Shown here: in pieces, positions 1 through 64,000 of the stretch
Layout of the letters: every line of letters begins with the position of its first letter
How positions within the stretch are numbered: position 1 is the stretch's first letter
From: Nitrospirota bacterium
GTDB taxonomy: Bacteria; Nitrospirota; 9FT-COMBO-42-15; HDB-SIOI813
DNA length: 64,000 nucleotides
Assembly (NCBI GenBank): GCA_020851375.1
Contig: JADZCV010000004.1
Span: 1 to 64,000 of the forward strand
Direction: 5' to 3'
The notes under the pieces: generated by a model
Told to the model about the DNA's origin: nothing
The model's input: the letters and a program-made list of their open reading frames with translations, nothing else
Database searches by the model: none
Translations under genes and position numbers: made by a program

Positions 1-131
1 AGAGGGGCGAAATAAAGGGAGTTTTTGGTGTGGATCTGAAATTCGAAGATGTAGTGAAGATTGACAGGCGAATGGTGGCAGGTACTGTATCAGCAGGTGA
101 AAAGGGCGGCGTTGAAGGGGAGATAATTTAG
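1..131 (+). CDS. C-terminal fragment of an unidentified protein (5' end outside window)
   Basis: An open frame runs in from the left edge and ends at TAG 129-131, encoding about 42 residues that end in GEKGGVEGEII. I do not recognise the family from this tail. It lies 39 nt upstream of mdh on the same strand, so it may belong to the same rTCA operon, but nothing in the fragment shows a function. Only the frame and the stop codon support it. Confidence 0.5.
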   Translation, partial: RGEIKGVFGVDLKFEDVVKIDRRMVAGTVSAGEKGGVEGEII

Positions 132-170
132 GCGTCAGTCAGGAGTAAAGCTATTCCGGAGGTGAAAGTG

Positions 171-1109
171 GTGCGTCGTAATAAAATAACTATAGTAGGT
201 TCCGGGAATGTAGGTGCATCTGCGGCCCAGAGGATTATGGAGAAATCTCTCGGAGATGTTGTATTAATTGATATCATAGAGGGGATTCCGCAAGGTAAGG
301 CGCTTGATATACTTGAAGCTGCATCTTTGAGTTGTTCTGATGTACATGTTACTGGAACCAATAACTATGATGACACGGCTGGGTCCGACATAGTAGTCAT
401 TACAGCGGGTCTTGCAAGAAAACCTGGCATGAGCCGCAGAGACCTGCTGGAAAAGAATGCAGGCATAGTAAAGGGTGTAACATCAGAAGTCGTGAAGAGG
501 TCTCCTGACTCTATACTTATTGTAGTGACAAACCCAATGGACCTGATGGCATATGTTTCGTATACTGTCTCAGGTTTTCCAAAACATCGTGTAATAGGAA
601 TGGGTGGTGTTCTTGATTCCTCGCGCTTTAAGTGTTTTATTGCATCTGAACTGAATGTATCTTCCGACAATATTCAGGCATTTGTTCTTGGCGGGCATGG
701 AGATCTTATGGTGCCTCTTGCGAGATTTTCAACTGTAGCCGGGATCCCTATAACTGACCTGCTGTCAAAGGCATGCATTGACAAGATGGCAGAACGTACA
801 AAGTTTGGAGGCGGGGAGATTGTAGAACTGCTTAAGACAGGAAGCGCCTATGTCGCCCCGGCAGCTTCCATAGTTGAAATGGTTGAGGCAATACTCCGTG
901 ACAGGAAAAAGATAATGCCGTGTTCAGCTTATCTGGATGGAGAGTATGGTATGAAGGGGATATTTTCAGGTGTGCCTGTAAAACTTGGGAGCAAGGGGAT
1001 AGAAGATATTATTGAAATAAAGCTTACAGATGAAGAGAAGGATGCCTTTTCCAGGTCTGCAGAAATGATAAGGAGCGGAGTAGAGGAGCTGAAGGAATTT
1101 CTAAAATGA
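171..1109 (+). CDS. mdh: Malate dehydrogenase (NAD-dependent, LDH-like type)
   Basis: Interconverts malate and oxaloacetate in the cytoplasm, here probably in the reductive TCA direction. The N-terminal Rossmann motif GSGNVG is followed by the acidic segment LIDIIEG. The substrate loop [12 protein letters not shown] carries the arginines that select dicarboxylic substrates. VVTNPMD and the catalytic GGHGD histidine are present, and the length of about 312 aa is normal. Three in-frame GTG codons occur (162, 168, 171). GGAGG at 158-162 sits 8 nt before the GTG at 171, so I chose 171; 168 is also possible. The stop overlaps the fumarase alpha start in an ATGA junction, which implies translational coupling. 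Confidence 0.93.
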
Positions 1110-1951
1110 GACGCATTCATTTTAACGACATTGTAGATAAGGTCAGGGACATGTGTATGGATGCGAATTACAACCTCAGCGCAGATGTCACTGCGGCGTA
1201 TGAAAAGGCGCTTGAAACAGAGAGGTCTCCCCTTGGGCAGGAGGTCCTCAGGCAGATTATTCAAAATTCTGAGATAGCAGCGAAGGAGGCAATGCCGCTT
1301 TGCCAGGATACAGGTCTTGCTGTATTTTTCGTAGAGATTGGTCAGGATGTATCCATTGCAGGCGGCCTTTTGAGTGATGCCATAAATGAAGGAGTGAGGC
1401 AGGGGTACAGTAAGGGATATCTCCGGAAATCTGTTGTCGAAGAACCTGTTTTCAACAGGAGAAATACCTCAGACAACACTCCGGCCATTATCCATACTGA
1501 AATTGTTGCAGGTGAGGAGATCAGGATCAAACTGGATATTGCAGGCGGCGGTTGTGAAAATATGGCAGCGCTGAAGATGCTTCGTCCTGCTGATGGAATA
1601 GAAGGGGTGAAGAACTTTGTTGTTGATTCTGTGAGAAATGCTGCTGCAAATCCCTGCCCGCCTGTAGTCGTGGGGGTGGGCATAGGGGGTGACTTTGAAA
1701 AGGCGGCGATCCTTGCAAAAAAAGCCCTGTTAAGACCTGTGGGTCAGCCTAATGCAAGGATGGATGTGGCAGCCCTTGAGGAAGACCTCCTTAAGAGGGT
1801 TAATCAGACCGGCATCGGGCCGGTAGGCCTTGGCGGCACTACAACGGCCTTTGCAGTGCACGTTGAGGTGCACCCATGCCATATCGCAAGCCTTCCCGTA
1901 GCTGTAAATATTGGATGTCATTCCAGCAGGCATAAGAGTATAGTGATTTAG
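1106..1951 (+). CDS. Class I fumarate hydratase, alpha subunit
   Basis: Iron-sulfur fumarase alpha chain, which with the next gene reversibly hydrates fumarate to malate. In family terms it is the N-terminal half of FumA/TtdA; the two-subunit form is common in anaerobes and rTCA organisms. Three cluster cysteines are visible in [19 protein letters not shown] and [11 protein letters not shown], and [12 protein letters not shown] is also conserved. The length of 281 aa is normal. The ATG overlaps the mdh stop (ATGA). Tartrate dehydratase is a close relative that sequence alone does not fully exclude, but linkage to mdh favours fumarase. Confidence 0.9.
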
Positions 1952-1965
1952 AGAAAGCAGGTGCT

Positions 1966-2520
1966 ATGTCAGTTAAAAAGTTAAAGACTCCATTGACAGA
2001 TGCTGTAATTTCAGACCTCAGGGCCGGCGACAGGATAGAAATCAGCGGTGTTTTGTATACAGCAAGGGATGCTGCTCACAAGAGACTTGTTCAGATGATC
2101 AGGGATGGGGAGAAGTTGCCCTTTGATCTTGCCGGGCAGGTAATATATTTTGTCGGCCCCACACCTGCAAAACCAGGGATGCCTATAGGGTCAGCAGGCC
2201 CCACTACAAGCGGAAGGATGGATCCGTATTCTCCGTTCCTTATAGAGCACGGACTTAAAGGAATGATCGGCAAGGGTGGCCGGGGCAAAGAAGTGGTAGA
2301 GGCAATGCTCAGACACAAATGTGTCTATTTTGCAGCAATCGGCGGCGTTGCTGCACTACTGTCGAAAAAGATTAAGAAGGCTGAAGTTATAGCCTTTGAT
2401 GACCTTGGTACGGAGGCTGTTCGTAGGATCGAAGTGGAAGACTTTCCAGTTATCGTCATAAATGACATACATGGCGGTGACATGTATAAAAAAGGCATGT
2501 CTGAGTATTCAATCTCTTAA
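1966..2520 (+). CDS. Class I fumarate hydratase, beta subunit
   Basis: Second subunit of the Fe-S fumarase, equivalent to the C-terminal half of FumA/TtdB (184 aa). The signature is MPIGSAGPTTSGRMDPY, followed by GKGGRGKEVVEAM, which resembles the substrate-binding region of the family. It starts 14 nt after the alpha subunit and is certainly co-transcribed with it. Together with mdh these genes convert oxaloacetate to fumarate through malate in the reductive direction, which agrees with the ATP-citrate lyase 40 kb downstream. Confidence 0.9.
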   Translation: MSVKKLKTPLTDAVISDLRAGDRIEISGVLYTARDAAHKRLVQMIRDGEKLPFDLAGQVIYFVGPTPAKPGMPIGSAGPTTSGRMDPYSPFLIEHGLKGMIGKGGRGKEVVEAMLRHKCVYFAAIGGVAALLSKKIKKAEVIAFDDLGTEAVRRIEVEDFPVIVINDIHGGDMYKKGMSEYSIS

Positions 2521-2558
2521 CCTTTTTTAAAAAACATGCAAGATTCGTGCTTATTTTC

Positions 2559-2587
2559 TTTACTTGAATACCTGTTTGTGATATAGT
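2559..2587 (+). promoter_or_regulatory. Probable sigma-70 promoter for lptCAB-rpoN
   Basis: TTTACT (2559-2564) and TATAGT (2582-2587) are separated by 17 bp, about 25 bp before the lptC start. It is the only good match in the 92-bp gap after the fumarase genes. Confidence 0.45.
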
Positions 2588-2612
2588 TCAGTCCGAATCG
2601 TTCTCCAAAATC

Positions 2613-3176
2613 ATGCGTATTACAAGTAAATGGAAGCTCCTGATTGGGATAATATATATTGCTCTGTTTACTGTAATTGTTGCGGGTTTTCTTGCGGGTG
2701 ATAAAGATGTCCACAAAAGGCAATCGGTTATGCAGACTCTGGGGGATACAGCACAAAAGATAGAGGACTTCTATCTAACCAGGATCGCCAACTCTAAAAT
2801 AGAGTGGGAAGTGGGGGCGAGAAACGCCACGATAGCAAGCGGGGAGGAAGATGCCGTGCTGCAGAATATAAATATTACCCACATGACCCCTTCCGGCTCA
2901 ACCATAGTATTAACTGCGGATAATGGAAGATACAATGTAGGTACTAACTCTTTCTTTATTGAAAAGGGAGAGAATGACGTTAGCATAAGAATAGCGCAGG
3001 ATATAGTGATTAATGTCGGAGACCTTGTCTGGTCAGATGAGGACAGACAGGTTCGAAGTTCCGGAATGGTTCGTGTTACGGGCCAGACTTTTGTTCTTGA
3101 TGGTGAAGAACTTGTAGCGGACCTCGACACTGGAGTTTATGAGATCAGGAAAAATATCAAGGCAAGGATTTGGTAG
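2613..3176 (+). CDS. lptC: LPS export protein LptC (periplasmic bridge component)
   Basis: Inner-membrane anchored, periplasmic component of the Lpt machine that moves lipopolysaccharide to the outer membrane. A single N-terminal transmembrane helix (about residues 8-26, LLIGIIYIALFTVIVAG) is followed by a beta-jellyroll-type sequence with the typical patterns MTPSGSTIVLTADNGRY and ARIW. The length of 187 aa is usual. Its end overlaps the start of lptA by 38 nt. LptC sequences diverge strongly, so the call rests largely on the lptC-lptA-lptB order. Confidence 0.85.
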   Translation: MRITSKWKLLIGIIYIALFTVIVAGFLAGDKDVHKRQSVMQTLGDTAQKIEDFYLTRIANSKIEWEVGARNATIASGEEDAVLQNINITHMTPSGSTIVLTADNGRYNVGTNSFFIEKGENDVSIRIAQDIVINVGDLVWSDEDRQVRSSGMVRVTGQTFVLDGEELVADLDTGVYEIRKNIKARIW

Positions 3177-3696
3177 GCGCCGGACTCTGGCTGTTTTCAT
3201 GTCCATTGTCATGCTGCTTGCTTTGCCGGTAGTTTGTACAGGCCAGAATGATTCTGTAACCAGGTTTGTCAGTCAGGATCAGGGGAGGCCGCTTACCATT
3301 ACTTCAAGCAGGATGATACTGAATAATCAGTTAAATACGATAATATTTGAGGGTAATGTCACTATTGCGCAGGATGCGATGACACTTAAGGCCGATACAG
3401 TGGATGCAGTGTTTGAACCTGCAGCAGGATCAGAAAGTAGCCATACAGAAGGAGCAGAAAGGAAGAGGACCCTTTCTACTATAACTGCCACAGGAGATAT
3501 AAAGTTTATTCAGGGATTGAGGACAGTCTATGCAAACAGGGCTGTCTATTTCAAGAAAGATGAAAAGGTCGTTTTTACAGGTTCTCCAAATATCCGGGAG
3601 GGACAGGACGAATTAAGAGGAGAGAAAATAACAGTATTTATTCTGGAAGACAGGGTCGTTGTTGAAGGAGGAGAAGCAATAATACATCCAAAGTAG
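3139..3696 (+). CDS. lptA: LPS transport protein LptA (OstA-like)
   Basis: Periplasmic beta-jellyroll protein that bridges LptC and LptD. A signal peptide (RRRTLAVFMSIVMLLALP, cleavage near VCTGQ) is followed by the OstA-like repeats PLTITSSRMILNNQ, FEGNVTIAQDAMTLKADTV and FTGSPNIREGQDELRGEKI. The length of 185 aa fits. The ATG at 3139 lies inside lptC. An internal ATG at 3199 would shorten the positively charged n-region, so I keep the upstream start. The gene ends 4 nt before lptB. Confidence 0.87.
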   Translation: MRSGKISRQGFGRRRTLAVFMSIVMLLALPVVCTGQNDSVTRFVSQDQGRPLTITSSRMILNNQLNTIIFEGNVTIAQDAMTLKADTVDAVFEPAAGSESSHTEGAERKRTLSTITATGDIKFIQGLRTVYANRAVYFKKDEKVVFTGSPNIREGQDELRGEKITVFILEDRVVVEGGEAIIHPK

Positions 3697-3700
3697 GTGA

Positions 3701-4435
3701 GTGATGACCAGCCTTAGGATTGAGAATATAGAGAAATACTATAAAAACCGAAAAGCAGTAGATAACGTAAGTATAACGGTTAATCAGGGGGAGGTAGTAG
3801 GGGTTCTTGGTCCTAACGGGGCAGGAAAGACTACTATATTTTCTGTCATAATCGGATTATTAAAACCTACTTCAGGCCGCATATTACTTGGGGATATGGA
3901 TATCACATATCTCCCTACATATAAGAGGGCAAGGCTTGGTTTATGCTACCTTCCACAGGAACCGTCAATATTCAGAAAACTGACAGTGGAAGAAAATATT
4001 ATGGCCATACTTGAGTTTCAGGCTATGTCTTCATATGAGCGCACTGACACTTTAAATCGTCTGATGAAAGAGCTCAATATAAATAATCTGGCAGGCCAGC
4101 CGGCCAATACACTGTCGGGCGGCGAGAGAAGGCGAGTTGAAATCGCCCGTGCGCTTGCCTCTTCTCCTGCCTTTATCTTCCTTGACGAGCCGTTCGCCGG
4201 CATAGATCCCATTTCTATAATTGACCTGCAGCATATCATCAGTCAGTTGAAAAACAGGAATATAGGTGTCCTGATAACAGACCATAATGTTCAGCATACG
4301 CTTGAAGTATGCGACAGGGTTTACATATTAAATGAGGGTGTGATACTTAAATCCGGCACTCCGCATGATATTGCATCGAGCGTTGAAGTCAAGGCCAAAT
4401 ATCTCGGGGAGAGATTTAAGCTTGATAATCTTTAG
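3701..4435 (+). CDS. lptB: LPS export ABC transporter ATPase LptB
   Basis: Cytoplasmic ATPase that powers LPS extraction with LptF/LptG, which are not in the window. Walker A GPNGAGKTT is at about residues 37-45. The LptB-typical segment YLPQEPSIFRKLTVEENI contains the Q-loop. The ABC signature is LSGGERRRVEIARAL, Walker B is FIFLDEPFAGIDP, and the H-loop is TDHN. The start is GTG 3701 or ATG 3704. It is the third gene of the lpt run and lies 24 nt before rpoN, the linkage seen in many diderms. Confidence 0.94.
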   Translation: MMTSLRIENIEKYYKNRKAVDNVSITVNQGEVVGVLGPNGAGKTTIFSVIIGLLKPTSGRILLGDMDITYLPTYKRARLGLCYLPQEPSIFRKLTVEENIMAILEFQAMSSYERTDTLNRLMKELNINNLAGQPANTLSGGERRRVEIARALASSPAFIFLDEPFAGIDPISIIDLQHIISQLKNRNIGVLITDHNVQHTLEVCDRVYILNEGVILKSGTPHDIASSVEVKAKYLGERFKLDNL

Positions 4436-4459
4436 AAATCAACATCAGGAGGGGACGCG

Positions 4460-5914
4460 ATGGACACGAAATTAGACCTTAGACTTACACAGAAACTTAT
4501 CATGACCCCTCAGCTCCAGCAGGCCATAAAATTACTTCAACTGTCGAAGCTTGAACTGGAACAGACGGTTAATCAGGCCCTTCTTGAGAATCCCTTTCTC
4601 GATGAGGCACAGGTTGAAACAACGGAAACAGAGGAGGATGAGGCTTATAAGACGACTTCTGCGTCTGAGCTTGCCTCGAAGCCTGAAGACGATGAAGGAG
4701 GGGCCCTCTCGCCCCTTGATGGAGAAAATCTTAAATGGGGAGAATATTTATCTGACGATGGCTTTGATAATAAGGAGACGGGATATTATAAGGATAACGA
4801 AGAAGATGGAATGACCTATGATCAGATGTTGACAAGACCTTCATCCCTGTCTGATCACCTGTCGTGGCAGTTGAACCTTGCAACCTCTGATCCGGATATT
4901 ATTAAGGCCGGTGATATTATCATTGGGAATCTCGATGACAATGGATACCTTCAATCCTCTCTTGAAGAGGTAACAGCCGCAAGCGGAGTATCAGTTGAAA
5001 AGGCCGGTGAGGCATTAAGCCTTCTGCAGCAGTTTGATCCCCCCGGCATTGCAGCAAGGGACTTGCGCGAGTGCCTGCTTATCCAGCTGGCACAGCTTGG
5101 CGTAAAAGGAACGATCGTAGAGACTATTGTTTCAGAGCATCTCTCTGATTTTGAGAAAAAGCGGTTTCCTGCCATCGCCCGCAGGCTTGGCATTACCCTG
5201 GAAGATCTGGCTCATGCCCTGAAGGTCATCGAGAGGCTTGAACCAAAGCCAGGCAGATTATTCTATGCATCGGACAATCTTGCTATAATTCCTGATGTCT
5301 TTGTAGTCAAGCATGAGGGAGAATATGTGGTATTGCTGAATGATGATGGTATTCCGAGACTTAAACTCAATCCCACATACAGACGGATGCTCAGGGGTGG
5401 TACTGAAATTGCTGATGAGGCAAAAGGATACCTTGAAGAGAAATTCCGTTCTGCCATCTGGATGATCAGAAGCATTGAACAGCGCAACAGGACAATTTAT
5501 AAGGTGGCACAAAGCATAGTTAAATGTCAGGAGGACTTTCTTGAGAAAGGTATAAATAACCTGAAGCCCCTGACGCTGAGAGAGATTGCAGAGGATATTA
5601 ACATGCATGAATCTACTGTAAGCCGTGTCACGCATAATAAATATATATGTACACCTCAGGGCATATTTGAATTAAAATACTTTTTCAGCAGCGGCCTTAA
5701 TACAAGTGACGGAAATAGTTGTTCGTCAAAAAGTGTCAGGGACATGATCCACAAGCTTATTACGGATGAAAACCACCAGAAGCCGTTCAGTGACCAGCAG
5801 ATTATGGAATATCTGAAAGGACAGCAGATTGAAATAGCAAGAAGGACTGTAGCCAAGTACAGGAAAGAATTAAAGATACCTTCTGCGAGCAGGCGTAGAA
5901 AACTATCAATATGA
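4460..5914 (+). CDS. rpoN: RNA polymerase sigma-54 factor
   Basis: Alternative sigma factor that reads -24/-12 promoters and needs AAA+ activators. Region I is the glutamine- and leucine-rich N terminus (LTQKLIMTPQLQQAIKLLQL). An acidic region II spans about residues 50-110. The core-binding region follows, then the HTH (LTLREIAEDINMHESTVSRV), and the RpoN box ARRTVAKYR lies near the C terminus. The length of 484 aa is normal. A strong AGGAGG precedes the ATG. The usual hpf and ptsN genes are absent, and rpoN overlaps rapZ directly (ATGA). A likely cognate activator lies at 15794-17365. Confidence 0.95.
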   Translation: MDTKLDLRLTQKLIMTPQLQQAIKLLQLSKLELEQTVNQALLENPFLDEAQVETTETEEDEAYKTTSASELASKPEDDEGGALSPLDGENLKWGEYLSDDGFDNKETGYYKDNEEDGMTYDQMLTRPSSLSDHLSWQLNLATSDPDIIKAGDIIIGNLDDNGYLQSSLEEVTAASGVSVEKAGEALSLLQQFDPPGIAARDLRECLLIQLAQLGVKGTIVETIVSEHLSDFEKKRFPAIARRLGITLEDLAHALKVIERLEPKPGRLFYASDNLAIIPDVFVVKHEGEYVVLLNDDGIPRLKLNPTYRRMLRGGTEIADEAKGYLEEKFRSAIWMIRSIEQRNRTIYKVAQSIVKCQEDFLEKGINNLKPLTLREIAEDINMHESTVSRVTHNKYICTPQGIFELKYFFSSGLNTSDGNSCSSKSVRDMIHKLITDENHQKPFSDQQIMEYLKGQQIEIARRTVAKYRKELKIPSASRRRKLSI

Positions 5915-6789
5915 GATTTAACAATCTCCGAGTTGTCGTTATCAGCGGCCTGTCCGGGGCAGGCAGGAGCAGCGCACTCAAATGTTTCGAAGACCTTGGT
6001 TTTTTCTGCATAGACAATCTTCCTCCGCAATTACTTCCCAAATTTGTTGAATTGTGCACTCAGGCCAGGACTGATATCAGCAAGATTGCACTCGGGATCG
6101 ATATCCGTGAGCGTGATTTTTTTTCTGAGTTCGAAAATGTTCTGAGTGAGTTGATGGCAGCAGGGTTCCCGATTGAAATAGTCTATCTTGAGGCACGGGA
6201 CGAGATGCTAGTGCGGCGATTCAGTGAAACGAGGAGGCCTCACCCGCTGGCGATGAACAGGTCTGTCATAGACGGGATAAGGCTTGAGAGGGACATGCTC
6301 AGGTGGCTGCGTGACAAGGCCACACTGATAATTGACACTTCGGATTTCAGCATCCACCAGCTGAAGAACGAGGTCCTGAGGCATTTCTTTGAGGCTGAGA
6401 AGAATAAGAAAATAATGGTAAATATAATTTCCTTCGGTTTTAAATATGGGGTTCCATATGATGTTGACCTCCTGTTTGACATAAGGTTTCTTCCCAATCC
6501 CAATTTCGTGACTAATCTCAAGCCCTTGTCCGGCAGGGACAGAGAGGTCTCAGAATATCTTGAGGCAAGTCCTGTGACAGTGACCTTTCTGGAGAAATTC
6601 TTTCCCTTTATTGAATTTCTGATGTCACAGTATGAACAGGAAGGGAGATATTATCTGAGTATAGGCATTGGCTGTACAGGCGGCCGTCACAGGTCAGTAT
6701 TCATCGCTGAGACGCTTCAAAGACATATTGAGCACATGGGTTATGATACTGCATTACGTCACAGAGATATCGAAAGGGTAAAGGTGTAA
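5911..6789 (+). CDS. rapZ: RNase adapter / nucleotide-binding protein RapZ (YvcJ family)
   Basis: P-loop protein. In E. coli RapZ guides RNase E to the GlmZ sRNA, while roles elsewhere are less clear. Walker A GLSGAGRSS is at about residues 14-22, the family segment FFCIDNLPPQLLP follows, and the C-terminal signature is SIGIGCTGGRHRSVF. The length of 292 aa is normal. The gene overlaps the rpoN stop and is followed 3 nt later by ubiX. Confidence 0.92.
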   Translation: MRFNNLRVVVISGLSGAGRSSALKCFEDLGFFCIDNLPPQLLPKFVELCTQARTDISKIALGIDIRERDFFSEFENVLSELMAAGFPIEIVYLEARDEMLVRRFSETRRPHPLAMNRSVIDGIRLERDMLRWLRDKATLIIDTSDFSIHQLKNEVLRHFFEAEKNKKIMVNIISFGFKYGVPYDVDLLFDIRFLPNPNFVTNLKPLSGRDREVSEYLEASPVTVTFLEKFFPFIEFLMSQYEQEGRYYLSIGIGCTGGRHRSVFIAETLQRHIEHMGYDTALRHRDIERVKV

Positions 6790-6792
6790 CAG

Positions 6793-7395
6793 ATGCCTTC
6801 TTATATCGTCGCGATAACAGGGGCAAGCGGGGCGGTCTACGGAACGCGCCTGATATCCTTCCTGGTCAAACATGGTTTTACTGTGCATCTGACTGTTACT
6901 AAAGAGGCATGGTGGATACTTAAAGATGAGGCAGAATTGTTTGCTGAAGGCACAGAAGATGAAATCAGATCATCATTGTGCGGCTATTTTGGGGTGTCAC
7001 GCGAGATGCTTTATTATTATGATGAAAATAACATGAAGTCACCCATATCCAGCGGTTCGTTTCGCAGTAATGGAATGATTATTGTCCCTTGTTCTATGAA
7101 AACAGTTGCATCAGTAGCATCCGGAGTATCGTCTAATCTTGTCGGACGTTCTGCCGATGTTATATTAAAGGAGCAGAGGAAGCTGATTATAGTTCCGAGA
7201 GAAACGCCATTGAACACGGTGCATCTTAAAAACCTCCTTACCCTTTCAGAAATGGGAGTTCATATTATCCCGGCCATGCCGGCCTTCTACAACAAGCCGG
7301 AGACCATAGCAGATATGGTGGCATTTATTGTAGGACGCATTCTTGATGCGCTCTCTATTGACAATCAAATATACAGCAGATGGGATGGGAGGTAA
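6793..7395 (+). CDS. ubiX: Flavin prenyltransferase UbiX
   Basis: Makes prenylated FMN, the cofactor of UbiD-type decarboxylases. The flavoprotein signature IVAITGASGAVYG is at the N terminus. The family motif region VPCSMKTVASVASG carries the cysteine and serine residues, and LIIVPRETPLNTVHL is diagnostic. The length of 200 aa fits. It is last in the lpt-rpoN-rapZ run, and a promoter for the next operon follows. No ubiD lies in the window, so the partner decarboxylase is unknown. Confidence 0.92.
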   Translation: MPSYIVAITGASGAVYGTRLISFLVKHGFTVHLTVTKEAWWILKDEAELFAEGTEDEIRSSLCGYFGVSREMLYYYDENNMKSPISSGSFRSNGMIIVPCSMKTVASVASGVSSNLVGRSADVILKEQRKLIIVPRETPLNTVHLKNLLTLSEMGVHIIPAMPAFYNKPETIADMVAFIVGRILDALSIDNQIYSRWDGR

Positions 7396-7401
7396 AAGGT
7401 C

Positions 7402-7430
7402 TTGACTACTGTAATTATATTAAGTATAGT
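7402..7430 (+). promoter_or_regulatory. Strong sigma-70 promoter for the pil operon
   Basis: TTGACT (7402-7407) and TATAGT (7425-7430) are separated by exactly 17 bp in an AT-rich stretch just after ubiX. A leader of about 100 nt follows before the first gene. Confidence 0.7.
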
Positions 7431-7451
7431 TACTATAGTTTTTAATCCGGA

Positions 7452-7528
7452 GGGTTCAGGTCAAGCCCCTTTGTCTCCGCAATTCAATGAATGCCTGAAC
7501 CCATAAATAAAATATTGCCGGAGACAAA
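7452..7528 (+). promoter_or_regulatory. Leader with two interleaved inverted repeats (possible pseudoknot)
   Basis: A 9-bp perfect inverted repeat (7452-7460 GGGTTCAGG with 7494-7502 CCTGAACCC) interleaves with a 10-bp perfect one (7470-7479 TTTGTCTCCG with 7519-7528 CGGAGACAAA) in A-B-A'-B' order. That is the topology of an H-type pseudoknot or of two mutually exclusive hairpins. It ends 12 nt before the first start codon. I match it to no known riboswitch class. Confidence 0.5.
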
Positions 7529-7540
7529 TCATTCTGAGAG

Positions 7541-7732
7541 ATGAGCAAAGACAAGAAGTATTATGCAAATGACATATGCAAACTATTTGATATCTCAAAA
7601 GCAACACTGTTTCGGTGGGAGAATGCAGGATTGATTTCGAATATCAGCAGGGACTGGCGTAACTGGCGCATTTACAGCAGGGACAACATTGAAGAAATAA
7701 GACAGATTATTCATTCAAAGGAAAAGAGATAA
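7541..7732 (+). CDS. Small MerR-like helix-turn-helix protein
   Basis: A 63-residue protein that is essentially one MerR-type winged HTH (YYANDICKLFDISKATLFRW, then WRIYSRDNIEEIRQII). No effector or dimerisation domain follows. It is first in the pil operon, 4 nt before pilM, so it is a candidate local regulator of pilus genes. The ribosome binding site is poor: GAGAG directly abuts the ATG, which may fit the structured leader just upstream. The DNA target is unknown. Confidence 0.75.
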   Translation: MSKDKKYYANDICKLFDISKATLFRWENAGLISNISRDWRNWRIYSRDNIEEIRQIIHSKEKR

Positions 7733-7736
7733 AGTA

Positions 7737-8798
7737 ATGTTCTTCCGCAAAAAGAAAGCTGCGATCGGCATAGATATTGGTTCAAGTTCAATTAAAGTAA
7801 TTCAGTTGACAGAATCAGAGGGGCGTTATACTCTTAACAAATTTGGAATTGCCGCACTGGCCCCTGAGATAATTGTTGACGGAACCGTGATGGATTCAGT
7901 AAGGTGTATTGAGACATTGCAGAATCTTATAAAGGAACAGGACATCACAATAAAGGATGCCGTTATATCCGTGTCCGGTAATTCAGTTATAGTAAAAAGA
8001 GTGACTTTGCCGCAGATGTCTGAAGATGAACTTGCTGAATCCATTAAATGGGAAGCAGAACAGTACATCCCCTTCGACATCAACGAAGTAAACATGGACT
8101 TTCAGATTCTGAATACTTTTACAGGCGCTGATGGAAAGCAGCAGATGAATGTCCTCCTGGCTGCTGTAAAGAAAGACAAGCTCACAGATTATTCTTCTCT
8201 TATTATTGAGGCAGGCCTGACCCCGGTAATAGTAGATATTGATTCATTTGCGATAGAGAATATGTATAACGCCAATTATGATATAAACGAGAATGAGACT
8301 GTTGCGCTCATTAACATAGGCGCCGGCATTACTAATATCAATATCCTGCAGGGGAGTATGTTTGCATTTACAAGAGATATCTCCATAGGCGGCAACAGAT
8401 ATACTGAATCCATACAAAAAGATCTCGGGCTTTCCTTTGATGATGCTGAAAAGATCAAGAAGGGAGAAACTGCTGAGGGTCCTGACACCTCTGACATTGA
8501 TTCAATCATCGAGAACGTCTCAACAGAGATTACAAGTGAGATTACAAGGTCTTTTGGTTACTTCAAGGCAACTATGGGGAGTGAGAACATTAACAAGGTG
8601 CTTCTCAGCGGAGGGTCGTCAAAGATACGGAATCTGAATTCGTTCCTGCAGGAGAGGCTTGAACTTCCTGTGGAATTTATTAATCCATTCAGAATGATTG
8701 ATATACCTCCTTCATTTGACTCGGATTATATCAATAGTATTGCCCCGCTTGCAGCTGTAGCTGTGGGACTTGGGCTAAGAAGGCTGGATAACAGATGA
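7737..8798 (+). CDS. pilM: Type IV pilus inner-membrane platform protein PilM
   Basis: Actin-like cytoplasmic ATPase fold that couples the pilus motor to PilN. The motif AIGIDIGSSSIKVIQL is the phosphate-1 region. WEAEQYIPFDINEV is typical of PilM, and LLSGGSSKIRNLNSFLQE is the second nucleotide-binding region. The length of 353 aa is usual. It overlaps pilN by 4 nt (ATGA). Confidence 0.94.
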   Translation: MFFRKKKAAIGIDIGSSSIKVIQLTESEGRYTLNKFGIAALAPEIIVDGTVMDSVRCIETLQNLIKEQDITIKDAVISVSGNSVIVKRVTLPQMSEDELAESIKWEAEQYIPFDINEVNMDFQILNTFTGADGKQQMNVLLAAVKKDKLTDYSSLIIEAGLTPVIVDIDSFAIENMYNANYDINENETVALINIGAGITNINILQGSMFAFTRDISIGGNRYTESIQKDLGLSFDDAEKIKKGETAEGPDTSDIDSIIENVSTEITSEITRSFGYFKATMGSENINKVLLSGGSSKIRNLNSFLQERLELPVEFINPFRMIDIPPSFDSDYINSIAPLAAVAVGLGLRRLDNR

Positions 8799-9358
8799 TT
8801 AAAATAAACCTTCTTCTTACAAAGAAATCAAAGGGAGGTGTTGTAAATCTGAAGTTTGGAGTGCCATCTTCAGCCCTGTTTGTGATCATATCCGTTATTG
8901 TTGTTATTTTGCTGGAAGGATACACATGGTACTGGCTCAGCAGCACGAAATCATATCTTACTGCAGAAAAACAGACCCTTGAGGTGCGCCTGGCGGATTT
9001 AAGAGAAAAGGTCAAAGAGGTCGAGAGTTATGAAAAGGACAAAAAACTTTTTGAGCAGAAGATTTCTATCATCCAGAATTTGAAGAAGTCGCAAAAGGGG
9101 CCTGTAAGGGTATTGGATGAGGTCAGCAGGATGCTGCCTGAAAGGGTCTGGCTTATTTCAATAAGAGAAAAAGACGGAAGTATAATCGTCACAGGCGCAG
9201 GAATGACAAATGATGACATAGTAAAGTATGTGAACAATCTTAAATCATCCAGGTTATTTCAGAATGTCCAGTTAACAGAATCGAGGCAGGTTGTTGACAC
9301 AGGTATTCCTGTGTACAACTTTAATCTTGTATTTAATATTAACCTTGAGTCGGTATAA
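8795..9358 (+). CDS. pilN: Type IV pilus assembly protein PilN
   Basis: Bitopic inner-membrane protein of the alignment complex. The short cytoplasmic tail MIKINLL is the conserved PilM-binding segment. A transmembrane helix (about residues 25-42) and a coiled coil (50-95) precede a periplasmic ferredoxin-like domain with LPERVWLISI. The length of 187 aa is normal. Start and order (pilM-N-O-P-Q) support the assignment. Confidence 0.92.
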   Translation: MIKINLLLTKKSKGGVVNLKFGVPSSALFVIISVIVVILLEGYTWYWLSSTKSYLTAEKQTLEVRLADLREKVKEVESYEKDKKLFEQKISIIQNLKKSQKGPVRVLDEVSRMLPERVWLISIREKDGSIIVTGAGMTNDDIVKYVNNLKSSRLFQNVQLTESRQVVDTGIPVYNFNLVFNINLESV

Positions 9359-9363
9359 TAATT

Positions 9364-9933
9364 ATGAACTTTGAGTCAATCGACAATATGCCACGTTCAC
9401 AAAAGATCATCCTGATTGTCCTTTTGTTTGCGATAATCATAGGTGGTTTCGTTTATTTCATCTTCCTGCCAGGCAAGGCGCAGGTTGATGTCCTGTCTAA
9501 AAGTGTTTCTGATCTTAACCATGAAATCATGATTAATGAGGTAAAATTAAGGAGGCTTGATCAGCTCAAGATGGAGAATGCACAACTGCAGGCGCAGCTA
9601 AATGCACTGCGGGCACAGCTTCCGGCAGAGGCAGAAGTGTCAGGATTGCTTAAACAGATTTCTGATTTGAGCATCGAATCAGGATTAAGTGTCAAGTTAT
9701 GGAAGCCGGGAGCGCGTAAGAAAGATCCATCCGGCCTGTATACTGAAATTCCGGTGGATGTAGAGGTATCTGGAGGATATCATGCACTTGGCTCCTTCTT
9801 TGACAAGGTAAGCAAGCTGCCCAGGATTGTTAATATTACAGGATTGAATATGGATTCAGCAAAGGTTTCAGGGCGAACTGTTTTTATTCAGGATAAATTT
9901 GTTGCCACTACATTTGCAGCAGAGGAGAAATAA
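9364..9933 (+). CDS. pilO: Type IV pilus assembly protein PilO
   Basis: Inner-membrane partner of PilN in the pilus alignment complex. One transmembrane helix (about residues 14-33, KIILIVLLFAIIIGGFVYFI) is followed by a coiled coil (about 40-85) and a periplasmic domain with VSGGYHALGSFFDKVSKLPR, a common PilO signature. The length of 189 aa is usual. Confidence 0.92.
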   Translation: MNFESIDNMPRSQKIILIVLLFAIIIGGFVYFIFLPGKAQVDVLSKSVSDLNHEIMINEVKLRRLDQLKMENAQLQAQLNALRAQLPAEAEVSGLLKQISDLSIESGLSVKLWKPGARKKDPSGLYTEIPVDVEVSGGYHALGSFFDKVSKLPRIVNITGLNMDSAKVSGRTVFIQDKFVATTFAAEEK

Positions 9934-9949
9934 TATTAATTTAACTAAT

Positions 9950-10480
9950 ATGAAGACGCTTATTATAGTTGTCATATTATTTGTTTTATCCGGTTGTTCA
10001 GAACAGCCGGTGAATCCTGTCCAACAGCCCCCTGTTTCAAAGGCATCTGCCGGAGCCGGACAGGACAAGGATAGTGCTGCATCAACTGCCGGGACAGAGA
10101 TGACAGCAGACGCACGTTTAGAGTATACTTACATGCCTGCCGGACGGAGGGACCCGTTCAAATCTCTTATTCTGGGATTAAAGGAGAAAAAGGTCGCCGG
10201 GCTTACTCCACTGCAGCTTAGGGGCCTGAGTGAATTAAAGGTTATAGGTATTATGTGGGACGGCAAGGCCTATACTGCCATGATAGAAACCCCTGATGGA
10301 AAGGGGTATCTGATTAAGGAAGGTGTGCTTGTAGGACCTGAAGGAGGAGTTGTCACCAGAATCTCAGCGGATGCTGTGACGATTGAAGAGAAATTCTCAG
10401 ATATTTATGGAAGGAAGCAAACGAAAAAGACTGTATTGGGACTCCGTCCCAAAGAGGAGGCGGTGGATGAAGATATTTAA
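9950..10480 (+). CDS. pilP: Type IV pilus lipoprotein PilP
   Basis: Periplasmic lipoprotein that links PilNO to the PilQ secretin. The start at 9950 gives a classic lipoprotein signal (MKTLIIVVILFVLSGC); an upstream in-frame start would put non-signal sequence in front. A proline/alanine linker leads to the folded domain with GRRDPFKSL and LSELKVIGIMW, both typical of PilP. The 3' end overlaps pilQ by 14 nt. Confidence 0.9.
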   Translation: MKTLIIVVILFVLSGCSEQPVNPVQQPPVSKASAGAGQDKDSAASTAGTEMTADARLEYTYMPAGRRDPFKSLILGLKEKKVAGLTPLQLRGLSELKVIGIMWDGKAYTAMIETPDGKGYLIKEGVLVGPEGGVVTRISADAVTIEEKFSDIYGRKQTKKTVLGLRPKEEAVDEDI

Positions 10481-12749
10481 TTTCAAGGCGGCTGTTTGTG
10501 TGTCACTCATAGCCGGATTTATTGTTGTCAGCCCGGCTTTGGGCGACCGGGTCAGTGCTTCTGAATATACCGGGGATGTGCAAACGCCTGACACGGCGGT
10601 ATTGAAGAAGATTGACATTGTTGAGTTGCCGGCAAGTACGCAGATTCTGCTTGAAGCAGGAAATTCGTTAAAATATACATCCTTTACCCTGATGGACCCT
10701 CCAAGATTGGTTATAGATCTGCCAGGTGTTTCACTCGGTGAATTTACCAAACCTATTACAGTTGGCAAAGGGGCAGTTGTGGAGATCGTCCCGGTAGAGG
10801 CGGATCTGCCTTTAAGGGTTGCCAGATTAAGCATCAAGCTTGCAATTGACGTAAAGGATCCCCAGATATTCAGTAAATCAAATGTACTTATAATTGAAAT
10901 ACCATCAACAATGCCTGCCAGAGGCGCTGATAAGGCGACTGCCGTTCCTCCGCTTAATATGGTCAGGGAACTGATATTCAATGAGACCGGCGATAAGAGC
11001 AGCATCAGGATTGTTGCAGATAATGAAATCAATGCTGATGCTTTTATAGTCGAAGGAGACAAGCTTGTTGTTGACGTGAAAGATTCGGATAATTCGATAA
11101 AATCTTCCGAGAAGGTTGTGGAAAGCAGTCTTATTTCTAAAATCAGGATTGGAAATCATCCGGCGCCGTCCCATAAAGTCAGATTTGTTGCAGATCTCAA
11201 GAAGGCAGTCAAGTATGAAGTAAACAAACAGGGCAGGGAAATAACAATAGATGTTTATTCAAAAGGGGATAAGGGACGACCCAAGGTTCAGTTGGCATCA
11301 ATTGCTCCGGTACCTGTTGGCGGAGATGGTAATCCCGGAGATACTAATTCTGCTGTAAGCACCACAGAAAAAACTCCTGCTGCAAGTGAAAAAAGTGAAG
11401 AAGTTGTGGCACCGAAGACTGCCGTTCAACCTGTTGCTGAACAGCCGCAGCCGCCTAAAGAAAAAAAGAGTGCAACGCCTTCACAGACGGCAAATGTCAC
11501 ACCGGAGAAGAAGAATGGTCAGAACAGCGTCAAGAAGGTATCACTTGATTTTCAGGATGCTGATATCGTAAATGTGCTGAGACTTCTCGCTGAGGTCAGC
11601 AAACTCAATATGATAATCGGCGACAATGTGAAAGGTAAAATAACCATCAAGATGCTTGATGTGCCCTGGGACCAGGCCCTCAACATCATCCTGAAAATGA
11701 AAGGACTCGGCAAGATATACGAGAACAACGTGGTCAGGATTGATACACTGGTAAACATAGCTCAGCAACAGGAAGAGGAGGCACGGGCCAAGGATGCCAT
11801 GGTTAAGGCAGAGGACTTGTCTACAAAGATAATTCCTGTTAATTATGCGAAGGCAAAGGAGGTAGCCGACTCTATAAAGAAGACACTCAGTTCAAGGGGG
11901 GATATGACAATTGATGATCGCACCAATACCCTGATAGTTAAAGATGTGGCAGATAAACATGAAGAGATTGTCCAGCTTCTTAAAACACTTGACAGGCCGA
12001 CACCTCAGGTTTTGATCGAGGCAAGGATTGTGCAGGCAGACTCCAACTTTGCAAAAGATCTCGGGGTGCAATGGGGCGGCAATTATACCTCCAGCCCGGG
12101 TGATTACACTATGAGTGTCGTATCCGGCCCATCAGGGACAGTAGGCGCACCTACAACAGGTTTTGCCGTTAATCTGCCTGCAAGTGGTCTTGCGGGATCA
12201 AAAGGGAGCGTTGGATTTACAATAGGAAAGACTGTTGGAGATGCGTTTAACCTTGATCTCAGGCTGTCTGCCGGAGAGACTAAGGGATTGACAAAGATAC
12301 TGTCTGCTCCAAAGATTGCAACCCTTGACAACAGGGAAGCAATTATTCAACAGGGCGAATCCATTCCATACAAGACCTATTCTCAGGAAGGTACGAAGAC
12401 AGAGTTTATTGATGCGACCCTGACTCTTAAAGTAATACCAAAGGTTACGCCTGATGGCCATATATCAATGAATATTAAAATTACCAAGAACCGTCAGGGG
12501 TCAATAGTAGTTGAAGGTACCCCGAGCATCAACAAAAAAGAGGCGACAACAGAGGTGCTCGTAAGAGATGGAGAAACGACTGTAATAGGCGGCATCTACG
12601 AATTGTCTGATACGGATAACGAAAATATGATCCCGTGGATACACAAGGTGCCTGTGCTTGGATGGTTATTCAAGAATACATCGAAATCAAATATAAAGAG
12701 CGAATTACTAATCTTTATTACACCTAAGATCATACCTGTAACTTCATGA
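10467..12749 (+). CDS. pilQ: Type IV pilus secretin PilQ
   Basis: Outer-membrane secretin through which the pilus exits. I chose the ATG at 10467 because GAGGAGG at 10454-10460 lies 6 nt upstream and a signal peptide follows (AAVCVSLIAGFIVVSPALG). N-terminal AMIN domains (about residues 45-260, LVIDLPGV and LVVDVKDS) precede a low-complexity linker (about 290-360), an STN/N0 domain (LDFQDADIVNVLRLLAEV), an N1 domain (INYAKAKEV-type) and the secretin core with VLIEARIV and VPVLGWLFK. It is about 760 aa long and the last of the pil genes. Confidence 0.94.
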   Translation: MKIFNFKAAVCVSLIAGFIVVSPALGDRVSASEYTGDVQTPDTAVLKKIDIVELPASTQILLEAGNSLKYTSFTLMDPPRLVIDLPGVSLGEFTKPITVGKGAVVEIVPVEADLPLRVARLSIKLAIDVKDPQIFSKSNVLIIEIPSTMPARGADKATAVPPLNMVRELIFNETGDKSSIRIVADNEINADAFIVEGDKLVVDVKDSDNSIKSSEKVVESSLISKIRIGNHPAPSHKVRFVADLKKAVKYEVNKQGREITIDVYSKGDKGRPKVQLASIAPVPVGGDGNPGDTNSAVSTTEKTPAASEKSEEVVAPKTAVQPVAEQPQPPKEKKSATPSQTANVTPEKKNGQNSVKKVSLDFQDADIVNVLRLLAEVSKLNMIIGDNVKGKITIKMLDVPWDQALNIILKMKGLGKIYENNVVRIDTLVNIAQQQEEEARAKDAMVKAEDLSTKIIPVNYAKAKEVADSIKKTLSSRGDMTIDDRTNTLIVKDVADKHEEIVQLLKTLDRPTPQVLIEARIVQADSNFAKDLGVQWGGNYTSSPGDYTMSVVSGPSGTVGAPTTGFAVNLPASGLAGSKGSVGFTIGKTVGDAFNLDLRLSAGETKGLTKILSAPKIATLDNREAIIQQGESIPYKTYSQEGTKTEFIDATLTLKVIPKVTPDGHISMNIKITKNRQGSIVVEGTPSINKKEATTEVLVRDGETTVIGGIYELSDTDNENMIPWIHKVPVLGWLFKNTSKSNIKSELLIFITPKIIPVTS

Positions 12750-12756
12750 GGGTTTT

Positions 12757-13920
12757 ATGCTGCGCTTCCTGACAGCCGGGGAGTCTCATGGACAGCTTCT
12801 CATTGGAGTCATTGACGGCATCCCATCAGGGCTGGAACTTACCGCACAGGATATAAATCCGGATCTTGCCAGGCGCCAGATCGGCTATGGCCGCGGTGGC
12901 AGGATGCGGATTGAAAAAGATACAGCGGAGATTACCTGCGGCGTAAGATGGGGAAAGACCCTTGGAAGCCCGTTAGGCCTCTTAATCAGAAATAAAGACT
13001 GGGTAAATTGGACAGACAGGATGTCACCGGACCCTGCCCTGTCAGACTGCATCCCGCCTGAGACAAAACCAAGGCCAGGCCACGCAGACCTTTGCGGAAT
13101 AATAAAATATGCTCACAATGATGTAAGAAACGTGCTCGAGAGGGCGAGCGCAAGAGAGACAGCGGTGAGGGTTGCTCTGGGCGCTGTTGCAAAGACTTTT
13201 TTGCGTTCGTTTTCTGTAAATATTTTAAGTCATGTAACAGAGATAGGCGGTGTCCGAGTGAAGCCCCGCAAGATGTCACTTGATGTGCTTTCAGACAGGG
13301 CCGAGAAATCGGATTTGCGTTGTGCTGACAAAAAGTCCGAAGCATTGATGAAAAAGAAGATTGATGAGGCGAAGAGGAAGGGTGATACTGTAGGAGGTGT
13401 GTTCGAGGTAATTGCGGCCAATGTCCCGCCAGGATTGGGAAGCTACGCACAATGGGACAGGAGGATGAATGCAAGGCTTGCATTTGCCGTAATGAGCATA
13501 CAGGCCATAAAAGGTGTTGAGATCGGGATAGGTTTTGAGGCTGCAGGACGCTTTGGTTCTGACGTACACGATGCCATCTGCTATGACAGGAGTAAGCAAA
13601 AATTCTACAGAATGACAAACAGGGCTGGAGGGATTGAAGGGGGCATTACAAATGGTGAGAATATAATTGTGCGTGCGGCCATGAAGCCTATCGCAACGCT
13701 TTATTCCCCTATGGATTCAGTTGACATAAAGACCAGGAAACCGTTTAAGGCGACCGTTGAACGTTCTGATTACTGCGCAGTACCTGCCGCAAGCGTTGTA
13801 GGCGAGGCGATGGTGGCTGTTGAAATAGCCAATGCATTCCTTGAAAAATTTGGCGGTGATTCCATGGATGAAGTTCATCGGAATTATCAGGGTTACCTCG
13901 ATTATATCAGCAAGATATAA
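12757..13920 (+). CDS. aroC: Chorismate synthase
   Basis: Last shikimate-pathway step, EPSP to chorismate, requiring reduced FMN. The N-terminal signature GESHGQLLIGVIDGIPSG, the RRQIGYGRGGRM region, RPGHAD and the ARETAVRVA region are all present. The length of 387 aa is normal. The gene starts 7 nt after pilQ. aroK and aroB follow, but a 183-bp dispersed repeat unit separates aroC from aroK. Confidence 0.95.
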   Translation: MLRFLTAGESHGQLLIGVIDGIPSGLELTAQDINPDLARRQIGYGRGGRMRIEKDTAEITCGVRWGKTLGSPLGLLIRNKDWVNWTDRMSPDPALSDCIPPETKPRPGHADLCGIIKYAHNDVRNVLERASARETAVRVALGAVAKTFLRSFSVNILSHVTEIGGVRVKPRKMSLDVLSDRAEKSDLRCADKKSEALMKKKIDEAKRKGDTVGGVFEVIAANVPPGLGSYAQWDRRMNARLAFAVMSIQAIKGVEIGIGFEAAGRFGSDVHDAICYDRSKQKFYRMTNRAGGIEGGITNGENIIVRAAMKPIATLYSPMDSVDIKTRKPFKATVERSDYCAVPAASVVGEAMVAVEIANAFLEKFGGDSMDEVHRNYQGYLDYISKI

Positions 13921-13980
13921 TAAAGCTCATTCATCAGTTAACCGTCATTTATCTTCGGAACTTGATATCAGAGTTTACAG

Positions 13981-14163
13981 GGATTTTCGGATGAACCGTC
14001 ATGAGCCCTTCGACAAGCTCAGGGCTCACAAGGAGTCATGAAAAACGTCATTCCAGCGTAAGCGGGAATCCAGAGCGGGGCCTGATTCTGGATTCCCACT
14101 CCCCGCTTAAATCATGCGGGGACAGGTTCCGTGGGAATGACGGGTATACAGGAGCATTTTCAG
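13981..14163 (+). repeat. Composite dispersed repeat unit upstream of aroK
   Basis: One unit of the window's main repeat family. It opens with GGATTTTCGGATGAACCGTC, then holds a hairpin-forming TTCGACAAGCTCAGGGC block, an inverted pair around GTCATTCCAGCGTAAGCGGG and TGGATTCCCACTCCCC, a CATGCGGGGACAGGTT block, and ends GGAGCATTTTCAG. The same order recurs at 48736-49371 and, inverted, at 25464-25603, 26327-26483 and 27678-27930. The right end supplies the apparent ribosome binding site of aroK. Confidence 0.85.
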
Positions 14164-14670
14164 GTGAATATCATCCTTACAGGCTTCATGGGCAGTGGAA
14201 AAACAGCAGTTGGCAGGAGCCTTGCCGGCAGGCTTGGTTACGCCTTTACAGATACGGACCTGCTTGTCGAGGCAAAGACAGGTAAAACCATAAACGAAAT
14301 ATTTGAGACAGATGGTGAGGCATTTTTCAGAAATCAGGAGACGATGATACTGGAAGAGCTGACAGGAGTCAATGAACGTGTAATATCTACAGGCGGCGGG
14401 ATAGTTACAAAAGAGGAAAACATCATTAAGTTAAGAAAGATCGGTTTTATAATATGGCTTAAGGCATCTCCGGAGACGGTTTACAACAGGGTCTGCGATG
14501 AAAACCACCGGCCGCTTTTAAAAACAGATAACCCCCTTGAGCAGATTAAACGACTAATGTCCCGGCGTGAGCAGGCATATTCGAAGGCTGATTTAACGAT
14601 TGACACAGACGGGCTTGAAGTTGATGATATAGTTGACATTATAATAGAAAAGGCAATGGGGAGAACGTAA
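14164..14670 (+). CDS. aroK: Shikimate kinase
   Basis: Phosphorylates shikimate at the 3-hydroxyl. Walker A GFMGSGKTAVG is at about residues 7-17, the substrate motif DTDLLVE follows, and STGGGIV is the shikimate-binding region. From the GTG at 14164 the protein is 168 aa, the usual length. An upstream ATG (14131) would add residues encoded by the repeat, so I reject it. GGAG lies 9 nt before the GTG and is part of the repeat. aroB starts 4 nt downstream. Confidence 0.93.
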   Translation: MNIILTGFMGSGKTAVGRSLAGRLGYAFTDTDLLVEAKTGKTINEIFETDGEAFFRNQETMILEELTGVNERVISTGGGIVTKEENIIKLRKIGFIIWLKASPETVYNRVCDENHRPLLKTDNPLEQIKRLMSRREQAYSKADLTIDTDGLEVDDIVDIIIEKAMGRT

Positions 14671-14674
14671 CCCT

Positions 14675-15784
14675 ATGGATATAAAAAAAGTCAGGGTAGA
14701 GCTGGGACAGCGGAGCTATGATATATGCATAGGTCATGGCATACTTCAGGGACTCGCCGGTCACATGAAAATGCTTCCTGCAGGCAGGAAGGGTGCGATA
14801 ATCACGAATCCAGGGTTAAACAAACTCTACGGTGAATCACTGAGCCGCAATCTGTCAGCCGAGGGTTACAGGATAACGACCATTGAAATTCCCGCAGGAG
14901 AGCGATACAAGACACTGAAATCTGTCAGCAGGATTTACGATATTCTTATCGGAGAAAAGTTTGAAAGAAACTCTTTCATAATAGCCCTTGGCGGAGGAGT
15001 CATCGGAGATATAGCCGGATTTGCAGCTGCGACATATCTCCGTGGCATCCCGTATATACAGATACCCACGTCTTTACTGGCCCAGGTTGACAGCAGTGTG
15101 GGCGGTAAGACCGGAGTTGACCACGCCCTTGGCAAGAACCTGATCGGTGCATTCTATCAGCCTCTCCTTGTATGGATAGATGCAGGTGTACTGAAGAGCC
15201 TCCCGAGGCGTGAACTTATCTCAGGTATGGGTGAGGTCATAAAGTACGGTGTCATAGCAGATGAGCAATTCTTTAAATTTACGGAAGAACGAATACGGGA
15301 TATCCTGTCACTGAATGAAGACAGCCTTATACACACAGTATCCAGGTCTTGTGAGATAAAGGCAATGATAGTGGCCTCTGACGAAAGAGAGAGCGGTTTA
15401 AGGGCAATCCTGAACTTTGGCCACACGATGGGTCATGCAGTGGAGACAGCCACAGGCTACAGGAAATACAGGCACGGAGAGGCTGTGGCAATGGGCATGG
15501 TCTTCGCTGCAAAGCTTGCCGCTGGTCTGGGGTTATGCCGGGCGGATGTTTCTGAACGGATAGAGGGCCTTTGCAGGTCTGCCGGCCTCAGGACATCTCT
15601 CCCTGTTAAAGATATTTCAGTGCTTATGGATATCCTCCGCAGGGATAAAAAGGTTGTCAATGAGAAGTTACGATTTGTACTGCCTCTCAGGATTGGAGAG
15701 GTAAAGATAGTTGAAGATGTTGACAATGATGTCTTGCAGAGCACCCTACAATTATGTTACACTACTGACAAATCTGAAAAATAA
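14675..15784 (+). CDS. aroB: 3-dehydroquinate synthase
   Basis: NAD- and metal-dependent cyclisation of DAHP to 3-dehydroquinate. Motifs include IPAGERYKTL, the glycine-rich ALGGGVIGDIAGFAA, the IPTSLLAQVDSSVGGKTGV region, and metal ligands in GHTMGHAVE and RHGEAVAMGM. The length of 369 aa is normal. It follows aroK closely and ends 9 nt before the sigma-54 activator gene. Confidence 0.95.
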   Translation: MDIKKVRVELGQRSYDICIGHGILQGLAGHMKMLPAGRKGAIITNPGLNKLYGESLSRNLSAEGYRITTIEIPAGERYKTLKSVSRIYDILIGEKFERNSFIIALGGGVIGDIAGFAAATYLRGIPYIQIPTSLLAQVDSSVGGKTGVDHALGKNLIGAFYQPLLVWIDAGVLKSLPRRELISGMGEVIKYGVIADEQFFKFTEERIRDILSLNEDSLIHTVSRSCEIKAMIVASDERESGLRAILNFGHTMGHAVETATGYRKYRHGEAVAMGMVFAAKLAAGLGLCRADVSERIEGLCRSAGLRTSLPVKDISVLMDILRRDKKVVNEKLRFVLPLRIGEVKIVEDVDNDVLQSTLQLCYTTDKSEK

Positions 15785-15793
15785 GTCTTTCGT

Positions 15794-17365
15794 ATGGAAA
15801 AAGATCACCAGGATGCCATAACAAATCTCAACTATAAAATAATAGAGCTTTCCACCCTTTATGAGATCGCCAGACGGTTAGGGGCATCAGTAGACCCCAG
15901 GGTGACACTTAGTTCCATACTTGAGATCCTGTCGGAGAGCATGGGTATGAGTCGCGGTACTCTTACACTTCTTGATCCCGAGACCAGACAGCTCTATATA
16001 GAATTTGCCCATGGCCTGACTCCTGAAGAAAAGAAACGCGGCATTTACAGGATAGGCGAAGGCATTACCGGCAAGGTCGTTGAGACGGGAGAGCCTATTA
16101 TCGTGCCTGATGTAGGCAGGGAGCCTCTTTTCCTGAACAGGACAAGATCGCGGGGGGATATCAAAAGGGACAACATCTCCTTCATCTGCGTCCCGGTCAA
16201 GGTAAAGGGAGAGACAATAGGTGTAGTAAGTGTTGACAGGCTTTTTACGGATAAGTCCGTTTCCCTTGATGAGGATGTACGTATACTTACTATCGTAGCC
16301 TCATTAATTGGACAGGCCATAACAACAGCAAAATCGGTTGAACAGGAAAAGAAAAATCTGCTCAGAGAGAAAATGACCCTGCAGAGGGAGCTAAAGTCTC
16401 CATACCGCTTTGCAAATATCGTGTTTGTTAGCGACAAGATGAGGGATGTCCTCGACTCTGCATGGAGGGTAAGCCAGAGCAAGGCAACCGTATTGTTAAG
16501 AGGGGAGAGCGGAACCGGCAAGGAGTTAATAGCAAGGACAATACACTATCACAGCAAGCGCTGCGACAAAGCTTTCATCAGCGTCAATTGTGCGGCCATC
16601 CCAGACACACTCATTGAAAGCGATCTGTTCGGCCATGTAAAAGGGGCATTTACAGGGGCATTGAATGAGAAGAGGGGGCGGTTTGAGATGGCGGATGGCG
16701 GGACACTCTTTCTTGATGAGATAGGTGACATCCCCCCGCCGACTCAGGTAAAACTGCTCAGGGTGCTTCAGGAGAGGAGGTTTGAGCGGGTTGGAAGCTC
16801 AAAGGGCATAACGGTTGATGTGAGGATAATTGCTGCAACCAACCGGAATCTTGAAGAGGCTGTCAGGGATGGGAAATTCCGTGAAGACCTCTACTACAGG
16901 TTAAACGTCGTGCCTGTCAGGATACCTTCTCTAAGGGAGAGGAAAGAAGATATACCGCCTCTTGTTGGTCATTTCCTGCAGCTCTATAATGAAGAGAATG
17001 GCAGGGATGTCAAGATATCCAATGAGGCGCTTGATACACTCCTTATGCATGACTGGCCCGGCAATGTCCGGGAACTTGAAAATTGCATAGAGAGGATGAT
17101 CGTGATGGCAAAGAATGACCTTTTAATGACCGAGGACGTCCCTATCACCATTGATGCCAAAATCACAAACAACATCTCCGGCATGAGTGAAACGCATGGT
17201 CATGCGAAGACGCTTGATCACACTATAGAAGACATGGAGAAGGAGAAGATACTTGAGGCGTTAAGACGGGCTGGTTTTGTTCAGGCCAGGGCAGCCAGGC
17301 AACTTGGCATCACATCGCGGCAGATAGGCTATAAAATCAGGAAATACGGGATTACCACTCCATGA
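15794..17365 (+). CDS. Sigma-54-dependent transcriptional activator, GAF-AAA+-Fis (NifA-like)
   Basis: Activates RpoN promoters. A GAF sensor domain (about residues 20-180) is followed by the AAA+ domain (about 205-440) with Walker A GESGTGKE, the sigma-54-contacting loop GAFTGA, Walker [12 protein letters not shown] and the arginine fingers in [21 protein letters not shown] Fis-type HTH ([20 protein letters not shown]) ends the protein. The architecture matches NifA, but no nif genes are visible, so the target regulon is unknown. It overlaps yicC by 4 nt. Confidence 0.92.
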
Positions 17366-18252
17366 TTCAGAGTATGACAGGATATGGCTGCAGCGAAGGG
17401 ATATGCGGCGGGATTGCCTATAAGGCAGAGGTCCGTTCAGTCAATCACAAATACTGTGATATTAATGTAAGGCTTCCTGAATCACTCACAAGGCTGGAGC
17501 AGTCCATACGGAGCCATATATCCAAAAGATGTTCCAGGGGCAAGATTGAACTGAACCTGACCAGAATGTCATCTTCCTTAAATTACAGCGCCCAGGTTCT
17601 AAACAGAGAGGCAATTACGCGCTGTCAGACACTCCTCAAAGAACTATCAGGGCATTTCGGGGTAAATTTCATCATGAAAAATGAGATAGGCATATCAGAC
17701 CTTACAGCGCTCAGGGATTTTCTGGTATATGAAAGCAGTGAAGCCGGCAAGGCGGATTTTGACACTGCGATTATGAATATAGTTGTGAAATCCGTTGACA
17801 GCCTCATGAAAATGAGGTTGAGAGAGGGTGAGTCAATATACAAAGACCTCAGGAAACGGATTAACCGGTTAGATGCCCTCATTAACCGAATAGAGAAGCG
17901 TGTCCCTGCTGTGATCCTCGGCATGAAGTCACGTTATACTGAAAGAGTGAAGGAAATCTCAGGTGTTTTGCAGCCTGACAGGAATGTGATTGCCCGGGAA
18001 ATCGCAATAATGATCGAACGTATGGATATTACTGAAGAAATTGTGCGGGTTGGCAGTCACGTCAGGCAGTTGAGAGACAAGCTCGGCAACGGTGCTGTTG
18101 TAGGACGCAGTATAGACTTTCTCCTTCAGGAGATCAACCGTGAGGTCAATACCATTGCGTCAAAGGCATCGGATGTCAGGATAGCTCAGTTGGTTGTTGA
18201 AATGAAAACTGAAATCGAGAGGGTTCGGGAACAGGTGCAGAATGTTGAATAA
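17362..18252 (+). CDS. yicC: YicC family protein (putative endoribonuclease)
   Basis: The N-terminal MIQSMTGYG signature is the family hallmark, and the C-terminal half carries REIAIMIERMDITEEIVR and GRSIDFLLQEINREVNT, matching the conserved C-terminal domain. The length of 296 aa is normal. E. coli YicC is described as an RNase. It overlaps the activator stop and precedes gmk, a common arrangement. Confidence 0.92.
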   Translation: MIQSMTGYGCSEGICGGIAYKAEVRSVNHKYCDINVRLPESLTRLEQSIRSHISKRCSRGKIELNLTRMSSSLNYSAQVLNREAITRCQTLLKELSGHFGVNFIMKNEIGISDLTALRDFLVYESSEAGKADFDTAIMNIVVKSVDSLMKMRLREGESIYKDLRKRINRLDALINRIEKRVPAVILGMKSRYTERVKEISGVLQPDRNVIAREIAIMIERMDITEEIVRVGSHVRQLRDKLGNGAVVGRSIDFLLQEINREVNTIASKASDVRIAQLVVEMKTEIERVREQVQNVE

Positions 18253-18283
18253 ACGACAAGTATTAGCAGGTTTTAAGAGTTTG

Positions 18284-18312
18284 TTGAGATTTTTGGTCTG
18301 AATATGTATACT
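18284..18312 (+). promoter_or_regulatory. Promoter for gmk-rpoZ-coaBC
   Basis: TTGAGA (18284-18289), a 17-bp spacer and TATACT (18307-18312). The predicted transcription start is within a base or two of the gmk ATG at 18320, so the message may be leaderless. Confidence 0.55.
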
Positions 18313-18319
18313 ATGCCGG

Positions 18320-18985
18320 ATGGAGAATCACAGTGACAATGATGCGGGAGAGGCAGGCCCATGGATTAAAGATGGACTCCTTTTCGTTGTATCAGCTCCT
18401 TCAGGCGCCGGTAAGACTACACTTTGCAAAGAGGTAGTCAAATACATCCCTGACATACGGCACTCGGTATCTTATACGACCAGGACTGCCCGTCCATCAG
18501 AAACAGACGGCTGCGATTACCACTTTGTCTCTATTGATAAATTTAAGAACATGGTGGATGAAGATGCATTCATAGAATGGGCTGTCGTTCATGGAAATTA
18601 TTACGGGACTTCGAGGAAAGAGTTGACGGAATTATTAAGGAGCGGGGCAGACTTAATCCTCGATATTGATTCAAACGGGGCCAGGCAGATAAAGAAAACC
18701 TTCAGCAACGGCGTGTTTTGCTATATATTGCCTCCCTCATTTACCCATCTGAGAGAGAGACTCATGGTAAGAAAGGGTGACTCCATTGATGAGATTGACA
18801 GGAGGATGAAAGTCGCCGGGGAAGAGGTGAAGGATTACAGGATGTATGATTATCTGATTATTAATGATAATTTTGATAAGGCGCTCGAAGAGCTCAGGTC
18901 TGTAATTATTAGCGCCAGGATAAGGGTGCAGAGGCTAAAAAGTTCATGGGTTGAAAACAATTTTTTTGACAAGAGAGGAGGGTAA
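18320..18985 (+). CDS. gmk: Guanylate kinase
   Basis: Phosphorylates GMP to GDP. P-loop SAPSGAGKTT is at about residues 26-35, followed by the GMP-binding segment SVSYTTRTARPSETDG and then YHFVSIDKF. The length of 221 aa is slightly long because of an N-terminal extension of about 20 residues before the P-loop strand. No Shine-Dalgarno is visible before the ATG and no other in-frame ATG lies before the P-loop. rpoZ starts 5 nt after it. Confidence 0.94.
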   Translation: MENHSDNDAGEAGPWIKDGLLFVVSAPSGAGKTTLCKEVVKYIPDIRHSVSYTTRTARPSETDGCDYHFVSIDKFKNMVDEDAFIEWAVVHGNYYGTSRKELTELLRSGADLILDIDSNGARQIKKTFSNGVFCYILPPSFTHLRERLMVRKGDSIDEIDRRMKVAGEEVKDYRMYDYLIINDNFDKALEELRSVIISARIRVQRLKSSWVENNFFDKRGG

Positions 18986-18990
18986 ATACC

Positions 18991-19356
18991 TTGGAAATAG
19001 TATCACTGCCGATTGTCTTTAAAAAGGAAATTCTGGACAGCAGATTTCGTCTGGTCGTTGTTGCCACTGAACGTGCCAGAAAGCTTATCAACGGGGCTAA
19101 ACCCTGCGTGCCGCTTAAATATCTCAAAGAATCTACTGTTGCGCTGGAAGAGCTGGTATCGTGCGACGTTGAGATTGTCAGGGGCAAAGAGGCCAGGAAG
19201 GCATTACGTGAGGAAATAGAAAGGAAGGAGATGCAGGCAGCAGGAACCAGGGAAGCGGCTGAAGAGGATGAGGTCAAGAAAGAGATAGAGAAGGAGTTGG
19301 GAAATTACGTCAGTGAGGCTGAAGGCAGCGCAGGCAATGCCGGGACAGAGGAGTAG
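18991..19356 (+). CDS. rpoZ: RNA polymerase omega subunit
   Basis: Small subunit that helps RNA polymerase assembly. The core DSRFRLVVVATERARKLING, then the omega-type segment STVALEELVSCDVEI, are diagnostic. The start is TTG 18991 behind GAGGAGGG (8-nt spacing). The 121-aa product is longer than the common 70-90 aa and ends in a glutamate-rich tail from about residue 75 (EEIERKEMQAAGTREAAEED). Confidence 0.88.
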   Translation: MEIVSLPIVFKKEILDSRFRLVVVATERARKLINGAKPCVPLKYLKESTVALEELVSCDVEIVRGKEARKALREEIERKEMQAAGTREAAEEDEVKKEIEKELGNYVSEAEGSAGNAGTEE

Positions 19357-19380
19357 CATCATAACATAAGAGGCCTTAGG

Positions 19381-20631
19381 ATGGGACTTGCAGGAAGAAA
19401 AATAATCCTCGGTGTCACAGGGAGTATTGCAGCGTATAAATCCGTTTATCTTTTACGGCGGCTCACCGAACATGGAGCAGATGTGAGTGTGGTGATGACT
19501 AATGAGGCCGCAAAGTTTGTAGCGCCTCTGACATTTCAGGTGTTATCCGGGAAATCAGTCCATACTGATATTTTTGAACATAGTCACGGAGGCGAGATAT
19601 CTCATCTCTATCTCGGCAGGATGGCTGACATGGCGATAATCGCCCCTGCAACTGCAAACATTATAGGTAAAATGGCTGCCGGGATTGCAGACGACCTTCT
19701 GAGCACCATACTGCTTGCATGCAAGTGCCCGGTACTCCTCGCCCCTGCAATGGATTATGAAATGTATGAGAATAAAATCGTGCAGAAGAACATCTCATAT
19801 TTGAGAGGACTTGGGGTCAATTTCACGGGTCCTGTAAGCGGACCTCTTGCCTCAGGCGCTGAGGGTTACGGCCGCATGTCTGAGCCTGATGATATTGTGT
19901 CACTGGTTGAAGAGACGATTGCAGGGTCATGCCGGAGGGACTTCGGGGGACTGACAGTTCTTGTTACCGCCGGTCCGACAAGGGAGGCGATAGACCCGGT
20001 GCGATATATCAGCAACCGCTCATCCGGCAGGATGGGTTATTCTGTCGCAGAAGCTGCAATGATACGAGGCGCCAGGGTTATTCTCATCAGTGGTCCTGTA
20101 GCATTAAACGGTCCTCCTGGAGCAGAGATTGTAAGGGTAACGTCCTCTGAGGAAATGTTCGATGCCGTTATAAACAGGATGCCTGAGGCTAATGTGGTCG
20201 TCATGTCTGCCGCTGTCTCTGATTTCAAACCTGCTGTGGTTTCAGGTTCCAAGATTAAGAAAGACAATCTGCCGCCGGCATATAAGAGTGCGGACGGCAT
20301 GACGCTTAATCTTGTAAAGACACAGGATATACTAAAGGAGGTCTCCGGCAAGAGGATCAAACAGTTCATAGTGGGTTTTGCTGCAGAGACTGATAACGTT
20401 ATCGCCAACGCGAGGGAGAAACTGGCTGCCAGGGATTTGGATATGATAGTGGCAAATGACATTACCAGGACAGGTGCGGGATTTGACACTGATACCAATA
20501 TCGTCACCTTTATAGACCGGTCTGGAGATGTTGCTGAATATCCATTGATGACTAAAAAGGCTGTTGCAGATAAATTGCTCGATCATATAGCAAAGAGATT
20601 AGACACGGGTACTGATTATGTCAAACGATAA
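19381..20631 (+). CDS. coaBC: Bifunctional phosphopantothenoylcysteine decarboxylase / synthetase
   Basis: Two steps of coenzyme A synthesis. The N-terminal CoaC flavodoxin-like domain has ILGVTGSIAAYKSVYLLRRL, the histidine in HGGEISHLYL, and PAMDYEMYEN. The C-terminal CoaB domain starts near residue 190 with VLVTAGPTREAIDPVRYISN and carries KIKKDNLP. The length of 416 aa is typical. It overlaps the TPR gene by 14 nt. Confidence 0.95.
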   Translation: MGLAGRKIILGVTGSIAAYKSVYLLRRLTEHGADVSVVMTNEAAKFVAPLTFQVLSGKSVHTDIFEHSHGGEISHLYLGRMADMAIIAPATANIIGKMAAGIADDLLSTILLACKCPVLLAPAMDYEMYENKIVQKNISYLRGLGVNFTGPVSGPLASGAEGYGRMSEPDDIVSLVEETIAGSCRRDFGGLTVLVTAGPTREAIDPVRYISNRSSGRMGYSVAEAAMIRGARVILISGPVALNGPPGAEIVRVTSSEEMFDAVINRMPEANVVVMSAAVSDFKPAVVSGSKIKKDNLPPAYKSADGMTLNLVKTQDILKEVSGKRIKQFIVGFAAETDNVIANAREKLAARDLDMIVANDITRTGAGFDTDTNIVTFIDRSGDVAEYPLMTKKAVADKLLDHIAKRLDTGTDYVKR

Positions 20632-21334
20632 ACACGGCAGGAACTTCATACCAGTAGCGGAAGAATACATAAGAAAAGGCATGCTGGACCAGGCTATAGA
20701 GTTGCTTAAGGAAGGCATCGGGTTATACCCTGGTTATCTTAGTGCAAGGGTGTCACTTGGCAAGGCATACATGGAGAAGGGGATGTTTAATGAGGCGATG
20801 GGGGAATTTGAGCATGTAGTCAGGATGAGTCCTGATAACCTGCTGGCCCACAGGAAACTGGCATTTCTTTACAGGGATGCAGGCATGCTTGATTCTTCCA
20901 TCAGATCATGTGAGGCAGTCCTGATATATAGTCCAGGGGACAGGGAGATTTCAGACTTGCTGAGGATGCTCAGGGCTGAAAGGATGGAAAAGATACGCAG
21001 AAGCTCAGACAGTGATGAGCGAAAGGCCCCGGCTTCAGTTGAAAGATCCGCTGCAGCGATTGACTTTACCTCAGGATGGGAGGTTTCAGCAGATGAGTCC
21101 AGGCCGGGAGGGATCTCTGAGGAATACCTGACGGAGAGCATGGGAGATATCTGTATTGCACAGGGCGAGAAGGCGAAAGGAATTGAGATATTCAGGAAGA
21201 TATTGGAGAAAGACCCCTCCAACGAATCAATAAAAAATAAGTTGATTGAGTTGGGGGAGATTAGTCCCCCTCATACGGCCGGGATTGAACGACTTCAGGA
21301 TCTTCTGAACAATGTAAGGACGAACAGGAGATGA
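20618..21334 (+). CDS. Tetratricopeptide repeat protein
   Basis: A 238-aa soluble protein with at least three TPR units near the N terminus ([39 protein letters not shown]) and another near the C terminus ([20 protein letters not shown]). No signal peptide or catalytic motif is seen. It sits between coaBC and aroQ with overlaps on both sides, so it is translated with them. Its partner is unknown. Confidence 0.85.
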
Positions 21335-21780
21335 ACGTTAGCCGTGCCAGGGTGCTGGTCATTCATGGACCGAACCTTAACATGCTCGGCAGGAGAGAGA
21401 CCGGCGTGTATGGGAATGCAACACTTGACGAGATAAATGATGCCGTAACACTGCTTGCCAGAGAGCTCGATACAGATGTTTCATTCTTTCAGTCCAACTC
21501 TGAGGGGACGCTCATTGACACAATACATCAGGCGGCAGGCGCCTATGATGCTATTGTGATAAATCCGGGAGGGTATACCCATTCGAGCGTTGCCCTGCGT
21601 GATGCAATTGCTTCGGTAAACATACCGGCCGTAGAGGTGCATATGTCAAACATATACGGCAGGGAAGAATTCCGTCATCACTCATACATATCGCCTGTGG
21701 CTGCCGGGCAGATATCAGGGTTTGGCGTAAACAGCTATCTGCTTGGACTGAGGGCAGCAGTAGAGACAGTAAGAAAATAA
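21331..21780 (+). CDS. aroQ: 3-dehydroquinate dehydratase, type II
   Basis: Dehydrates 3-dehydroquinate in the shikimate pathway. Family motifs are [44 protein letters not shown] and [19 protein letters not shown]. The length of 149 aa is normal. It overlaps the TPR gene (ATGA) and precedes efp, so four shikimate genes (aroC, K, B, Q) lie within 9 kb. Confidence 0.95.
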
Positions 21781-21794
21781 GCAAGGAGGCGATT

Positions 21795-22355
21795 GTGATA
21801 GTTGTCGCGGATCTGAGAAATGGTCATAAGGTGGAGATTGAAGGCGAGCCATACAAAGTCGTGGAGGCCCAGCATGTCAAACCTGCGAAGGGCGGCGCAT
21901 TTTGCAGGACAAAATTAAAAAGCCTGAAAACCGGCAGTGTTATCGAGAGGACCTACAGGGTAAATGAAAAACTCGAAGAACCCAATCTGGAGGAAAAGGA
22001 CGTACAGTACCTCTATTGCACAGAGGGGCAGTACTGGTTTATGGATGTCAATTCTTACGAACAGTTGTTTGTGCGTGAGGATCAGCTTGGCGACAGCAAA
22101 AATTATCTCAAAGAGAATATGACTCTAAACATTCTGTATTTTAATGGAAATCCTATCGGGATTGATCTCCCCTTGTCAGTTGAGCTGACGATTGTCAGGA
22201 CAGATCCTGGCATACGGGGTGACACTGCAACCGGCGGGACGAAGCCTGCTTACCTTGAAACTGGTGCAGTGGTCAAGGTGCCGCTGTATCTGAATGAGGG
22301 GGATAAGATCAAAGTAGATACCCGAACAGGGACATTCCTTGAAAGGGTGAAATGA
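21795..22355 (+). CDS. efp: Translation elongation factor P
   Basis: Relieves ribosome stalling at proline runs. The three beta-barrel layout is complete in 186 aa, with the C-terminal signature YLNEGDKIKVDTRTGTFLER. The loop that enters the peptidyl transferase centre reads KPAKGGAF, with lysine at residue 32; the more common form is PGKG, so alanine replaces the first glycine. GTG 21795 follows a strong AAGGAGG. It is followed by accB with a 4-nt overlap. Confidence 0.93.
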   Translation: MIVVADLRNGHKVEIEGEPYKVVEAQHVKPAKGGAFCRTKLKSLKTGSVIERTYRVNEKLEEPNLEEKDVQYLYCTEGQYWFMDVNSYEQLFVREDQLGDSKNYLKENMTLNILYFNGNPIGIDLPLSVELTIVRTDPGIRGDTATGGTKPAYLETGAVVKVPLYLNEGDKIKVDTRTGTFLERVK

Positions 22356-22834
22356 AAAAGAAAAAGTCATTGGTTGATCTTGAGTATCTAAGGGACCTTT
22401 CTGAATTTCTCAAGGATTCTGATATCTCAGAACTTGAGATTGAGAAAGAGGGGACGAGGGTCAGGCTGAAAAAATCTCCGCCCCAGAATTTATACAGTCC
22501 CCGAAGGATACCTGAGACAGTAACCGCTTCCATACCAGCTCTGCCGCTAAACAAGGGAGCCTCGGCCATAACTGCCGAAGTTGCAGACGATAAATGCGTC
22601 ACAGTGCGCTCTCCAATTGTAGGTACATTCTTCAGGTCTCCGACACCGGGAGGAGAACCCTATGTTAATGTCGGAGATATCGTCAAAAAGGGACAGATCA
22701 TCTGCATAGTGGAAGCAATGAAACTGATGAATGAGATAGAAGCTGAGGCAGGCGGCAAGATAGTGGAGGTATTGGTGGAAGATGCCCAGTCTGTTGAATA
22801 CGGAAAGGCGCTTTTCAGAATAGAGCCGGTATAA
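22352..22834 (+). CDS. accB: Acetyl-CoA carboxylase biotin carboxyl carrier protein
   Basis: Carries biotin in acetyl-CoA carboxylase. The N-terminal helix region (residues 1-50), a linker, and a C-terminal biotinyl domain with the biotinylated lysine in [12 protein letters not shown] make up 160 aa. It is operonic with accC and lies near the biotin operon, a functional clustering of biotin use and synthesis. Confidence 0.95.
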
Positions 22835-22836
22835 TT

Positions 22837-24183
22837 ATGTTTCACAAAATACTTATAGCAAACCGCGGGGAGATTGCTCTCCGGATAATCCGGGCGTGCA
22901 AAGAGCTCGGGATAAAGACCGTGGCCATCTACTCAAGCGCCGACGAGTCCTCACTTCATGCAAGATTTGCCGATGAGAGGGTATGTGTGGGACCTGCAGA
23001 CAGCGCACAAAGTTACAGGAATATCCCGAATATCCTGAGCGCTGCAGAGATAACCGACGCAGAGGCCATTCACCCGGGCTACGGCTTCCTCGCTGAGAAC
23101 GCCCATTTTGCTGAGGCATGCGAGGCCGCAGGAATCGTATTCATCGGGCCTACCCCTGACAACATAGCCCTTATGGGAGACAAGGCAAAGGCCAAGGAGA
23201 CGATGATGAAATGCGGCGTCCCCATAATGCCCGGCAGCAGGGGTGTTGTAGCTACTGAGAAGGACGCCCTCGATGTCGTAAAGGAGATCGGATTTCCCGT
23301 AATAATCAAGGCGGTTGCCGGCGGCGGCGGAAGGGGGATGCGTGTTGTCCACAAGGAACAGGAACTTGTTAACACCTTCCTTATGGCTCAGGCAGAGGCA
23401 AAGGCATCTTTCGGCAGCGACGAGGTATATATAGAAAAGTTCTTTCAAAACCCCAGGCACATCGAGGTACAGGTGCTGGGGGACAGGTCAGGCAATGCCG
23501 TATATCTGGGCGAGAGGGACTGCTCAGTTCAGAGAAGACACCAGAAGCTGATAGAAGAGGCGCCGTCGCCTGTGGTTGACGAGAAGATGAGAAAGAAGAT
23601 GGGGGAAATAGCAATAAAGGCTGTAAAATTTGTAAATTACATAAGCGCGGGTACGATCGAGTTTCTCGTGGATGATCAGAACAATTTCTATTTTATGGAA
23701 ATGAATACGAGGATACAGGTGGAACACCCCATTACAGAGATGGTGACAGGCGTGGACCTTATTAAGGAGCAGATAAAGATAGCCACCGGAGAGGAGATAC
23801 AATTTTCTCAAAAGGAAATACGCATCAGCGGACACAGTATAGAGTGCAGGATAAACGCAGAAGACTCTGAAAAGTTTACCCCGTCTCCAGGCCTTATAAC
23901 TGCATACTGTGCACCTGGCGGGCCCGGGGTCAGGGTGGACTCGGCTGCTTATGCAGGATACACAGTGCCGCAGTATTACGATTCCGTTATAGCAAAACTC
24001 ATAGTACACGGTGAAGACAGGGAAGAGGCAATAGCAAGGATGTGCAGGGCACTGGATGAGTATGTGATAGAAGGCATCAGGACAACGATACCATTCCATC
24101 AAAAGGTCCTCAGAAGCCCTGAATTCAGGGCAGGCAAATATTCCACAAATTTAGTTGAACATTTGCTCGCCTCCGGCAGATGA
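22837..24183 (+). CDS. accC: Biotin carboxylase subunit
   Basis: ATP-grasp enzyme that carboxylates the biotin on AccB. The N-terminal [20 protein letters not shown], the glycine-rich loop [13 protein letters not shown], the [19 protein letters not shown] region and [17 protein letters not shown] are all intact. The length of 448 aa is normal. It overlaps thiE (ATGA). Length and context favour acetyl-CoA carboxylase over pyruvate carboxylase. Confidence 0.95.
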
Positions 24184-24809
24184 ATCCGGTAAAGGGCATC
24201 TATCTGATTCTTGACCAGCAGTATGCAAAGAGGCCCATCCTTTCTATAGCAGAAGAGGCTGTTGAAGCTGGTGTAGATGTGATTCAATACAGAGAAAAGG
24301 TCCTTTCCAGAAGGGATGCACTCAAGATAGCTGAAAGACTTCGTGATTTAACGGCCCGAAGCAACATACCATTTATAATCAATGATGACCCGGCCCTTGC
24401 CCTTGCAGTTGATGCAGATGGTGTCCATCTCGGACAGGAAGACATACCTGTGCATATTGCAAGGCGGATACTCGGAAAAGACAGGATAATAGGCCTGTCC
24501 ACGCATAGTCATAAAGAGGCTGTTGAAGCTGCTGCGCTTGATATAAACTATATCGGATTCGGCCCCATCTTTAAGTCAGGCACGAAGATGGCTGCGGAGC
24601 CGCTCGGTCCGGAGGCAATAAGCCGGACAAGAAGTGATATTTCCATACAGATGATTGCAATCGGCGGCATCAATGATGAAAATATTGCTGAAGTTATGCG
24701 GTGCGGTGCAGACGGCGCTGCAATCATCTCAGCAATCCTTTCATCACATGACATCAAACAGAGTGTCCGCAAGCTTAAGGAAAGGGTCCGGGACATTCAG
24801 CGCATCTGA
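24180..24809 (+). CDS. thiE: Thiamine phosphate synthase
   Basis: Joins the thiazole and pyrimidine halves of thiamine. The TIM-barrel motifs [43 protein letters not shown] and IAIGGI are typical. The length of 209 aa is normal. The last 66 nt overlap the 3' end of bioD on the opposite strand; both frames are intact. Confidence 0.92.
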
Positions 24810-25463
24810 CACGAGCCGTTTCTTCAGACCGCTGATATACGGAATAGTCCCAAGCACAGGGATGCCCGACAGTGTCTCTACCGTATCCTGAAAGGTCATC
24901 TCTGCAAGAGTGCCATTTCCGGTATTTCGGTTATTTATGACAATCCCGGTTACAGGTATCTTTTTCATTGTCAGACAGCTTATCGTCAGCATAGTGTGAT
25001 TAAGGTATCCGAGATGGGGGCTGGTTACCAGAATTACAGGCAGATTTAGCAGCCTGATCAGGTCTGCAACATAGAAGTCATCCCTGACAGGCACGAGCAC
25101 CCCGCCGATTCCTTCAACGATCATGTAATCATGTCTTTTGCACAATACCTTAAAATAGTCTGAAATCAAATCAACATCAATGACGATCTTTTGTTTTGTG
25201 GCGGCTACATATGGGGCCACCGCTTCTGTGAACATGTAGGGGGTGATGAGTTCTATAGGGTCATCAGACGATGCTGACCCGGCCAGCATGAGTGAATCAT
25301 CGGGGGTTAGATGGCCTTCCCGGGTTCTGCACCCTGTGTGAACAGGCTTCATTACGCCGACATTAATGCCCCGCGACCTCAAGGCAGCAGCTATGCCTGC
25401 AGCAACAGCAGTCTTTCCAACGCCGGTGTCTGTACCGGTAACAAATATGCCACGTTTTTTCAC
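24744..25463 (-). CDS. bioD: Dethiobiotin synthetase
   Basis: ATP-dependent ring closure of DAPA to dethiobiotin. P-loop GIFVTGTDTGVGKTAVA is at the N terminus; MKPVHTGC, EAVAPYVAA and MIVEGIGGVLVPV are the family's substrate and metal segments. I chose the GTG at 25463, which gives 239 aa starting just before the P-loop strand. A TTG at 25481 would add repeat-derived residues (NGDFR). Last gene of the biotin operon; convergent overlap with thiE. Confidence 0.93.
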   Translation of the reverse strand: MKKRGIFVTGTDTGVGKTAVAAGIAAALRSRGINVGVMKPVHTGCRTREGHLTPDDSLMLAGSASSDDPIELITPYMFTEAVAPYVAATKQKIVIDVDLISDYFKVLCKRHDYMIVEGIGGVLVPVRDDFYVADLIRLLNLPVILVTSPHLGYLNHTMLTISCLTMKKIPVTGIVINNRNTGNGTLAEMTFQDTVETLSGIPVLGTIPYISGLKKRLVSDALNVPDPFLKLADTLFDVM

Positions 25464-25603
25464 TCGAAAATCCCCGTTCAAATCCCCCCTGTCCCCCTTT
25501 AGTAAAGAAGGGAACTAATTTCCCCCTTTGGAAAAGGGGGACTAAGGGGGATTTTCATCTGTCTTTTGTGAGCCCTGGCTCACGACGGTTCATCCGTAAA
25601 CCT
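25464..25603 (-). repeat. Composite repeat unit between the SDR gene and bioD
   Basis: Read on the minus strand it opens GATGAACCGTCGTGAGCC, as in the other units, and ends GGGGATTTTCGA just before the bioD GTG. Its middle is replaced by a second repeat family, a C/G-rich inverted pair (AGTCCCCCTTTTCC and AAGGGGGA), also seen at 45205-45245. The unit contains no gene. Confidence 0.75.
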
Positions 25604-26326
25604 CTACAATATCCTGCTGTCTGTATTAAAGACCTGTCCTGAAATCTGATTCATATCCGACAGGCTGTAAACAAACTCAGCCACCTCATTTATGTCCTGT
25701 GCCTTTTTAAGGACTCCGGCGTTGATTATGCTCTCTGTATCCGTCTCAGACAGTGACTCTGTCATTGCCGTCTTCATAAGACCCGGGAGAACTGCATTTA
25801 CCCGTATATTAAACCTCCCAAGCTCCAGCGCCGCTGTCTTCGTTAATCCCGTCAGTCCTGCCTTTGCCGATGCATAAGCGCACTGGCCTGCACGCCCCTT
25901 GAGCCCCGCGAAGGACGATATATTGATAATATGCCCCGTCTTTCTCTTCATCATATGCCTCGAGACAGCCCTGATGGCATAAAAGGGACCTGAAAGATTG
26001 GCAGCGATAATGCCGTTCCACTCCGCTATTCCCGTTCTGACAAGGAGGTTGTCTTTATTAATACCGGCATTATTAATAAGGACGTCAATATGTCCCCACC
26101 TTTCAATAATCAGGTCAACCATATTAGTCACACTTCCGGATGACCTTACGTCACATTGAAACAAATCTGCTTCACCGCCATTGGAAATTATTTCACCATA
26201 GACCTCTTCAGCGGCCCCTCTGCCCGTAAAATAATGAACGGCAACAGCATATCCGCCTTTGGAATATCGCAAAGACAGCGGCCGCCCAAGTCCCCCTGAT
26301 GCGCCTGTTATAAGGACAACCTTCAC
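25604..26326 (-). CDS. Short-chain dehydrogenase/reductase (FabG-like) in the biotin operon
   Basis: Classical SDR. GASGGLGRPL is the NAD(P)-binding loop, NNAGI is present, and the catalytic Ser-Tyr-Lys set lies in INISSFAG and YASAK. The length is 240 aa from the GTG at 26326, which starts right at the first beta strand (VKVVLIT). The longer frame to 26386 encodes repeat sequence and is rejected. It resembles 3-oxoacyl-ACP reductase. Its place between bioF and bioD, where bioA often sits, suggests a role in biotin or pimelate synthesis, but the substrate is unknown. Confidence 0.85.
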   Translation of the reverse strand: MKVVLITGASGGLGRPLSLRYSKGGYAVAVHYFTGRGAAEEVYGEIISNGGEADLFQCDVRSSGSVTNMVDLIIERWGHIDVLINNAGINKDNLLVRTGIAEWNGIIAANLSGPFYAIRAVSRHMMKRKTGHIINISSFAGLKGRAGQCAYASAKAGLTGLTKTAALELGRFNIRVNAVLPGLMKTAMTESLSETDTESIINAGVLKKAQDINEVAEFVYSLSDMNQISGQVFNTDSRIL

Positions 26327-26483
26327 TCGAAAATACTCCCAAGTACCAGTCATTCCCACGGAACCTGTCCCCGCAGGATTTTTCACCCGTCATTCCCGCT
26401 TACGCGGGAATGACGTTTTCATGAACCTTGTTGAGCCTGAGACTCATGACGGGTCATCTGAAAATGCCCCTGCATACCCGCCA
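26327..26483 (-). repeat. Composite repeat unit between bioF and the SDR gene
   Basis: Minus-strand reading: GGGGCATTTTCAGATGACCC, a GTCATGAGTCTCAGGCTCAAC block, the GTCATTCCCGCGTAAGCGGG palindrome, a CTGCGGGGACAGGTT block, and the right end GGGAGTATTTTCGA that abuts the SDR start codon. Same order as the aroK unit. Confidence 0.8.
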
Positions 26484-27677
26484 TTATAATAATCTTAACT
26501 CTTCTCCTGCACTAATGAACACTTCCAGACAGTGTTCAATATCCTCCCTGCTGTGTGCAGCTGTTACTGTTGTCCTTATTCTGCAGCCACCTTCAGAGAC
26601 TGTAGGGGGGCGTATGGCAGTTGCATATATCCCGGCATCAAACAGTTTCCCTGAAAACAGTAGTGTCTTCTCAGCATTACCAGTGAAGACTGGAATGATT
26701 GGCGTCTCACTCTGCATGGTATTAAAACCTGCTGCCTGAAGCCCTTCTCTGAATATCCTTGCATTCTCCAGCAATCTCCCGGGGATAGTCCTGTCATCCT
26801 GAACTATTCCTATAGCAGCCAGTGATGCGGCAACAACAGAAGGGGGCAGGGCTGTAGTATAAATGAATGCCCTTGCCTTATTGATCAGATAATCTTTTAA
26901 CAGCGCTGATCCTGCCGCATATGCCCCGAATGAGCCCAGCGCCTTGCTGTATGTGCCCATTTGGACATATAAACTGCAACTTGTTATCCCGAAGTGTTCA
27001 AATGAACCGCGGCCTGATTTCCCGAGGACTCCTGTTGCATGCGCATCGTCAACTATAAGGACTGCCCCAAACTCATCAGCCACCTTCAGGATATCACCCA
27101 ACGGCGCTATATCTCCATCCATGCTAAAGACACTGTCAGTTATTATAATCCTTCTCCTGTAAGAGGCATCAGCATTTCCGGCATTTCCCAGGATCAGTGA
27201 TCTGAGGTGTCCTGCATCTTTGTGCCTGTAAATAATGACCCTGGCCCTGCTCAGTTTGCATCCGTCAATTATGCTCGCGTGATTTAATTCATCGCTGAAT
27301 ATCACATCTCCTTCTCCTGCCAGGGACTGAATAATACCTGCGTTTGCCATGTATCCTGTGTTAAAGAGCAGGGCATCTTCAGTCTCCTTGAATTTTGCAG
27401 TGACCCGTTCAAGCATATCATGTAATTCCATATTCCCGGATATCAGTCTTGAGGCCCCGGCGCCGGTTCCGTATTTCTTAACAGCATCAATAGCAGCATC
27501 CTTCAATGCCCGATGATTGGCCAGTCCCAGATAGTTGTTGGAGCAGAGGTTTATACATGAGCGGCCGTCAATGACGATATGCGCAGACTGCTCAGATTCA
27601 ACCCTCCTGAGTGTCCTGTAGAGATTTGCAGACCTCAGCTCATTTAATTCTATTGTCAATTCATCTTCTATGTTCAT
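26484..27677 (-). CDS. bioF: 8-amino-7-oxononanoate synthase
   Basis: PLP enzyme that condenses pimeloyl-CoA with alanine to KAPA. Features are CSNNYLGLANH, the cofactor stacking region FNTGYMANAGI, DDAHATGVLGKSGRG and the PLP lysine in GTYSKALGSFGAY. The length of 397 aa is normal. The ATG at 27677 is preceded by AGGAG with a 9-nt spacer; both are the right end of a dispersed repeat. Specificity for pimeloyl-CoA fits bioW in the same operon. Confidence 0.93.
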   Translation of the reverse strand: MNIEDELTIELNELRSANLYRTLRRVESEQSAHIVIDGRSCINLCSNNYLGLANHRALKDAAIDAVKKYGTGAGASRLISGNMELHDMLERVTAKFKETEDALLFNTGYMANAGIIQSLAGEGDVIFSDELNHASIIDGCKLSRARVIIYRHKDAGHLRSLILGNAGNADASYRRRIIITDSVFSMDGDIAPLGDILKVADEFGAVLIVDDAHATGVLGKSGRGSFEHFGITSCSLYVQMGTYSKALGSFGAYAAGSALLKDYLINKARAFIYTTALPPSVVAASLAAIGIVQDDRTIPGRLLENARIFREGLQAAGFNTMQSETPIIPVFTGNAEKTLLFSGKLFDAGIYATAIRPPTVSEGGCRIRTTVTAAHSREDIEHCLEVFISAGEELRLL

Positions 27678-27930
27678 CCGAAAATACTCCTAAGTACCCG
27701 TCATTCCTGCGAAGGCAGGAATCCAGAACCAGGGCCTGATTCTGGATTCCCGCTTGCGCGGGAATGACATTTTCGCTTACCTTTGTGAGCCACGGCTCAT
27801 GACGGTTCACTCGAAAATCCCTCTATTCATCCTTCGACAAGCTCAGGATGAACGCCTGAGTTCGTCGAAGCCTGAGCTTGCCGAAGCCTGAGCTTCTCGA
27901 AGGCAGTGTTTGGCATCCCGTATCTCCGTT
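27678..27930 (-). repeat. Composite repeat cluster between bioW and bioF
   Basis: Contains one composite unit (minus strand GATTTTCGAGTGAACCGTC to AGGAGTATTTTCGG) preceded by about five degenerate copies of a short TTCGACAAGCTCAGG-type repeat in both orientations (about 27833-27955). The latter run into the 3' end of bioW. Confidence 0.8.
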
Positions 27931-28724
27931 CATCCTGAGCTTGTCGAAGGATGAAATTCCATGAAGGCTGGCCTAAGGCTGATAAGCACTGGTTTTTTTT
28001 CCATGTAGAAAATATATTCATCCAGATTCAGATTCTTACTGTTCACAAAGAACACCCTTCCTCCAACTGAATCACCCAGTTTCTTCATATTTGTAATCCG
28101 CACATATCCGCTCTTCTGCGATGCAACATATCCGGTCGTATAGTCAGGGTCATCGGACCAGCAGAGCTCAGCAGCGGTCTCACTCCTTCCTGAAACCTTG
28201 CTGGCAATGGCAAGGGCGTCCATGACCCGCCTGTGAAATATCCCCTGTTTGCTTAACATTGTAATGAGTGTCTGCCTTGCGTCAGCGGTGTAGTCTACCC
28301 TCGAGACCCTGACCCCCCTTGATTTGTCCGGCTCCATACGCTCTCCGGTTGCACCGTCCATTATTACAGCCCCCCGCATGTTCCTGCCGCCAGATGCCGG
28401 TCCAGTACTCAGCAGGTGAAATGCCTTCTCAACAGCAGCAGGCGAAATGCCGCAATCTCTCAGGACTTCAGATGCTGCTCCTGCCGCATCTTCAGAAGAG
28501 GACGATTCAATAGTCCTGACTCTTAACGGGGCTGTGTAAGTAACAGAAGACGGATCAATTTTGTCTACCGAGATTACTATCCTGTCAGGCACGTCACAGG
28601 AAGACAGGGCCTGCATCACCAGTTCCGGGAGCACCATGGAAAATTCATTGACTGCTATGCGCTCTGCACCTGACAGATGACAGTCATTCAGGGTGGACCG
28701 CATACGGATACTATAGAGATGCAA
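27930..28724 (-). CDS. bioW: 6-carboxyhexanoate-CoA ligase (pimeloyl-CoA synthetase)
   Basis: Activates pimelate to pimeloyl-CoA for BioF. The N-terminal segment LYSIRMRSTLNDCHLSGAER matches the BioW start. Later segments TGPASGGRNMRGAVIMD, GVRVSRVDYT and VFFVNSKNLNLDEYIFYMEK are typical. The length is 264 aa, and the start overlaps bioB by 14 nt. The last eight residues (FHPSTSSG) and the stop codon are encoded by a TTCGACAAGCTCAGGATGA repeat, so the original C terminus was replaced or extended. Confidence 0.88.
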   Translation of the reverse strand: MHLYSIRMRSTLNDCHLSGAERIAVNEFSMVLPELVMQALSSCDVPDRIVISVDKIDPSSVTYTAPLRVRTIESSSSEDAAGAASEVLRDCGISPAAVEKAFHLLSTGPASGGRNMRGAVIMDGATGERMEPDKSRGVRVSRVDYTADARQTLITMLSKQGIFHRRVMDALAIASKVSGRSETAAELCWSDDPDYTTGYVASQKSGYVRITNMKKLGDSVGGRVFFVNSKNLNLDEYIFYMEKKPVLISLRPAFMEFHPSTSSG

Positions 28725-29694
28725 GATCCAGCCCCAGGTCTTCTAACATTTGCAGATCCAAGTGAGGTTCTCTTCCGCTCCTTGTCAGATAATTACCGAT
28801 CATCATTCCATTGGCCCCGCCTGAAAAGATGAGCGGATGGAGGTCTTTTAATGCAGTCATCCTGCCTCCGCATATGCGGATTTCCTTATCTGGCATGAGA
28901 ATCCTCAGCATTGCAATTACTTTAATTGCCTCTGCAGGCCGGATAGGCGTGACATTTCCAAGCGCTGTACCTGCCTGAGGCATAAGAAAATTCACAGGTA
29001 CAGAGTCAACATTCAATTCCATGAGGGCAAACGCAAGTTCAGCCCTCTGCTCAAGAGACTCTCCCATGCCAAAAAGCCCGCCGCTGCATGTTGAAAGACC
29101 CGCCTCCTTCGCCGCAGCAACCTGTTCAATCCTGTCCCTGTATGTATGGGTGGTACAGACAGAAGGGAAATATGATTCTGCAGCCTCAAGGTTATGATGG
29201 AAACGTGATAATCCTGCATCCTTTAGTGCACTAATCTGCTCAACGGTCATGGCTCCAAGTGTGGCGCAGACCTCAATGCCGGCTTCACTGCGGATCCTTT
29301 CTGTCACCTCACAAAGCCTTTTGAGCTCCTTGTCATTAGTTATTCCATTGCCGCTTGTCGCAAGGCAGAACCTTGCTGCCCCATTTGACCTGGCTGAGCG
29401 TGCGCCTTCTAAAATTACGTCTGCAGACAGAAGAGGGTATGTAGCGATGTCTGTGGTCGAGTATGCTGATTGCGAACAAAATGAACAGTCTTCGGAGCAC
29501 CCCCCTGACCTCGCGTTGATCACAGAGCAGAGTTCTATACTGTTACCGTTGAAAGTTTGACGTATCCTGTCAGTCCAGGCCAGCAAATATGACAGATAAA
29601 TATTGTCAATCCTTAAAATAGTCTCAGCCTCATCACGTGATATACCCTTGCCGTTTAAGGCTTTTTCACATATTTTGTCTATTTTGCTTAACAT
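28711..29694 (-). CDS. bioB: Biotin synthase
   Basis: Radical SAM enzyme that inserts sulfur into dethiobiotin. The CX3CX2C cluster motif is in GGCSEDCSFCSQS (about residues 64-76). Further segments LATSGNG, ICATLG-type, HHNLEAAESYF and AGLSTCSGGLFGMGE are diagnostic. The length of 327 aa is normal. First gene of the biotin operon, with a promoter and possible BirA operator about 50-105 nt upstream. No clear Shine-Dalgarno before the ATG. Confidence 0.95.
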   Translation of the reverse strand: MLSKIDKICEKALNGKGISRDEAETILRIDNIYLSYLLAWTDRIRQTFNGNSIELCSVINARSGGCSEDCSFCSQSAYSTTDIATYPLLSADVILEGARSARSNGAARFCLATSGNGITNDKELKRLCEVTERIRSEAGIEVCATLGAMTVEQISALKDAGLSRFHHNLEAAESYFPSVCTTHTYRDRIEQVAAAKEAGLSTCSGGLFGMGESLEQRAELAFALMELNVDSVPVNFLMPQAGTALGNVTPIRPAEAIKVIAMLRILMPDKEIRICGGRMTALKDLHPLIFSGGANGMMIGNYLTRSGREPHLDLQMLEDLGLDLASL

Positions 29695-29744
29695 AATAAT
29701 TCTATAGCTTATATGGGCATTAAACTTGCAAAAATTTATTTCGA

Positions 29745-29773
29745 ATATTATTACAGGAGCTGTTGATTGTCAA
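29745..29773 (-). promoter_or_regulatory. Biotin operon promoter
   Basis: On the minus strand, TTGACA (29773-29768), a 17-bp spacer and TAATAT (29750-29745): a near-consensus sigma-70 promoter with a leader of about 45 nt before bioB. Confidence 0.75.
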
Positions 29774-29801
29774 CATGATTATGGTTATATATGGTTTACG
29801 A
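29767..29801 (-). promoter_or_regulatory. Possible BirA operator overlapping the bioB -35 box
   Basis: Half sites TTGTCAACA (29767-29775) and GGTTTACGA (29793-29801) form an imperfect inverted repeat (6 of 9) spaced 17 bp. They resemble the known TTGTAAACC ... GGTTTACAA biotin repressor site, which usually has a 14-16 bp spacer. The left half covers the -35 hexamer. No birA lies in the window. Confidence 0.4.
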
Positions 29802-29841
29802 CTCTGATTGTATCAGGGTAGAGATATGAAAAGAAGGTTAC

Positions 29842-29871
29842 TTGACATCAGTTTGCATACTACGATATTAT
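29842..29871 (+). promoter_or_regulatory. clpC promoter
   Basis: TTGACA (29842-29847), 18-bp spacer, TATTAT (29866-29871), 44 bp before the clpC ATG. It diverges from the biotin promoter in the same intergenic region. Confidence 0.6.
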
Positions 29872-29915
29872 TAAGGCAAATCCACTACTTATAACCTTTT
29901 TTAGCGGGGGTGAAA

Positions 29916-32345
29916 ATGTTTGAACGATTTACAGACCGCGGAAGAAAAATCATCATCCTGGCACGTGAAGAGGCTGAAAAGCATCAGAATGACTACCTCG
30001 GGACAGAGCACGTATTGCTTGCCATCCTGAGAGACGGTGAAGGCGCAGCCCTGCTCATACTCAAGAAGATGGGGCTTTCTCCTGAGCAGATACGCATGGA
30101 GATTGAGCGAAACCTTCCTGCAGGTGGTGTGACAATGACCTACGGGGAGATACCATTTACTCCGAGGGTTAAGAAGGTTATCGAGTATGCAATTGAAGAG
30201 GCAAAGCTTTTAGGTCACAATTTCATTAGCAGTGAGCACCTCCTGCTGGGTCTTATACGTGAGGAAGACGGCATAGGGGGTAAAATCCTGCGTAGTCTTG
30301 GCGCAAACCTCCTTACAGCCAGACAGCTTACCCTGAGCTTTCTTAAGCGTGTTCAGACAAAAGAGAAGGAGAAGAGGAGCAACACACCGGCAATTGATGA
30401 ATTCGGCAGGGACCTTACTGCCCTGGCTGTGGATGGTCAGCTTGATCCTGTAATCGGCCGGGACCTGGAGATTGAGCGGGTACTCCAGATACTGAGCAGG
30501 AGGACCAAGAATAACCCAGTGCTAATTGGAGAGGCAGGGGTTGGCAAGACTGCAATAGTTGAAGGGTTGGCGCAAAAGATAGTAAATCTCGATGTGCCGG
30601 ACAATCTGCTTAATAAACGGGTCATCGGCCTTGACCTTGGGGCCCTTGTGGCAGGGACAAAATACAGGGGGCAATTTGAAGAGAGGCTCAAGGTAATCAT
30701 GAAGGAGATTACGACAGCCGGCAACATCATAATCTTTATTGATGAGCTCCACACACTGGTTGGCGCAGGGGCAGCCGAGGGTTCCATTGATGCATCCAAT
30801 ATGCTGAAGCCTGCCTTTGCAAGGGGAGAGATACGCTGTATAGGAGCCACGACCCTTGATGAATACAGGAAATATATAGAAAAGGACGGAGCCTTGAAGA
30901 GGAGATTCCAGCCTGTGTTTGTGAATCCACCGACAATTGACCAGACAATAGAAATAATCAAGGGGCTTCGCAGTAAGTATGAAGAACATCACAGTGTGTA
31001 TATCACTGATGAGGCTATTGATGAGTCAGTGCGACTCTCAGACAGGTATATTACAGACAGGTATCTTCCGGACAAGGCAATAGATGTAATTGACGAGGCA
31101 GGCGCCCGCGCAAAACTTTTATCTCACTTTGTCCCTGAAAAGATACGCGCTGTAGAGCAGGAGCTGAAGAATGTAATAAGGGAGAAGGATATCGTAAGCA
31201 AGCTCCAGCATTTTGATGCAGTAGCAAGGTTCAGGGAGGAAGAAGAAAGGCTAAGGGATGCGATTGATGATGCCAAACGGGATTGGAAAAGTCAGGTTGA
31301 CAAGACAAAACCTGTCGTGGGAAAAGAGGACGTTTCGTATATCGTGGCCCGCATGACAGGCATACCGCTTACAAGACTGGAAGAAGGGGAAACCCAGAAA
31401 CTGCTTAATATTGAGAAGGAATTGCACGCACGCGTCGTCGGGCAGGATGAGGCTATTTCAGTCATAGCAAAGGCCATAAGGCGGTCGAGGGCAGGTCTTA
31501 AAGGGGTAAAGCGGCCCATCGGCTCATTTATCTTTCTTGGACCTACCGGCGTTGGAAAGACAGAGCTTGCAAAGGCCCTCGCTGAATACCTGTTTGACAA
31601 TGAGGACGCACTTATCAAGATTGATATGTCGGAATACATGGAGAAGTTCAGCTCTTCAAGACTCATGGGAGCTCCTCCCGGATATGTGGGGTACGAAGAA
31701 GGCGGACAACTTACAGAGAAAGTGAGAAGAAAACCCTACTCAGTGATACTGTTCGATGAAATCGAGAAGGCCCATCACGACATGTTTAACGTCCTCCTGC
31801 AGATATTTGAAGACGGATGCCTTACAGACAGCTTTGGCCGCAGGGTTGACTTCAGGAATACGATTATCATAATGACATCCAACATCGGGGCAAGGGCTGT
31901 AGACAAAGGGACGACATTGGGATTTCAGAAGGCTGGCGAAGAGGGACAGCATAAGCGGATGAAGGAATCAATAACCACAGAGCTTAAGAATACCTTCAAT
32001 CCCGAGTTCCTCAACCGTATTGATGAGGTGGTTATATTCCACTCATTGACAAGAGAACACCTGATAAAGATAGTGAATATGCTCATTGAAGAGGTCAACG
32101 AGCGTCTCCTCGTTTCCGGAATGCACATGGAGGTTGCTGAAGATGTAAAAGACTGGCTCATAAATGAGGGCTTTGAGCCGCATTATGGCGCCCGTCCAAT
32201 GAGGCGCGTAATCCAGAGGCACATAGAGGATCCGCTATCGGAGGAGATCATCAAGGGGAGATTTAAGGAGACCAAGAGGATAAAGGCGGTACTCAGGGAC
32301 AATATACCGGCATTCATTGAAGATGAAATCATGGCCGGGGTGTAA
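29916..32345 (+). CDS. clpC: ATP-dependent Clp protease ATPase subunit ClpC
   Basis: Hsp100 unfoldase that feeds ClpP. Two Clp N-terminal repeats (residues 1-145, [20 protein letters not shown]) come first. D1 has Walker [11 protein letters not shown]2 has GPTGVGKTE, and a UVR-like middle region lies around residues 415-455. The ClpP-contact region and the C-terminal D2 domain are intact. The 809-aa length fits ClpC. I use the ATG at 29916, behind a GGGGG run, rather than the GTG at 29910. A strong terminator follows. Confidence 0.95.
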
Positions 32346-32375
32346 GGCCGGCTCAGAGTCTGGCAAATCAGCAGA

Positions 32376-32435
32376 GGCCATCAATAACTTGTCAGTGTGT
32401 CGCAAATCTGATAAGTTGTTGATGGCCTTTTTGTT
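32376..32435 (+). terminator. Rho-independent terminator after clpC
   Basis: A 15-bp stem (32376-32390 GGCCATCAATAACTT with 32413-32427 AAGTTGTTGATGGCC, one G-T wobble allowed) is extended inward by a CAG/CTG-type pair and followed by TTTTTG. It ends just before the next gene's ATG. Confidence 0.85.
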
Positions 32436-32440
32436 TTCCA

Positions 32441-33286
32441 ATGAGAAAAAAAAAGAGATACAAATGGATATTCATATTATTGACAGCATTGCTTGTCGTC
32501 ACCTTTTATTTTACAAAGTCAGTGCATCCCCCTGACACAACCCATTTGCCCCCTGACAGGCACAGACCGGCTGAACCGGAATTGCCTGAGCCGGAAGGGC
32601 CGTCAGAAAAGATTGACAAATTATACAAAGGCAGGGTTGCCATTGTTATTGACGATGTGGGATATGACAAAAAGGTATTCAGGGAATTTACAGAGCTTGG
32701 AGTCCCTGTCACATTCTCCATCCTTCCTGGAGAGAGATACTCAAAATACATCGCAAGAGAGGCAAAACAGCTGAACTATGAGATAATGCTCCACCTGCCA
32801 ATGGAGCCGCGTGGTTCATGGAGTAATCCCGGAAGTCATGCTATCCTGTCAGGAATGACTCGTGAGCAGGTTTTAAGACAGTTGTCTGATGACCTTGATG
32901 CTGTGCCATACATTTCAGGAGTAAATAATCACATGGGATCTCTCCTTACAGAAAATGGTTTTATCATGCGGATTATTCTCGAAGAGATACACAAAAGGGG
33001 ATTGTTCTTCATTGACAGCAGGACATCATCAGGGACCGTGGCATACGGTATAGCCAGAGATATCGGGATCAGGAGCGGGGACAGGGACATCTTTCTTGAT
33101 AATAAGACTGACATTGTATATATCAAGGGACAGATTGACAAGGCCATAAGGATCGCAAAAAAGAGGGGCGAGGCTACGGTCATTGGTCATGCCAAATCAG
33201 AGACGGTTGCCGCCATAAGGGAGAAACTGCCTGATTTCGAAAAAGAGGGGATCGAAATAGTGTCAGCATCGAGGGTGCTTGATTGA
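32441..33286 (+). CDS. Divergent polysaccharide deacetylase family protein (YibQ-like)
   Basis: An N-terminal membrane anchor or signal (about residues 7-26), a proline-rich linker (30-60), then the COG2861-type domain with VAIVIDDVGYD, VTFSILPG, EIMLHLPMEP, NNHMGS and FIDSRTSSGTVAYGIA. The family is distantly related to NodB deacetylases and its activity is not established. The length of 281 aa is typical. The stop overlaps the tsaD start. Confidence 0.85.
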   Translation: MRKKKRYKWIFILLTALLVVTFYFTKSVHPPDTTHLPPDRHRPAEPELPEPEGPSEKIDKLYKGRVAIVIDDVGYDKKVFREFTELGVPVTFSILPGERYSKYIAREAKQLNYEIMLHLPMEPRGSWSNPGSHAILSGMTREQVLRQLSDDLDAVPYISGVNNHMGSLLTENGFIMRIILEEIHKRGLFFIDSRTSSGTVAYGIARDIGIRSGDRDIFLDNKTDIVYIKGQIDKAIRIAKKRGEATVIGHAKSETVAAIREKLPDFEKEGIEIVSASRVLD

Positions 33287-34320
33287 GCTACATCCTTGCA
33301 ATAGAGACATCCTGCGATGAGACTGCAGCCGCTGTACTTAAGGATGGACGAAAGGTCATGTCAGGCGTTGTAGGATTCCAGTGGGACATCCATCGCCGCT
33401 ACGGCGGCGTGGTGCCTGAGCTTGCCTGCAGGCGTCATATAGAGATAATTTCTCCGCTTGTTGAGGAGGTGATTTTAAAGGGTGGGATATCGCTCAGGGA
33501 TCTTGATGCAGTTGCAGTTACATCAGGTCCAGGACTCATTGGCGCCCTCCTCGTAGGGGTATCTTTTGCGAAGGCCCTGTCATATTCCCTCAATATCCCG
33601 CTCATCCCGGTTAATCATCTGGAGGGGCATCTCTGGGCAATCTCGCTGGAGAAAAGGGTGCCGCTGCCGTTTATAGGCCTGGTGGTGTCAGGCGGCCACA
33701 CAAACCTCTACAGGGTAGAGGGTGTGGAAAAGTACACACTGCTTGGTTCTACCCTTGATGATGCAGCAGGAGAGGCATTTGACAAGGTAGCAAAGATACT
33801 TGGACTTGGATTCCCCGGAGGACCTGCAATAGAACTATGCAGCATGAAAGGCAAACCTGAGGCTGTGATCTTCCCAAGACCTTTGTCAAAGAGAAAAGGT
33901 TTTGATTTTAGCTTCAGTGGCATGAAAACTGCAGTATTAAGTTATATCAGGAGTAGGTATAAAGTTAACCATGTTGATGAGATCCCGGCGGTTCTTAGTG
34001 GTGAGGATCAATTCAAGGCAGACGTTTCAGCAGGTTTTCAGATGGCGGTTGTTGATGTGCTCGTATCAAGGACTATGAGCGCTGCCAAGATAACAGGAAT
34101 TGACAGGGTTGTCATATCAGGTGGTGTTGCCTGCAACAAACTGCTCAGGGAGAAGATGATTGCTGATGGCAATAGAAATGGTATCAAGGTTTATATACCG
34201 TCGCCTCAATATTGCACGGATAATGCTGCCATGATTGCATGGGTAGGATACAGGTATTACAAAGAAGGTAAATTTGCTGACCTGAGACTTAATCCGGATG
34301 CAGGCAGCAGAATAGGATGA
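33283..34320 (+). CDS. tsaD: tRNA N6-adenosine threonylcarbamoyltransferase TsaD
   Basis: Transfers threonylcarbamoyl to A37 of ANN-decoding tRNAs. The ASKHA fold shows ILAIETSCDETAAAV, the metal-binding histidines in VNHLEGHLWA, VSGGHTNLY and VISGGVACNKLLRE. The length of 345 aa is normal. The start is TTG, overlapping the previous stop (TTGA). Confidence 0.95.
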   Translation: MSYILAIETSCDETAAAVLKDGRKVMSGVVGFQWDIHRRYGGVVPELACRRHIEIISPLVEEVILKGGISLRDLDAVAVTSGPGLIGALLVGVSFAKALSYSLNIPLIPVNHLEGHLWAISLEKRVPLPFIGLVVSGGHTNLYRVEGVEKYTLLGSTLDDAAGEAFDKVAKILGLGFPGGPAIELCSMKGKPEAVIFPRPLSKRKGFDFSFSGMKTAVLSYIRSRYKVNHVDEIPAVLSGEDQFKADVSAGFQMAVVDVLVSRTMSAAKITGIDRVVISGGVACNKLLREKMIADGNRNGIKVYIPSPQYCTDNAAMIAWVGYRYYKEGKFADLRLNPDAGSRIG

Positions 34321-34328
34321 AATAGATC

Positions 34329-36005
34329 ATGCCAGACGTTATGATTGCCAGGACCAGGGACTTCAGTATGCGCCTGCTTGAAACCGTGTTCTTCATTGCA
34401 GTATGCTCAATAATCGTCATCGGATGCAGCAGCGGGGTGGAGAACAATGCCTTCACTGACTATGGGCTGTCAAAGGGCGATGTTATGCGGGTTGAAATAA
34501 CCGGCTTATATAAAAGGACAGATGGACTTCAATACAAAACGGTAGTCCTTGAAAAAGGGGTTACAACTAAGTTGTCAATTGTAGGTTATGATGTAACAAA
34601 TAATATAATAGCTAACCTGCAGGGAACCTGGGAGTCAGCTAACAAGGACATAGCATCAGTTGACACTACAGGGCATGTTACCGCAGTCTCAGCGGGCAGT
34701 ACTAATGTCACTGTAATGATGAGAAGTACTGTTACAGGTGAAGTTATAAGCGATGCCGTGGAAATTACGGTGTTGCCATCCCCTGTGCTGCTGAAGCCAT
34801 GGACAGAATCTCCGGTTCATCTTACACAGTCACTATGGGATCATTCCTCAGCTATATGGAATGGCTATCTCTATGTGGCGGGTGGAAGCTCAGCATGTAC
34901 TGCTGCTGCAAATGATGGTTGTGGATTTACTGATAAGGTGTACTATGCCAGAACAAATCCGGATGGCTCCATAAGCGATTTCATCAAGACTACCCCTTTG
35001 CCAAGATTTTTAAAAGGGCATTCGCTTGTCGCAACTGATGGATACATGTATGTCATTGGAGGAATTGTTCAGACATATTATCCTGGCGCACCTGTTCCGT
35101 CTCCTGATCCACCATATCCTAATCCTGATTTTAACTCAGATAATTATGATACCATTTTAAATGGAAGGGTCTTCTATACTAAAATAGGCGCTGATGGCAG
35201 TCTTGGCGCATGGATGGAGACTACGCAGCTGCCTCCTTCTGATAAGATTCCACCGGAGAAAATGACTTCTGACCCAGACATTGCTGGTCTCTTTGCCCCT
35301 TCTGTAACTGCACATTCAATTTCCGGCAACGGGTCAGACCACGGCTACATATATGTAACAGGCGGTTGGAGCTCGATTTTGAAGTCAAATGTGAATACGG
35401 TACTTGTGGGTGTGATAAATCAGTCAGACGGGAGCATTTCGACATGGCTGCATAATGTCAAATCAGACCTTCCCTATAATTTGAGTAAACATACATCTGT
35501 TGCCGCAACAGTCAACGGTGACAATTATCTCTATGTTCTTGGAGGTAACACCGGTGATGCAGGTTACCAGTTATTTCATAATGATATGATATATGCAAAA
35601 ATGGAGTACGATGGTATACTGTCCCCCTGGAAATATTCGACAAATGTTCTCCCTCTAAGACTAATAGATCATGCCACTGCCTCACATGGCAGGCATATAT
35701 TTGTCTTAGGTGGACGGGATGGGGATGGTGGTGCGTATATAGATAAAAATGGCGTTTATCATGAATATTCGACCTACAATATTTTCAATGATGTTTTCTC
35801 ATACTTCATAGAGGATACAGGTGACCTTCAGCTGGTGCAAATAGTGCCTGATTTGCCTGTGCCTCTTTTCCATCATGCTGCGGTTGCCGATATAAATAAA
35901 TCAGACAATTCTATCAATGTTTACGTGACCGGAGGAGCTGGTGGTGATACAGAGTATGAAAGTAACAGGAAAAATTCAGTATATTACATCAGCATACTAC
36001 CATAA
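34329..36005 (+). CDS. Lipoprotein with Ig-like (Big_2) and Kelch-type beta-propeller
   Basis: Lipobox VIGCSS follows a hydrophobic signal. The real start may be the ATG at 34368, which gives a 20-residue signal behind AGGGA. A bacterial Ig-like domain (about residues 55-150, IASVDTTGHVTAVSAGSTNVT) leads to six or so Kelch-like blades with repeated IYVTGG, LYVLGG and IFVLGGRDGDG motifs and a linker DGSIS.W. The protein is probably exposed on the cell surface or periplasmic. Function unknown. Confidence 0.8.
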   Translation: MPDVMIARTRDFSMRLLETVFFIAVCSIIVIGCSSGVENNAFTDYGLSKGDVMRVEITGLYKRTDGLQYKTVVLEKGVTTKLSIVGYDVTNNIIANLQGTWESANKDIASVDTTGHVTAVSAGSTNVTVMMRSTVTGEVISDAVEITVLPSPVLLKPWTESPVHLTQSLWDHSSAIWNGYLYVAGGSSACTAAANDGCGFTDKVYYARTNPDGSISDFIKTTPLPRFLKGHSLVATDGYMYVIGGIVQTYYPGAPVPSPDPPYPNPDFNSDNYDTILNGRVFYTKIGADGSLGAWMETTQLPPSDKIPPEKMTSDPDIAGLFAPSVTAHSISGNGSDHGYIYVTGGWSSILKSNVNTVLVGVINQSDGSISTWLHNVKSDLPYNLSKHTSVAATVNGDNYLYVLGGNTGDAGYQLFHNDMIYAKMEYDGILSPWKYSTNVLPLRLIDHATASHGRHIFVLGGRDGDGGAYIDKNGVYHEYSTYNIFNDVFSYFIEDTGDLQLVQIVPDLPVPLFHHAAVADINKSDNSINVYVTGGAGGDTEYESNRKNSVYYISILP

Positions 36006-36015
36006 GGACAACTTA

Positions 36016-36612
36016 ATGTATCAGACAATTATTTTTTGCATTCTTTTACTAACAGTAAATTTTGTCATTCCTGATAAGGTTAAGGCAGGAATTTATACTT
36101 ACGAGGACGAGAATGGCACTATTCACTTCAGCAATGTCCCTACAGACCCCCAATATACTATGATAATACCGCCAAAGCAAGAACCAAAGAAGATGGTCAG
36201 GAAAGAGCTTAACAGCAGCCGTCAGGGTGAATTCAATAAACTGATTATAGCCAAGTCTTATCAGTATGGACTGGACCCTGCCCTTGTAAAAGCTGTAATA
36301 GCCGTAGAGTCAGATTTTAATCCACGAGCCGTATCGGAAAAAGGGGCGATGGGCCTTATGCAGCTGATGCCCCTTACTGCAAAAGACCTCGGGGTTTCAA
36401 ACACATTTGATCCTGCGGCCAACGTAGATGGTGGTGCAAGATATCTGAGATACCTCCTGGACTACTTTAACTGGGATATCGAGCTTGCCCTTGCAGCCTA
36501 TCACGCCGGAATATCGAGGGTGGAAAGGTATGTAGGTATACCCCCCATACCAGCCACACATGACTATGTCAGGAAGGTAAAGAGTACATATAACAGATAT
36601 GTAATGCAGTAA
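36016..36612 (+). CDS. Lytic transglycosylase with DUF4124-type N-terminal segment
   Basis: Cleaves peptidoglycan glycan strands. A signal peptide is followed by a short domain IYTYEDENGTIHFSNVP, typical of DUF4124. The SLT domain has the catalytic glutamate in VIAVESDFNPRA, then GAMGLMQLMP and LAAYHAG. I chose the ATG at 36016 because it begins a good signal peptide; an upstream frame start lies inside the Kelch gene. The stop codon abuts a large palindrome. 198 aa. Confidence 0.9.
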   Translation: MYQTIIFCILLLTVNFVIPDKVKAGIYTYEDENGTIHFSNVPTDPQYTMIIPPKQEPKKMVRKELNSSRQGEFNKLIIAKSYQYGLDPALVKAVIAVESDFNPRAVSEKGAMGLMQLMPLTAKDLGVSNTFDPAANVDGGARYLRYLLDYFNWDIELALAAYHAGISRVERYVGIPPIPATHDYVRKVKSTYNRYVMQ

Positions 36613-36679
36613 AATTAATTAGGGACAGCGACTATTTATCCGGTTTGCCGGATAAATAGTCGCTGTCCCTAATTAATTT
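36612..36679. repeat. Perfect 32-bp-arm palindrome between convergent genes
   Basis: The arms 36612-36643 and 36648-36679 are perfectly complementary with a 4-nt loop (TTTG). The core reads AGGGACAGCGACTATTTATC. It occupies the whole gap between the lytic transglycosylase stop and nadB and encodes the last residues of NadB. It can act as a bidirectional terminator, but the length and perfection also suggest a mobile palindromic element. Confidence 0.85.
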
Positions 36680-38239
36680 ATTTCTTATTATTCTGATATG
36701 CCTCTTCTTGCCGCTCCACTCCGGGAAGTCCTCCCTGTAATGAGCGCCTACACTCTCCTGTCGTTTCATAGCAGATGATACAATGAGGCGTCCTGTATCA
36801 AGCATATTTACCATTTCATACTCTCTTCTTGTTATGCCATGATTTCCGGTTTCCTCTGAGAGATTAACCAGATTTTTCCCGGCTGTTTCCAGTGACCTGC
36901 CGGTTCGTATAATCCCGGCACTGTTCCACATAATAGTCCTCAGGCTTTCCCGTATATTGTTAACCCTGGACGCACTCAGCGAAGATGAAGAATTATTCAT
37001 TCTCAATTTAAACAGCTCCGCCACTCCCTTTTGAGCAGATGCGGAGGTTTTGCCCTTTGATGCTGAATATTCTGCTGCTGTCTGGCCTGTTCTTGCGCCA
37101 AATACGAGCCCTTCCAAAAGGGAGTTGGATGCGAGCCTGTTTGCCCCATGAACCCCTGTGCATGCCACTTCACCGGCAGCAAAGAGTCCGTCTATGGAGG
37201 TGCGTCCCAGGATGTCCGTCTCTATCCCTCCTATCATAAAATGCGCAGCAGGACTCACCGGTATCATGTCTTTTGTAATATCAATATGATAACGCATGCA
37301 TGAATTATATGTGGCAGGGAATCTTTCCTTAAGCAGTGCCGGACTCATGTGTGTGGCATCAAGGAATACGTAACCACTTCCCTGTTTGTCTGTCTCCCGT
37401 ATGATCGCCCTTGAAAGTTCATCCCGTGGTGCAAGTTCTGCAAGGGGGTGATACCGGGGCATGAACCTTTTTCTGTTCAGGTCCCTCAAAACAGCCCCTT
37501 CCCCCCGTAATGCCTCAGTTATAAGAAAAGACGGCGCAGATGGCAGTGCGAATGTAGTCGGGTGGAACTGGACAAACTCCATGTCGGAAAGCATGGCCCC
37601 GGCCCTGTAAGCCACAGCCATCCCGTCCCCGGTGGCGCCCGAAGGGTTGGTGGTCCTTTTATATAACTGACCCGCTCCTCCGGTTGTGATGATTGTTGCC
37701 CTCGCAGAAATCCTGTAGACCCTGCCGCTCTCCTCATCCAGCATTACAGCACCCGTACAAACCCCCTCATGAATAGCAAGGTCTATGACAAATTGTTTGG
37801 GCAGTTTTCGTATGTTCCTGTTTTCAAGTGCCTTTTTGAGGAGGATCCGGATTATCTCCCCGCCGGTAGAGTCTTTGAAATGAAGGATCCTTCGCCTGCT
37901 GTGCGCACCTTCAAGCCCCACCAAATACTCACCGCCGTCCCTGTCAAAGCGGACGCCCCATTCAATGATCTTCTGAACCTGGGCCGGACCATCTTTCACA
38001 AGAACATCAACCGCCTTTTTTTTGCAAAGGCCGGCACCTGCATTCAGTGTGTCTTTAACGTGATATTGTATGCTGTCATCATCTGCTATGACTACGGCTA
38101 TACCACCCTGTGCATAGCTTGAACTGCTCTCAAGCGACTTATCCTTGGTAACAATTAGCACCTTGCCGTGACTGCTCAGCTCTATTGCGGCCCTTAAGCC
38201 GGCAATGCCGCTGCCAATAATGAGAAAGTCCGTTTTCAT
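36632..38239 (-). CDS. nadB: L-aspartate oxidase
   Basis: FAD enzyme that oxidises aspartate to iminoaspartate for NAD synthesis. Motifs include FLIIGSGIAGLRAAIEL, the SSSYAQGGIAVV loop, TGGAGQLY, the HPT motif in FVQFHPTTF, and GIETDILGRTSIDGLFAAGE. The length of 535 aa is normal. The last residues (SGKPDK) come from the adjacent palindrome. nadA and nadC are not in the window. It overlaps the upstream lipoprotein gene by 4 nt. Confidence 0.94.
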   Translation of the reverse strand: MKTDFLIIGSGIAGLRAAIELSSHGKVLIVTKDKSLESSSSYAQGGIAVVIADDDSIQYHVKDTLNAGAGLCKKKAVDVLVKDGPAQVQKIIEWGVRFDRDGGEYLVGLEGAHSRRRILHFKDSTGGEIIRILLKKALENRNIRKLPKQFVIDLAIHEGVCTGAVMLDEESGRVYRISARATIITTGGAGQLYKRTTNPSGATGDGMAVAYRAGAMLSDMEFVQFHPTTFALPSAPSFLITEALRGEGAVLRDLNRKRFMPRYHPLAELAPRDELSRAIIRETDKQGSGYVFLDATHMSPALLKERFPATYNSCMRYHIDITKDMIPVSPAAHFMIGGIETDILGRTSIDGLFAAGEVACTGVHGANRLASNSLLEGLVFGARTGQTAAEYSASKGKTSASAQKGVAELFKLRMNNSSSSLSASRVNNIRESLRTIMWNSAGIIRTGRSLETAGKNLVNLSEETGNHGITRREYEMVNMLDTGRLIVSSAMKRQESVGAHYREDFPEWSGKKRHIRIIRNKLIRDSDYLSGKPDK

Positions 38240-38721
38240 TTTTTTGATATTCCAAACGGGCTGTCGCCTTTGATGTCCGCAGTCCTTAGGCCGGCTCCTG
38301 AACGGATTACTATAACGGCGTTGCCTCCTTCTCTAAACGCTTTTTTACCGTCATCCCAGGATCCGTTCCAGTGCACAGAGACATTTACCAAATCCCCGTC
38401 AACCTCTATTTTCTCGATAAATATACTCAGTTTTATAGAACTGAACCTATTCATATCCTGAGTGATCGCTTCTCTCATGCCTGTCTCAGACAGATACTCA
38501 GGAGTGAACAGTGACAGCATCCCTTCATCGCGCTCTTGATAAAGGTGTTCCAACTGGTTTATCATGTCAACTGTGTTCCTGATCCTCAGAGCATCTTCAG
38601 ACAGGATTACATTTCCAGCACAACCGGATATGATATACGTGCTCAGAAGGCAAAAAATCAGTAGTCTGACGCGTAATGTTATGCGAGGAGTCATGGGTAG
38701 GAAAACTATCATGGAAATCAT
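38236..38721 (-). CDS. Small lipoprotein, unknown function
   Basis: The lipobox IISGCAG lies after a hydrophobic stretch LLIFCLLSTYI. The body (about 120 aa) has the pattern NTVDMINQLEHLYQERDEGMLSLFTPEYL and a later beta-rich part, which resembles NTF2-like folds; this is weak. The start could be the ATG at 38694 (MTPRITL) instead of 38721, since TTGACT and an ATAGTT-like -10 lie between them. It overlaps nadB by ATGA and so is co-transcribed. Confidence 0.7.
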   Translation of the reverse strand: MISMIVFLPMTPRITLRVRLLIFCLLSTYIISGCAGNVILSEDALRIRNTVDMINQLEHLYQERDEGMLSLFTPEYLSETGMREAITQDMNRFSSIKLSIFIEKIEVDGDLVNVSVHWNGSWDDGKKAFREGGNAVIVIRSGAGLRTADIKGDSPFGISKK

Positions 38722-38752
38722 ATATAAGTCAAGAATTCTGTAAGGGGTAATA

Positions 38753-41377
38753 ATGAATTATCATCAGAAAAAGTCTGAAGATGTATTAAGCGCCCTTGCC
38801 ACATCAGCTAACGGACTGTCAAACAGCGAGGCCGCCAAACGCCTCCTTGAATACGGCCCCAATGAGATTAAAGAGGCTGCCCGGAGAACGCCCCTTGGGA
38901 TGTTCCTGGATCAGTTCAGGGACTTTATGATCATTATCCTTATAGTTGCCGCAATAATCTCAGGTCTCCTCGGTGAGGTGGCAGATACCATAGCAATTGT
39001 GGTTATTGTCATACTCAATGCCATCATGGGTTTTGTCCAGGAATACAGGGCAGAAAAGGCAATCGAGGCGCTCAGGCTGATGGCAACACCTGCATCAACT
39101 GTCCTGCGTGAAGGCGTTCCGCATTCAGTGCCCACTCATGAGGTCGTACCAGGAGATGTGATACTCCTTGAGGCAGGCAAAGTAGTGCCGGCAGACCTGA
39201 GGCTCATTGAGTCGGCCCAGATTAAAATAGAAGAGGCTGCACTGACTGGTGAGTCTGTGCCTGTGGAAAAGAATATTGCGCCTCTGTATGAGGAGATGGT
39301 TCCGCTTGGTGACAGGCGTAACATGGCCTATAAGGGGACTATCGTAAGTTACGGCCATGGCAAAGGGGTGGTCGTTGCCACAGGAATGAAGACTGAGCTG
39401 GGCCGTATCGCAACCATGCTTCAGGAGGAAGAAGAGGTAAAAACGCCCCTTCAGAAAAGGCTTGCCAAATTCGGGTCAAAGCTTGCAATTGCTGTAATGG
39501 TAATATGCGCAATAGTCTTTGGCATAGGGATACTGAGGGGTGAACCCCCCATACTGATGTTTTTAACGGCAGTCAGCCTTGCTGTGGCAGCCATCCCAGA
39601 GGCCCTGCCTGCAGTGGTTACAATCTCTCTCGCCCTCGGGGCAAAAAAACTCGTTAAACAGAATGCACTGATAAGAAAACTCCCTGCTGTAGAAACGCTT
39701 GGTTCAGTAACATATATATGTTCAGACAAAACAGGTACACTTACACTTAACAAAATGACAGTGGAAGAGATTTACGCAGACGGCAAATTATGGAAAAAGG
39801 GGACAGATGAATTTCCCCGGCTTGACATGCTGCTGACAGCCCTTTCCTTAAACAACGATACCCATTGCGATGCAAAGGGGACTGTGGTTGGGGACCCCAC
39901 AGAGATAGCCCTCTATAACATAGCTAAAGAGAAGGGTTTTGATAAGCATGAAACAGGTGACAAGTTCAAACGCATCGGGGAGATCCCGTTTGACTCAGAC
40001 AGAAAGTGCATGACAACATTCCACACGGGATTGCATGAGGGGAAAGTTGTTTCATTCACTAAGGGCGCTGTAGATGTCCTTATGGACAAGTCGGAAAACC
40101 TCCTCACTTCAGATGGCAGAAAACCAATAGATTTGGCAACAATTCACAGGATTAACGAAAGGATGGCCGCTGACGGGCTTAGGGTCCTTGGTGTGGCAAT
40201 GCGGTTGTGGGATACCATGCCGTCTTCTCTTTCTGTTGATGATGTGGAAGATAAACTTACGCTTCTCGGATTTGTCGGTATGATGGACCCTCCGCGGGCA
40301 GAGGCGAGGGATGCAGTTACCATATGCAGGGAGGCGGGTATAAGGCCTGTTATGATAACAGGCGACCACCCGATCACGGCAAGGACAATAGCTGGCAGGA
40401 TAGGCATTATGGACCATGACGGCGATGTTATGACAGGCGCCAGGCTCGAAAGAATGCCTATGGAAGATTTTGAGGCCAGGGTTGAACACATATCCGCTTA
40501 TGCACGGGTCGCCCCTGAACAGAAGCTAAAGATAGTGAAGGCCCTGCAGGACAAGGGACAGTATGTGGCCATGACAGGTGACGGCGTTAATGATGCCCCG
40601 GCGCTCAAAAGGGCGGATATCGGGGTGGCAATGGGTATAACAGGCACAGATGTCTCAAAAGAAGCGGCGCACATGATACTCCTTGACGATAACTTTGCAA
40701 CCATTGTGAAGGCCATCAAAGAGGGAAGGGAGATATTTGACAATATCAGGAAGTTTATAAAGTATGTCCTCACGAGCAATGCAGGGGAGGTCTGGACATT
40801 ATTTCTTGCCCCATTTATGGGTCTGCCGATCCCCCTCCTGCCGATACACCTGCTCTGGATCAATCTTGTCACAGATGGCCTGCCTGGCCTTGCCCTTACT
40901 GCAGAACCTGCTGAAAAAGACGTTATGAAGCGGCATCCAAGGCACCCGCAGGAGAGTATATTTGCCCATGGACTTGGCGCTCATATCCTGTGGGTCGGAT
41001 TCCTTCTTGGCAGTGTCACTATATTCACCCAGGCATGGGCTTACTACACCGGACATGCACACTGGCAGACAATGGTCTTTACAGTCCTCTGCCTGAGCCA
41101 GATGGGGCATGTCCTTGCCATCAGGTCAGAGAAAGAATCACTCTTTAGTCAGGGTATTTTGTCTAACAAGCCCCTGCTTGGGGCAGTTCTGCTGACCTTC
41201 GTACTACAGTTATTAACAATATATGTCCCATTTCTTAATCCTGTTTTTAAGACCGAGCCGTTGTCATTGAGTGAACTCCTGTTTGCGCTTGCTATGTCAT
41301 CCATACTGTTTGTGGCTGTTGAGATAGAAAAGTGGTTCAAGAGGAGAAAAGAGGCCAGACGAGGAGAAAACTCTTGA
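38753..41377 (+). CDS. Cation-translocating P-type ATPase (calcium-ATPase-like, P2 type)
   Basis: An 874-aa pump with an N-terminal cation ATPase domain, the TGES actuator motif, the phosphorylated aspartate in CSDKTGTLT (about residue 325), KGAVDVL, and the hinge TGDGVNDAPALKRADIG. Membrane site residues match calcium pumps: AAIPEALPA in M4, SNAGEVW in M5 and NLVTDGLP in M6. The ion is inferred; sodium or potassium relatives exist. The ATG follows AAGGGG. Confidence 0.9.
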   Translation: MNYHQKKSEDVLSALATSANGLSNSEAAKRLLEYGPNEIKEAARRTPLGMFLDQFRDFMIIILIVAAIISGLLGEVADTIAIVVIVILNAIMGFVQEYRAEKAIEALRLMATPASTVLREGVPHSVPTHEVVPGDVILLEAGKVVPADLRLIESAQIKIEEAALTGESVPVEKNIAPLYEEMVPLGDRRNMAYKGTIVSYGHGKGVVVATGMKTELGRIATMLQEEEEVKTPLQKRLAKFGSKLAIAVMVICAIVFGIGILRGEPPILMFLTAVSLAVAAIPEALPAVVTISLALGAKKLVKQNALIRKLPAVETLGSVTYICSDKTGTLTLNKMTVEEIYADGKLWKKGTDEFPRLDMLLTALSLNNDTHCDAKGTVVGDPTEIALYNIAKEKGFDKHETGDKFKRIGEIPFDSDRKCMTTFHTGLHEGKVVSFTKGAVDVLMDKSENLLTSDGRKPIDLATIHRINERMAADGLRVLGVAMRLWDTMPSSLSVDDVEDKLTLLGFVGMMDPPRAEARDAVTICREAGIRPVMITGDHPITARTIAGRIGIMDHDGDVMTGARLERMPMEDFEARVEHISAYARVAPEQKLKIVKALQDKGQYVAMTGDGVNDAPALKRADIGVAMGITGTDVSKEAAHMILLDDNFATIVKAIKEGREIFDNIRKFIKYVLTSNAGEVWTLFLAPFMGLPIPLLPIHLLWINLVTDGLPGLALTAEPAEKDVMKRHPRHPQESIFAHGLGAHILWVGFLLGSVTIFTQAWAYYTGHAHWQTMVFTVLCLSQMGHVLAIRSEKESLFSQGILSNKPLLGAVLLTFVLQLLTIYVPFLNPVFKTEPLSLSELLFALAMSSILFVAVEIEKWFKRRKEARRGENS

Positions 41378-41403
41378 CAAATTTGCCCTATAAATAGTAT
41401 AAA
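41374..41403 (+). promoter_or_regulatory. aclBA promoter
   Basis: TTGACA (41374-41379) overlaps the ATPase stop codon; after an 18-bp spacer comes TATAAA (41398-41403). A GC-rich leader hairpin follows at 41427-41443 (GTGGGGG CTT CCCCCAC) before the aclB ribosome binding site GAGGGGAGGG. Confidence 0.65.
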
Positions 41404-41465
41404 ATCCGCAACACTATAAAAGCAGCGTGGGGGCTTCCCCCACAGATGACTGAGGGGAGGGTAGT

Positions 41466-42668
41466 ATGGCAAAAGTATTGGAAGGACCAGGCATGGACCT
41501 GCTGGAAAAATGGGGTATGAAGGTTCCAAACCATGTCGTAGTAACTTCAGTAGAACAGCTTGATCATCTGGCTACCGCAAATAAGTGGATGCATGAAGGA
41601 CGCCTTGTAGCAAAGGCACACGAGGCTATTGGAAGCAGGATGAAACTTGGTTTAGTTAAAGTAGACCTTGACCTTAAAGGTGCAATAGCAGCGACAAAAC
41701 AGATACTCGGTCACAAGGTAGGCACAATGACCATATCACAGGTCATCATATCAGAGATGGTGCCTCATGAAGTGGAATATTATCTTGCCGTGAAATCAAC
41801 AAGAGAAGGCGCAGACATACTTATGGCAGATTTCGGTGGTATAGAGGTTGAATCAAGGTGGAACGATATAAAGCGCATATCAGTAGAGGTCGGTGATGTC
41901 CCTTCAACCGAACAATTGGAAAAACTTGCAAAAGAGGCAGGCTTCAAGGGTGACATGACAGGCAAAATAGCGCAGTTTGCAAAGAATCTCTTTGACTGCT
42001 ATGAGCGTGAAGACGGCCAGTACCTTGAGATTAACCCACTCTCAGTAACAGCGGGGGGAGAGCTCATAGCCCTTGATATGGTCACTATGCTCGATGCTGA
42101 TGCCCGCTTCAGACATCCGGACTGGAACTTCTCTTTTGCCTCTGAATTCGGACGCCCGTATACAGAGGACGAGAGGGCAATTATGGAGATTGATTCAAGG
42201 ATAAAGGGCTCAGTAAAGTTTATTGAAATCCCGGGGGGAGACATTGCATTGCTTCCCGCAGGCGGCGGGGCAAGCGTCTATTATGCAGATGCAATCGTTG
42301 CCCAGGGCGGCAAGATTGCAAACTATGCAGAGTACTCAGGAGACCCGCAGGACTGGGCTGTTGAGGCGCTTACTGAAAGGGTTGCCTCATTGCCGAACAT
42401 CAAACATATAATTGTGGGCGGTGCCATAGCCAATTTCACAAATGTAAAAAAGACATTTGCAGGCATTATTGCGGGATTCAGGAATGTAAGGGCAAAAGGT
42501 AAACTGAAGGATGTCAATATCTGGGTGCGCCGCGGGGGGCCGTATGAAAAGGAAGGGCTGGAAGCCATGAGGGCGCTTGAGCAGGAAGGTTTTAAGATAC
42601 ATGTTTACGACAGGTACACGCCGCTTACAGACATTGTAGATTATGCACTGCAGGGCAAAACAAATTAG
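41466..42668 (+). CDS. aclB: ATP-citrate lyase, beta subunit (AclB)
   Basis: Small subunit of the two-gene ATP-citrate lyase, the key rTCA enzyme splitting citrate to acetyl-CoA and oxaloacetate. It has an ATP-grasp/succinyl-CoA-synthetase-beta-like layout with QYLEINPLSVTAGGELIALD, LLPAGGGASVYYADAI and VRRGGPYEKEGLEAM. At 400 aa it matches the length of the Chlorobium-type subunit. It has its own promoter and is followed 24 nt later by aclA. Confidence 0.93.
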   Translation: MAKVLEGPGMDLLEKWGMKVPNHVVVTSVEQLDHLATANKWMHEGRLVAKAHEAIGSRMKLGLVKVDLDLKGAIAATKQILGHKVGTMTISQVIISEMVPHEVEYYLAVKSTREGADILMADFGGIEVESRWNDIKRISVEVGDVPSTEQLEKLAKEAGFKGDMTGKIAQFAKNLFDCYEREDGQYLEINPLSVTAGGELIALDMVTMLDADARFRHPDWNFSFASEFGRPYTEDERAIMEIDSRIKGSVKFIEIPGGDIALLPAGGGASVYYADAIVAQGGKIANYAEYSGDPQDWAVEALTERVASLPNIKHIIVGGAIANFTNVKKTFAGIIAGFRNVRAKGKLKDVNIWVRRGGPYEKEGLEAMRALEQEGFKIHVYDRYTPLTDIVDYALQGKTN

Positions 42669-42692
42669 AGTAAATCAGGAGGTAACCATCCC

Positions 42693-44534
42693 ATGAGTAT
42701 CGTAGCAGATGAAAATACAAGGGTAGTTATACAGGGAGGGCCTGCAGGGGTAAATGCAGCCCGCCGCATGGCAGAGTTCTCCTATCTTATAAAACAGCCC
42801 GTTTGCGTCAAGGCCTTCGTATTTCCACCTGATGCAGGCAAGATGGCGGAGATACCCTACGGAAACGAGACAGTTGCAGTTCCGATATTTGCTTCAATGG
42901 CTGAAGCAACAAAGACATTTCCTGAAATAAACACGAGCCTTGTCTACATCGCCCCCAACAGGGCGCTTGAAGCCGCCCTTGAGGCCTTGAGAAGCGAGAA
43001 CATAAGAGTCGTTTCCATGATTACAGAGGGTGTCGCTGAAAAGGATGCGAAGCTGCTCATAAAAGAGGCAAAAAAACTCGGGAAGATTTTTAACGGTCCT
43101 TCGTCAATAGGGATATTTTCAGCAGGGAAATGCCGTCTTGGCGTCATAGGCGGCTCATATGAAAACCTGATGCTTTCAAAACTCAACAGGCCAGGCTCAT
43201 TTGGTGTAATAACCAAATCAGGAGGACTTTCAAATGAAATTATATGGATATGCAGCCAGTTTGCAAACGGCGTGACAACAGCGGTTGGGATCGGCGGCGA
43301 CTCATATCCAGGCACTGATTATGTCTCATATCTTGAGATGTTTGAGAAAGACCCGGACACAAAGGCTGTCGTCATAGTGGGTGAGATGGGCGGAAACCTC
43401 GAAGAGCGTGCAGCAGAGTGGTATGGCGCAAAGAAGCGCAGGATTAAATTGATAGCAGTTGTATCAGGCTTCTGCCAGGAGGTTCTGCCGAAAGGTATGA
43501 AGTTCGGCCACGCAGGCGCAAAGGAAGGATCGAGGGGAGAGGGGAGCGCAAGGGGAAAGTCAGATGCACTCAAGAGTGCCGGCGCCATCGTACCCCAGAC
43601 ATATGGCGCCCTCGGCCCTGCCATTAAAAAGGTATATGAAGAATTTGTTGCAAGCGGCGCAATAGCCCCGGTCAGGGAGACGCCGATAGATCAGCTGCGC
43701 AAATGGCCGAAGCCGATTGAAGAGGCTATAAAGACAGGAGAGGTCTCAGTTCAGCCGTTGTTTAAATCCACCATCTGCGACGACCGTGGTGACGAGCCGA
43801 TGTATTGCGGTTATCCTGCTTCAGACCTTATTAACAAGGGATACGATGTCCCTCACGTTATAGGACTGCTCTGGACAAAACGGCTTATCTCATCTGATGA
43901 GGCAGAATTGATCAGGAGAATCCTGATGCTCTCAGCAGACCATGGGCCATGCGTGAGCGGCGCGCTGGCTACCATACTTGCGGCTTGTGCAGACATCCCG
44001 ATGGCACAGGCAGTTGCTTCAGGCATCACCATGATTGGTCCCCGTTTCGGAGGCGCAGTAACAGATGCAGGCCGCTGGTTTAAATATGCCATTGACAATA
44101 ACATGAGCGTCGAGGAATTTTTGGCGCATATGAAGGCAAATGTGGGCCCGGTCCCTGGAATCGGCCACAGGGTAAAGAGCGTAAACAATCCTGACAAGAG
44201 GGTTAAAGAGCTTGTCAGCTTTGCAAAGAGCCTTGGCAGGCAGCTTCCGCACCTTGATTTTGCACTTGAGGTGGAGAAGATAACGACCGGCAAGAAAGAC
44301 AACCTTATCTTAAACGTGGACGGGACCATTGCAGTCGTCCTGTTAGACCTCGGATTCCCTGTTGAGAGTCTTAATGGATTCTTTATCCTTGCCCGCACTA
44401 TGGGGCTTATCGGCCACTGGATAGACCAGAAACAACAGGCTGCACGTCTAATCCGCCTCCATCCATACCTTGCCAGGTATGCGACAGAGCCGAAGAGAGA
44501 GGCGCCCAGGGCCGGGGAACCTGTTGAAGTATAA
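42693..44534 (+). CDS. aclA: ATP-citrate lyase, alpha subunit (AclA)
   Basis: Large catalytic subunit, 613 aa. The N-terminal CoA-ligase part carries the phosphohistidine in KFGHAGAKEGSRGEGS (about His270). The C-terminal citrate-synthase-like part has GPRFGGAVTDAGRWF, GPVPGIGHRVKS and the DFALEVEK region. The split gene pair is typical of Chlorobi, Nitrospirota and other rTCA autotrophs. AGGAGG precedes the ATG. Confidence 0.94.
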   Translation: MSIVADENTRVVIQGGPAGVNAARRMAEFSYLIKQPVCVKAFVFPPDAGKMAEIPYGNETVAVPIFASMAEATKTFPEINTSLVYIAPNRALEAALEALRSENIRVVSMITEGVAEKDAKLLIKEAKKLGKIFNGPSSIGIFSAGKCRLGVIGGSYENLMLSKLNRPGSFGVITKSGGLSNEIIWICSQFANGVTTAVGIGGDSYPGTDYVSYLEMFEKDPDTKAVVIVGEMGGNLEERAAEWYGAKKRRIKLIAVVSGFCQEVLPKGMKFGHAGAKEGSRGEGSARGKSDALKSAGAIVPQTYGALGPAIKKVYEEFVASGAIAPVRETPIDQLRKWPKPIEEAIKTGEVSVQPLFKSTICDDRGDEPMYCGYPASDLINKGYDVPHVIGLLWTKRLISSDEAELIRRILMLSADHGPCVSGALATILAACADIPMAQAVASGITMIGPRFGGAVTDAGRWFKYAIDNNMSVEEFLAHMKANVGPVPGIGHRVKSVNNPDKRVKELVSFAKSLGRQLPHLDFALEVEKITTGKKDNLILNVDGTIAVVLLDLGFPVESLNGFFILARTMGLIGHWIDQKQQAARLIRLHPYLARYATEPKREAPRAGEPVEV

Positions 44535-44547
44535 TTATGTCAGTAGC

Positions 44548-44565
44548 GCCGGCCTTTTGGCCGGC
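44548..44565 (+). terminator. GC-rich hairpin after aclA
   Basis: GCCGGCC TTTT GGCCGGC, a perfect 7-bp stem with a tetraloop, lies 14 nt after the aclA stop and 31 nt before the pal start. There is no clear T tract, so it may be an attenuator or mRNA stability element rather than a true terminator. Confidence 0.45.
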
Positions 44566-44596
44566 TAAAGTTCAAACAACACAGGAGGTGTCAATC

Positions 44597-45190
44597 ATGT
44601 TTAAAAAGAAGTACTCAGCAGCCCTTCCGGTAATACTTCTGGCAGCCATTTTAATTACCAACGGTTGCGCAAAAAGGGTTTCCACGTCTCAGTTGGATGA
44701 GACAGGCACAAAGCCTTCAGATGCGACTTCTCAGACAAGCAAGTCAGAGTCCCGCAAAGCAGGTGATGATGTTATAGCCATAGCCGAGCCTTCGATCCCT
44801 TCTGCAGATATTCATGAGGAAGATCTGAATGCAGAGACTGCAGTTTCATCTGCAAAATTTAAGGATATAAGAGATATATATTTCGATTTCGACATGTATT
44901 CGATTCGCGATGATTCAAGGTCCATCCTTCAGACTAATGCCTCGGTTATAAAGAACAGGAAGGCAAAGAAGGTCGTTATTGAAGGTCACTGCGATGATCG
45001 CGGGACAAATGAGTACAACCTGGCGCTTGGCGAGCGCAGGGCACAGTCTGCCAAACGCTACCTTCTGGCGCTGGGAGTAAGCCCATCCAATTTATCCACA
45101 ATCAGCTATGGCGAGGAGAAGCCATTCTGTACTGAACAGAACGAAGAGTGCTGGCAGCAGAACCGCCGCGCCCATTTCGTCGTAGAATAA
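44597..45190 (+). CDS. pal: Peptidoglycan-associated OmpA-family lipoprotein (Pal)
   Basis: Lipobox ITNGCAK after a 20-residue signal from the ATG at 44597, which has AGGAGGTG 6 nt upstream; the longer frame to 44537 is rejected. The C-terminal OmpA-like domain (about residues 95-197) has IYFDFDMYSIRDDSR, EGHCDDRGTNEYNLALGERRA and NRRAHF. It anchors the outer membrane to peptidoglycan. tolAB and ybgF are not adjacent. Confidence 0.9.
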   Translation: MFKKKYSAALPVILLAAILITNGCAKRVSTSQLDETGTKPSDATSQTSKSESRKAGDDVIAIAEPSIPSADIHEEDLNAETAVSSAKFKDIRDIYFDFDMYSIRDDSRSILQTNASVIKNRKAKKVVIEGHCDDRGTNEYNLALGERRAQSAKRYLLALGVSPSNLSTISYGEEKPFCTEQNEECWQQNRRAHFVVE

Positions 45191-45204
45191 GAGGTTCGAA
45201 GTGT

Positions 45205-45245
45205 AAGTCCCCCCCCCTTTTCTAAAGGGGGGATAGGGGGGATTT
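45205..45245 (+). repeat. C/G-rich dispersed repeat
   Basis: The inverted pair TCCCCCCCCC...TTCTAAAGGGGGGATAGGGG matches the element at 25480-25560. It continues into GATTTGAATGGGGATGTTCAG directly before the next gene, as at bioD. Confidence 0.7.
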
Positions 45246-45261
45246 GAATGGGGATGTTCAG

Positions 45262-45876
45262 ATGAAGCTGTTACACTATTTGTTCCTGCTGTTTCTCGCA
45301 ATCTCAGTCATAACAGGCTGTGCACCAGGCGTTACGTATCTTATTGACGTTGCATACGTGCCCAGGATAAGTCAGCAGCCTGCGGCGCAATCTGAGCAGC
45401 TCAGGGTTGCTGTAATCCCGTTTGAAGATGCAAGAGAAAACAAAAAGGGCATCGCTGTGAGGCGCCGTCTGACAGGCCAGACAGATGAATTTGAAACCAG
45501 GCCATATCCTGCGTCTGCAGCAGTCACAGACACCCTGTTAAGCGCGCTCAAGATTCATGGTTACCAGCCTGTAACTGCTCCAAAGGGCAGGGAACTGGGT
45601 ACTGTTGCAGATGACACATCGGGTCAGTTGGTGTTGTCCGGCAGGATAGAGGAACTGTGGGCAGATATTGTAACAGAGTCCGGTCTGACCAATATCAAGA
45701 CCAGGGTCAGCCTCAGGGTCAGCATTTTTAATGCAAGCGACAAGTCTGCAAGGACTGTGACCGTACAGGCTGAATCAGAGCCGAGGGTCGTCCTGTTCAG
45801 CCCCGGACTCCTGCAGAATGCAGTCAACGACACACTGACAGAGGCTATAAATAAGCTCCTCTCATCCCTAAAGTAG
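45262..45876 (+). CDS. Lipoprotein, YajG-like
   Basis: The signal MKLLHYLFLLFLAISVITGC ends in a lipobox. The start at 45262 is preferred over the TTG at 45244, whose extra residues come from repeat sequence. The mature part has VAVIPFEDARENK and LVLSGRIEELWAD with predicted beta structure, as in YajG-type lipoproteins. 204 aa. Role unknown. It sits between pal and gltX. Confidence 0.75.
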   Translation: MKLLHYLFLLFLAISVITGCAPGVTYLIDVAYVPRISQQPAAQSEQLRVAVIPFEDARENKKGIAVRRRLTGQTDEFETRPYPASAAVTDTLLSALKIHGYQPVTAPKGRELGTVADDTSGQLVLSGRIEELWADIVTESGLTNIKTRVSLRVSIFNASDKSARTVTVQAESEPRVVLFSPGLLQNAVNDTLTEAINKLLSSLK

Positions 45877-45915
45877 CATTTACCTAAGGATTACCAACTT
45901 TACAATATTATGTGC

Positions 45916-45921
45916 TATAAT
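45916..45921 (+). promoter_or_regulatory. gltX -10 box inside a palindrome
   Basis: A perfect TATAAT lies at 45916-45921 within GTGCTATAATAGCAC (an inverted repeat). The -35 is weak. The ATG at 45930 is 8 nt after the -10, so the message is predicted to be nearly leaderless; no Shine-Dalgarno is seen. Confidence 0.5.
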
Positions 45922-45929
45922 AGCACACT

Positions 45930-47357
45930 ATGTCTAACACAGTCCGCGTACGATTTGCCCCAAGCCCCACAGGCTTCCTCCACATAGGCGGTGTCAGGAC
46001 CGCCCTGTTTAACTGGCTGTTCGCCCGCCACAACAAGGGTGCATTCATCCTCCGCATAGAGGACACGGATCAGGACCGTTCCACAGACGAATCCATCCAG
46101 GCTATCATCCAGGGTATGGAGTGGCTTGGCCTTGGCTGGGATGAGGGACCATATCGCCAGACAGAGAGGATGCACATCTACAAGGATCATGTTGATAAGC
46201 TGCTGCAGGAGGACAAGGCGTATCACTGCTATTGTACACCAGAAGAGCTTGAAGGCCGCAGGAAACAGGCCCTTGCTGAAAAGCGCATCCCTAAATATGA
46301 CGGCAGGTGCAGGGAGTTGAAAGTACCTGTCCCCGGAAAGACGCCTGCAATCCGTTTCAAGGCGCCTCTCGGGGGAGAGACAGTTGTCAATGACCATGTG
46401 AAGGGACGTATCGTTTTTGAAAATGCCCAGCTCGATGACCTGATAATAATGCGCTCCGACGGCTGGCCTACATATAATTTCTGCGTTGTTGTGGATGATG
46501 CTGACATGAACATAACTCACGTTATAAGGGGCGATGATCATCTTAATAATACACCGCGCCAGATTCAGCTATATAAGGCATTTGGCTACAGCACGCCTGA
46601 ATTTGCCCACCTCCCGATGATACTGGGCCACGACAAGACAAGGCTTTCCAAGCGGCACGGCGCAACATCAGTAACAGCATACAGAGACATGGGCTATCTC
46701 CCCGAGGCTCTCGTAAATTATCTTGCGAGGCTTGGCTGGTCTTACAAGGACCAGGAGGTATTCAGCCGCGATGAACTCATAGAGAAGTTTTCTCTGGAGC
46801 ATGTAGGCAAGTCAGCCGCAGTGTTTAACCCTGAGAAGCTGCTGTGGCTCAACAGCCACTACATTACAGGTATGGACACGAAGGAGATTTCAAACCGCCT
46901 GAGGCCGTTTCTCACAGCCGATGGCCTTATCACACAGGACACTCACCTTGATGAGGTATGGATGGGTAAGGTTATAGCATCCCTTAAGGAGCGGTGCCGC
47001 ACACTCACAGAATTTGCAAGCGCAGCCAGGTATTTCTTCTCTGATGATATTGAGACAGACCCTGAGGCCGCAAAAAAGTTTCTCATATCCGGCAACAGGG
47101 GAGTCCTTGAAGACGTGTTAAAGGGACTTGAGACGATCCCTTCCTCTTCTGAGGCAGATATAGACGCGCTCTTCAAAGAGATTATGGCAAACAGGGGCAT
47201 CAAGATGGGTCAGGTTGCCCAGCCGGTGCGCGTTGCCCTTACCGGCCGCACAGTCAGTCCAGGGATATTTGAGGTTTTAGACATACTGGGCAAAGACAAG
47301 GTCTTATCGCGCCTCAGATCAGCTATTGACAAAATCTCCGCTGAATCCACCGGCTAA
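45930..47357 (+). CDS. gltX: Glutamyl-tRNA synthetase
   Basis: Class I synthetase. [18 protein letters not shown] is the HIGH region and [12 protein letters not shown] the KMSKS-type loop. The length of 475 aa is normal. Whether it is discriminating or not cannot be decided by eye. Start at 45930 with no Shine-Dalgarno. Confidence 0.95.
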
Positions 47358-47380
47358 TTATAAAGGCAGGCGCTGCAGCT

Positions 47381-48700
47381 CTACGGTCTGTATTTCAGGA
47401 AGTAAATCTCACGCTCCCCGGCAATGCCCTCTTCCCAGGCCACGTACATGGACTTCTTTGAGTCCGTAGCTATGTAAGGTGATGACGAAGGGGCTGGGGT
47501 GTTCGACAGATTTTTAGGGACTGAGAAGTTTTGTCCCATGTCTTTTGAAACTGACAGAAAGATATCCTTGCTGCTGCCGTTATAGCCTTCCCACACAATG
47601 ACTATATTTGAGCCGGCTGCAGCCACCACAGGTGATGATGAGATGCCTGTACCGGACGATATCTGCAGTGGTTTGGTAAAATGGACTCCCCAGTCACCTG
47701 AGACTGCAAACCATACACTATCCTGGTCTGACCACACTGAATATATAGCGCCGTCTGGGGTTGCAGCAGCCTGAGGACAGGATGGAGAAACAGAGCCAGG
47801 CGAAATACTGTTTGGCATACCGAAAGAAGGTGGCAATATAGGGTTCCATGCACTGAATTGAATTGAGTTATCCCCCTTATATACCAGGTATGGTCCGCCG
47901 GCAACAGGCAGGATTACAGGACAGGAAGCATCAGTGGTTATTACAGAAACAGGTTCAGAAATCGCGATATCCCCATCCCAGTTTGTAAATTGTGATGAGA
48001 CTATTGTCCTGCTTCCGCCTTCCCCCTCAACCCAGACCGCCTTGGGAAAATTAAATGACCCTTCAACTGACAACAATGGTTCACTTGAATCTGAAGACAG
48101 TGTTTCCGACAGATTCAATGGACTCGAGAAAGTGCCTCCTTTATTAACAGAGTAGCTGTAGTATATCTCACCGCCGCCACTGTCGTTTCCTTTCCATGCT
48201 ATGCCAATATTACCGCTGCCATTCATGGCGAGGCGTGGTGAAGACACAGTTCCTGTTGTAACAGCCGACAGCAACTTGCATTGTGAGGGATCACTGTAAA
48301 ACATCACGCTGGATGTGCCGGGTGATTTCTCAATCCATGCGATGTAAAGGTCGCCGTTATCACCTGTCTTAAGGATGAAATCCCCTGAGTCCTCAGGATT
48401 TGTTTTGCACTGTGCCCAGCTTGCAATGTTTTCAGGAGGAAAGAAATTAGCCCCTGAATTGCTTGAATACTCAAGATATATCTCTTTTTTTGGGTTGCCT
48501 GTCACCTCTTCCCATGCTACATAAACATCCCCCCTGGAATTTGCAGAGATTACAGGTTTGGAAGAATCATTAGCGCTTTTTGATAAATTAACTACGGAGC
48601 TGCCTCCGTTATTGAGCCCACCGCCGCCGCCTCCGGCGCCACAACCGGCAATGGCAGATAAGGCCGCAGAAATCACAAGGATTGAAGTCATCAACTTCAT
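47381..48700 (-). CDS. Lipoprotein with sialidase/BNR-like beta-propeller
   Basis: The signal MKLMTSILVISAALSAIAGC is followed by a glycine run. The rest is repeated units of about 60-70 aa ending in VYVAWEE, LYIAWIE, IGIAWKG, IVIVWEG and MYVAWEE, each with a following strand such as EIYLEYSSNSG or DIFLSVSKDMGQNF. This is the BNR/sialidase-type propeller pattern, but no catalytic residues were identified. The frame stays open to 48976 through repeat sequence; I start at 48700 (48721 is possible). Confidence 0.78.
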   Translation of the reverse strand: MKLMTSILVISAALSAIAGCGAGGGGGGLNNGGSSVVNLSKSANDSSKPVISANSRGDVYVAWEEVTGNPKKEIYLEYSSNSGANFFPPENIASWAQCKTNPEDSGDFILKTGDNGDLYIAWIEKSPGTSSVMFYSDPSQCKLLSAVTTGTVSSPRLAMNGSGNIGIAWKGNDSGGGEIYYSYSVNKGGTFSSPLNLSETLSSDSSEPLLSVEGSFNFPKAVWVEGEGGSRTIVSSQFTNWDGDIAISEPVSVITTDASCPVILPVAGGPYLVYKGDNSIQFSAWNPILPPSFGMPNSISPGSVSPSCPQAAATPDGAIYSVWSDQDSVWFAVSGDWGVHFTKPLQISSGTGISSSPVVAAAGSNIVIVWEGYNGSSKDIFLSVSKDMGQNFSVPKNLSNTPAPSSSPYIATDSKKSMYVAWEEGIAGEREIYFLKYRP

Positions 48701-48735
48701 TACATTATTAAGTAGCAACATATATACCAAAGTCA

Positions 48736-49371
48736 GTTGAACCGTTATATGACTGGGCTCACAAGGAGTCATAAAAAACGTCATTCCCGCGAATGCGGGA
48801 ATCCAGACCGGTGGCCTGGTTCTGGATTCCCACTCCCCGCTTAACTCATGCGGGGACAGGTTGCGTGAGAATGACGGGTGAAAAATCCTGCGGGGACAGG
48901 TTACGGGGAATGACGGGTACTTTGGAGCATTTTCAGGTGAACCGTCATGAGCCCTTCGACTGTTCGACAAGCTCACAGCTCAGGGCTCACTAGGGTTCAT
49001 GAAAACGTCATTCCCGCGAAAGCGGGAATCCAGACCGTGGGCATGATTCTGGATTCCCACTTGCGTGGGAATGACGGGTGAAAAATCCTGCGGGGACAGG
49101 TTCTGTGGGAATAACGGGTACTTTGGAGCATTTTCAGGTGAACCGTCATGAGCCCTTCGACTGTTCGACAAGCTCACAGCTCAGGGCTCACCAGGGTTCA
49201 TAAAAAACGTCATTCCCGCGTAAGCGGGAATCCAGACCGGGGCCTGGTTCTGGATACCCACTCCCCGCTTAAATCATGCGGGGACAGGTTGCGTGGGAAT
49301 GACGGGGTGAAAAATCCTGCGGGGACAGGTTCCGTGGGAATGACGGGTACTTAGGAGTATTTTCGAGTGAG
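48736..49371 (+). repeat. Tandem array of three composite repeat units
   Basis: Three units with right-end junctions GGAGCATTTTCAGGTGA at 48924 and 49125 and GGAGTATTTTCGAGTGA at 49354, i.e. periods of about 201 and 229 bp. Each holds the TTCGACAAGCTCA block, the GTCATTCCCGCG palindrome and CGGGGACAGGTT blocks. No gene is encoded. The last junction is followed by a 16-codon frame that stops, so no gene uses it. Confidence 0.85.
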
Positions 49372-49603
49372 CATATTCATATTGGTTATTGACTGGGGTG
49401 TTTTTACACAAATTTGAGGTAAATTGTATTCTATGGCCACACTTGCCAAATTTGTCCAATTGACATATCATATCGTCTAAAAACATATCTTGTTATATAT
49501 TATAGAGATTTATTCAAATTGATTTTTTAACTCAATAAAGGTATTATCTTTGCATATAAAATCTTTGACTAAAAGTATGTTTTAACTGTGTGTTAATTAA
49601 ACA
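49372..49603 (+). other. AT-rich intergenic stretch upstream of the riboswitch
   Basis: No gene is visible. TTGACT occurs at 49565-49570 but no good -10 at the right distance was found, so the riboswitch promoter is unresolved. Confidence 0.5.
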
Positions 49604-49691
49604 GCACCTTCTATCAAGGCAAACTATCCGTGAGGATAGGGCGCAACGCCAAGGGGCTTTTAGAAAAAAGCAAGCCGGGCTGCCGAGGTGC
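49604..49691 (+). ncRNA. GEMM / cyclic di-GMP-I type riboswitch aptamer
   Basis: P1 is GCACCT (49604-49609) with AGGTGC (49686-49691). The conserved AAGGCAAAC is at 49616-49624. A hairpin CTATCC-GTGA-GGATAG (49624-49639) has a GNRA tetraloop. The core GGGCGCAACGCC corresponds to the family's GGGACGCAAAGCC. A second hairpin has GCTTTT/AAAAGC arms, and the 3' core is GCCGGGCTGCCGA. This order is the GEMM-I pattern. The ligand may be c-di-GMP or, in the Ib subgroup, cGAMP. Confidence 0.85.
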
Positions 49692-49742
49692 AATAAGCTT
49701 TCGTAAAGGGAAGATATTGCAGTTTGGCAGTCCGGCTTTTTT
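49673..49742 (+). terminator. Riboswitch-controlled intrinsic terminator
   Basis: AGCCGGGCTGCC (49673-49684) pairs with GGCAGTCCGGCT (49726-49737) over 12 bp with one G-U pair, followed by TTTTTT. The inner arms GCAATA/TATTGC extend it. The 5' arm is part of the aptamer core, so ligand binding should prevent termination (ON switch). Confidence 0.8.
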
Positions 49743-49795
49743 ATTTTAAGAAGCAGGCCATATTACGCAACTAATGTCGGGGGAGGGAAAAGAAG

Positions 49796-52700
49796 ATGAG
49801 ATACCGTGCAAATTATAGTAGAACATATAGCCCTCATCCTGGCAGCCTGAGAAAAAAATCAGCCCTGACATCTCTTCTTATCCTTACAGCCTTCATAACC
49901 GGTCTGATAACTATGACTGTTGCAACCGTATCCCCTGCCCATGCTGTAACAGGGTCAGAGGCAATAGTCACCGACCAGCTGGAATACATGATTGGCGATA
50001 CTGCGGCAATATCAGGCACCAATTTTGATCCTGGAGTTCCTGTGACAATTAACGTCGTCCGTGTTGATGGTATTATTGATACCGCTGCAGTTACAACTGA
50101 CGGCACCGGGGCATTTACATACAACTACTACCTAAATCCCAATGCAATACCGGACCCGGAACTGGCCTATTTCGGAACACTCACTGTGAACGTCCGTGAT
50201 GAGCTTGGAGCCATCCTCGCTTCTACAACATTTCTTGATAACCCTAATTATCTGCTCCAGGGCTGCTCCAGGGACAAGGGAGATTGTACTGACAGTTTGT
50301 CCGGCACCGGCTGGGCCGATGGAACGAGTCCTATGGACGGATGGACGAGCGGAAATGTCAAGGGATGGTACGAGCAGGAATATGTTCCCTATCGTTTGAG
50401 GATCAACCTTAGAAAAAGCTCAGATGGAAACAAGAATTATTACATCATGAATCAGCATGACAACCTAAGGAGCGGGACATACGGAGTAGATGGAATAGGA
50501 GACTTCTATGTAGGTTCAGGCCCTGATTCTTCTGTATATCCTGAAGGCAAGCTTACCAAGAACTGTACGGTACGGGCCGCAGGCACCGGTATTTTAGTTC
50601 CGACAACAGGCACGCCATGTTATGTTTCCGGTCCGATTTACTCAGGGATTGATGATGACGGTGATGGCTATACAGATGAAGAGGCAGTTGATGGGATTGA
50701 CAATGACGGAGACGGCAGGATAGATGAAGATGTGCAGAGTGGTTCTAATCCGGCCAGGCAGATACAGTTTGTTACAGCAATAAGGTTTGAATCTTCAGAG
50801 GCAGGCAGTTCCAGTAAGAGATGGGCGTTGTACTGGAAGGCACACCTTGCAACGGGATCCCACAACTTCCCAGGCTCATCACTTCATGCACAGACTACCG
50901 CAAGCGGGAACCAGAATGTACCTGTTTCAGACGTTCATGCAGCCCTTGCAGCAGACCTTTCCATTACCAAGACAGACTCTCCTGATCCGGTCAGCGCCGG
51001 CGGGACAATTACATATACAATAACAGTGACCAATAACGGGCCGGATTCGGCGACGAATATAACGGTGACAGATACGTTACCTGCCGGAGCATACCCGGTA
51101 ACCTTTGTAAGTGCAACCGGGACGAACTGGACATGCAGCTACAGTTCGGGTGTGGTGACCTGTAACCTTGATAACGACAGTTGCTCGGGGACAATACCGC
51201 CAATTTACATCACTGTAACTGCCCCGTCACCAGCATCTCAGACAACAATTACAAACAGTGCAACTGTGAATGGTTCTCCGAATGATCCAAATACAGGAAA
51301 CAATACTGCTTCAGCGACAACAACTGTGAATGCCGTACCGATTCCTGTAAGTGATTTGTCCATAACAAAAACGGATGCCCCGGACCCTGTCAATGCAGCA
51401 GGTGTCCTGGTTTACACCCTGAGTGTATACAATGCAGGACCAAGCAATGCAACGAATCTGACTGTGTCGGATACCCTGCCATCCGGTGTGACCTATGTAA
51501 GCTCCGGCGGCACCGGATGGACCTGCGGACATAGCAGCGGGGTTGTTACCTGCACCAGGTCAAACTTATCAAATGGTGCAACAGCGCCTTTGATTACGAT
51601 TACGGTTAATGCCCCTGTAGTCGGAGGAGTTATAAACAACACTGCCTCAGTTACCGGATATCAGAATGACCCCAATAGCGCCAACAACAGCACAACGATA
51701 CCAACAACAGTCATTGCAGTTGCCGATCTGTCAATTACAAAGACAGATTCACCTGATCCTGTTAATCAGGGTGCGCAAATAACGTATACACTTACTGTCA
51801 GCAATGCCGGACCAAGCTCAGCAAGCGGTATAGTAGTAACAGACGCCCTGCCTCTTGGAAGTACATTTGTCAGCGCCACAGGAAGCGGTTGGAGCTGCAG
51901 CTATAGCAGCGGTGTCGTGACATGTACTTTGGCAAGCCTCAATTCCGGCGCAACGGCTTCTGTCATCACTATCAAGATTAGTCCACCGAATCAGGCGGGA
52001 GATATCAGCAATACAGCGGGTGTATCGTCTACTGTGGCTGATCCAAACTCCTCCAACAATGCCGCTTCTGCAAACACTACGGTAAATCCTGCGGCAAATC
52101 TTTCCCTTGCCATGTCAGATTTTCCTGATCCTGATACAGCAGGACAGGATCTCACATATACCCTCGTGATCACAAATTTAGGCCCTAATACGGCGTATAA
52201 TGTAGTCTTGTCTGACTACCTGCCGCCGGGTGTAACATTTGTTTCAGCGAACTCCACTTCAGGCAGTTGTACTCCGTCAGGAAGCACCGTGACATGCAAT
52301 ATAAGCAGTATTCCCAATGGCGGGACTGTGACAGTCACAGTGGTTGTAATACCGAGTGAAGGGGGCTCACTTGGCAGTTCAGCCTCTGTTACAAGTACAA
52401 CCCACGATCCCGTTACCAGTAACAATAATAAGTCCGTAACGACAGGAGTTATCGCCGTATCAGATTTGTCAATTACAAAGACAGATGCACCGGACCCTGT
52501 AAGTATAAGCGGCACACTGGCCTATACCCTTAGTGTGAACAACAACGGGCCGAGTACAGCTTCCAATCTGATTGTTCAGGATACTCTGCCTGCCACGGTT
52601 GGTTATGTCAGCGCCAGTGGAACAGGATGGACATGCAACCAGAGTGGAGGGCTTGTTACATGTACCAGATCAAGCCTTGCAGTCGGCGCTGCACCTGATA

Positions 52701-55630
52701 TAACCATTACAGTAACAGGACCGTCAGCAGGCGGTTCCATAAGCAATACGGCGAGCGTCTCTTCAAGTGTGAATGATTCGAATTTGTCTAATAACAGTTC
52801 AACAGCGAGCACAAATGTAACGCCGGCGGTTAATCTCTCCATCACCCAGACAGATTCTTCTGATCCTGTAACAGCCGGAGGGACGTTCTCATATTTGATT
52901 ACAGTGGCCAACAGTGGTCCAAATTCAGCAACTGGTGTGACAGTGACAGATACCCTGCCGGCAACTGCGTCATTTGTCAGCGCCAGCGGCACAGGATGGA
53001 CATGTCCGGCCCCGGTTAGCGGCACACTTACATGTACCAGAGCCGGTCTCGGCATTGCGACAGCGCCGGTCATTACTGTTACACTGACAGCCCCCCCTGA
53101 AAGCGGCGCCATCAGCAATACGGCAATAGTATCCGCCAATGAAGGGGACCCTGTTCCTGCAGACAACAGCTCAACAGAGCCTACTGTCGTAACAGGTGTG
53201 TCGAATCTTTCCATTACCAAGACGGATTCTGCAGACCCTGTAACAGCAGGGGGGGCGTTATCATATACCATTACAGTGACCAACAGTGGTCCGAGCACAG
53301 CACACAACGTGACGGTAACGGATACACTGCCGTCTGGTGTTGGATATGTAAATGCAACCGGCACAGGGTGGACTTGCACGCCCGGGGTTGGAAGCGTATC
53401 ATGCACCCGTTCGAGCCTTGCGCCAGGGACAGCGCCTGTTATTACCATTTCAGTAACAGCGCCGTCAGAAGGCGGTTCTATCAATAATTCAGCGACAGTA
53501 TCTGCCAATGAAAGCGACCCTGTACCAGGCAACAACAACGCGTCACAGGGGACGACAATCAATGCCTCGGCAGACCTGGCTATCACAAAGGGTGATTCAC
53601 CTGATCCTGTGACTGCAGGCGGTACTCTTATATACACGCTTACAGTGACCAACAATGGTCCAAGTACTGCTACTGGTGTTACAGTGACGGATAACCTCCC
53701 GTCAGGTGTAACATATTCGGGTTACAGCGGGGCCGGCTGGAGTTGCCTGCATAGCTCTGGTGTTGTGACCTGCACCACTGCCTCTCTTGGAACAGGGATA
53801 GCGCCTGTTATTTCCATTACAACAACAGCTCCGTCAACAGCAGGAACCAAGACCAATAACGCGTCAGTAACCTCAGCAGTCAGCGATCCGGTAAGCGGCA
53901 ATAACTCCGCAAGCCAGACCACAACAATTAATCCGCCGTCAGGGGCAAATGCAGACCTCGCGATAACAAAGTCAGATTCGCCAGATCCTGTTTACGCAGG
54001 GGCTGCATTAACATATACACTTAATGTGACCAATAATGGTCCTGATACTGCGACAGGTGTCGTTGTAACGGACAGCCTGCCATCAGGCGCTGCATTTGTA
54101 AGCGCAGGCGGGACAGGATGGACATGTAATAATGTCAGCGGGGTTGTGAACTGTAACCTGTCAAGCATCTCCACAGGGCCGGCGCCTGCAATATCTATTA
54201 TACTGACTGTGCCGGCTGTATCGTCCCTGACCAACACGGCGATTGTATCGTCGAATGACGGAGATCCGAATATGGCGAATAACAGCAGCACAGCGACAAC
54301 AACAGTGACGCCGTCTGCAGATGTCTCTGTGACCAAGACAGATTCGCCGGACCCGGTGGTATTACCGGGTGATCCCCTTCACTATACCATTACTGTGACT
54401 AACAACGGTCCGAGTACGGCAACAGGCGTAACACTCACGGATGTGCTGTATTCGACCCTGACCTATCAAAATGCATCATCTACCCAGGGCTCATGTACAT
54501 ACTCAAGCGGCACTTTAACATGTAATATTGGCACCATGGCAAGCGGGGCTTCAGTAACTGTGACAGTAAATACGCTGACCACCCTGAAGGGCATGATTGA
54601 CAACACGGCCACAGTATCTGCCGCTCAGTTTGATCCGAACATGGCAAACAATACAGGCAATGAGACCACAAATGTTGGTGATATCTCAAGGCTTCTGAAC
54701 ATCTCTACAAGGGCCTGGGTCGGGACAGGAGAAGACAGGGAAATAGGAGGTTTTATAGTAGGCGGCAGCATACCCAAGAAGCTCCTTATAAGGGGACGCG
54801 GTCAGTCAATGAGCGGAGCCCCGTTTAATATAACAGGCACCCTTAACAATCCGTATCTGCGACTGTTCTCGTCTTCTGCAGGTGATTACATTGCGCAGAA
54901 TGACAACTGGGGTGATCAGAGCGACCCTCTGTGTTCAAACAAGGGTTTTGTCTGTGGTACACAGACAGAAATTGTGGCTACGGGCATTTCCCCCTGCGTA
55001 CCTAATCCGGGTCAGACATCTACACCTCCCGGGTGCTCGAATGAGTCTGCTATCATGATCACAGTACCCCCTGGTTCCTATTCTGCGGTGTTGAGCGGGG
55101 TAAGTAACGGCACAGGTGTAGGCCTGATCGAGGTGTTTGATATGGACGGGAGCACCATGCCCAAATTGGTCAATATATCCACCCGTGCGCAGGTGCTGAC
55201 AGGAGACAACAGGATGATAGGCGGCTTCATTATTGGCGCTGGAAATGGAAACAAGAAGATACTCCTCCGTGCACGCGGAGCCTCGATGGCCGGGGCCCCG
55301 TTTAATATAAGCGGTACGCTGTCTAATCCATACATAAGGCTGTTCTCATCCCCAAAAGGCGCATACATAGCCCAAAACGACAACTGGGGTGATCAGAGCG
55401 ATACCCTTTGTTCGACAAGTGGTTTCGTCTGTGGTAATCCGGCACAGATTACAGCTACAGGTATGGACCCATGTGTGCCGAATCCCGGCCAGACATCTGC
55501 ACCTCCAGGGTGTTCGAATGAGTCTGCGATCCTGATTACAGTGCCGCCTGGGAGTTATTCAGCGGTAGTAAGCGGGGTCAATAATGGTACGGGAGTGGGA
55601 CTGGTAGAGATATTTGAACTGGCGGAATAA
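49796..55630 (+). CDS. Giant secreted DUF11-repeat protein
   Basis: 1944 aa. The signal peptide ends near SPAHA. An Ig-like N-terminal region (about residues 55-145) precedes an Asp-rich calcium-binding-like stretch at about 285-315 (DDDGDGYTDEE, DNDGDGRIDED). Ten DUF11 repeats span about 385-1630, each opening like ADLSITKTDSPDPV. Two copies of a roughly 150-aa four-cysteine domain end the protein (STRA...IGGFI, AQNDNWGDQSD, CVPNPGQTS, ITVPPGSYSAV). No LPXTG or PEP-CTERM anchor is seen. It probably acts as an extracellular or surface fibre. The ATG follows GGGGGAGGG and lies 54 nt after the riboswitch terminator. Confidence 0.9.
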   Translation: MRYRANYSRTYSPHPGSLRKKSALTSLLILTAFITGLITMTVATVSPAHAVTGSEAIVTDQLEYMIGDTAAISGTNFDPGVPVTINVVRVDGIIDTAAVTTDGTGAFTYNYYLNPNAIPDPELAYFGTLTVNVRDELGAILASTTFLDNPNYLLQGCSRDKGDCTDSLSGTGWADGTSPMDGWTSGNVKGWYEQEYVPYRLRINLRKSSDGNKNYYIMNQHDNLRSGTYGVDGIGDFYVGSGPDSSVYPEGKLTKNCTVRAAGTGILVPTTGTPCYVSGPIYSGIDDDGDGYTDEEAVDGIDNDGDGRIDEDVQSGSNPARQIQFVTAIRFESSEAGSSSKRWALYWKAHLATGSHNFPGSSLHAQTTASGNQNVPVSDVHAALAADLSITKTDSPDPVSAGGTITYTITVTNNGPDSATNITVTDTLPAGAYPVTFVSATGTNWTCSYSSGVVTCNLDNDSCSGTIPPIYITVTAPSPASQTTITNSATVNGSPNDPNTGNNTASATTTVNAVPIPVSDLSITKTDAPDPVNAAGVLVYTLSVYNAGPSNATNLTVSDTLPSGVTYVSSGGTGWTCGHSSGVVTCTRSNLSNGATAPLITITVNAPVVGGVINNTASVTGYQNDPNSANNSTTIPTTVIAVADLSITKTDSPDPVNQGAQITYTLTVSNAGPSSASGIVVTDALPLGSTFVSATGSGWSCSYSSGVVTCTLASLNSGATASVITIKISPPNQAGDISNTAGVSSTVADPNSSNNAASANTTVNPAANLSLAMSDFPDPDTAGQDLTYTLVITNLGPNTAYNVVLSDYLPPGVTFVSANSTSGSCTPSGSTVTCNISSIPNGGTVTVTVVVIPSEGGSLGSSASVTSTTHDPVTSNNNKSVTTGVIAVSDLSITKTDAPDPVSISGTLAYTLSVNNNGPSTASNLIVQDTLPATVGYVSASGTGWTCNQSGGLVTCTRSSLAVGAAPDITITVTGPSAGGSISNTASVSSSVNDSNLSNNSSTASTNVTPAVNLSITQTDSSDPVTAGGTFSYLITVANSGPNSATGVTVTDTLPATASFVSASGTGWTCPAPVSGTLTCTRAGLGIATAPVITVTLTAPPESGAISNTAIVSANEGDPVPADNSSTEPTVVTGVSNLSITKTDSADPVTAGGALSYTITVTNSGPSTAHNVTVTDTLPSGVGYVNATGTGWTCTPGVGSVSCTRSSLAPGTAPVITISVTAPSEGGSINNSATVSANESDPVPGNNNASQGTTINASADLAITKGDSPDPVTAGGTLIYTLTVTNNGPSTATGVTVTDNLPSGVTYSGYSGAGWSCLHSSGVVTCTTASLGTGIAPVISITTTAPSTAGTKTNNASVTSAVSDPVSGNNSASQTTTINPPSGANADLAITKSDSPDPVYAGAALTYTLNVTNNGPDTATGVVVTDSLPSGAAFVSAGGTGWTCNNVSGVVNCNLSSISTGPAPAISIILTVPAVSSLTNTAIVSSNDGDPNMANNSSTATTTVTPSADVSVTKTDSPDPVVLPGDPLHYTITVTNNGPSTATGVTLTDVLYSTLTYQNASSTQGSCTYSSGTLTCNIGTMASGASVTVTVNTLTTLKGMIDNTATVSAAQFDPNMANNTGNETTNVGDISRLLNISTRAWVGTGEDREIGGFIVGGSIPKKLLIRGRGQSMSGAPFNITGTLNNPYLRLFSSSAGDYIAQNDNWGDQSDPLCSNKGFVCGTQTEIVATGISPCVPNPGQTSTPPGCSNESAIMITVPPGSYSAVLSGVSNGTGVGLIEVFDMDGSTMPKLVNISTRAQVLTGDNRMIGGFIIGAGNGNKKILLRARGASMAGAPFNISGTLSNPYIRLFSSPKGAYIAQNDNWGDQSDTLCSTSGFVCGNPAQITATGMDPCVPNPGQTSAPPGCSNESAILITVPPGSYSAVVSGVNNGTGVGLVEIFELAE

Positions 55631-55650
55631 TACAGCATGGATACAATATC

Positions 55651-58341
55651 ATGGACATCTCTCGAATTAAATGGGTATTAGCAGGCGTAGTCTCGTTTCT
55701 GCTTGCTGCGCCAGGGATTTCTTCGGCCTTTATAACTACCCACTATTCTGCAGATGTTGCTATGACAAGCGTCTCTTTTGAGGCAGAAGGGCGGATTGGG
55801 GATCTAAGTGGCACTCAGACTTATGAGCTTGACTTGGGTCCTTCAACTATCTCTCCGGTACAGACCGCCCAGTATAACTGGCCGAACGGGACACCGGTAC
55901 CATTTACATTATCATACGATAACGTCAGCAACCTTATCACTTTTACCGTAGGGTCCAATACCCTGACTTACCCCCCTGTTAAGATGCTAATTGATCTGTT
56001 TATTCGCACCCGTGCTGTAAACAGTGATACAGGCATCCTGGTTGATAATCTCGTATTAAACGGTATTCCTGTAGGTGATTTATCCAATGCCTATGTCCCG
56101 GGAACCAGCGGCATTGATATCCTGCAGATCAGCGGTGCGTCGCTATCTAATGGTTTTACCCTTACAGGTCAGGCAACGATGACATGGGTTGGATCGCCGC
56201 CCTACTGGAGTAAACTTGGTTTCCTCGTTAAGGTTTCACAGGGCAAGGCTGATCTGTCCCTTATCAAGACCGATTCGCCTGATCCTGTCAATGTCGGCCA
56301 GAGCCTTACATATATACTCAATATCACCAACAATGGCCCTACACAGGCCAATAACGTCATTGTTACGGATACCCTGCCTGCAGGTGTGACCTTTGTCTCT
56401 GCTGTGCCGACACAGGGCAGTTGCAGCGGCACAGGCACAGTGACCTGCAACCTTGGGAGTATTGCAAACGGCGCAAATGCAACAGTAACCATAGTGGTAA
56501 ACCCTACAATTACAGGTACCATCTATAATAGTGCAAGTGTGTCTTCTGCAGAATATGATTATGACAAATCCAACAATACAGCGTCGAAAGTTCCTACAAC
56601 GGTTAATCTACCCCCTGTAGTTCCGGTGGCAGATCTCTCTATTTCAAAAATAGATTCTCCTGACCCTGTGATGGTTGGAGACAGTCTTCTCTATACAATC
56701 ACAGTGACAAACAACGGCCCTGACGGCGCTACAGGAGTCAAAGTTACAGATACCCTGCCGGTTGGAGTAAGCATGTCATCAGCTATTCCGAGTCAGGGAA
56801 CTTGCAGCGGCACTGACACAGTAACATGCGACCTTGGAAGTCTTGGAAGTGGTGCGAGCGCAACTGTCCTGATAACAGTAACACCGTCATCAACAGGAAC
56901 CATTTATAACAGCGCAACTGTCACCGGAAGTGAAAATGACCCGGATATTTCCAATAATACGACGCAGCCGGTATCCACGACAATTAACAGCCTGCCTTCA
57001 GTTGATGCTGATCTCTCAATTACTAAGACAGATTCACCGGACCCTGTGCCGCTGGTTGGAGATAACCTGACTTACACGGTTACAGTAATCAATAATGGAC
57101 CGGCATCAGCTACAGGAGTATTGGTAACGGATTATCTGCCAACTTCGATTGGCTCCCTTCAGGTTGTGCCAATTGAATTGATCTCAGTTACCCCGAGTCA
57201 GGGGACCTGCAGCGGAACGTTTGTCTTAAGCTGTGATATCGGCACGCTGGCAGGCGGGGCTTCTGCAACTATTACTATAGTTACAAAGACCCTTTTTACC
57301 GGCATAATAAGCAACACTGCCACAGTGTCCGGCAATCAGAATGATCCTGATAATGTCAACAACAGCGCTGTCCAGAATACCAACATTGGGGATGTTTCGA
57401 GATTGATCAATATATCCACAAGGGCCTTCGTAGGTACAGTGGACGATAGGGCTATCGGGGGATTTATTGTCGGAGGGGAGCTTCCCAAGACCATTGTGGT
57501 CCGCGGACGTGGTCCCTCGATGAGTGGACCGCCTTTTAATATAACCGGCACGTTGTCTAATCCATATTTAAGGCTATACTCATCTTCAGATGGTGCCTAC
57601 ATAGCGCAGAATGATAACTGCGGAGACCAGAGTGATCCCCTGTGTGGGGACAGTGGATACGTTTGTGGGACGATTGCAGAGATCAAATTGTCAAATTTAG
57701 ACCCGTGTATGCCAAATCCGGGACAGACCTCTCCACCGCCCCGGTGTACCTATGAGTCCTGTATAATGATTACCGTTCCTCCAGGCAGTTATTCCACTGT
57801 ACTCAGCGGGGTAAGTAACGGCACAGGAGTAGGGCTTGCAGAGGTTTTTGATATTGACGGCGGCACAATGCCAAAGCTAGTCAATATATCCACACGTGCC
57901 CAGGTGTTGACAGGATTCAACAGGATGATAGGCGGTTTCATCGTCGGTGCAGGGTCCGGGGACAAAAAGATCCTTATCCGTGCGCGGGGTCCCTCTATGA
58001 GCGGAGCGCCGTTTAACATAAGCAGCACTTTATCAAATCCAAATATAAGGCTCTATTCTTCGGGGGCTGAGGCCTATATAGCCCAGAATGACAACTGGGG
58101 AGATCAGAGCGATACGCTCTGTTCAGGCAGCGGATTTGTCTGCGGCACAGCGGCAGATATCACGGCAACGGGAATGGACCCATGTGTCCCGAATCCTGGT
58201 GAGACATCCGCACCACCAGGCTGTACAGATGAGTCTGCAATCCTGATAACAGTCCCGCCAGGCGCTTATTCAGCCGTTGTAAGCGGAGTAAACGACGGGA
58301 CTGGTGTAGGATTGGTAGAAATATTTGACATAACTGAATAA
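55651..58341 (+). CDS. Secreted DUF11-repeat protein with choice-of-anchor-W-like N-terminal domain
   Basis: 896 aa. The signal peptide ends near ISSA. The N-terminal domain (about residues 25-195) contains FEAEGRIGDLSGTQTYELDL, QYNWPNGTPVPFTLSYD and LTGQATMTW, resembling proteins named choice-of-anchor W; that match is from memory. Three DUF11 repeats (about 199-578) follow, then two copies of the same four-cysteine C-terminal domain as the gene upstream. It starts 20 nt after the giant gene and probably shares its riboswitch-controlled transcript. Confidence 0.88.
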   Translation: MDISRIKWVLAGVVSFLLAAPGISSAFITTHYSADVAMTSVSFEAEGRIGDLSGTQTYELDLGPSTISPVQTAQYNWPNGTPVPFTLSYDNVSNLITFTVGSNTLTYPPVKMLIDLFIRTRAVNSDTGILVDNLVLNGIPVGDLSNAYVPGTSGIDILQISGASLSNGFTLTGQATMTWVGSPPYWSKLGFLVKVSQGKADLSLIKTDSPDPVNVGQSLTYILNITNNGPTQANNVIVTDTLPAGVTFVSAVPTQGSCSGTGTVTCNLGSIANGANATVTIVVNPTITGTIYNSASVSSAEYDYDKSNNTASKVPTTVNLPPVVPVADLSISKIDSPDPVMVGDSLLYTITVTNNGPDGATGVKVTDTLPVGVSMSSAIPSQGTCSGTDTVTCDLGSLGSGASATVLITVTPSSTGTIYNSATVTGSENDPDISNNTTQPVSTTINSLPSVDADLSITKTDSPDPVPLVGDNLTYTVTVINNGPASATGVLVTDYLPTSIGSLQVVPIELISVTPSQGTCSGTFVLSCDIGTLAGGASATITIVTKTLFTGIISNTATVSGNQNDPDNVNNSAVQNTNIGDVSRLINISTRAFVGTVDDRAIGGFIVGGELPKTIVVRGRGPSMSGPPFNITGTLSNPYLRLYSSSDGAYIAQNDNCGDQSDPLCGDSGYVCGTIAEIKLSNLDPCMPNPGQTSPPPRCTYESCIMITVPPGSYSTVLSGVSNGTGVGLAEVFDIDGGTMPKLVNISTRAQVLTGFNRMIGGFIVGAGSGDKKILIRARGPSMSGAPFNISSTLSNPNIRLYSSGAEAYIAQNDNWGDQSDTLCSGSGFVCGTAADITATGMDPCVPNPGETSAPPGCTDESAILITVPPGAYSAVVSGVNDGTGVGLVEIFDITE

Positions 58342-58343
58342 AA

Positions 58344-58382
58344 AGAGAGAAAAGGGGCGTATCTCTTTCCCCTTTTCTCTCT
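58344..58382. terminator. Hairpin terminator after the DUF11 genes
   Basis: AGAGAGAAAAGGGG (58344-58357) and CCCCTTTTCTCTCT (58369-58382) are perfect 14-bp arms with an 11-nt loop. It lies between convergent genes and the T content of the arms suits either direction. Confidence 0.75.
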
Positions 58383-58422
58383 TCCAATACGCATGTATGT
58401 GAACTTGATTTCCTTGTCCATC

Positions 58423-59244
58423 TCAGTGGATGATGGACGGATATATCCTTGCGGCGATTGCAATCAGCAGGACCAGGACGACCGACTGGATGCCAAAATC
58501 GGCGCCGAGTCCGAGGGCGCTCTCAGAACCTCTTATCATAAAAAATCTCAGCGCATCTACCTGATAACTGAGGGGGTTAACCCTGGAGACTGCATGCAGC
58601 CAGCCTGGCATGATGCTAAGCGGATAGATCGCATTGCTCGCAAAGAAAAGCGGCATGGTCAGCACCTGCCCGATACCCATGAATCGCTCACGTGTCTTTA
58701 CGATGCAGGCGACTATCAGCGAGAACGTCGAAAAGACGGCAGAACCAAGTAGTACTGTCGCCAGTACACCGGCTATGGCCCCTGCGTCAAGACGCAGCTG
58801 CACGCCAAGGATAAGGGCCAGTATATAGATGGCGATTGCCTGTGTAGATGCCCTGATACCGGATGCCAGGGCGCGGCCAAGCACTAAGGCGACCCGGGAG
58901 GCAGGGCTGACCAGGTATTTGTGCACCACCCCGAGGTCCCTTTCCCATATCAGTGATATTCCATAAAAGATGGAGATGAACAGCATGCTCTGTGCCAGTA
59001 TCCCAGGCGTGATAAAGTCAATATAACCCATTGAGCCAGTCGGGATGGTGCGGGCCCGTGCGAGCACCTGTCCAAAGATCATGAGCCACAGTGTGGGCTG
59101 TACGAGCCTGGTCAGAAGTTCTACCGGGTCATGCTTCAGCTTTCTAACGTCGGCTTCGGCTACAGCCAGGGTCTGTCTTAAGAACCCGGCGAGTCTTGTA
59201 ACCTTATCCAAGCCTTTCAGCGGTCCTGCGGGTCCTGACTGCAT
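58423..59244 (-). CDS. ABC-2 type transporter permease (DrrB-like)
   Basis: A 273-aa integral membrane protein with six hydrophobic stretches and the ABC-2 segment GISLIWERDLGVVHKYLVSPASR. The late motif PLFFASNAIYPLSIMPGWL, then NPLSYQVDALR, are typical of daunorubicin-type exporters. I place the start at the ATG 59244, behind GAGGAG, 41 nt inside the ATPase gene; the frame extends to 59304. The substrate is unknown. Confidence 0.88.
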   Translation of the reverse strand: MQSGPAGPLKGLDKVTRLAGFLRQTLAVAEADVRKLKHDPVELLTRLVQPTLWLMIFGQVLARARTIPTGSMGYIDFITPGILAQSMLFISIFYGISLIWERDLGVVHKYLVSPASRVALVLGRALASGIRASTQAIAIYILALILGVQLRLDAGAIAGVLATVLLGSAVFSTFSLIVACIVKTRERFMGIGQVLTMPLFFASNAIYPLSIMPGWLHAVSRVNPLSYQVDALRFFMIRGSESALGLGADFGIQSVVLVLLIAIAARIYPSIIH

Positions 59245-60049
59245 CCTTAAAATCTCCTCTATCGGCAGCAACTGACACGCCGGTGTAATGAATGAATACG
59301 TCATCGAGGCTCTTATCCGGCCCCAGCTCCTTCTTTAACTCATCCGGTCTTCCAATTGCAACAATCCGTCCGGCATGCATGAAGGCAACGATGTCGCACA
59401 ACTCATCTGCCTCATCCATGTCATGTGTGGTCATCAGCACGGTTGTCCCGAACTCCTCCCGGAGCAGCCGGACGCGTTGCCATACGGCACGCTTGGCGCC
59501 AGGGTCCAGCCCAACAGAGGGCTCGTCAAGGAACAGTATCTCAGGCCGGTGAAGCATCGCCTGTGCGATCTCAAGCCTCCGTATCATCCCGCCTGAATAC
59601 TGATTGACCATCCTGTCCGCGTGTTCACTCAACTCCATCAACTCAAGGGCATCCTCTATCCTCTTTTTCCGCTGCACGCGCGGGATGCCGTAGAGCTTGG
59701 CAGAGATGAGCAGGTTTTCACGGCCAGTCAGCTCGCCGTCCGCAGATAGCATCTGGGCGACATATCCTATATGCCGCCTGACCTCTTCCGGCATCCGTAT
59801 AATGTCAAACCCGACCACACGGGCTGTCCCGGATGTAGGCGGCAGCAGGGTAGTTATCATCTTGATGGTGGTGCTCTTTCCTGCACCGTTTGTCCCCAGG
59901 AGGCCGAATATAGCCCTGTCCTTAACTGCAAAACTGATCTGGTCCACTGCCACAAGCCCGTTGAAGCGGCGTGTCAGCAGCGTAGCCTCTACTACAGTGC
60001 GATCTGTTGGGATTGTATATCTCTCATCTGTTGTTGACGTTGCATTCAA
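59204..60049 (-). CDS. ABC transporter ATP-binding protein (DrrA-like)
   Basis: 281 aa. Walker A LLGTNGAGKSTT, Q-loop YVAQMLSAD, signature YSGGMIRRLEIAQAM, Walker B ILFLDEPSVGLDP and H-loop TTHDMDEADEL. The C-terminal SLDDVFIHYTG is typical of DrrA-type exporters. The signature reads YSGGM rather than LSGGQ, common in this subfamily. It is transcribed from the promoter at 60077-60105 with the permease. Confidence 0.93.
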   Translation of the reverse strand: MNATSTTDERYTIPTDRTVVEATLLTRRFNGLVAVDQISFAVKDRAIFGLLGTNGAGKSTTIKMITTLLPPTSGTARVVGFDIIRMPEEVRRHIGYVAQMLSADGELTGRENLLISAKLYGIPRVQRKKRIEDALELMELSEHADRMVNQYSGGMIRRLEIAQAMLHRPEILFLDEPSVGLDPGAKRAVWQRVRLLREEFGTTVLMTTHDMDEADELCDIVAFMHAGRIVAIGRPDELKKELGPDKSLDDVFIHYTGVSVAADRGDFKDAVRTRRTAERLG

Positions 60050-60076
60050 GAAATGATCTTTCTGCCTGAGTAAACA

Positions 60077-60105
60077 ATTATTACTTAGTTAAGCTGTAGA
60101 GTCAA
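60077..60105 (-). promoter_or_regulatory. Promoter of the DrrAB-like operon
   Basis: Minus strand TTGACT (60105-60100), 17-bp spacer, AATAAT (60082-60077), about 28 bp upstream of the ATPase ATG. Confidence 0.6.
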
Positions 60106-60139
60106 GGAGAACAGGTCAACACAAACCTATTCCAGCGTA

Positions 60140-60168
60140 TTGACAGCCGAAACTTATACTGCTAATTT
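60140..60168 (+). promoter_or_regulatory. Promoter before the hicBA relic
   Basis: TTGACA (60140-60145), 17-bp spacer, TAATTT (60163-60168), 65 bp before the broken hicB start. Confidence 0.45.
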
Positions 60169-60232
60169 GTAAATTAACCATATTTGTATTTTATATATCA
60201 GCCATCCTGTTGAATAGAAAGAAGAGGGTCCT

Positions 60233-60447
60233 ATGTTATTAGAATATATTCAGGCAGCAATGGGTGAAACAGAATTTAAAAAATTAGAAGATGGAAGTGA
60301 CAACTTCCTATGCATGTCATCAACCGTCACAAGAAGAGAGCTGATCAGATCCCGAATCCTCATGGAAGTGGGGACATAAGTATAAATCTTGTTAAAGAAA
60401 TGCTACGGCAGGCAGGTATCAGTAGTGAAGCGTGGGAAAAGGCTTAA
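60233..60447 (+). pseudogene. Degraded hicB-hicA toxin-antitoxin pair
   Basis: The first 21 codons (MLLEYIQAAMGETEFKKLED) match the HicB start at 63785. The rest, in another frame, encodes LPMHVINRHKKRADQIPNPH and then LVKEMLRQAGISSEAWEKA, which resembles the C-terminal half of HicA (VPMH ... LRQAGIS). An internal deletion seems to have removed the HicB body and the HicA N terminus. Neither product can be functional. Confidence 0.65.
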
Positions 60448-60461
60448 CGGGATATTCGCAG

Positions 60462-60803
60462 ATGACACAATATAACTTTACCCTCATAAGGGAGAGGCAG
60501 AATAAAAGCAGGTTTCAGAGGGCGCGGCGTGTTACAGAAAAACTCGTAAGAATCCTTTCTGAGAAATATAAGGTAAGCAAGATTGTTCTAATCGGCTCAT
60601 GTCTTGACGAAGGACATTTTCATTCACGTTCAGACATAGACCTGTGCGTTGAAGGACTCTCTGATTCGGACTATTTTCGTGCGCTTGGGGACTTGATTGC
60701 AGAGTCTGAAGAGTTTGGTGTTGACCTGATACCTATGGAAGACGCCACTGAAAGGATGCGGGCCTACTGTGGGGAAGGAGAGATAGTCTATGAGCGGAAA
60801 TGA
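60462..60803 (+). CDS. MNT-type nucleotidyltransferase antitoxin
   Basis: 113 aa. The minimal nucleotidyltransferase motif is at residues 45-60 (GSCLDEGHFHSRSDID), with a third acidic residue near 88 (GVDLIPMED). The family's members AMPylate or otherwise neutralise a HEPN partner. The frame extends to a GTG at 60432; I prefer the ATG at 60462. It overlaps the HEPN gene by 14 nt. Confidence 0.82.
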   Translation: MTQYNFTLIRERQNKSRFQRARRVTEKLVRILSEKYKVSKIVLIGSCLDEGHFHSRSDIDLCVEGLSDSDYFRALGDLIAESEEFGVDLIPMEDATERMRAYCGEGEIVYERK

Positions 60804-61287
60804 AATACTTGTCAGGCGCATCGTATCGGAAATCAACGCGGAATTATCGAATATTCAGAGATTACTCAATGAATATAGTGAGTTTCTTAGTCAATATAAG
60901 TTGGTTAATAAGTATCTATTGAGGGCAAAGGCTTCATATTTGACTGACTTTTATATGGGAATAGAAAGAATCTTCCAGATAATTGCGACAGAGATTGACG
61001 GCGGTATTCCGCGAGGGGAAGAGTGGCACAAAAGGCTTTTGCTAAATATGACATTAGAGATTGAGGGGGTCCGTCCTGCAGTAATCTCCCCGGGCCTATG
61101 TAATAGTCTAAAGCCTTTTCTTGGTTTCAGGCATGTCGTTAGACAGGCATATGGTTTCCAACTTGAAGAGGCAAAACTTGAGGACCTTGCTGCGCAACTT
61201 GAAAAGACATCCAAGGGCCTTTCGTCTGAAATAGCGAACTTCTGCGAGACACTGAAGAGGCAGGTATCAGGTGAGCCGTCAAAGTAG
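60790..61287 (+). CDS. HEPN-domain (HepT-like) toxin partner
   Basis: A 165-aa all-alpha protein. The conserved segment LGFRHVVRQAYGF at residues 111-123 corresponds to the RX4HXY ribonuclease/AMPylation motif, with R114 and Y121 present but Gln119 where histidine is expected. This may be an inactive toxin or a variant subfamily. The MNT-HEPN order matches MntA-HepT type systems. Confidence 0.75.
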   Translation: MSGNEILVRRIVSEINAELSNIQRLLNEYSEFLSQYKLVNKYLLRAKASYLTDFYMGIERIFQIIATEIDGGIPRGEEWHKRLLLNMTLEIEGVRPAVISPGLCNSLKPFLGFRHVVRQAYGFQLEEAKLEDLAAQLEKTSKGLSSEIANFCETLKRQVSGEPSK

Positions 61288-61367
61288 ACATCATGATTCA
61301 CATCTTGCCAGCAATACCATAGTGCTGGTATAATTCTTGCTGTAATATTCCGTGTGATATTTTCACG

Positions 61368-61390
61368 GCCGCCCGCTGTTTGCGGCTTTT
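61368..61390 (+). terminator. Weak terminator after the HEPN gene
   Basis: GCCGC and GCGGC arms (61368-61372, 61382-61386) with a 9-nt loop, then TTTT. The short stem makes this tentative. Confidence 0.3.
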
Positions 61391-61403
61391 ATTATGCCAT
61401 GAG

Positions 61404-61420
61404 CGTTCATAATTTGAACG
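61404..61420. promoter_or_regulatory. Palindromic operator-like site upstream of the radical SAM gene
   Basis: CGTTCATAATTTGAACG is an inverted repeat with 6-bp arms around a 5-nt centre, 89 bp before the gene. No regulator is identified. Confidence 0.3.
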
Positions 61421-61508
61421 ACGCAACTTCTGCAAGCCAAATGGCGGCAGCCTGCCTGACCCCTTAAACATTGTCAAGACGTAACATAGAATCCCGCCTT
61501 CTTACAGC

Positions 61509-62507
61509 ATGAATTGTGAAATTCTTAATACTCTTTATGTAAAAAGTAATGGAGATATTCCGTGTAATTGTGATTTTGGTGAACAAATATTATTGGGAAA
61601 GGTTGCTCCTGATGAACCGTCATGGAACATTTTAAATGTCTTAACAAATGAGAAATATGCGCATATTAGAAAAACCCTTGCTTCAGGCACAATGCCATGG
61701 GGGGATATTTGCGGAAAGTGTGCTTTTATACGGGGAAATGAGTCGCTTACGGATTATTTGGCTCAAAAGAAAATCAGAAAAATTCAAATAGAACCTTCGC
61801 TTGCTTGTAATCTCAGATGTCCTTGCTGTAGTAACCAAACCCACAGGAAAACACGGCCAAAACAGCATTTGATGACTTTAGAAGTATTTAAGGTTTTAAT
61901 GAGCAGTCTCACACAAAATTCATATCTAACTGAGTCAATCGAATATTGTGGCCAAGGCGATCCTTTGATGCATCCAAAATTTGTGGAATTTGTAAAAATT
62001 GCACGGTTATATTATCCGTCTGCTATTCAACGGTTGATTACAAATGGTAATTTTGATTATTGCAAGACTATGAATAACGAATTGATTGAACAACTATATG
62101 TATCTTGCGATGGAGTTTTCCAAGGCAGTTATGAGAAGTACAGAATTGGCGGAAGTGTTGATAAAGCGATTAAGTTTATGAAAGATGCAAAGAAGTCAGG
62201 AAATGTGCGGAAATTAATATGGAAATATATTTTATTTGAATTCAATGATAGTAATGAAGAGCTCATTGCTGCCCAGCATTTGGCAAATTCCATTGGTGTC
62301 GATCTATTAATGTTTGTGTTTACTCACTCTCAGTTTAAGTCAATAAAATACAAACCTGAAACGATCAGCGAGCTGCCGATCATATATCCAATTGTGACGA
62401 CGAACCATACGAGCCAGATTGAGGAAAAAAATAGAAATAAAAGACAAAAAGCCTCTTTGAATTATGCTATCCGCTGTTATAAACGATTATTAGGGCTTGT
62501 TAAATAA
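61509..62507 (+). CDS. Radical SAM protein with an N-terminal twitch/SPASM-like cysteine module
   Basis: 332 aa. The SAM cluster motif CX3CX2C is C100-C104-C107 (LACNLRCPCC). Ahead of it, residues 1-75 show C3, GDIPCNC (C19, C21), then CGKC (C68, C71) with an LLGKV and SWN pattern, which resembles the auxiliary-cluster domain normally found C-terminal to the radical SAM core. The DNA is visibly AT-richer than the core genes. No Shine-Dalgarno; an in-frame stop lies upstream, so the start is close to 61509. Its gene ends just before a polysaccharide-type ABC permease. Substrate unknown. Confidence 0.8.
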   Translation: MNCEILNTLYVKSNGDIPCNCDFGEQILLGKVAPDEPSWNILNVLTNEKYAHIRKTLASGTMPWGDICGKCAFIRGNESLTDYLAQKKIRKIQIEPSLACNLRCPCCSNQTHRKTRPKQHLMTLEVFKVLMSSLTQNSYLTESIEYCGQGDPLMHPKFVEFVKIARLYYPSAIQRLITNGNFDYCKTMNNELIEQLYVSCDGVFQGSYEKYRIGGSVDKAIKFMKDAKKSGNVRKLIWKYILFEFNDSNEELIAAQHLANSIGVDLLMFVFTHSQFKSIKYKPETISELPIIYPIVTTNHTSQIEEKNRNKRQKASLNYAIRCYKRLLGLVK

Positions 62508-62529
62508 ACTGTTTCTGGAATTCACCCAC

Positions 62530-63363
62530 ATGAATTTTAATATTATGCCTTTAAAATATTTCAAAATGCTAATGCATTTCCTCCGACTTATTTTTCGCAG
62601 CAGCTACATGATCCGGAGCATGGTCATCCGTGACATCCGGCGGCGCTATGTCGGGTCATTACTTGGGATATTCTGGTCTGTAATACAGCCGCTTACACAA
62701 CTATTAATCTATTATTTTATCTTCTCCGTCGTCTTTAAAATGAGGCTGGGGCCGGAATATGGGGAAACACATTATGCTGTATGGCTGATCTCGGGTCTAT
62801 TGCCGTGGCTACTCTTTGCTGACGTGCTGAACCGTTCGCCCAATTCCGTTCTGGAGCAATCAAGCCTCATCAAGAAAATGGTATTCCCCTCTGAGATCCT
62901 GCCTATCGTGACCCTGTCTTCTGCCATTATCAGCCATCTCATTGGCATGGCCATACTAATCGGTCTGCTCGTGGCACTCGGAGGGGCGATTACTATAAAG
63001 ATAATCCTGATCATCCCTTATCTTTTTGCACTCGGGCTTTTTAGCCTCGGTATCTCATGGATACTGTCATCCCTGAATGTCTATCTCAGGGATATAGGTC
63101 AGGTAATCAGCGTGTTTGTCACTATCTGGTTCTATTTAACACCGGTAGTATATTCACGCCAGTTCGTCCCGTTACGTCTTCAGAAAATATATGCCCTAAA
63201 CCCAATGCTCCATATCATCGAGGGCTACCGGATGGCCCTTCTGGGAAAGACAGATATGGATATTGGAGGATTTGGTTATGCCCTGGCAGCAGGGGTGATA
63301 CTTCTTGTCATCGGTGCGTTTACCTTCAGGAGACTTAAACCCGCATTTGCAGATGTACTGTAA
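62530..63363 (+). CDS. ABC-2 transporter permease of the polysaccharide export type (Wzm/TagG-like)
   Basis: A membrane protein with six predicted helices. RDIRRRYVGSLLGIFWSVIQPL is split over the first cytoplasmic segment and helix 1, SSLIKKMVFPSEILP follows helix 3, and RDIGQVISVFVTIWFYLTPVVY and NPMLHIIEGYR are typical of O-antigen or teichoic acid exporters. The start is uncertain (ATG 62530; the frame opens at TTG 62497). The ATPase partner (Wzt) is not in the window. Confidence 0.85.
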   Translation: MNFNIMPLKYFKMLMHFLRLIFRSSYMIRSMVIRDIRRRYVGSLLGIFWSVIQPLTQLLIYYFIFSVVFKMRLGPEYGETHYAVWLISGLLPWLLFADVLNRSPNSVLEQSSLIKKMVFPSEILPIVTLSSAIISHLIGMAILIGLLVALGGAITIKIILIIPYLFALGLFSLGISWILSSLNVYLRDIGQVISVFVTIWFYLTPVVYSRQFVPLRLQKIYALNPMLHIIEGYRMALLGKTDMDIGGFGYALAAGVILLVIGAFTFRRLKPAFADVL

Positions 63364-63424
63364 GATAGATGGTTTTAAACAGAACGACGGATTTGCGCGA
63401 AGTGGCCGCAATCTGCTACGGATA

Positions 63425-63433
63425 TGATATAAT
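63425..63433 (+). promoter_or_regulatory. Extended -10 promoter of the small antitoxin gene
   Basis: TGATATAAT is an extended -10 with a perfect TATAAT (63428-63433) and no good -35. The antitoxin start follows 41 nt later behind GGGAGGG. Confidence 0.4.
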
Positions 63434-63473
63434 AATATGCAATATACCTTTAATGAAAAGGGAGGGAACGGTA

Positions 63474-63662
63474 ATGGAAACTTTAAAGCAAGAGGCAATC
63501 AGAGTGATATCACAATTGCCTGACACGGCCAATATTGAAGATATTATGTATGAGCTTTACGTGATTGATAAAGTCAAAAAGGGAAGAGAGGCAGCAGAGC
63601 GGGGGGACAAGCCCCTCAACTGCAGTTCACCGGGAATTGCTGATCATGGCTTCTTAGAATAA
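63474..63662 (+). CDS. Small antitoxin-like protein
   Basis: 62 aa: METLKQEAIRVISQLPDTAN, then IEDIMYELYVIDKVKKGREA. This resembles a family of short antitoxins usually paired with RelE/ParE-type toxins. No intact toxin follows: the next 120 bp hold only a 27-codon frame (63708-63791). The usual C terminus (EEV-type) is replaced by NCSSPGIADHGF, which suggests decay. GGGAGGG lies 8 nt before the ATG; the longer frame to 63369 is rejected. Confidence 0.65.
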   Translation: METLKQEAIRVISQLPDTANIEDIMYELYVIDKVKKGREAAERGDKPLNCSSPGIADHGFLE

Positions 63663-63784
63663 TTGATATCACAGAACTTGCTTTGCTAAAATTGGCTTGT
63701 TTTCCCCATGAAGATAATAGACCAGCACAAAATAACCGCGGTTGTAAAAGAAGGAAGCCTGGGTCTTATGAAAGAGAGGTTTTT

Positions 63785-64000
63785 ATGTTGATTGAATATA
63801 TTTATGCAGTAATGGAAAAGGCAGAATACAAAAAATTAGATGATGAGAGCTGGTTTGCAGAGATACCAGGATTTGATGGTGTCTGGGCAAATAGTAAGAC
63901 AGTTGAAGAATGCAGGAAAGAACTTATAGAAGTACTGGAAGAATGGATTATTATAAAACTAAAAGATAAAGATACATTACCATTGGTAAAAGATATAGAT
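63785..64000 (+). CDS. hicB: HicB-family antitoxin (runs off the window)
   Basis: The first 72 codons are visible: MLIEYIYAVMEKAEYKKLDD, then WFAEIPGFDGVWANSKTVEE and ELIEVLEEWI. This is the partial RNase H-like fold of HicB. The protein continues past position 64000. It is similar to the broken copy at 60233. No hicA is seen upstream, so it may lie beyond the window. Confidence 0.8.
   Translation, partial: MLIEYIYAVMEKAEYKKLDDESWFAEIPGFDGVWANSKTVEECRKELIEVLEEWIIIKLKDKDTLPLVKDID

Follow-up and report, generated by a model that had tools for sequence, protein, structure and literature searches.

Interleaved inverted repeats in the leader of a Nitrospirota pil operon: a candidate lineage-specific cis-regulatory RNA

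The pil locus, its promoter and its MerR-like first gene

The type IV pilus operon described here lies in a 64,000-nucleotide stretch of DNA from a Nitrospirota bacterium, referred to below as the window. Three genomes of the genus were examined: G000, the assembly whose contig C4 contains the window, and two congeners, G001 and G002. The first gene of the operon is a small MerR-like open reading frame at 7541, followed by pilM at 7737 and then by the remaining pil genes, among which pilP is assigned by position only. The promoter and genes are as follows.

7402-7430, plus strand: sigma-70-type promoter, TTGACT-17-TATAGT, matching 10 of 12 consensus bases
7423-7439, plus strand: putative operator of the MerR-like protein, with 9-bp-spaced half-sites AGTATAGTT / ACTATAGTT over the -10 box
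7541-7732, plus strand: MerR-like gene, 63 aa, DNA-binding domain only and BldC-sized (Pfam MerR_1, 8.9e-08; 15-member alignment)
7737-8798, plus strand: pilM (Pfam PilM_2, 2e-75)
8795-12749, plus strand: pilN, pilO, a small ORF at the pilP position and a PilQ-like secretin (Pfam PilN, PilO, Secretin/AMIN)

This arrangement extends well beyond the genus. The MerR-like gene is present in 63 of 148 related genomes, the weakest matches being generic MerR proteins, and a PilM motif follows it within about 280 bases in 26 of 30 fetched loci. TTGAC[AT] occurs upstream in 29 of these 30 loci, the window counted among them. Downstream of this element, the pil promoters of most relatives phylum-wide carry ACTATA/AGTATA half-sites that keep strictly to a 9-bp register, at offsets of 11/12, 20/21 and 29/30 from the -35 box, shifted by one in one locus.

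The spacing recalls BldC, a 68-residue MerR-like protein that binds 9-bp direct repeats head to tail (PMC5859096). Like BldC, the pil-associated protein is a MerR-like winged helix and little else (63 aa, MerR_1, against about 68 aa), and its own promoter carries 9-bp-spaced repeats that are head-to-tail at the sequence level. The half-sites differ, being ACTATA/AGTATA here and AATTXXXX(C) in BldC. A PDB profile search with the 63-aa protein matched MerR-family chains, none of them named BldC, so the relationship is one of resemblance rather than membership. The pil promoter repeats thus look like a putative BldC-type autoregulatory operator. A wider regulon was rejected, as genomes of the family each contain just a few instances of the 9-bp repeat pattern, mostly no more than the reversed control gives. 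The phylum-wide pairing of a BldC-like operator with a small MerR-like gene heading the pilM operon is the more general result of this analysis and offers a testable regulatory module.

Interleaved repeats and their predicted folds

Two perfect inverted repeats in A-B-A'-B' order occupy the leader between the promoter and the first gene. An earlier note on this DNA had described them, placing them behind a near-consensus promoter and ahead of a gene with a poor Shine-Dalgarno sequence, and each of these points is borne out: both arms of each repeat were verified, and the GGAG at 7520-7523 sits within B', 17 nt from the ATG at 7541. The elements of the leader are listed below.

7450-7471, plus strand: H1, a local hairpin competing with A:A'; in the consensus, GAGGG 7450-7454 pairs with 7467-7471
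7452-7460, plus strand: A, 5' arm GGGTTCAGG, extending to U7461, which pairs with G7493; identical in G002
7470-7483 (perfect repeat 7470-7479), plus strand: B, 5' arm TTTGTCTCCG with inward extension CAAT; A7481 is U in G002, compensated at 7516
7493-7502 (perfect repeat 7494-7502), plus strand: A', 3' arm (G)CCTGAACCC; G002 differs by three substitutions, each compatible with pairing
7514-7528 (perfect repeat 7519-7528), plus strand: B', 3' arm ATTG-(bulge C7518)-CGGAGACAAA; contains GGAG, and GGAGACA is also present in G001

Shuffling indicates how readily such a pattern arises. An interleaved perfect 9+9 pair appeared in 1 of 20,000 dinucleotide shuffles of the 145-nt intergenic region and somewhere in 43 of 1,203 shuffles (3.6%) of the whole 64 kb, while the real window holds two such pairs. 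The arrangement is therefore moderately unlikely by chance: improbable within the pil leader, yet only a mild surprise when the whole window is scanned. The leader element is credible because it is retained in G002. The second pair, at 26349-26454, overlaps a TCATTCCCGC..GCGGGAATGA palindrome; palindromes of this kind are commonly found as dispersed repeats.

Folding of the window sequence extends both helices. CAAU at 7480-7483 pairs with AUUG at 7514-7517, bringing helix B to 14 bp with one bulge at C7518, and the A helix gains the U7461-G7493 pair. The RNAalifold consensus contains helix B, including its covarying pair, together with H1. Since H1 shares bases with A, H1 and A:A' are mutually exclusive, whereas A:A' can coexist with B in an H-type pseudoknot. 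The earlier note had proposed either a pseudoknot or two alternative hairpins; the pseudoknot stands as a structure that A and B can form together, but the hairpin alternative does not hold in that form, as A and B do not exclude each other and the competitor of A:A' is H1.

In folds of the growing transcript from both species, the local hairpin forms first and A:A' follows after A' emerges. Once B' is completed in G002, the fold switches to H1 plus B, and A:A' is disfavoured there unless pseudoknotted. The full-length window leader is near balance, with constrained energies of -26.5 (A) and -26.2 (B) that come from a program other than a dedicated pseudoknot one. Overall folding energies are unexceptional, with z of -1.3 and -0.4 for the whole leader and -2.0 for the 84-nt core. 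In the manner of H-type pseudoknot leaders generally, the pil leader combines A-B-A'-B' order, helices of 9-10 bp (A) and 10-14 bp (B) in the window, a position beside the start codon, and loops of about 9, 14 and 16 nt, long enough to allow co-formation. It differs from them in having no conserved aptamer or ligand, in its restriction to two species, and in its long helix B with a large loop.

Conservation in one sister species and distribution among relatives

The A-to-A' core (7447-7503) shows selection-like conservation between G000 and its sister species G002. It is identical at 49 of 57 positions (86%), against a mean identity of 0.58 at third codon positions of syntenic genes, and several intergenic regions between the two genomes cannot be aligned at all. 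The corresponding binomial P is 6e-7 for a neutral identity of 0.55 and 6e-5 for 0.62. Among all 57-nt segments, mostly coding, about 13% equal or exceed the core in conservation, so its conservation is at the ordinary level of functional sequence rather than extreme.

Pairing is retained as well. The stem structure was derived from the window alone and then transferred to G002 through alignment A3, where 23 of 24 pairs survive through seven stem substitutions. The pair A7481-U7516 becomes U-A, a double, compensatory change; G-C becomes G-U at 7452-7502, 7459-7495 and 7479-7519, and U-G becomes U-A at 7461-7493, all with pairing preserved; only the terminal pair 7470-7528 is broken. With substitutions placed randomly in the stems, this retention has P 0.0016-0.019, depending on transition bias; with the substituted positions held fixed, P is 0.02-0.30. 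Substitution in stems versus unpaired positions gives a Fisher P of 0.25, and conservation extends to the unpaired parts of the core. Because two sequences carry the element, covariation rests on one double change. Covariation among relatives, which the earlier note had put forward as a check, is thus partly present, as one compensatory and four one-sided pairing-preserving changes but only one covarying pair in one relative, and it is suggestive, not decisive, for a structured leader.

The pattern of change also bears on the least unlikely of the rival explanations, in which the core is a DNA-level or sequence-specific site (the operator of another regulator, or a leader sequence to which a protein binds, for example a CsrA site of the GGA type) and its complementarity is secondary. 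Such a site would fit the equal conservation of 5' arms, intervening loops and 3' arms, the position of the core directly downstream of the promoter, and the retention of GGAGACA in G001 without its partner. The 3'-arm changes, however, are nearly all of the G-U kind that RNA pairing tolerates, joined by the A-U to U-A double swap; G-U gives a DNA dyad no gain, so these changes count against one. A short leader peptide that controls the operon by attenuation is a far more improbable rival. Its frame, 11 codons from a TTG at 7471, is open in both species (MSPQFNECLNP and MSPLFNEYLNL), but second codon positions take most of the changes, which are non-synonymous and unlike those of coding sequence, the TTG start lacks a well-placed Shine-Dalgarno sequence, and no convincing terminator lies downstream. 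Intrinsic-terminator attenuation was itself rejected, a scan of the leader yielding just a weak hairpin of 5 bp that lacks a proper T run.

Beyond these two genomes the element is not found. Covariance model R1, across 396 Nitrospirota genomes, and model R2, among 10 genomes of the class, each recovered it in G000 and G002 only, and weak R1 matches in the 396 genomes (E 0.006-0.05) were fewer than the roughly 20 expected by chance. A and B are missing from the short leader of the third congener, G001, and from all other members of the family. G001 retains the operon and GGAGACA, which lies 17 nt from the ATG as in G000; the surrounding region can form a local UUAUGGA/UCCAUAG hairpin. Pil leaders of relatives are variable, most of them without long interleaved repeats. 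In G003 (L004:1400-1500), a 19-bp perfect hairpin of AAGGGGTCAAGGGGTCGAG-type repeats, unrelated to the element, occupies the equivalent leader position. The covariance-model searches thus reject broad conservation of the leader element: absent from G001, the rest of the family and the wider set of Nitrospirota genomes, it is not a broadly conserved switch. Of the conservation in relatives on which the earlier note had made its proposal depend, only the pairing kept in G002 was found. Known from two genomes only, the leader has the appearance of a small RNA regulator confined to one lineage, not of a new and widespread class of riboswitch.

So narrow a distribution lends something to the view that the feature is fortuitous or decaying: an insertion that the common ancestor of G000 and G002 acquired, functionless and complementary only by coincidence. 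The absence from G001 and all other relatives fits this view, as do the shuffling frequency of about 4% for 64 kb and the unrelated repeat-type hairpin at the same place in G003. We nevertheless consider it unlikely, given core identity far above that of third positions (86% vs 58%), the retained pairing, and a genome in which the element is single-copy. A dispersed repeat or mobile element was rejected too, there being no second genome copy, no target duplication, and no plasmid or viral matches above chance. Elsewhere in the window, about 100 bp at 25456-25553 match two separate, inverted places on the syntenic G002 contig, which suggests a dispersed repeat.

Known RNA families and the probable role of the leader

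Searches with Rfam 15 placed no family at or above its curated threshold on the G000 or G002 leader. A known RNA family is thereby ruled out, in agreement with the earlier note, which had matched the leader to no riboswitch class. RF01051 (c-di-GMP-I / GEMM-I) gave no match at 7390-7760 even at E up to 10, and none in the G002 leader. The nearest precedent is the cGAMP-sensing (GEMM-type) riboswitch upstream of pilM in Geobacter metallireducens (PMC9262584), which shares with the present case a structured leader before a pilM operon. That riboswitch has a c-di-GMP-I-type aptamer with a terminator, whereas the pil leader fails RF01051 and has no convincing terminator. No published report of the pil leader element was found in the literature searched. 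Riboswitch classes are recognized by an aptamer conserved with covariation over many species or loci; with two genomes of 396 and one covarying pair, the distribution of the leader is too narrow for naming a new RNA class.

The best explanation, which we hold with about even confidence, is that the pil operon begins with a structured 5' leader RNA, specific to this lineage, whose paired arms are the repeats. Its fold in the cell, its regulatory action and the manner of that action we infer from sequence and predicted structure. Helix B, at 14 bp with one bulge, would be the robust element, and B', ending 12 nt before the ATG, would bury the sole GGAG-like sequence in the vicinity of the start codon. 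Strand A would pair locally in H1 or, once A' is transcribed, with A' within the B loop, giving an H-type pseudoknot. During transcription H1 would be favoured first, A:A' next and B:B' last, the A:A' pseudoknot being optional at that final stage. The leader would thereby probably set how accessible the start of the operon is to ribosomes, or how stable the mRNA is there.

G002 also indicates which gene the leader serves. In that genome (L034:2560-2650, G002:C53) only about 70 nt of the MerR-like gene survive as a remnant, and decay has turned the second half-site over the -10 box from AGTATAGTTACTATAG into AGTATAGTTACAAGTG, while the promoter and leader persist. The leader is thus not only for control of the MerR-like gene, and it probably acts on the pil operon itself. 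On the simplest reading, it influences how the entire pil transcript is expressed, either by way of access to the start region or by way of RNA stability. This narrows the suggestion of the earlier note, an RNA switch on the MerR-like gene and pilMNOPQ: control of the MerR-like gene is not its whole purpose, and the pil operon stays as the probable target.

A signal-responsive switch is possible. The more ambitious proposal is improbable: that type IV pilus operons have a hitherto undescribed RNA switch of the pseudoknot kind, with A alternating between H1 and a pseudoknot with the helix-B loop, and that this switch has outlived the operon's MerR-like regulator. The leader is best filed as a candidate lineage-specific cis-regulatory leader RNA with pseudoknot potential. 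If functional, it would add an RNA layer to type IV pilus control in uncultured Nitrospirota, and would provide a natural case of a leader RNA outlasting both the protein regulator and half of that regulator's putative operator.

Within the window, RF01051 matches only at 49608-49687, a c-di-GMP-I riboswitch that precedes the gene for a 1944-aa protein in which DUF11 domains are repeated. Seven c-di-GMP-I riboswitches occur in the genome, three of them on contig C31.

Follow-up and report, generated by a model that had tools for sequence, protein, structure and literature searches.

A paired four-cysteine domain ends two DUF11 proteins of a Nitrospirota bacterium and may serve in surface attachment

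Two neighbouring genes of a Nitrospirota bacterium, located in a window of 64,000 nucleotides (the whole stretch of DNA analysed), encode long DUF11 proteins, P1 and P2, whose C-termini each consist of exactly two head-to-tail copies of a domain of about 155 residues. With a probability of roughly 0.45, this tandem domain acts as a disulfide-stapled C-terminal pair for surface attachment; its disulfides, its fold, its position at the cell surface and the choice of attachment over other surface roles are inferences. A sequence-only reading of the same DNA had described two copies of a domain of about 150 residues at the end of both proteins, very similar within and between them and with four conserved cysteines. 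This description is borne out: two copies were located in each protein, pairwise identity among the four is 66.2-83.9% across 154-158 residues and the four cysteines are invariant in all of them. The motifs cited there are found with minor differences, copy a of P2 having NDNC for NDNW, and the span assigned to the feature, 54680-58341, holds all copies but also takes in the N-terminal and DUF11 parts of P2.

P1 (49796-55630, forward strand, as are all features given here; 1944 aa) starts with a signal-like hydrophobic stretch, followed by about 330 residues on which no Pfam or NCBIfam family exceeded its cut-off, by ten DUF11 (CLIPPER) repeats with a close cysteine pair in each (50954-54667), and by copies a (54689-55162, including the FDMDGSTMP linker to copy b) and b (55163-55627) of the four-cysteine domain, the latter ending at the stop codon. 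P2 (55651-58341; 896 aa) has a signal-like N-terminus, a choice-of-anchor W domain (55696-56235; NF041928, 156 bits against a cut-off of 45), three DUF11 repeats found as family-model matches (56251-57372) and copies a (57400-57873) and b (57874-58338), the last again reaching the stop codon. The genes lie head to tail, with the start of P2 20 bases past the P1 stop, and form a probable operon; the N-terminal parts of the two proteins are unrelated (best E 2.4). A foreign composition was rejected, since their GC contents (0.504 for P1 and 0.488 for P2) are inside the range of eleven other window genes (0.443-0.516). Simple pattern and hydropathy scans detected the hydrophobic signal-like stretch at both N-termini and found in P1 and P2 no LPXTG (including the last 60 residues), no lipobox and no C-terminal hydrophobic helix or basic cluster of the PEP type, in agreement with the earlier statement that LPXTG and PEP-CTERM signals are missing.

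Searching the genome with a profile of the four window copies brought up three more, at E 1e-77 to 5e-84; the resemblance among copies is far beyond chance. The extra copies are a pair that ends a MopE-repeat protein on contig 31 (C31) and, nearby, a lone copy with no recognisable front part. Pairwise comparison of the window copies gives dN values of 0.11-0.25; dS lies at 1.6-2.8 for four pairs and could not be calculated for the other two, and third-position identity is 37-48%, a value that led to the rejection of a recent duplication. Low dN combined with dS near or beyond saturation indicates that these copies are old and under strong constraint, which is not confined to the cysteines but extends along the domain. 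When 21 copies from seven Nitrospirota genomes are placed in a tree, P1a, P2a and C31a cluster with support 0.93, while P1b, P2b, C31b and the lone C31 copy cluster with a weak support of 0.59. This grouping of first copies with first and second with second suggests that in this genome both copies were duplicated together, whereas in G004 and G361 each copy is closest to its partner within the same protein. The linker between GLxEVF and STR measures 21-23 residues in eight pairs caught by this pattern, seven of which contain FDxD, and the G361 pair is outside it; a two-copy pair with a short linker of nearly fixed length is the usual unit. The DxDG(S/T)-like letters of the linker might conceivably form a metal site.

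The cysteines C1 to C4 are kept in 20/20, 20/20, 20/20 and 19/19 of the copies that reach the respective column, out of the same 21 copies; indeed, identity between window and G156 copies is only 49-56% and the cysteines are kept regardless. C1 and C2 are separated by six residues in most copies and by five in G361, and the C3-C4 loop is twelve residues long in G361 and the window family but six in G156 and G369. This spacing fits two separate loop-closing disulfides, C1-C2 and C3-C4, which are predicted from sequence. Copy a of P2 carries six cysteines, the shared four plus two at the NDNW and ESA positions (NDNC and ESC), and the additional two could pair as a third bond. VKOR was found in one of 14 genomes searched, which was not the genome of the window. 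The invariant cysteines and the short, near-constant linker, together with the cysteine pairs also seen in the DUF11 repeats, would also suit a structural end cap, that is, a stapled pair that ends the fibre and shields its C-terminus from proteolysis with no specific binding. This explanation is rather improbable, as the strong constraint beyond the cysteines and a place common to sorting-type tails suggest more than capping.

Relatives of the domain are sparse. Profiles A1 and A2 matched the same eight of 395 Nitrospirota genomes, which had been sampled evenly from a larger set, and the match in G118 is a broken remnant, leaving seven carriers; at the family level, four of ten genomes matched. 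A scan of genome contigs gave one relative (L033), seemingly on the same contig as G007 C47. No relative was confirmed among viral contigs, nor among plasmids at E 1e-3; a plasmid row (27 query residues, 52%) and a phage row (51 residues, 45%) at laxer limits were taken as chance. The last copy lies 0-1 residues from the stop in nine of 12 host ORFs, including two incomplete genes (the lone C31 copy and G009, whose front lies in other frames with stops); two of the remaining three are cut by a contig end, and in the other a degenerate tail leaves the copy 3 aa from the stop. Host partners are DUF11, MopE, DUF7948 with an SBBP propeller, InlB-like repeats, fn3 and choice-of-anchor W. FG-GAP-like and HExxH-bearing parts were also noticed by eye in host proteins. 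A hydrophobic signal-like stretch is found in the first 80-95 residues of nine of the ten host ORFs scanned, and the front of the tenth, from G007, seems to lie in another frame; presence mainly in cytoplasmic proteins, named beforehand as evidence contrary to a surface role, is thus not seen. Each carrier has one to four four-cysteine proteins (three plus the lone copy in the genome of the window), and the genes of G009 and G118 are decayed. Low copy number, patchiness and decay characterise accessory adhesins more than they do sorting systems.

An adhesive tip or a cap could occupy the C-terminal position too. The pair might be the distal, ligand-binding head of a fibrillar adhesin that is held to the cell by another part, for instance the N-terminal one. 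Passages of PMC12617251 and PMC9210967 present DUF11 stalk proteins as typically adhesins, P1 and P2 have traits of fibrillar adhesins (great length, signal-like N-termini and repeated stalk DUF11 domains, 10 and 3), and patchy distribution with gene decay fits adhesin-like turnover. Outside DUF11 and choice-of-anchor W, no adhesive domain exceeded its cut-off in P1 and P2 in the Pfam and NCBIfam scans, which left about 330 residues of P1 unmatched. The structure prediction proposed earlier as a check gave two models that are mostly beta and end in a strand, at a low confidence (pLDDT 50.9 and pTM 0.53; pLDDT 50.2 and pTM 0.50) too weak to decide the role. Foldseek returned no match for the first model at E 0.001, and the best 50 VIA-align rows per model were mostly MSCRAMM, pilin and other Ig-like domains. 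The best neighbours of model 1 were MSCRAMM ligand-binding domains (Z 8.4, 3.1 A over 111 residues), as a tip would have it, and the best Z for model 2 was 5.5; however, with both models at a pLDDT of about 50 the fold neighbours were treated as background. Moreover, a single binding head shared by propellers, stalks and an HExxH-bearing protein (the last seen by eye) is less expected when the N-terminal parts vary, and an adhesive tip is a credible but unlikely explanation.

The strongest argument for anchoring is the presence of different tails behind homologous fronts. The choice-of-anchor W domain occurs in four of 395 Nitrospirota genomes by profile search, and the three other proteins with it, of which G215 and G353 exceed the cut-off and G137 stays under it, have VPLPGAVLLFGSGLLGL...RKK-like tails, typed by eye as VPLPGAVLLFGSGLLGLAGALRKKF-like and of the exosortase type; in P2 this domain is followed by DUF11 repeats and the four-cysteine pair in place of such a tail. 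Similarly, a DUF7948-SBBP-DUF11 protein from the genome of the window (C26) ends in RTX repeats, and its G004 counterpart (C76), with a similar DUF7948/SBBP front, ends in the four-cysteine pair. Two further DUF7948 proteins (G361 C81 and G001 C36) have hydrophobic tails; several others (G361 C1, G118 C20 and G009 C31) have no recognisable tail, which weakens the swap argument, and G118 C36 and G004 C53 run to a contig end or to the end of the stretch read, their ends not being covered. The same kind of tail exchange is noted for GlyGly-CTERM in passages of Haft and Varghese (PMC3237569). By this comparison the module occupies a place where an anchor or an export signal can sit. Of the secretion, anchoring or ligand-binding roles offered by the sequence-only reading none is demonstrated, but its place at the end of the protein, its exchange with tails of the exosortase and RTX types and the variety of its N-terminal partners lean to C-terminal anchoring or export. 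Two features favour anchoring over ligand binding: a tail that stays constant behind varying fronts, and its location at the place otherwise taken by sorting tails.

The genome of the window encodes an exosortase (C28, 219.9 bits), but no exosortase match was obtained in four of the seven carriers, G004, G007, G361 and G369 (completeness 70, 95, 85 and 88, three of them below 90%), and the pair therefore seems not to depend on this enzyme. A pattern scan of the window and of four other stretches of its genome, a small part of the whole, found no PEP-CTERM cargo. No candidate receptor gene recurs beside the eight loci compared, and a dedicated neighbour gene was rejected, the neighbours common to loci being surface proteins, gltX and a lipoprotein gene. 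DUF7948/SBBP surface proteins recur beside three loci (L034, L033 and L041). gltX and the lipoprotein gene adjoin four-cysteine genes in the window and in G004 (L037) only, indicating one chromosomal site that accommodates proteins whose tail is shared but whose fronts differ. Neighbours in L035 and in the window also show an ABC ATPase resemblance.

These data bear on a further alternative, in which the pair would be an export signal, cleaved or not, for a dedicated outer-membrane secretion apparatus, like the type IX C-terminal domain. Its position at the end of varied proteins with signal-like N-termini and the low-confidence prediction of a beta domain ending in a strand would suit this role. 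Conversely, no sorting-domain family, type IX included, is listed in the Pfam and NCBIfam scans, insofar as these libraries include such a model, and SprA was found in none of 14 genomes, although control genomes were likewise silent. With only one to four such proteins in a genome and no common candidate receptor gene, anchoring is preferred to a dedicated export machine, and an export signal is very unlikely. It is also quite doubtful that the folded, stapled pair is a transferable C-terminal surface-sorting tag, with a putative receptor, that would add an unrecognised route to those by exosortase and RTX within one Nitrospirota cell.

In the attachment reading, Sec would export P1 and P2 from the cytoplasm, and the tandem domain would be a folded, mostly beta module of secreted stalk-like proteins, with a beta-sandwich as the expected fold; the DUF11 repeats would serve as a rod, with the terminal pair as the end that is fastened at the outer surface, possibly by an outer-membrane component, LPS or exopolysaccharide, replacing the exosortase-type or RTX tails of comparable proteins. 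In passages of PMC12617251, DUF11 is the stalk domain CLIPPER, often isopeptide-locked, and there and in parts of PMC9210967 the anchors of stalk proteins are suggested to remain unknown; in the latter, a recognisable anchor is reported for only around half of the positive training proteins, many anchors being again suggested to be unknown. Against attachment stand the three proteins and lone copy of the genome of the window, compared with a median of eight instances per genome reported for PEP-CTERM (PMC1569441), the match in only eight of 395 genomes, the decayed genes, the lack of a recurring receptor gene among the loci and of VKOR in the genome of the window. Being conserved and placed where known sorting tails are found, this tail is an anchor candidate that can be cloned directly. 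Should the pair turn out to be an adhesive head or a cap, a family model would still annotate the ends of several large proteins that are now recognised only by their DUF11, MopE or propeller repeats.

The four-cysteine module appears to be unnamed and to be a variant of the C-terminal modules of surface proteins. Non-exhaustive literature searching found no paper on it, and none combining DUF11 and Nitrospirota. Verrucomicrobia and Acidobacteria may commonly have a similar tail that lacks cysteines; an approximate 132-aa consensus of this tail matched nothing in plasmids, viral contigs and phages, where these two groups are poorly covered. No Pfam model exceeded its cut-off on the four-cysteine domain, and the possible contrary finding of a domain of known unrelated function was not encountered over any curated cut-off: SBDS_C (15.7 of 27 bits), a G156 pair's match to a T6SS PAAR model (19.7 of 124 bits, E 0.0007) and other single family rows on the copies were dropped as being under their cut-offs. 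PHROGs gave a best E of 0.17. The NCBIfam model NF038127 (FDP_fam, the DVUA0089 family; cut-off 29 bits) was exceeded by the P1 pair (37.2) and the C31 pair (34.1), with the P2 pair (24.4) and the G156 pairs (24.9 and 21.7) under it, and single window copies scored 21.2, 21.4 and 17.2 bits and none. The best stretches cover about positions 48-111 of this 150-position profile, most of which is not covered; the middle and part of the last third of the four-cysteine domain (the NDN and PPGxY strands) match FDP_fam, whereas its first third is not covered.

MSCRAMM and CnaA-like Ig domains share with the module an all-beta character and a weak structural resemblance of a low-confidence model, but PDB sequence searches returned nothing, and one row at E 1.7, and the best Z falls to 5.5 with the second model. 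Type IX secretion C-terminal domains are folded beta domains at the extreme C-terminus of varied secreted proteins, and the four-cysteine module is also C-terminal on varied signal-like proteins; none was among the best 50 VIA-align rows of either low-confidence model, which excludes nothing, and the four-cysteine module differs in being paired and in having four cysteines. PEP-CTERM/exosortase tails are likewise C-terminal on diverse signal-peptide proteins and follow choice-of-anchor W in three other Nitrospirota; however, as described in part of PMC1569441, they consist of a short motif, a transmembrane helix and a basic cluster, whereas the module considered here is a soluble domain of about 155 residues that is mostly found as a pair.

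A closely spaced pair of cysteines, around VTC or LTC, is found in every DUF11 repeat of the two adjoining surface proteins, P1 (10 of 10 repeats, 50954-54667) and P2 (3 of 3, 56251-57372); thus, the stalk formed by these repeats may be stapled by disulfides, in addition to any isopeptide bonds. Copy a of the four-cysteine domain in P2 (57400-57873) has gained two further cysteines, replacing Trp at NDNW and Ala at ESA, and this paired gain suggests that the two positions may be near each other in space.

Other surface-protein genes are present in the same genome. One of them (L038 5734-14109, coordinates within its stretch) encodes a 2792-aa protein with DUF7948, an SBBP propeller, DUF11, M4 peptidase domains, MopE and an RTX end; here, a peptidase is embedded within a giant surface protein. 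On the contig 31 stretch (L034 1-15984), a lone four-cysteine copy occurs together with a truncated DUF7948 gene and a short ORF containing a linker-like piece (12722-13036). These lie amid genes that are PIN-like by eye, and the whole looks like a surface-gene island in decay.

In G004, another Nitrospirota genome, the four-cysteine gene adjoins a gene for a protein with a PEP-CTERM-like tail, VPEPGTWLLLGSGI (L037 4180-4986); despite this tail, no exosortase was found in the genome, which is 70% complete.

P1 is preceded by an interspersed repeat cluster (48906-49370), which contains palindromes, CGTCATTCCCGCG(A/T)AAGCGGGAATCCAGA, and a 100-nt direct repeat, whose copies are 97% identical and spaced by 201 nt. 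The start of the 531-aa ORF listed at 47381-48976 (-) seems to lie inside repeat DNA (PVWIPAFAGMT), and the real gene likely has a later start, producing a shorter, lipoprotein-like protein; this product was judged BNR-like by eye.

Finally, the 613-aa ORF at 42693-44534 resembles, by eye, the large subunit of ATP-citrate lyase, a putative identity that, if correct, would be a hint of the reductive TCA cycle.
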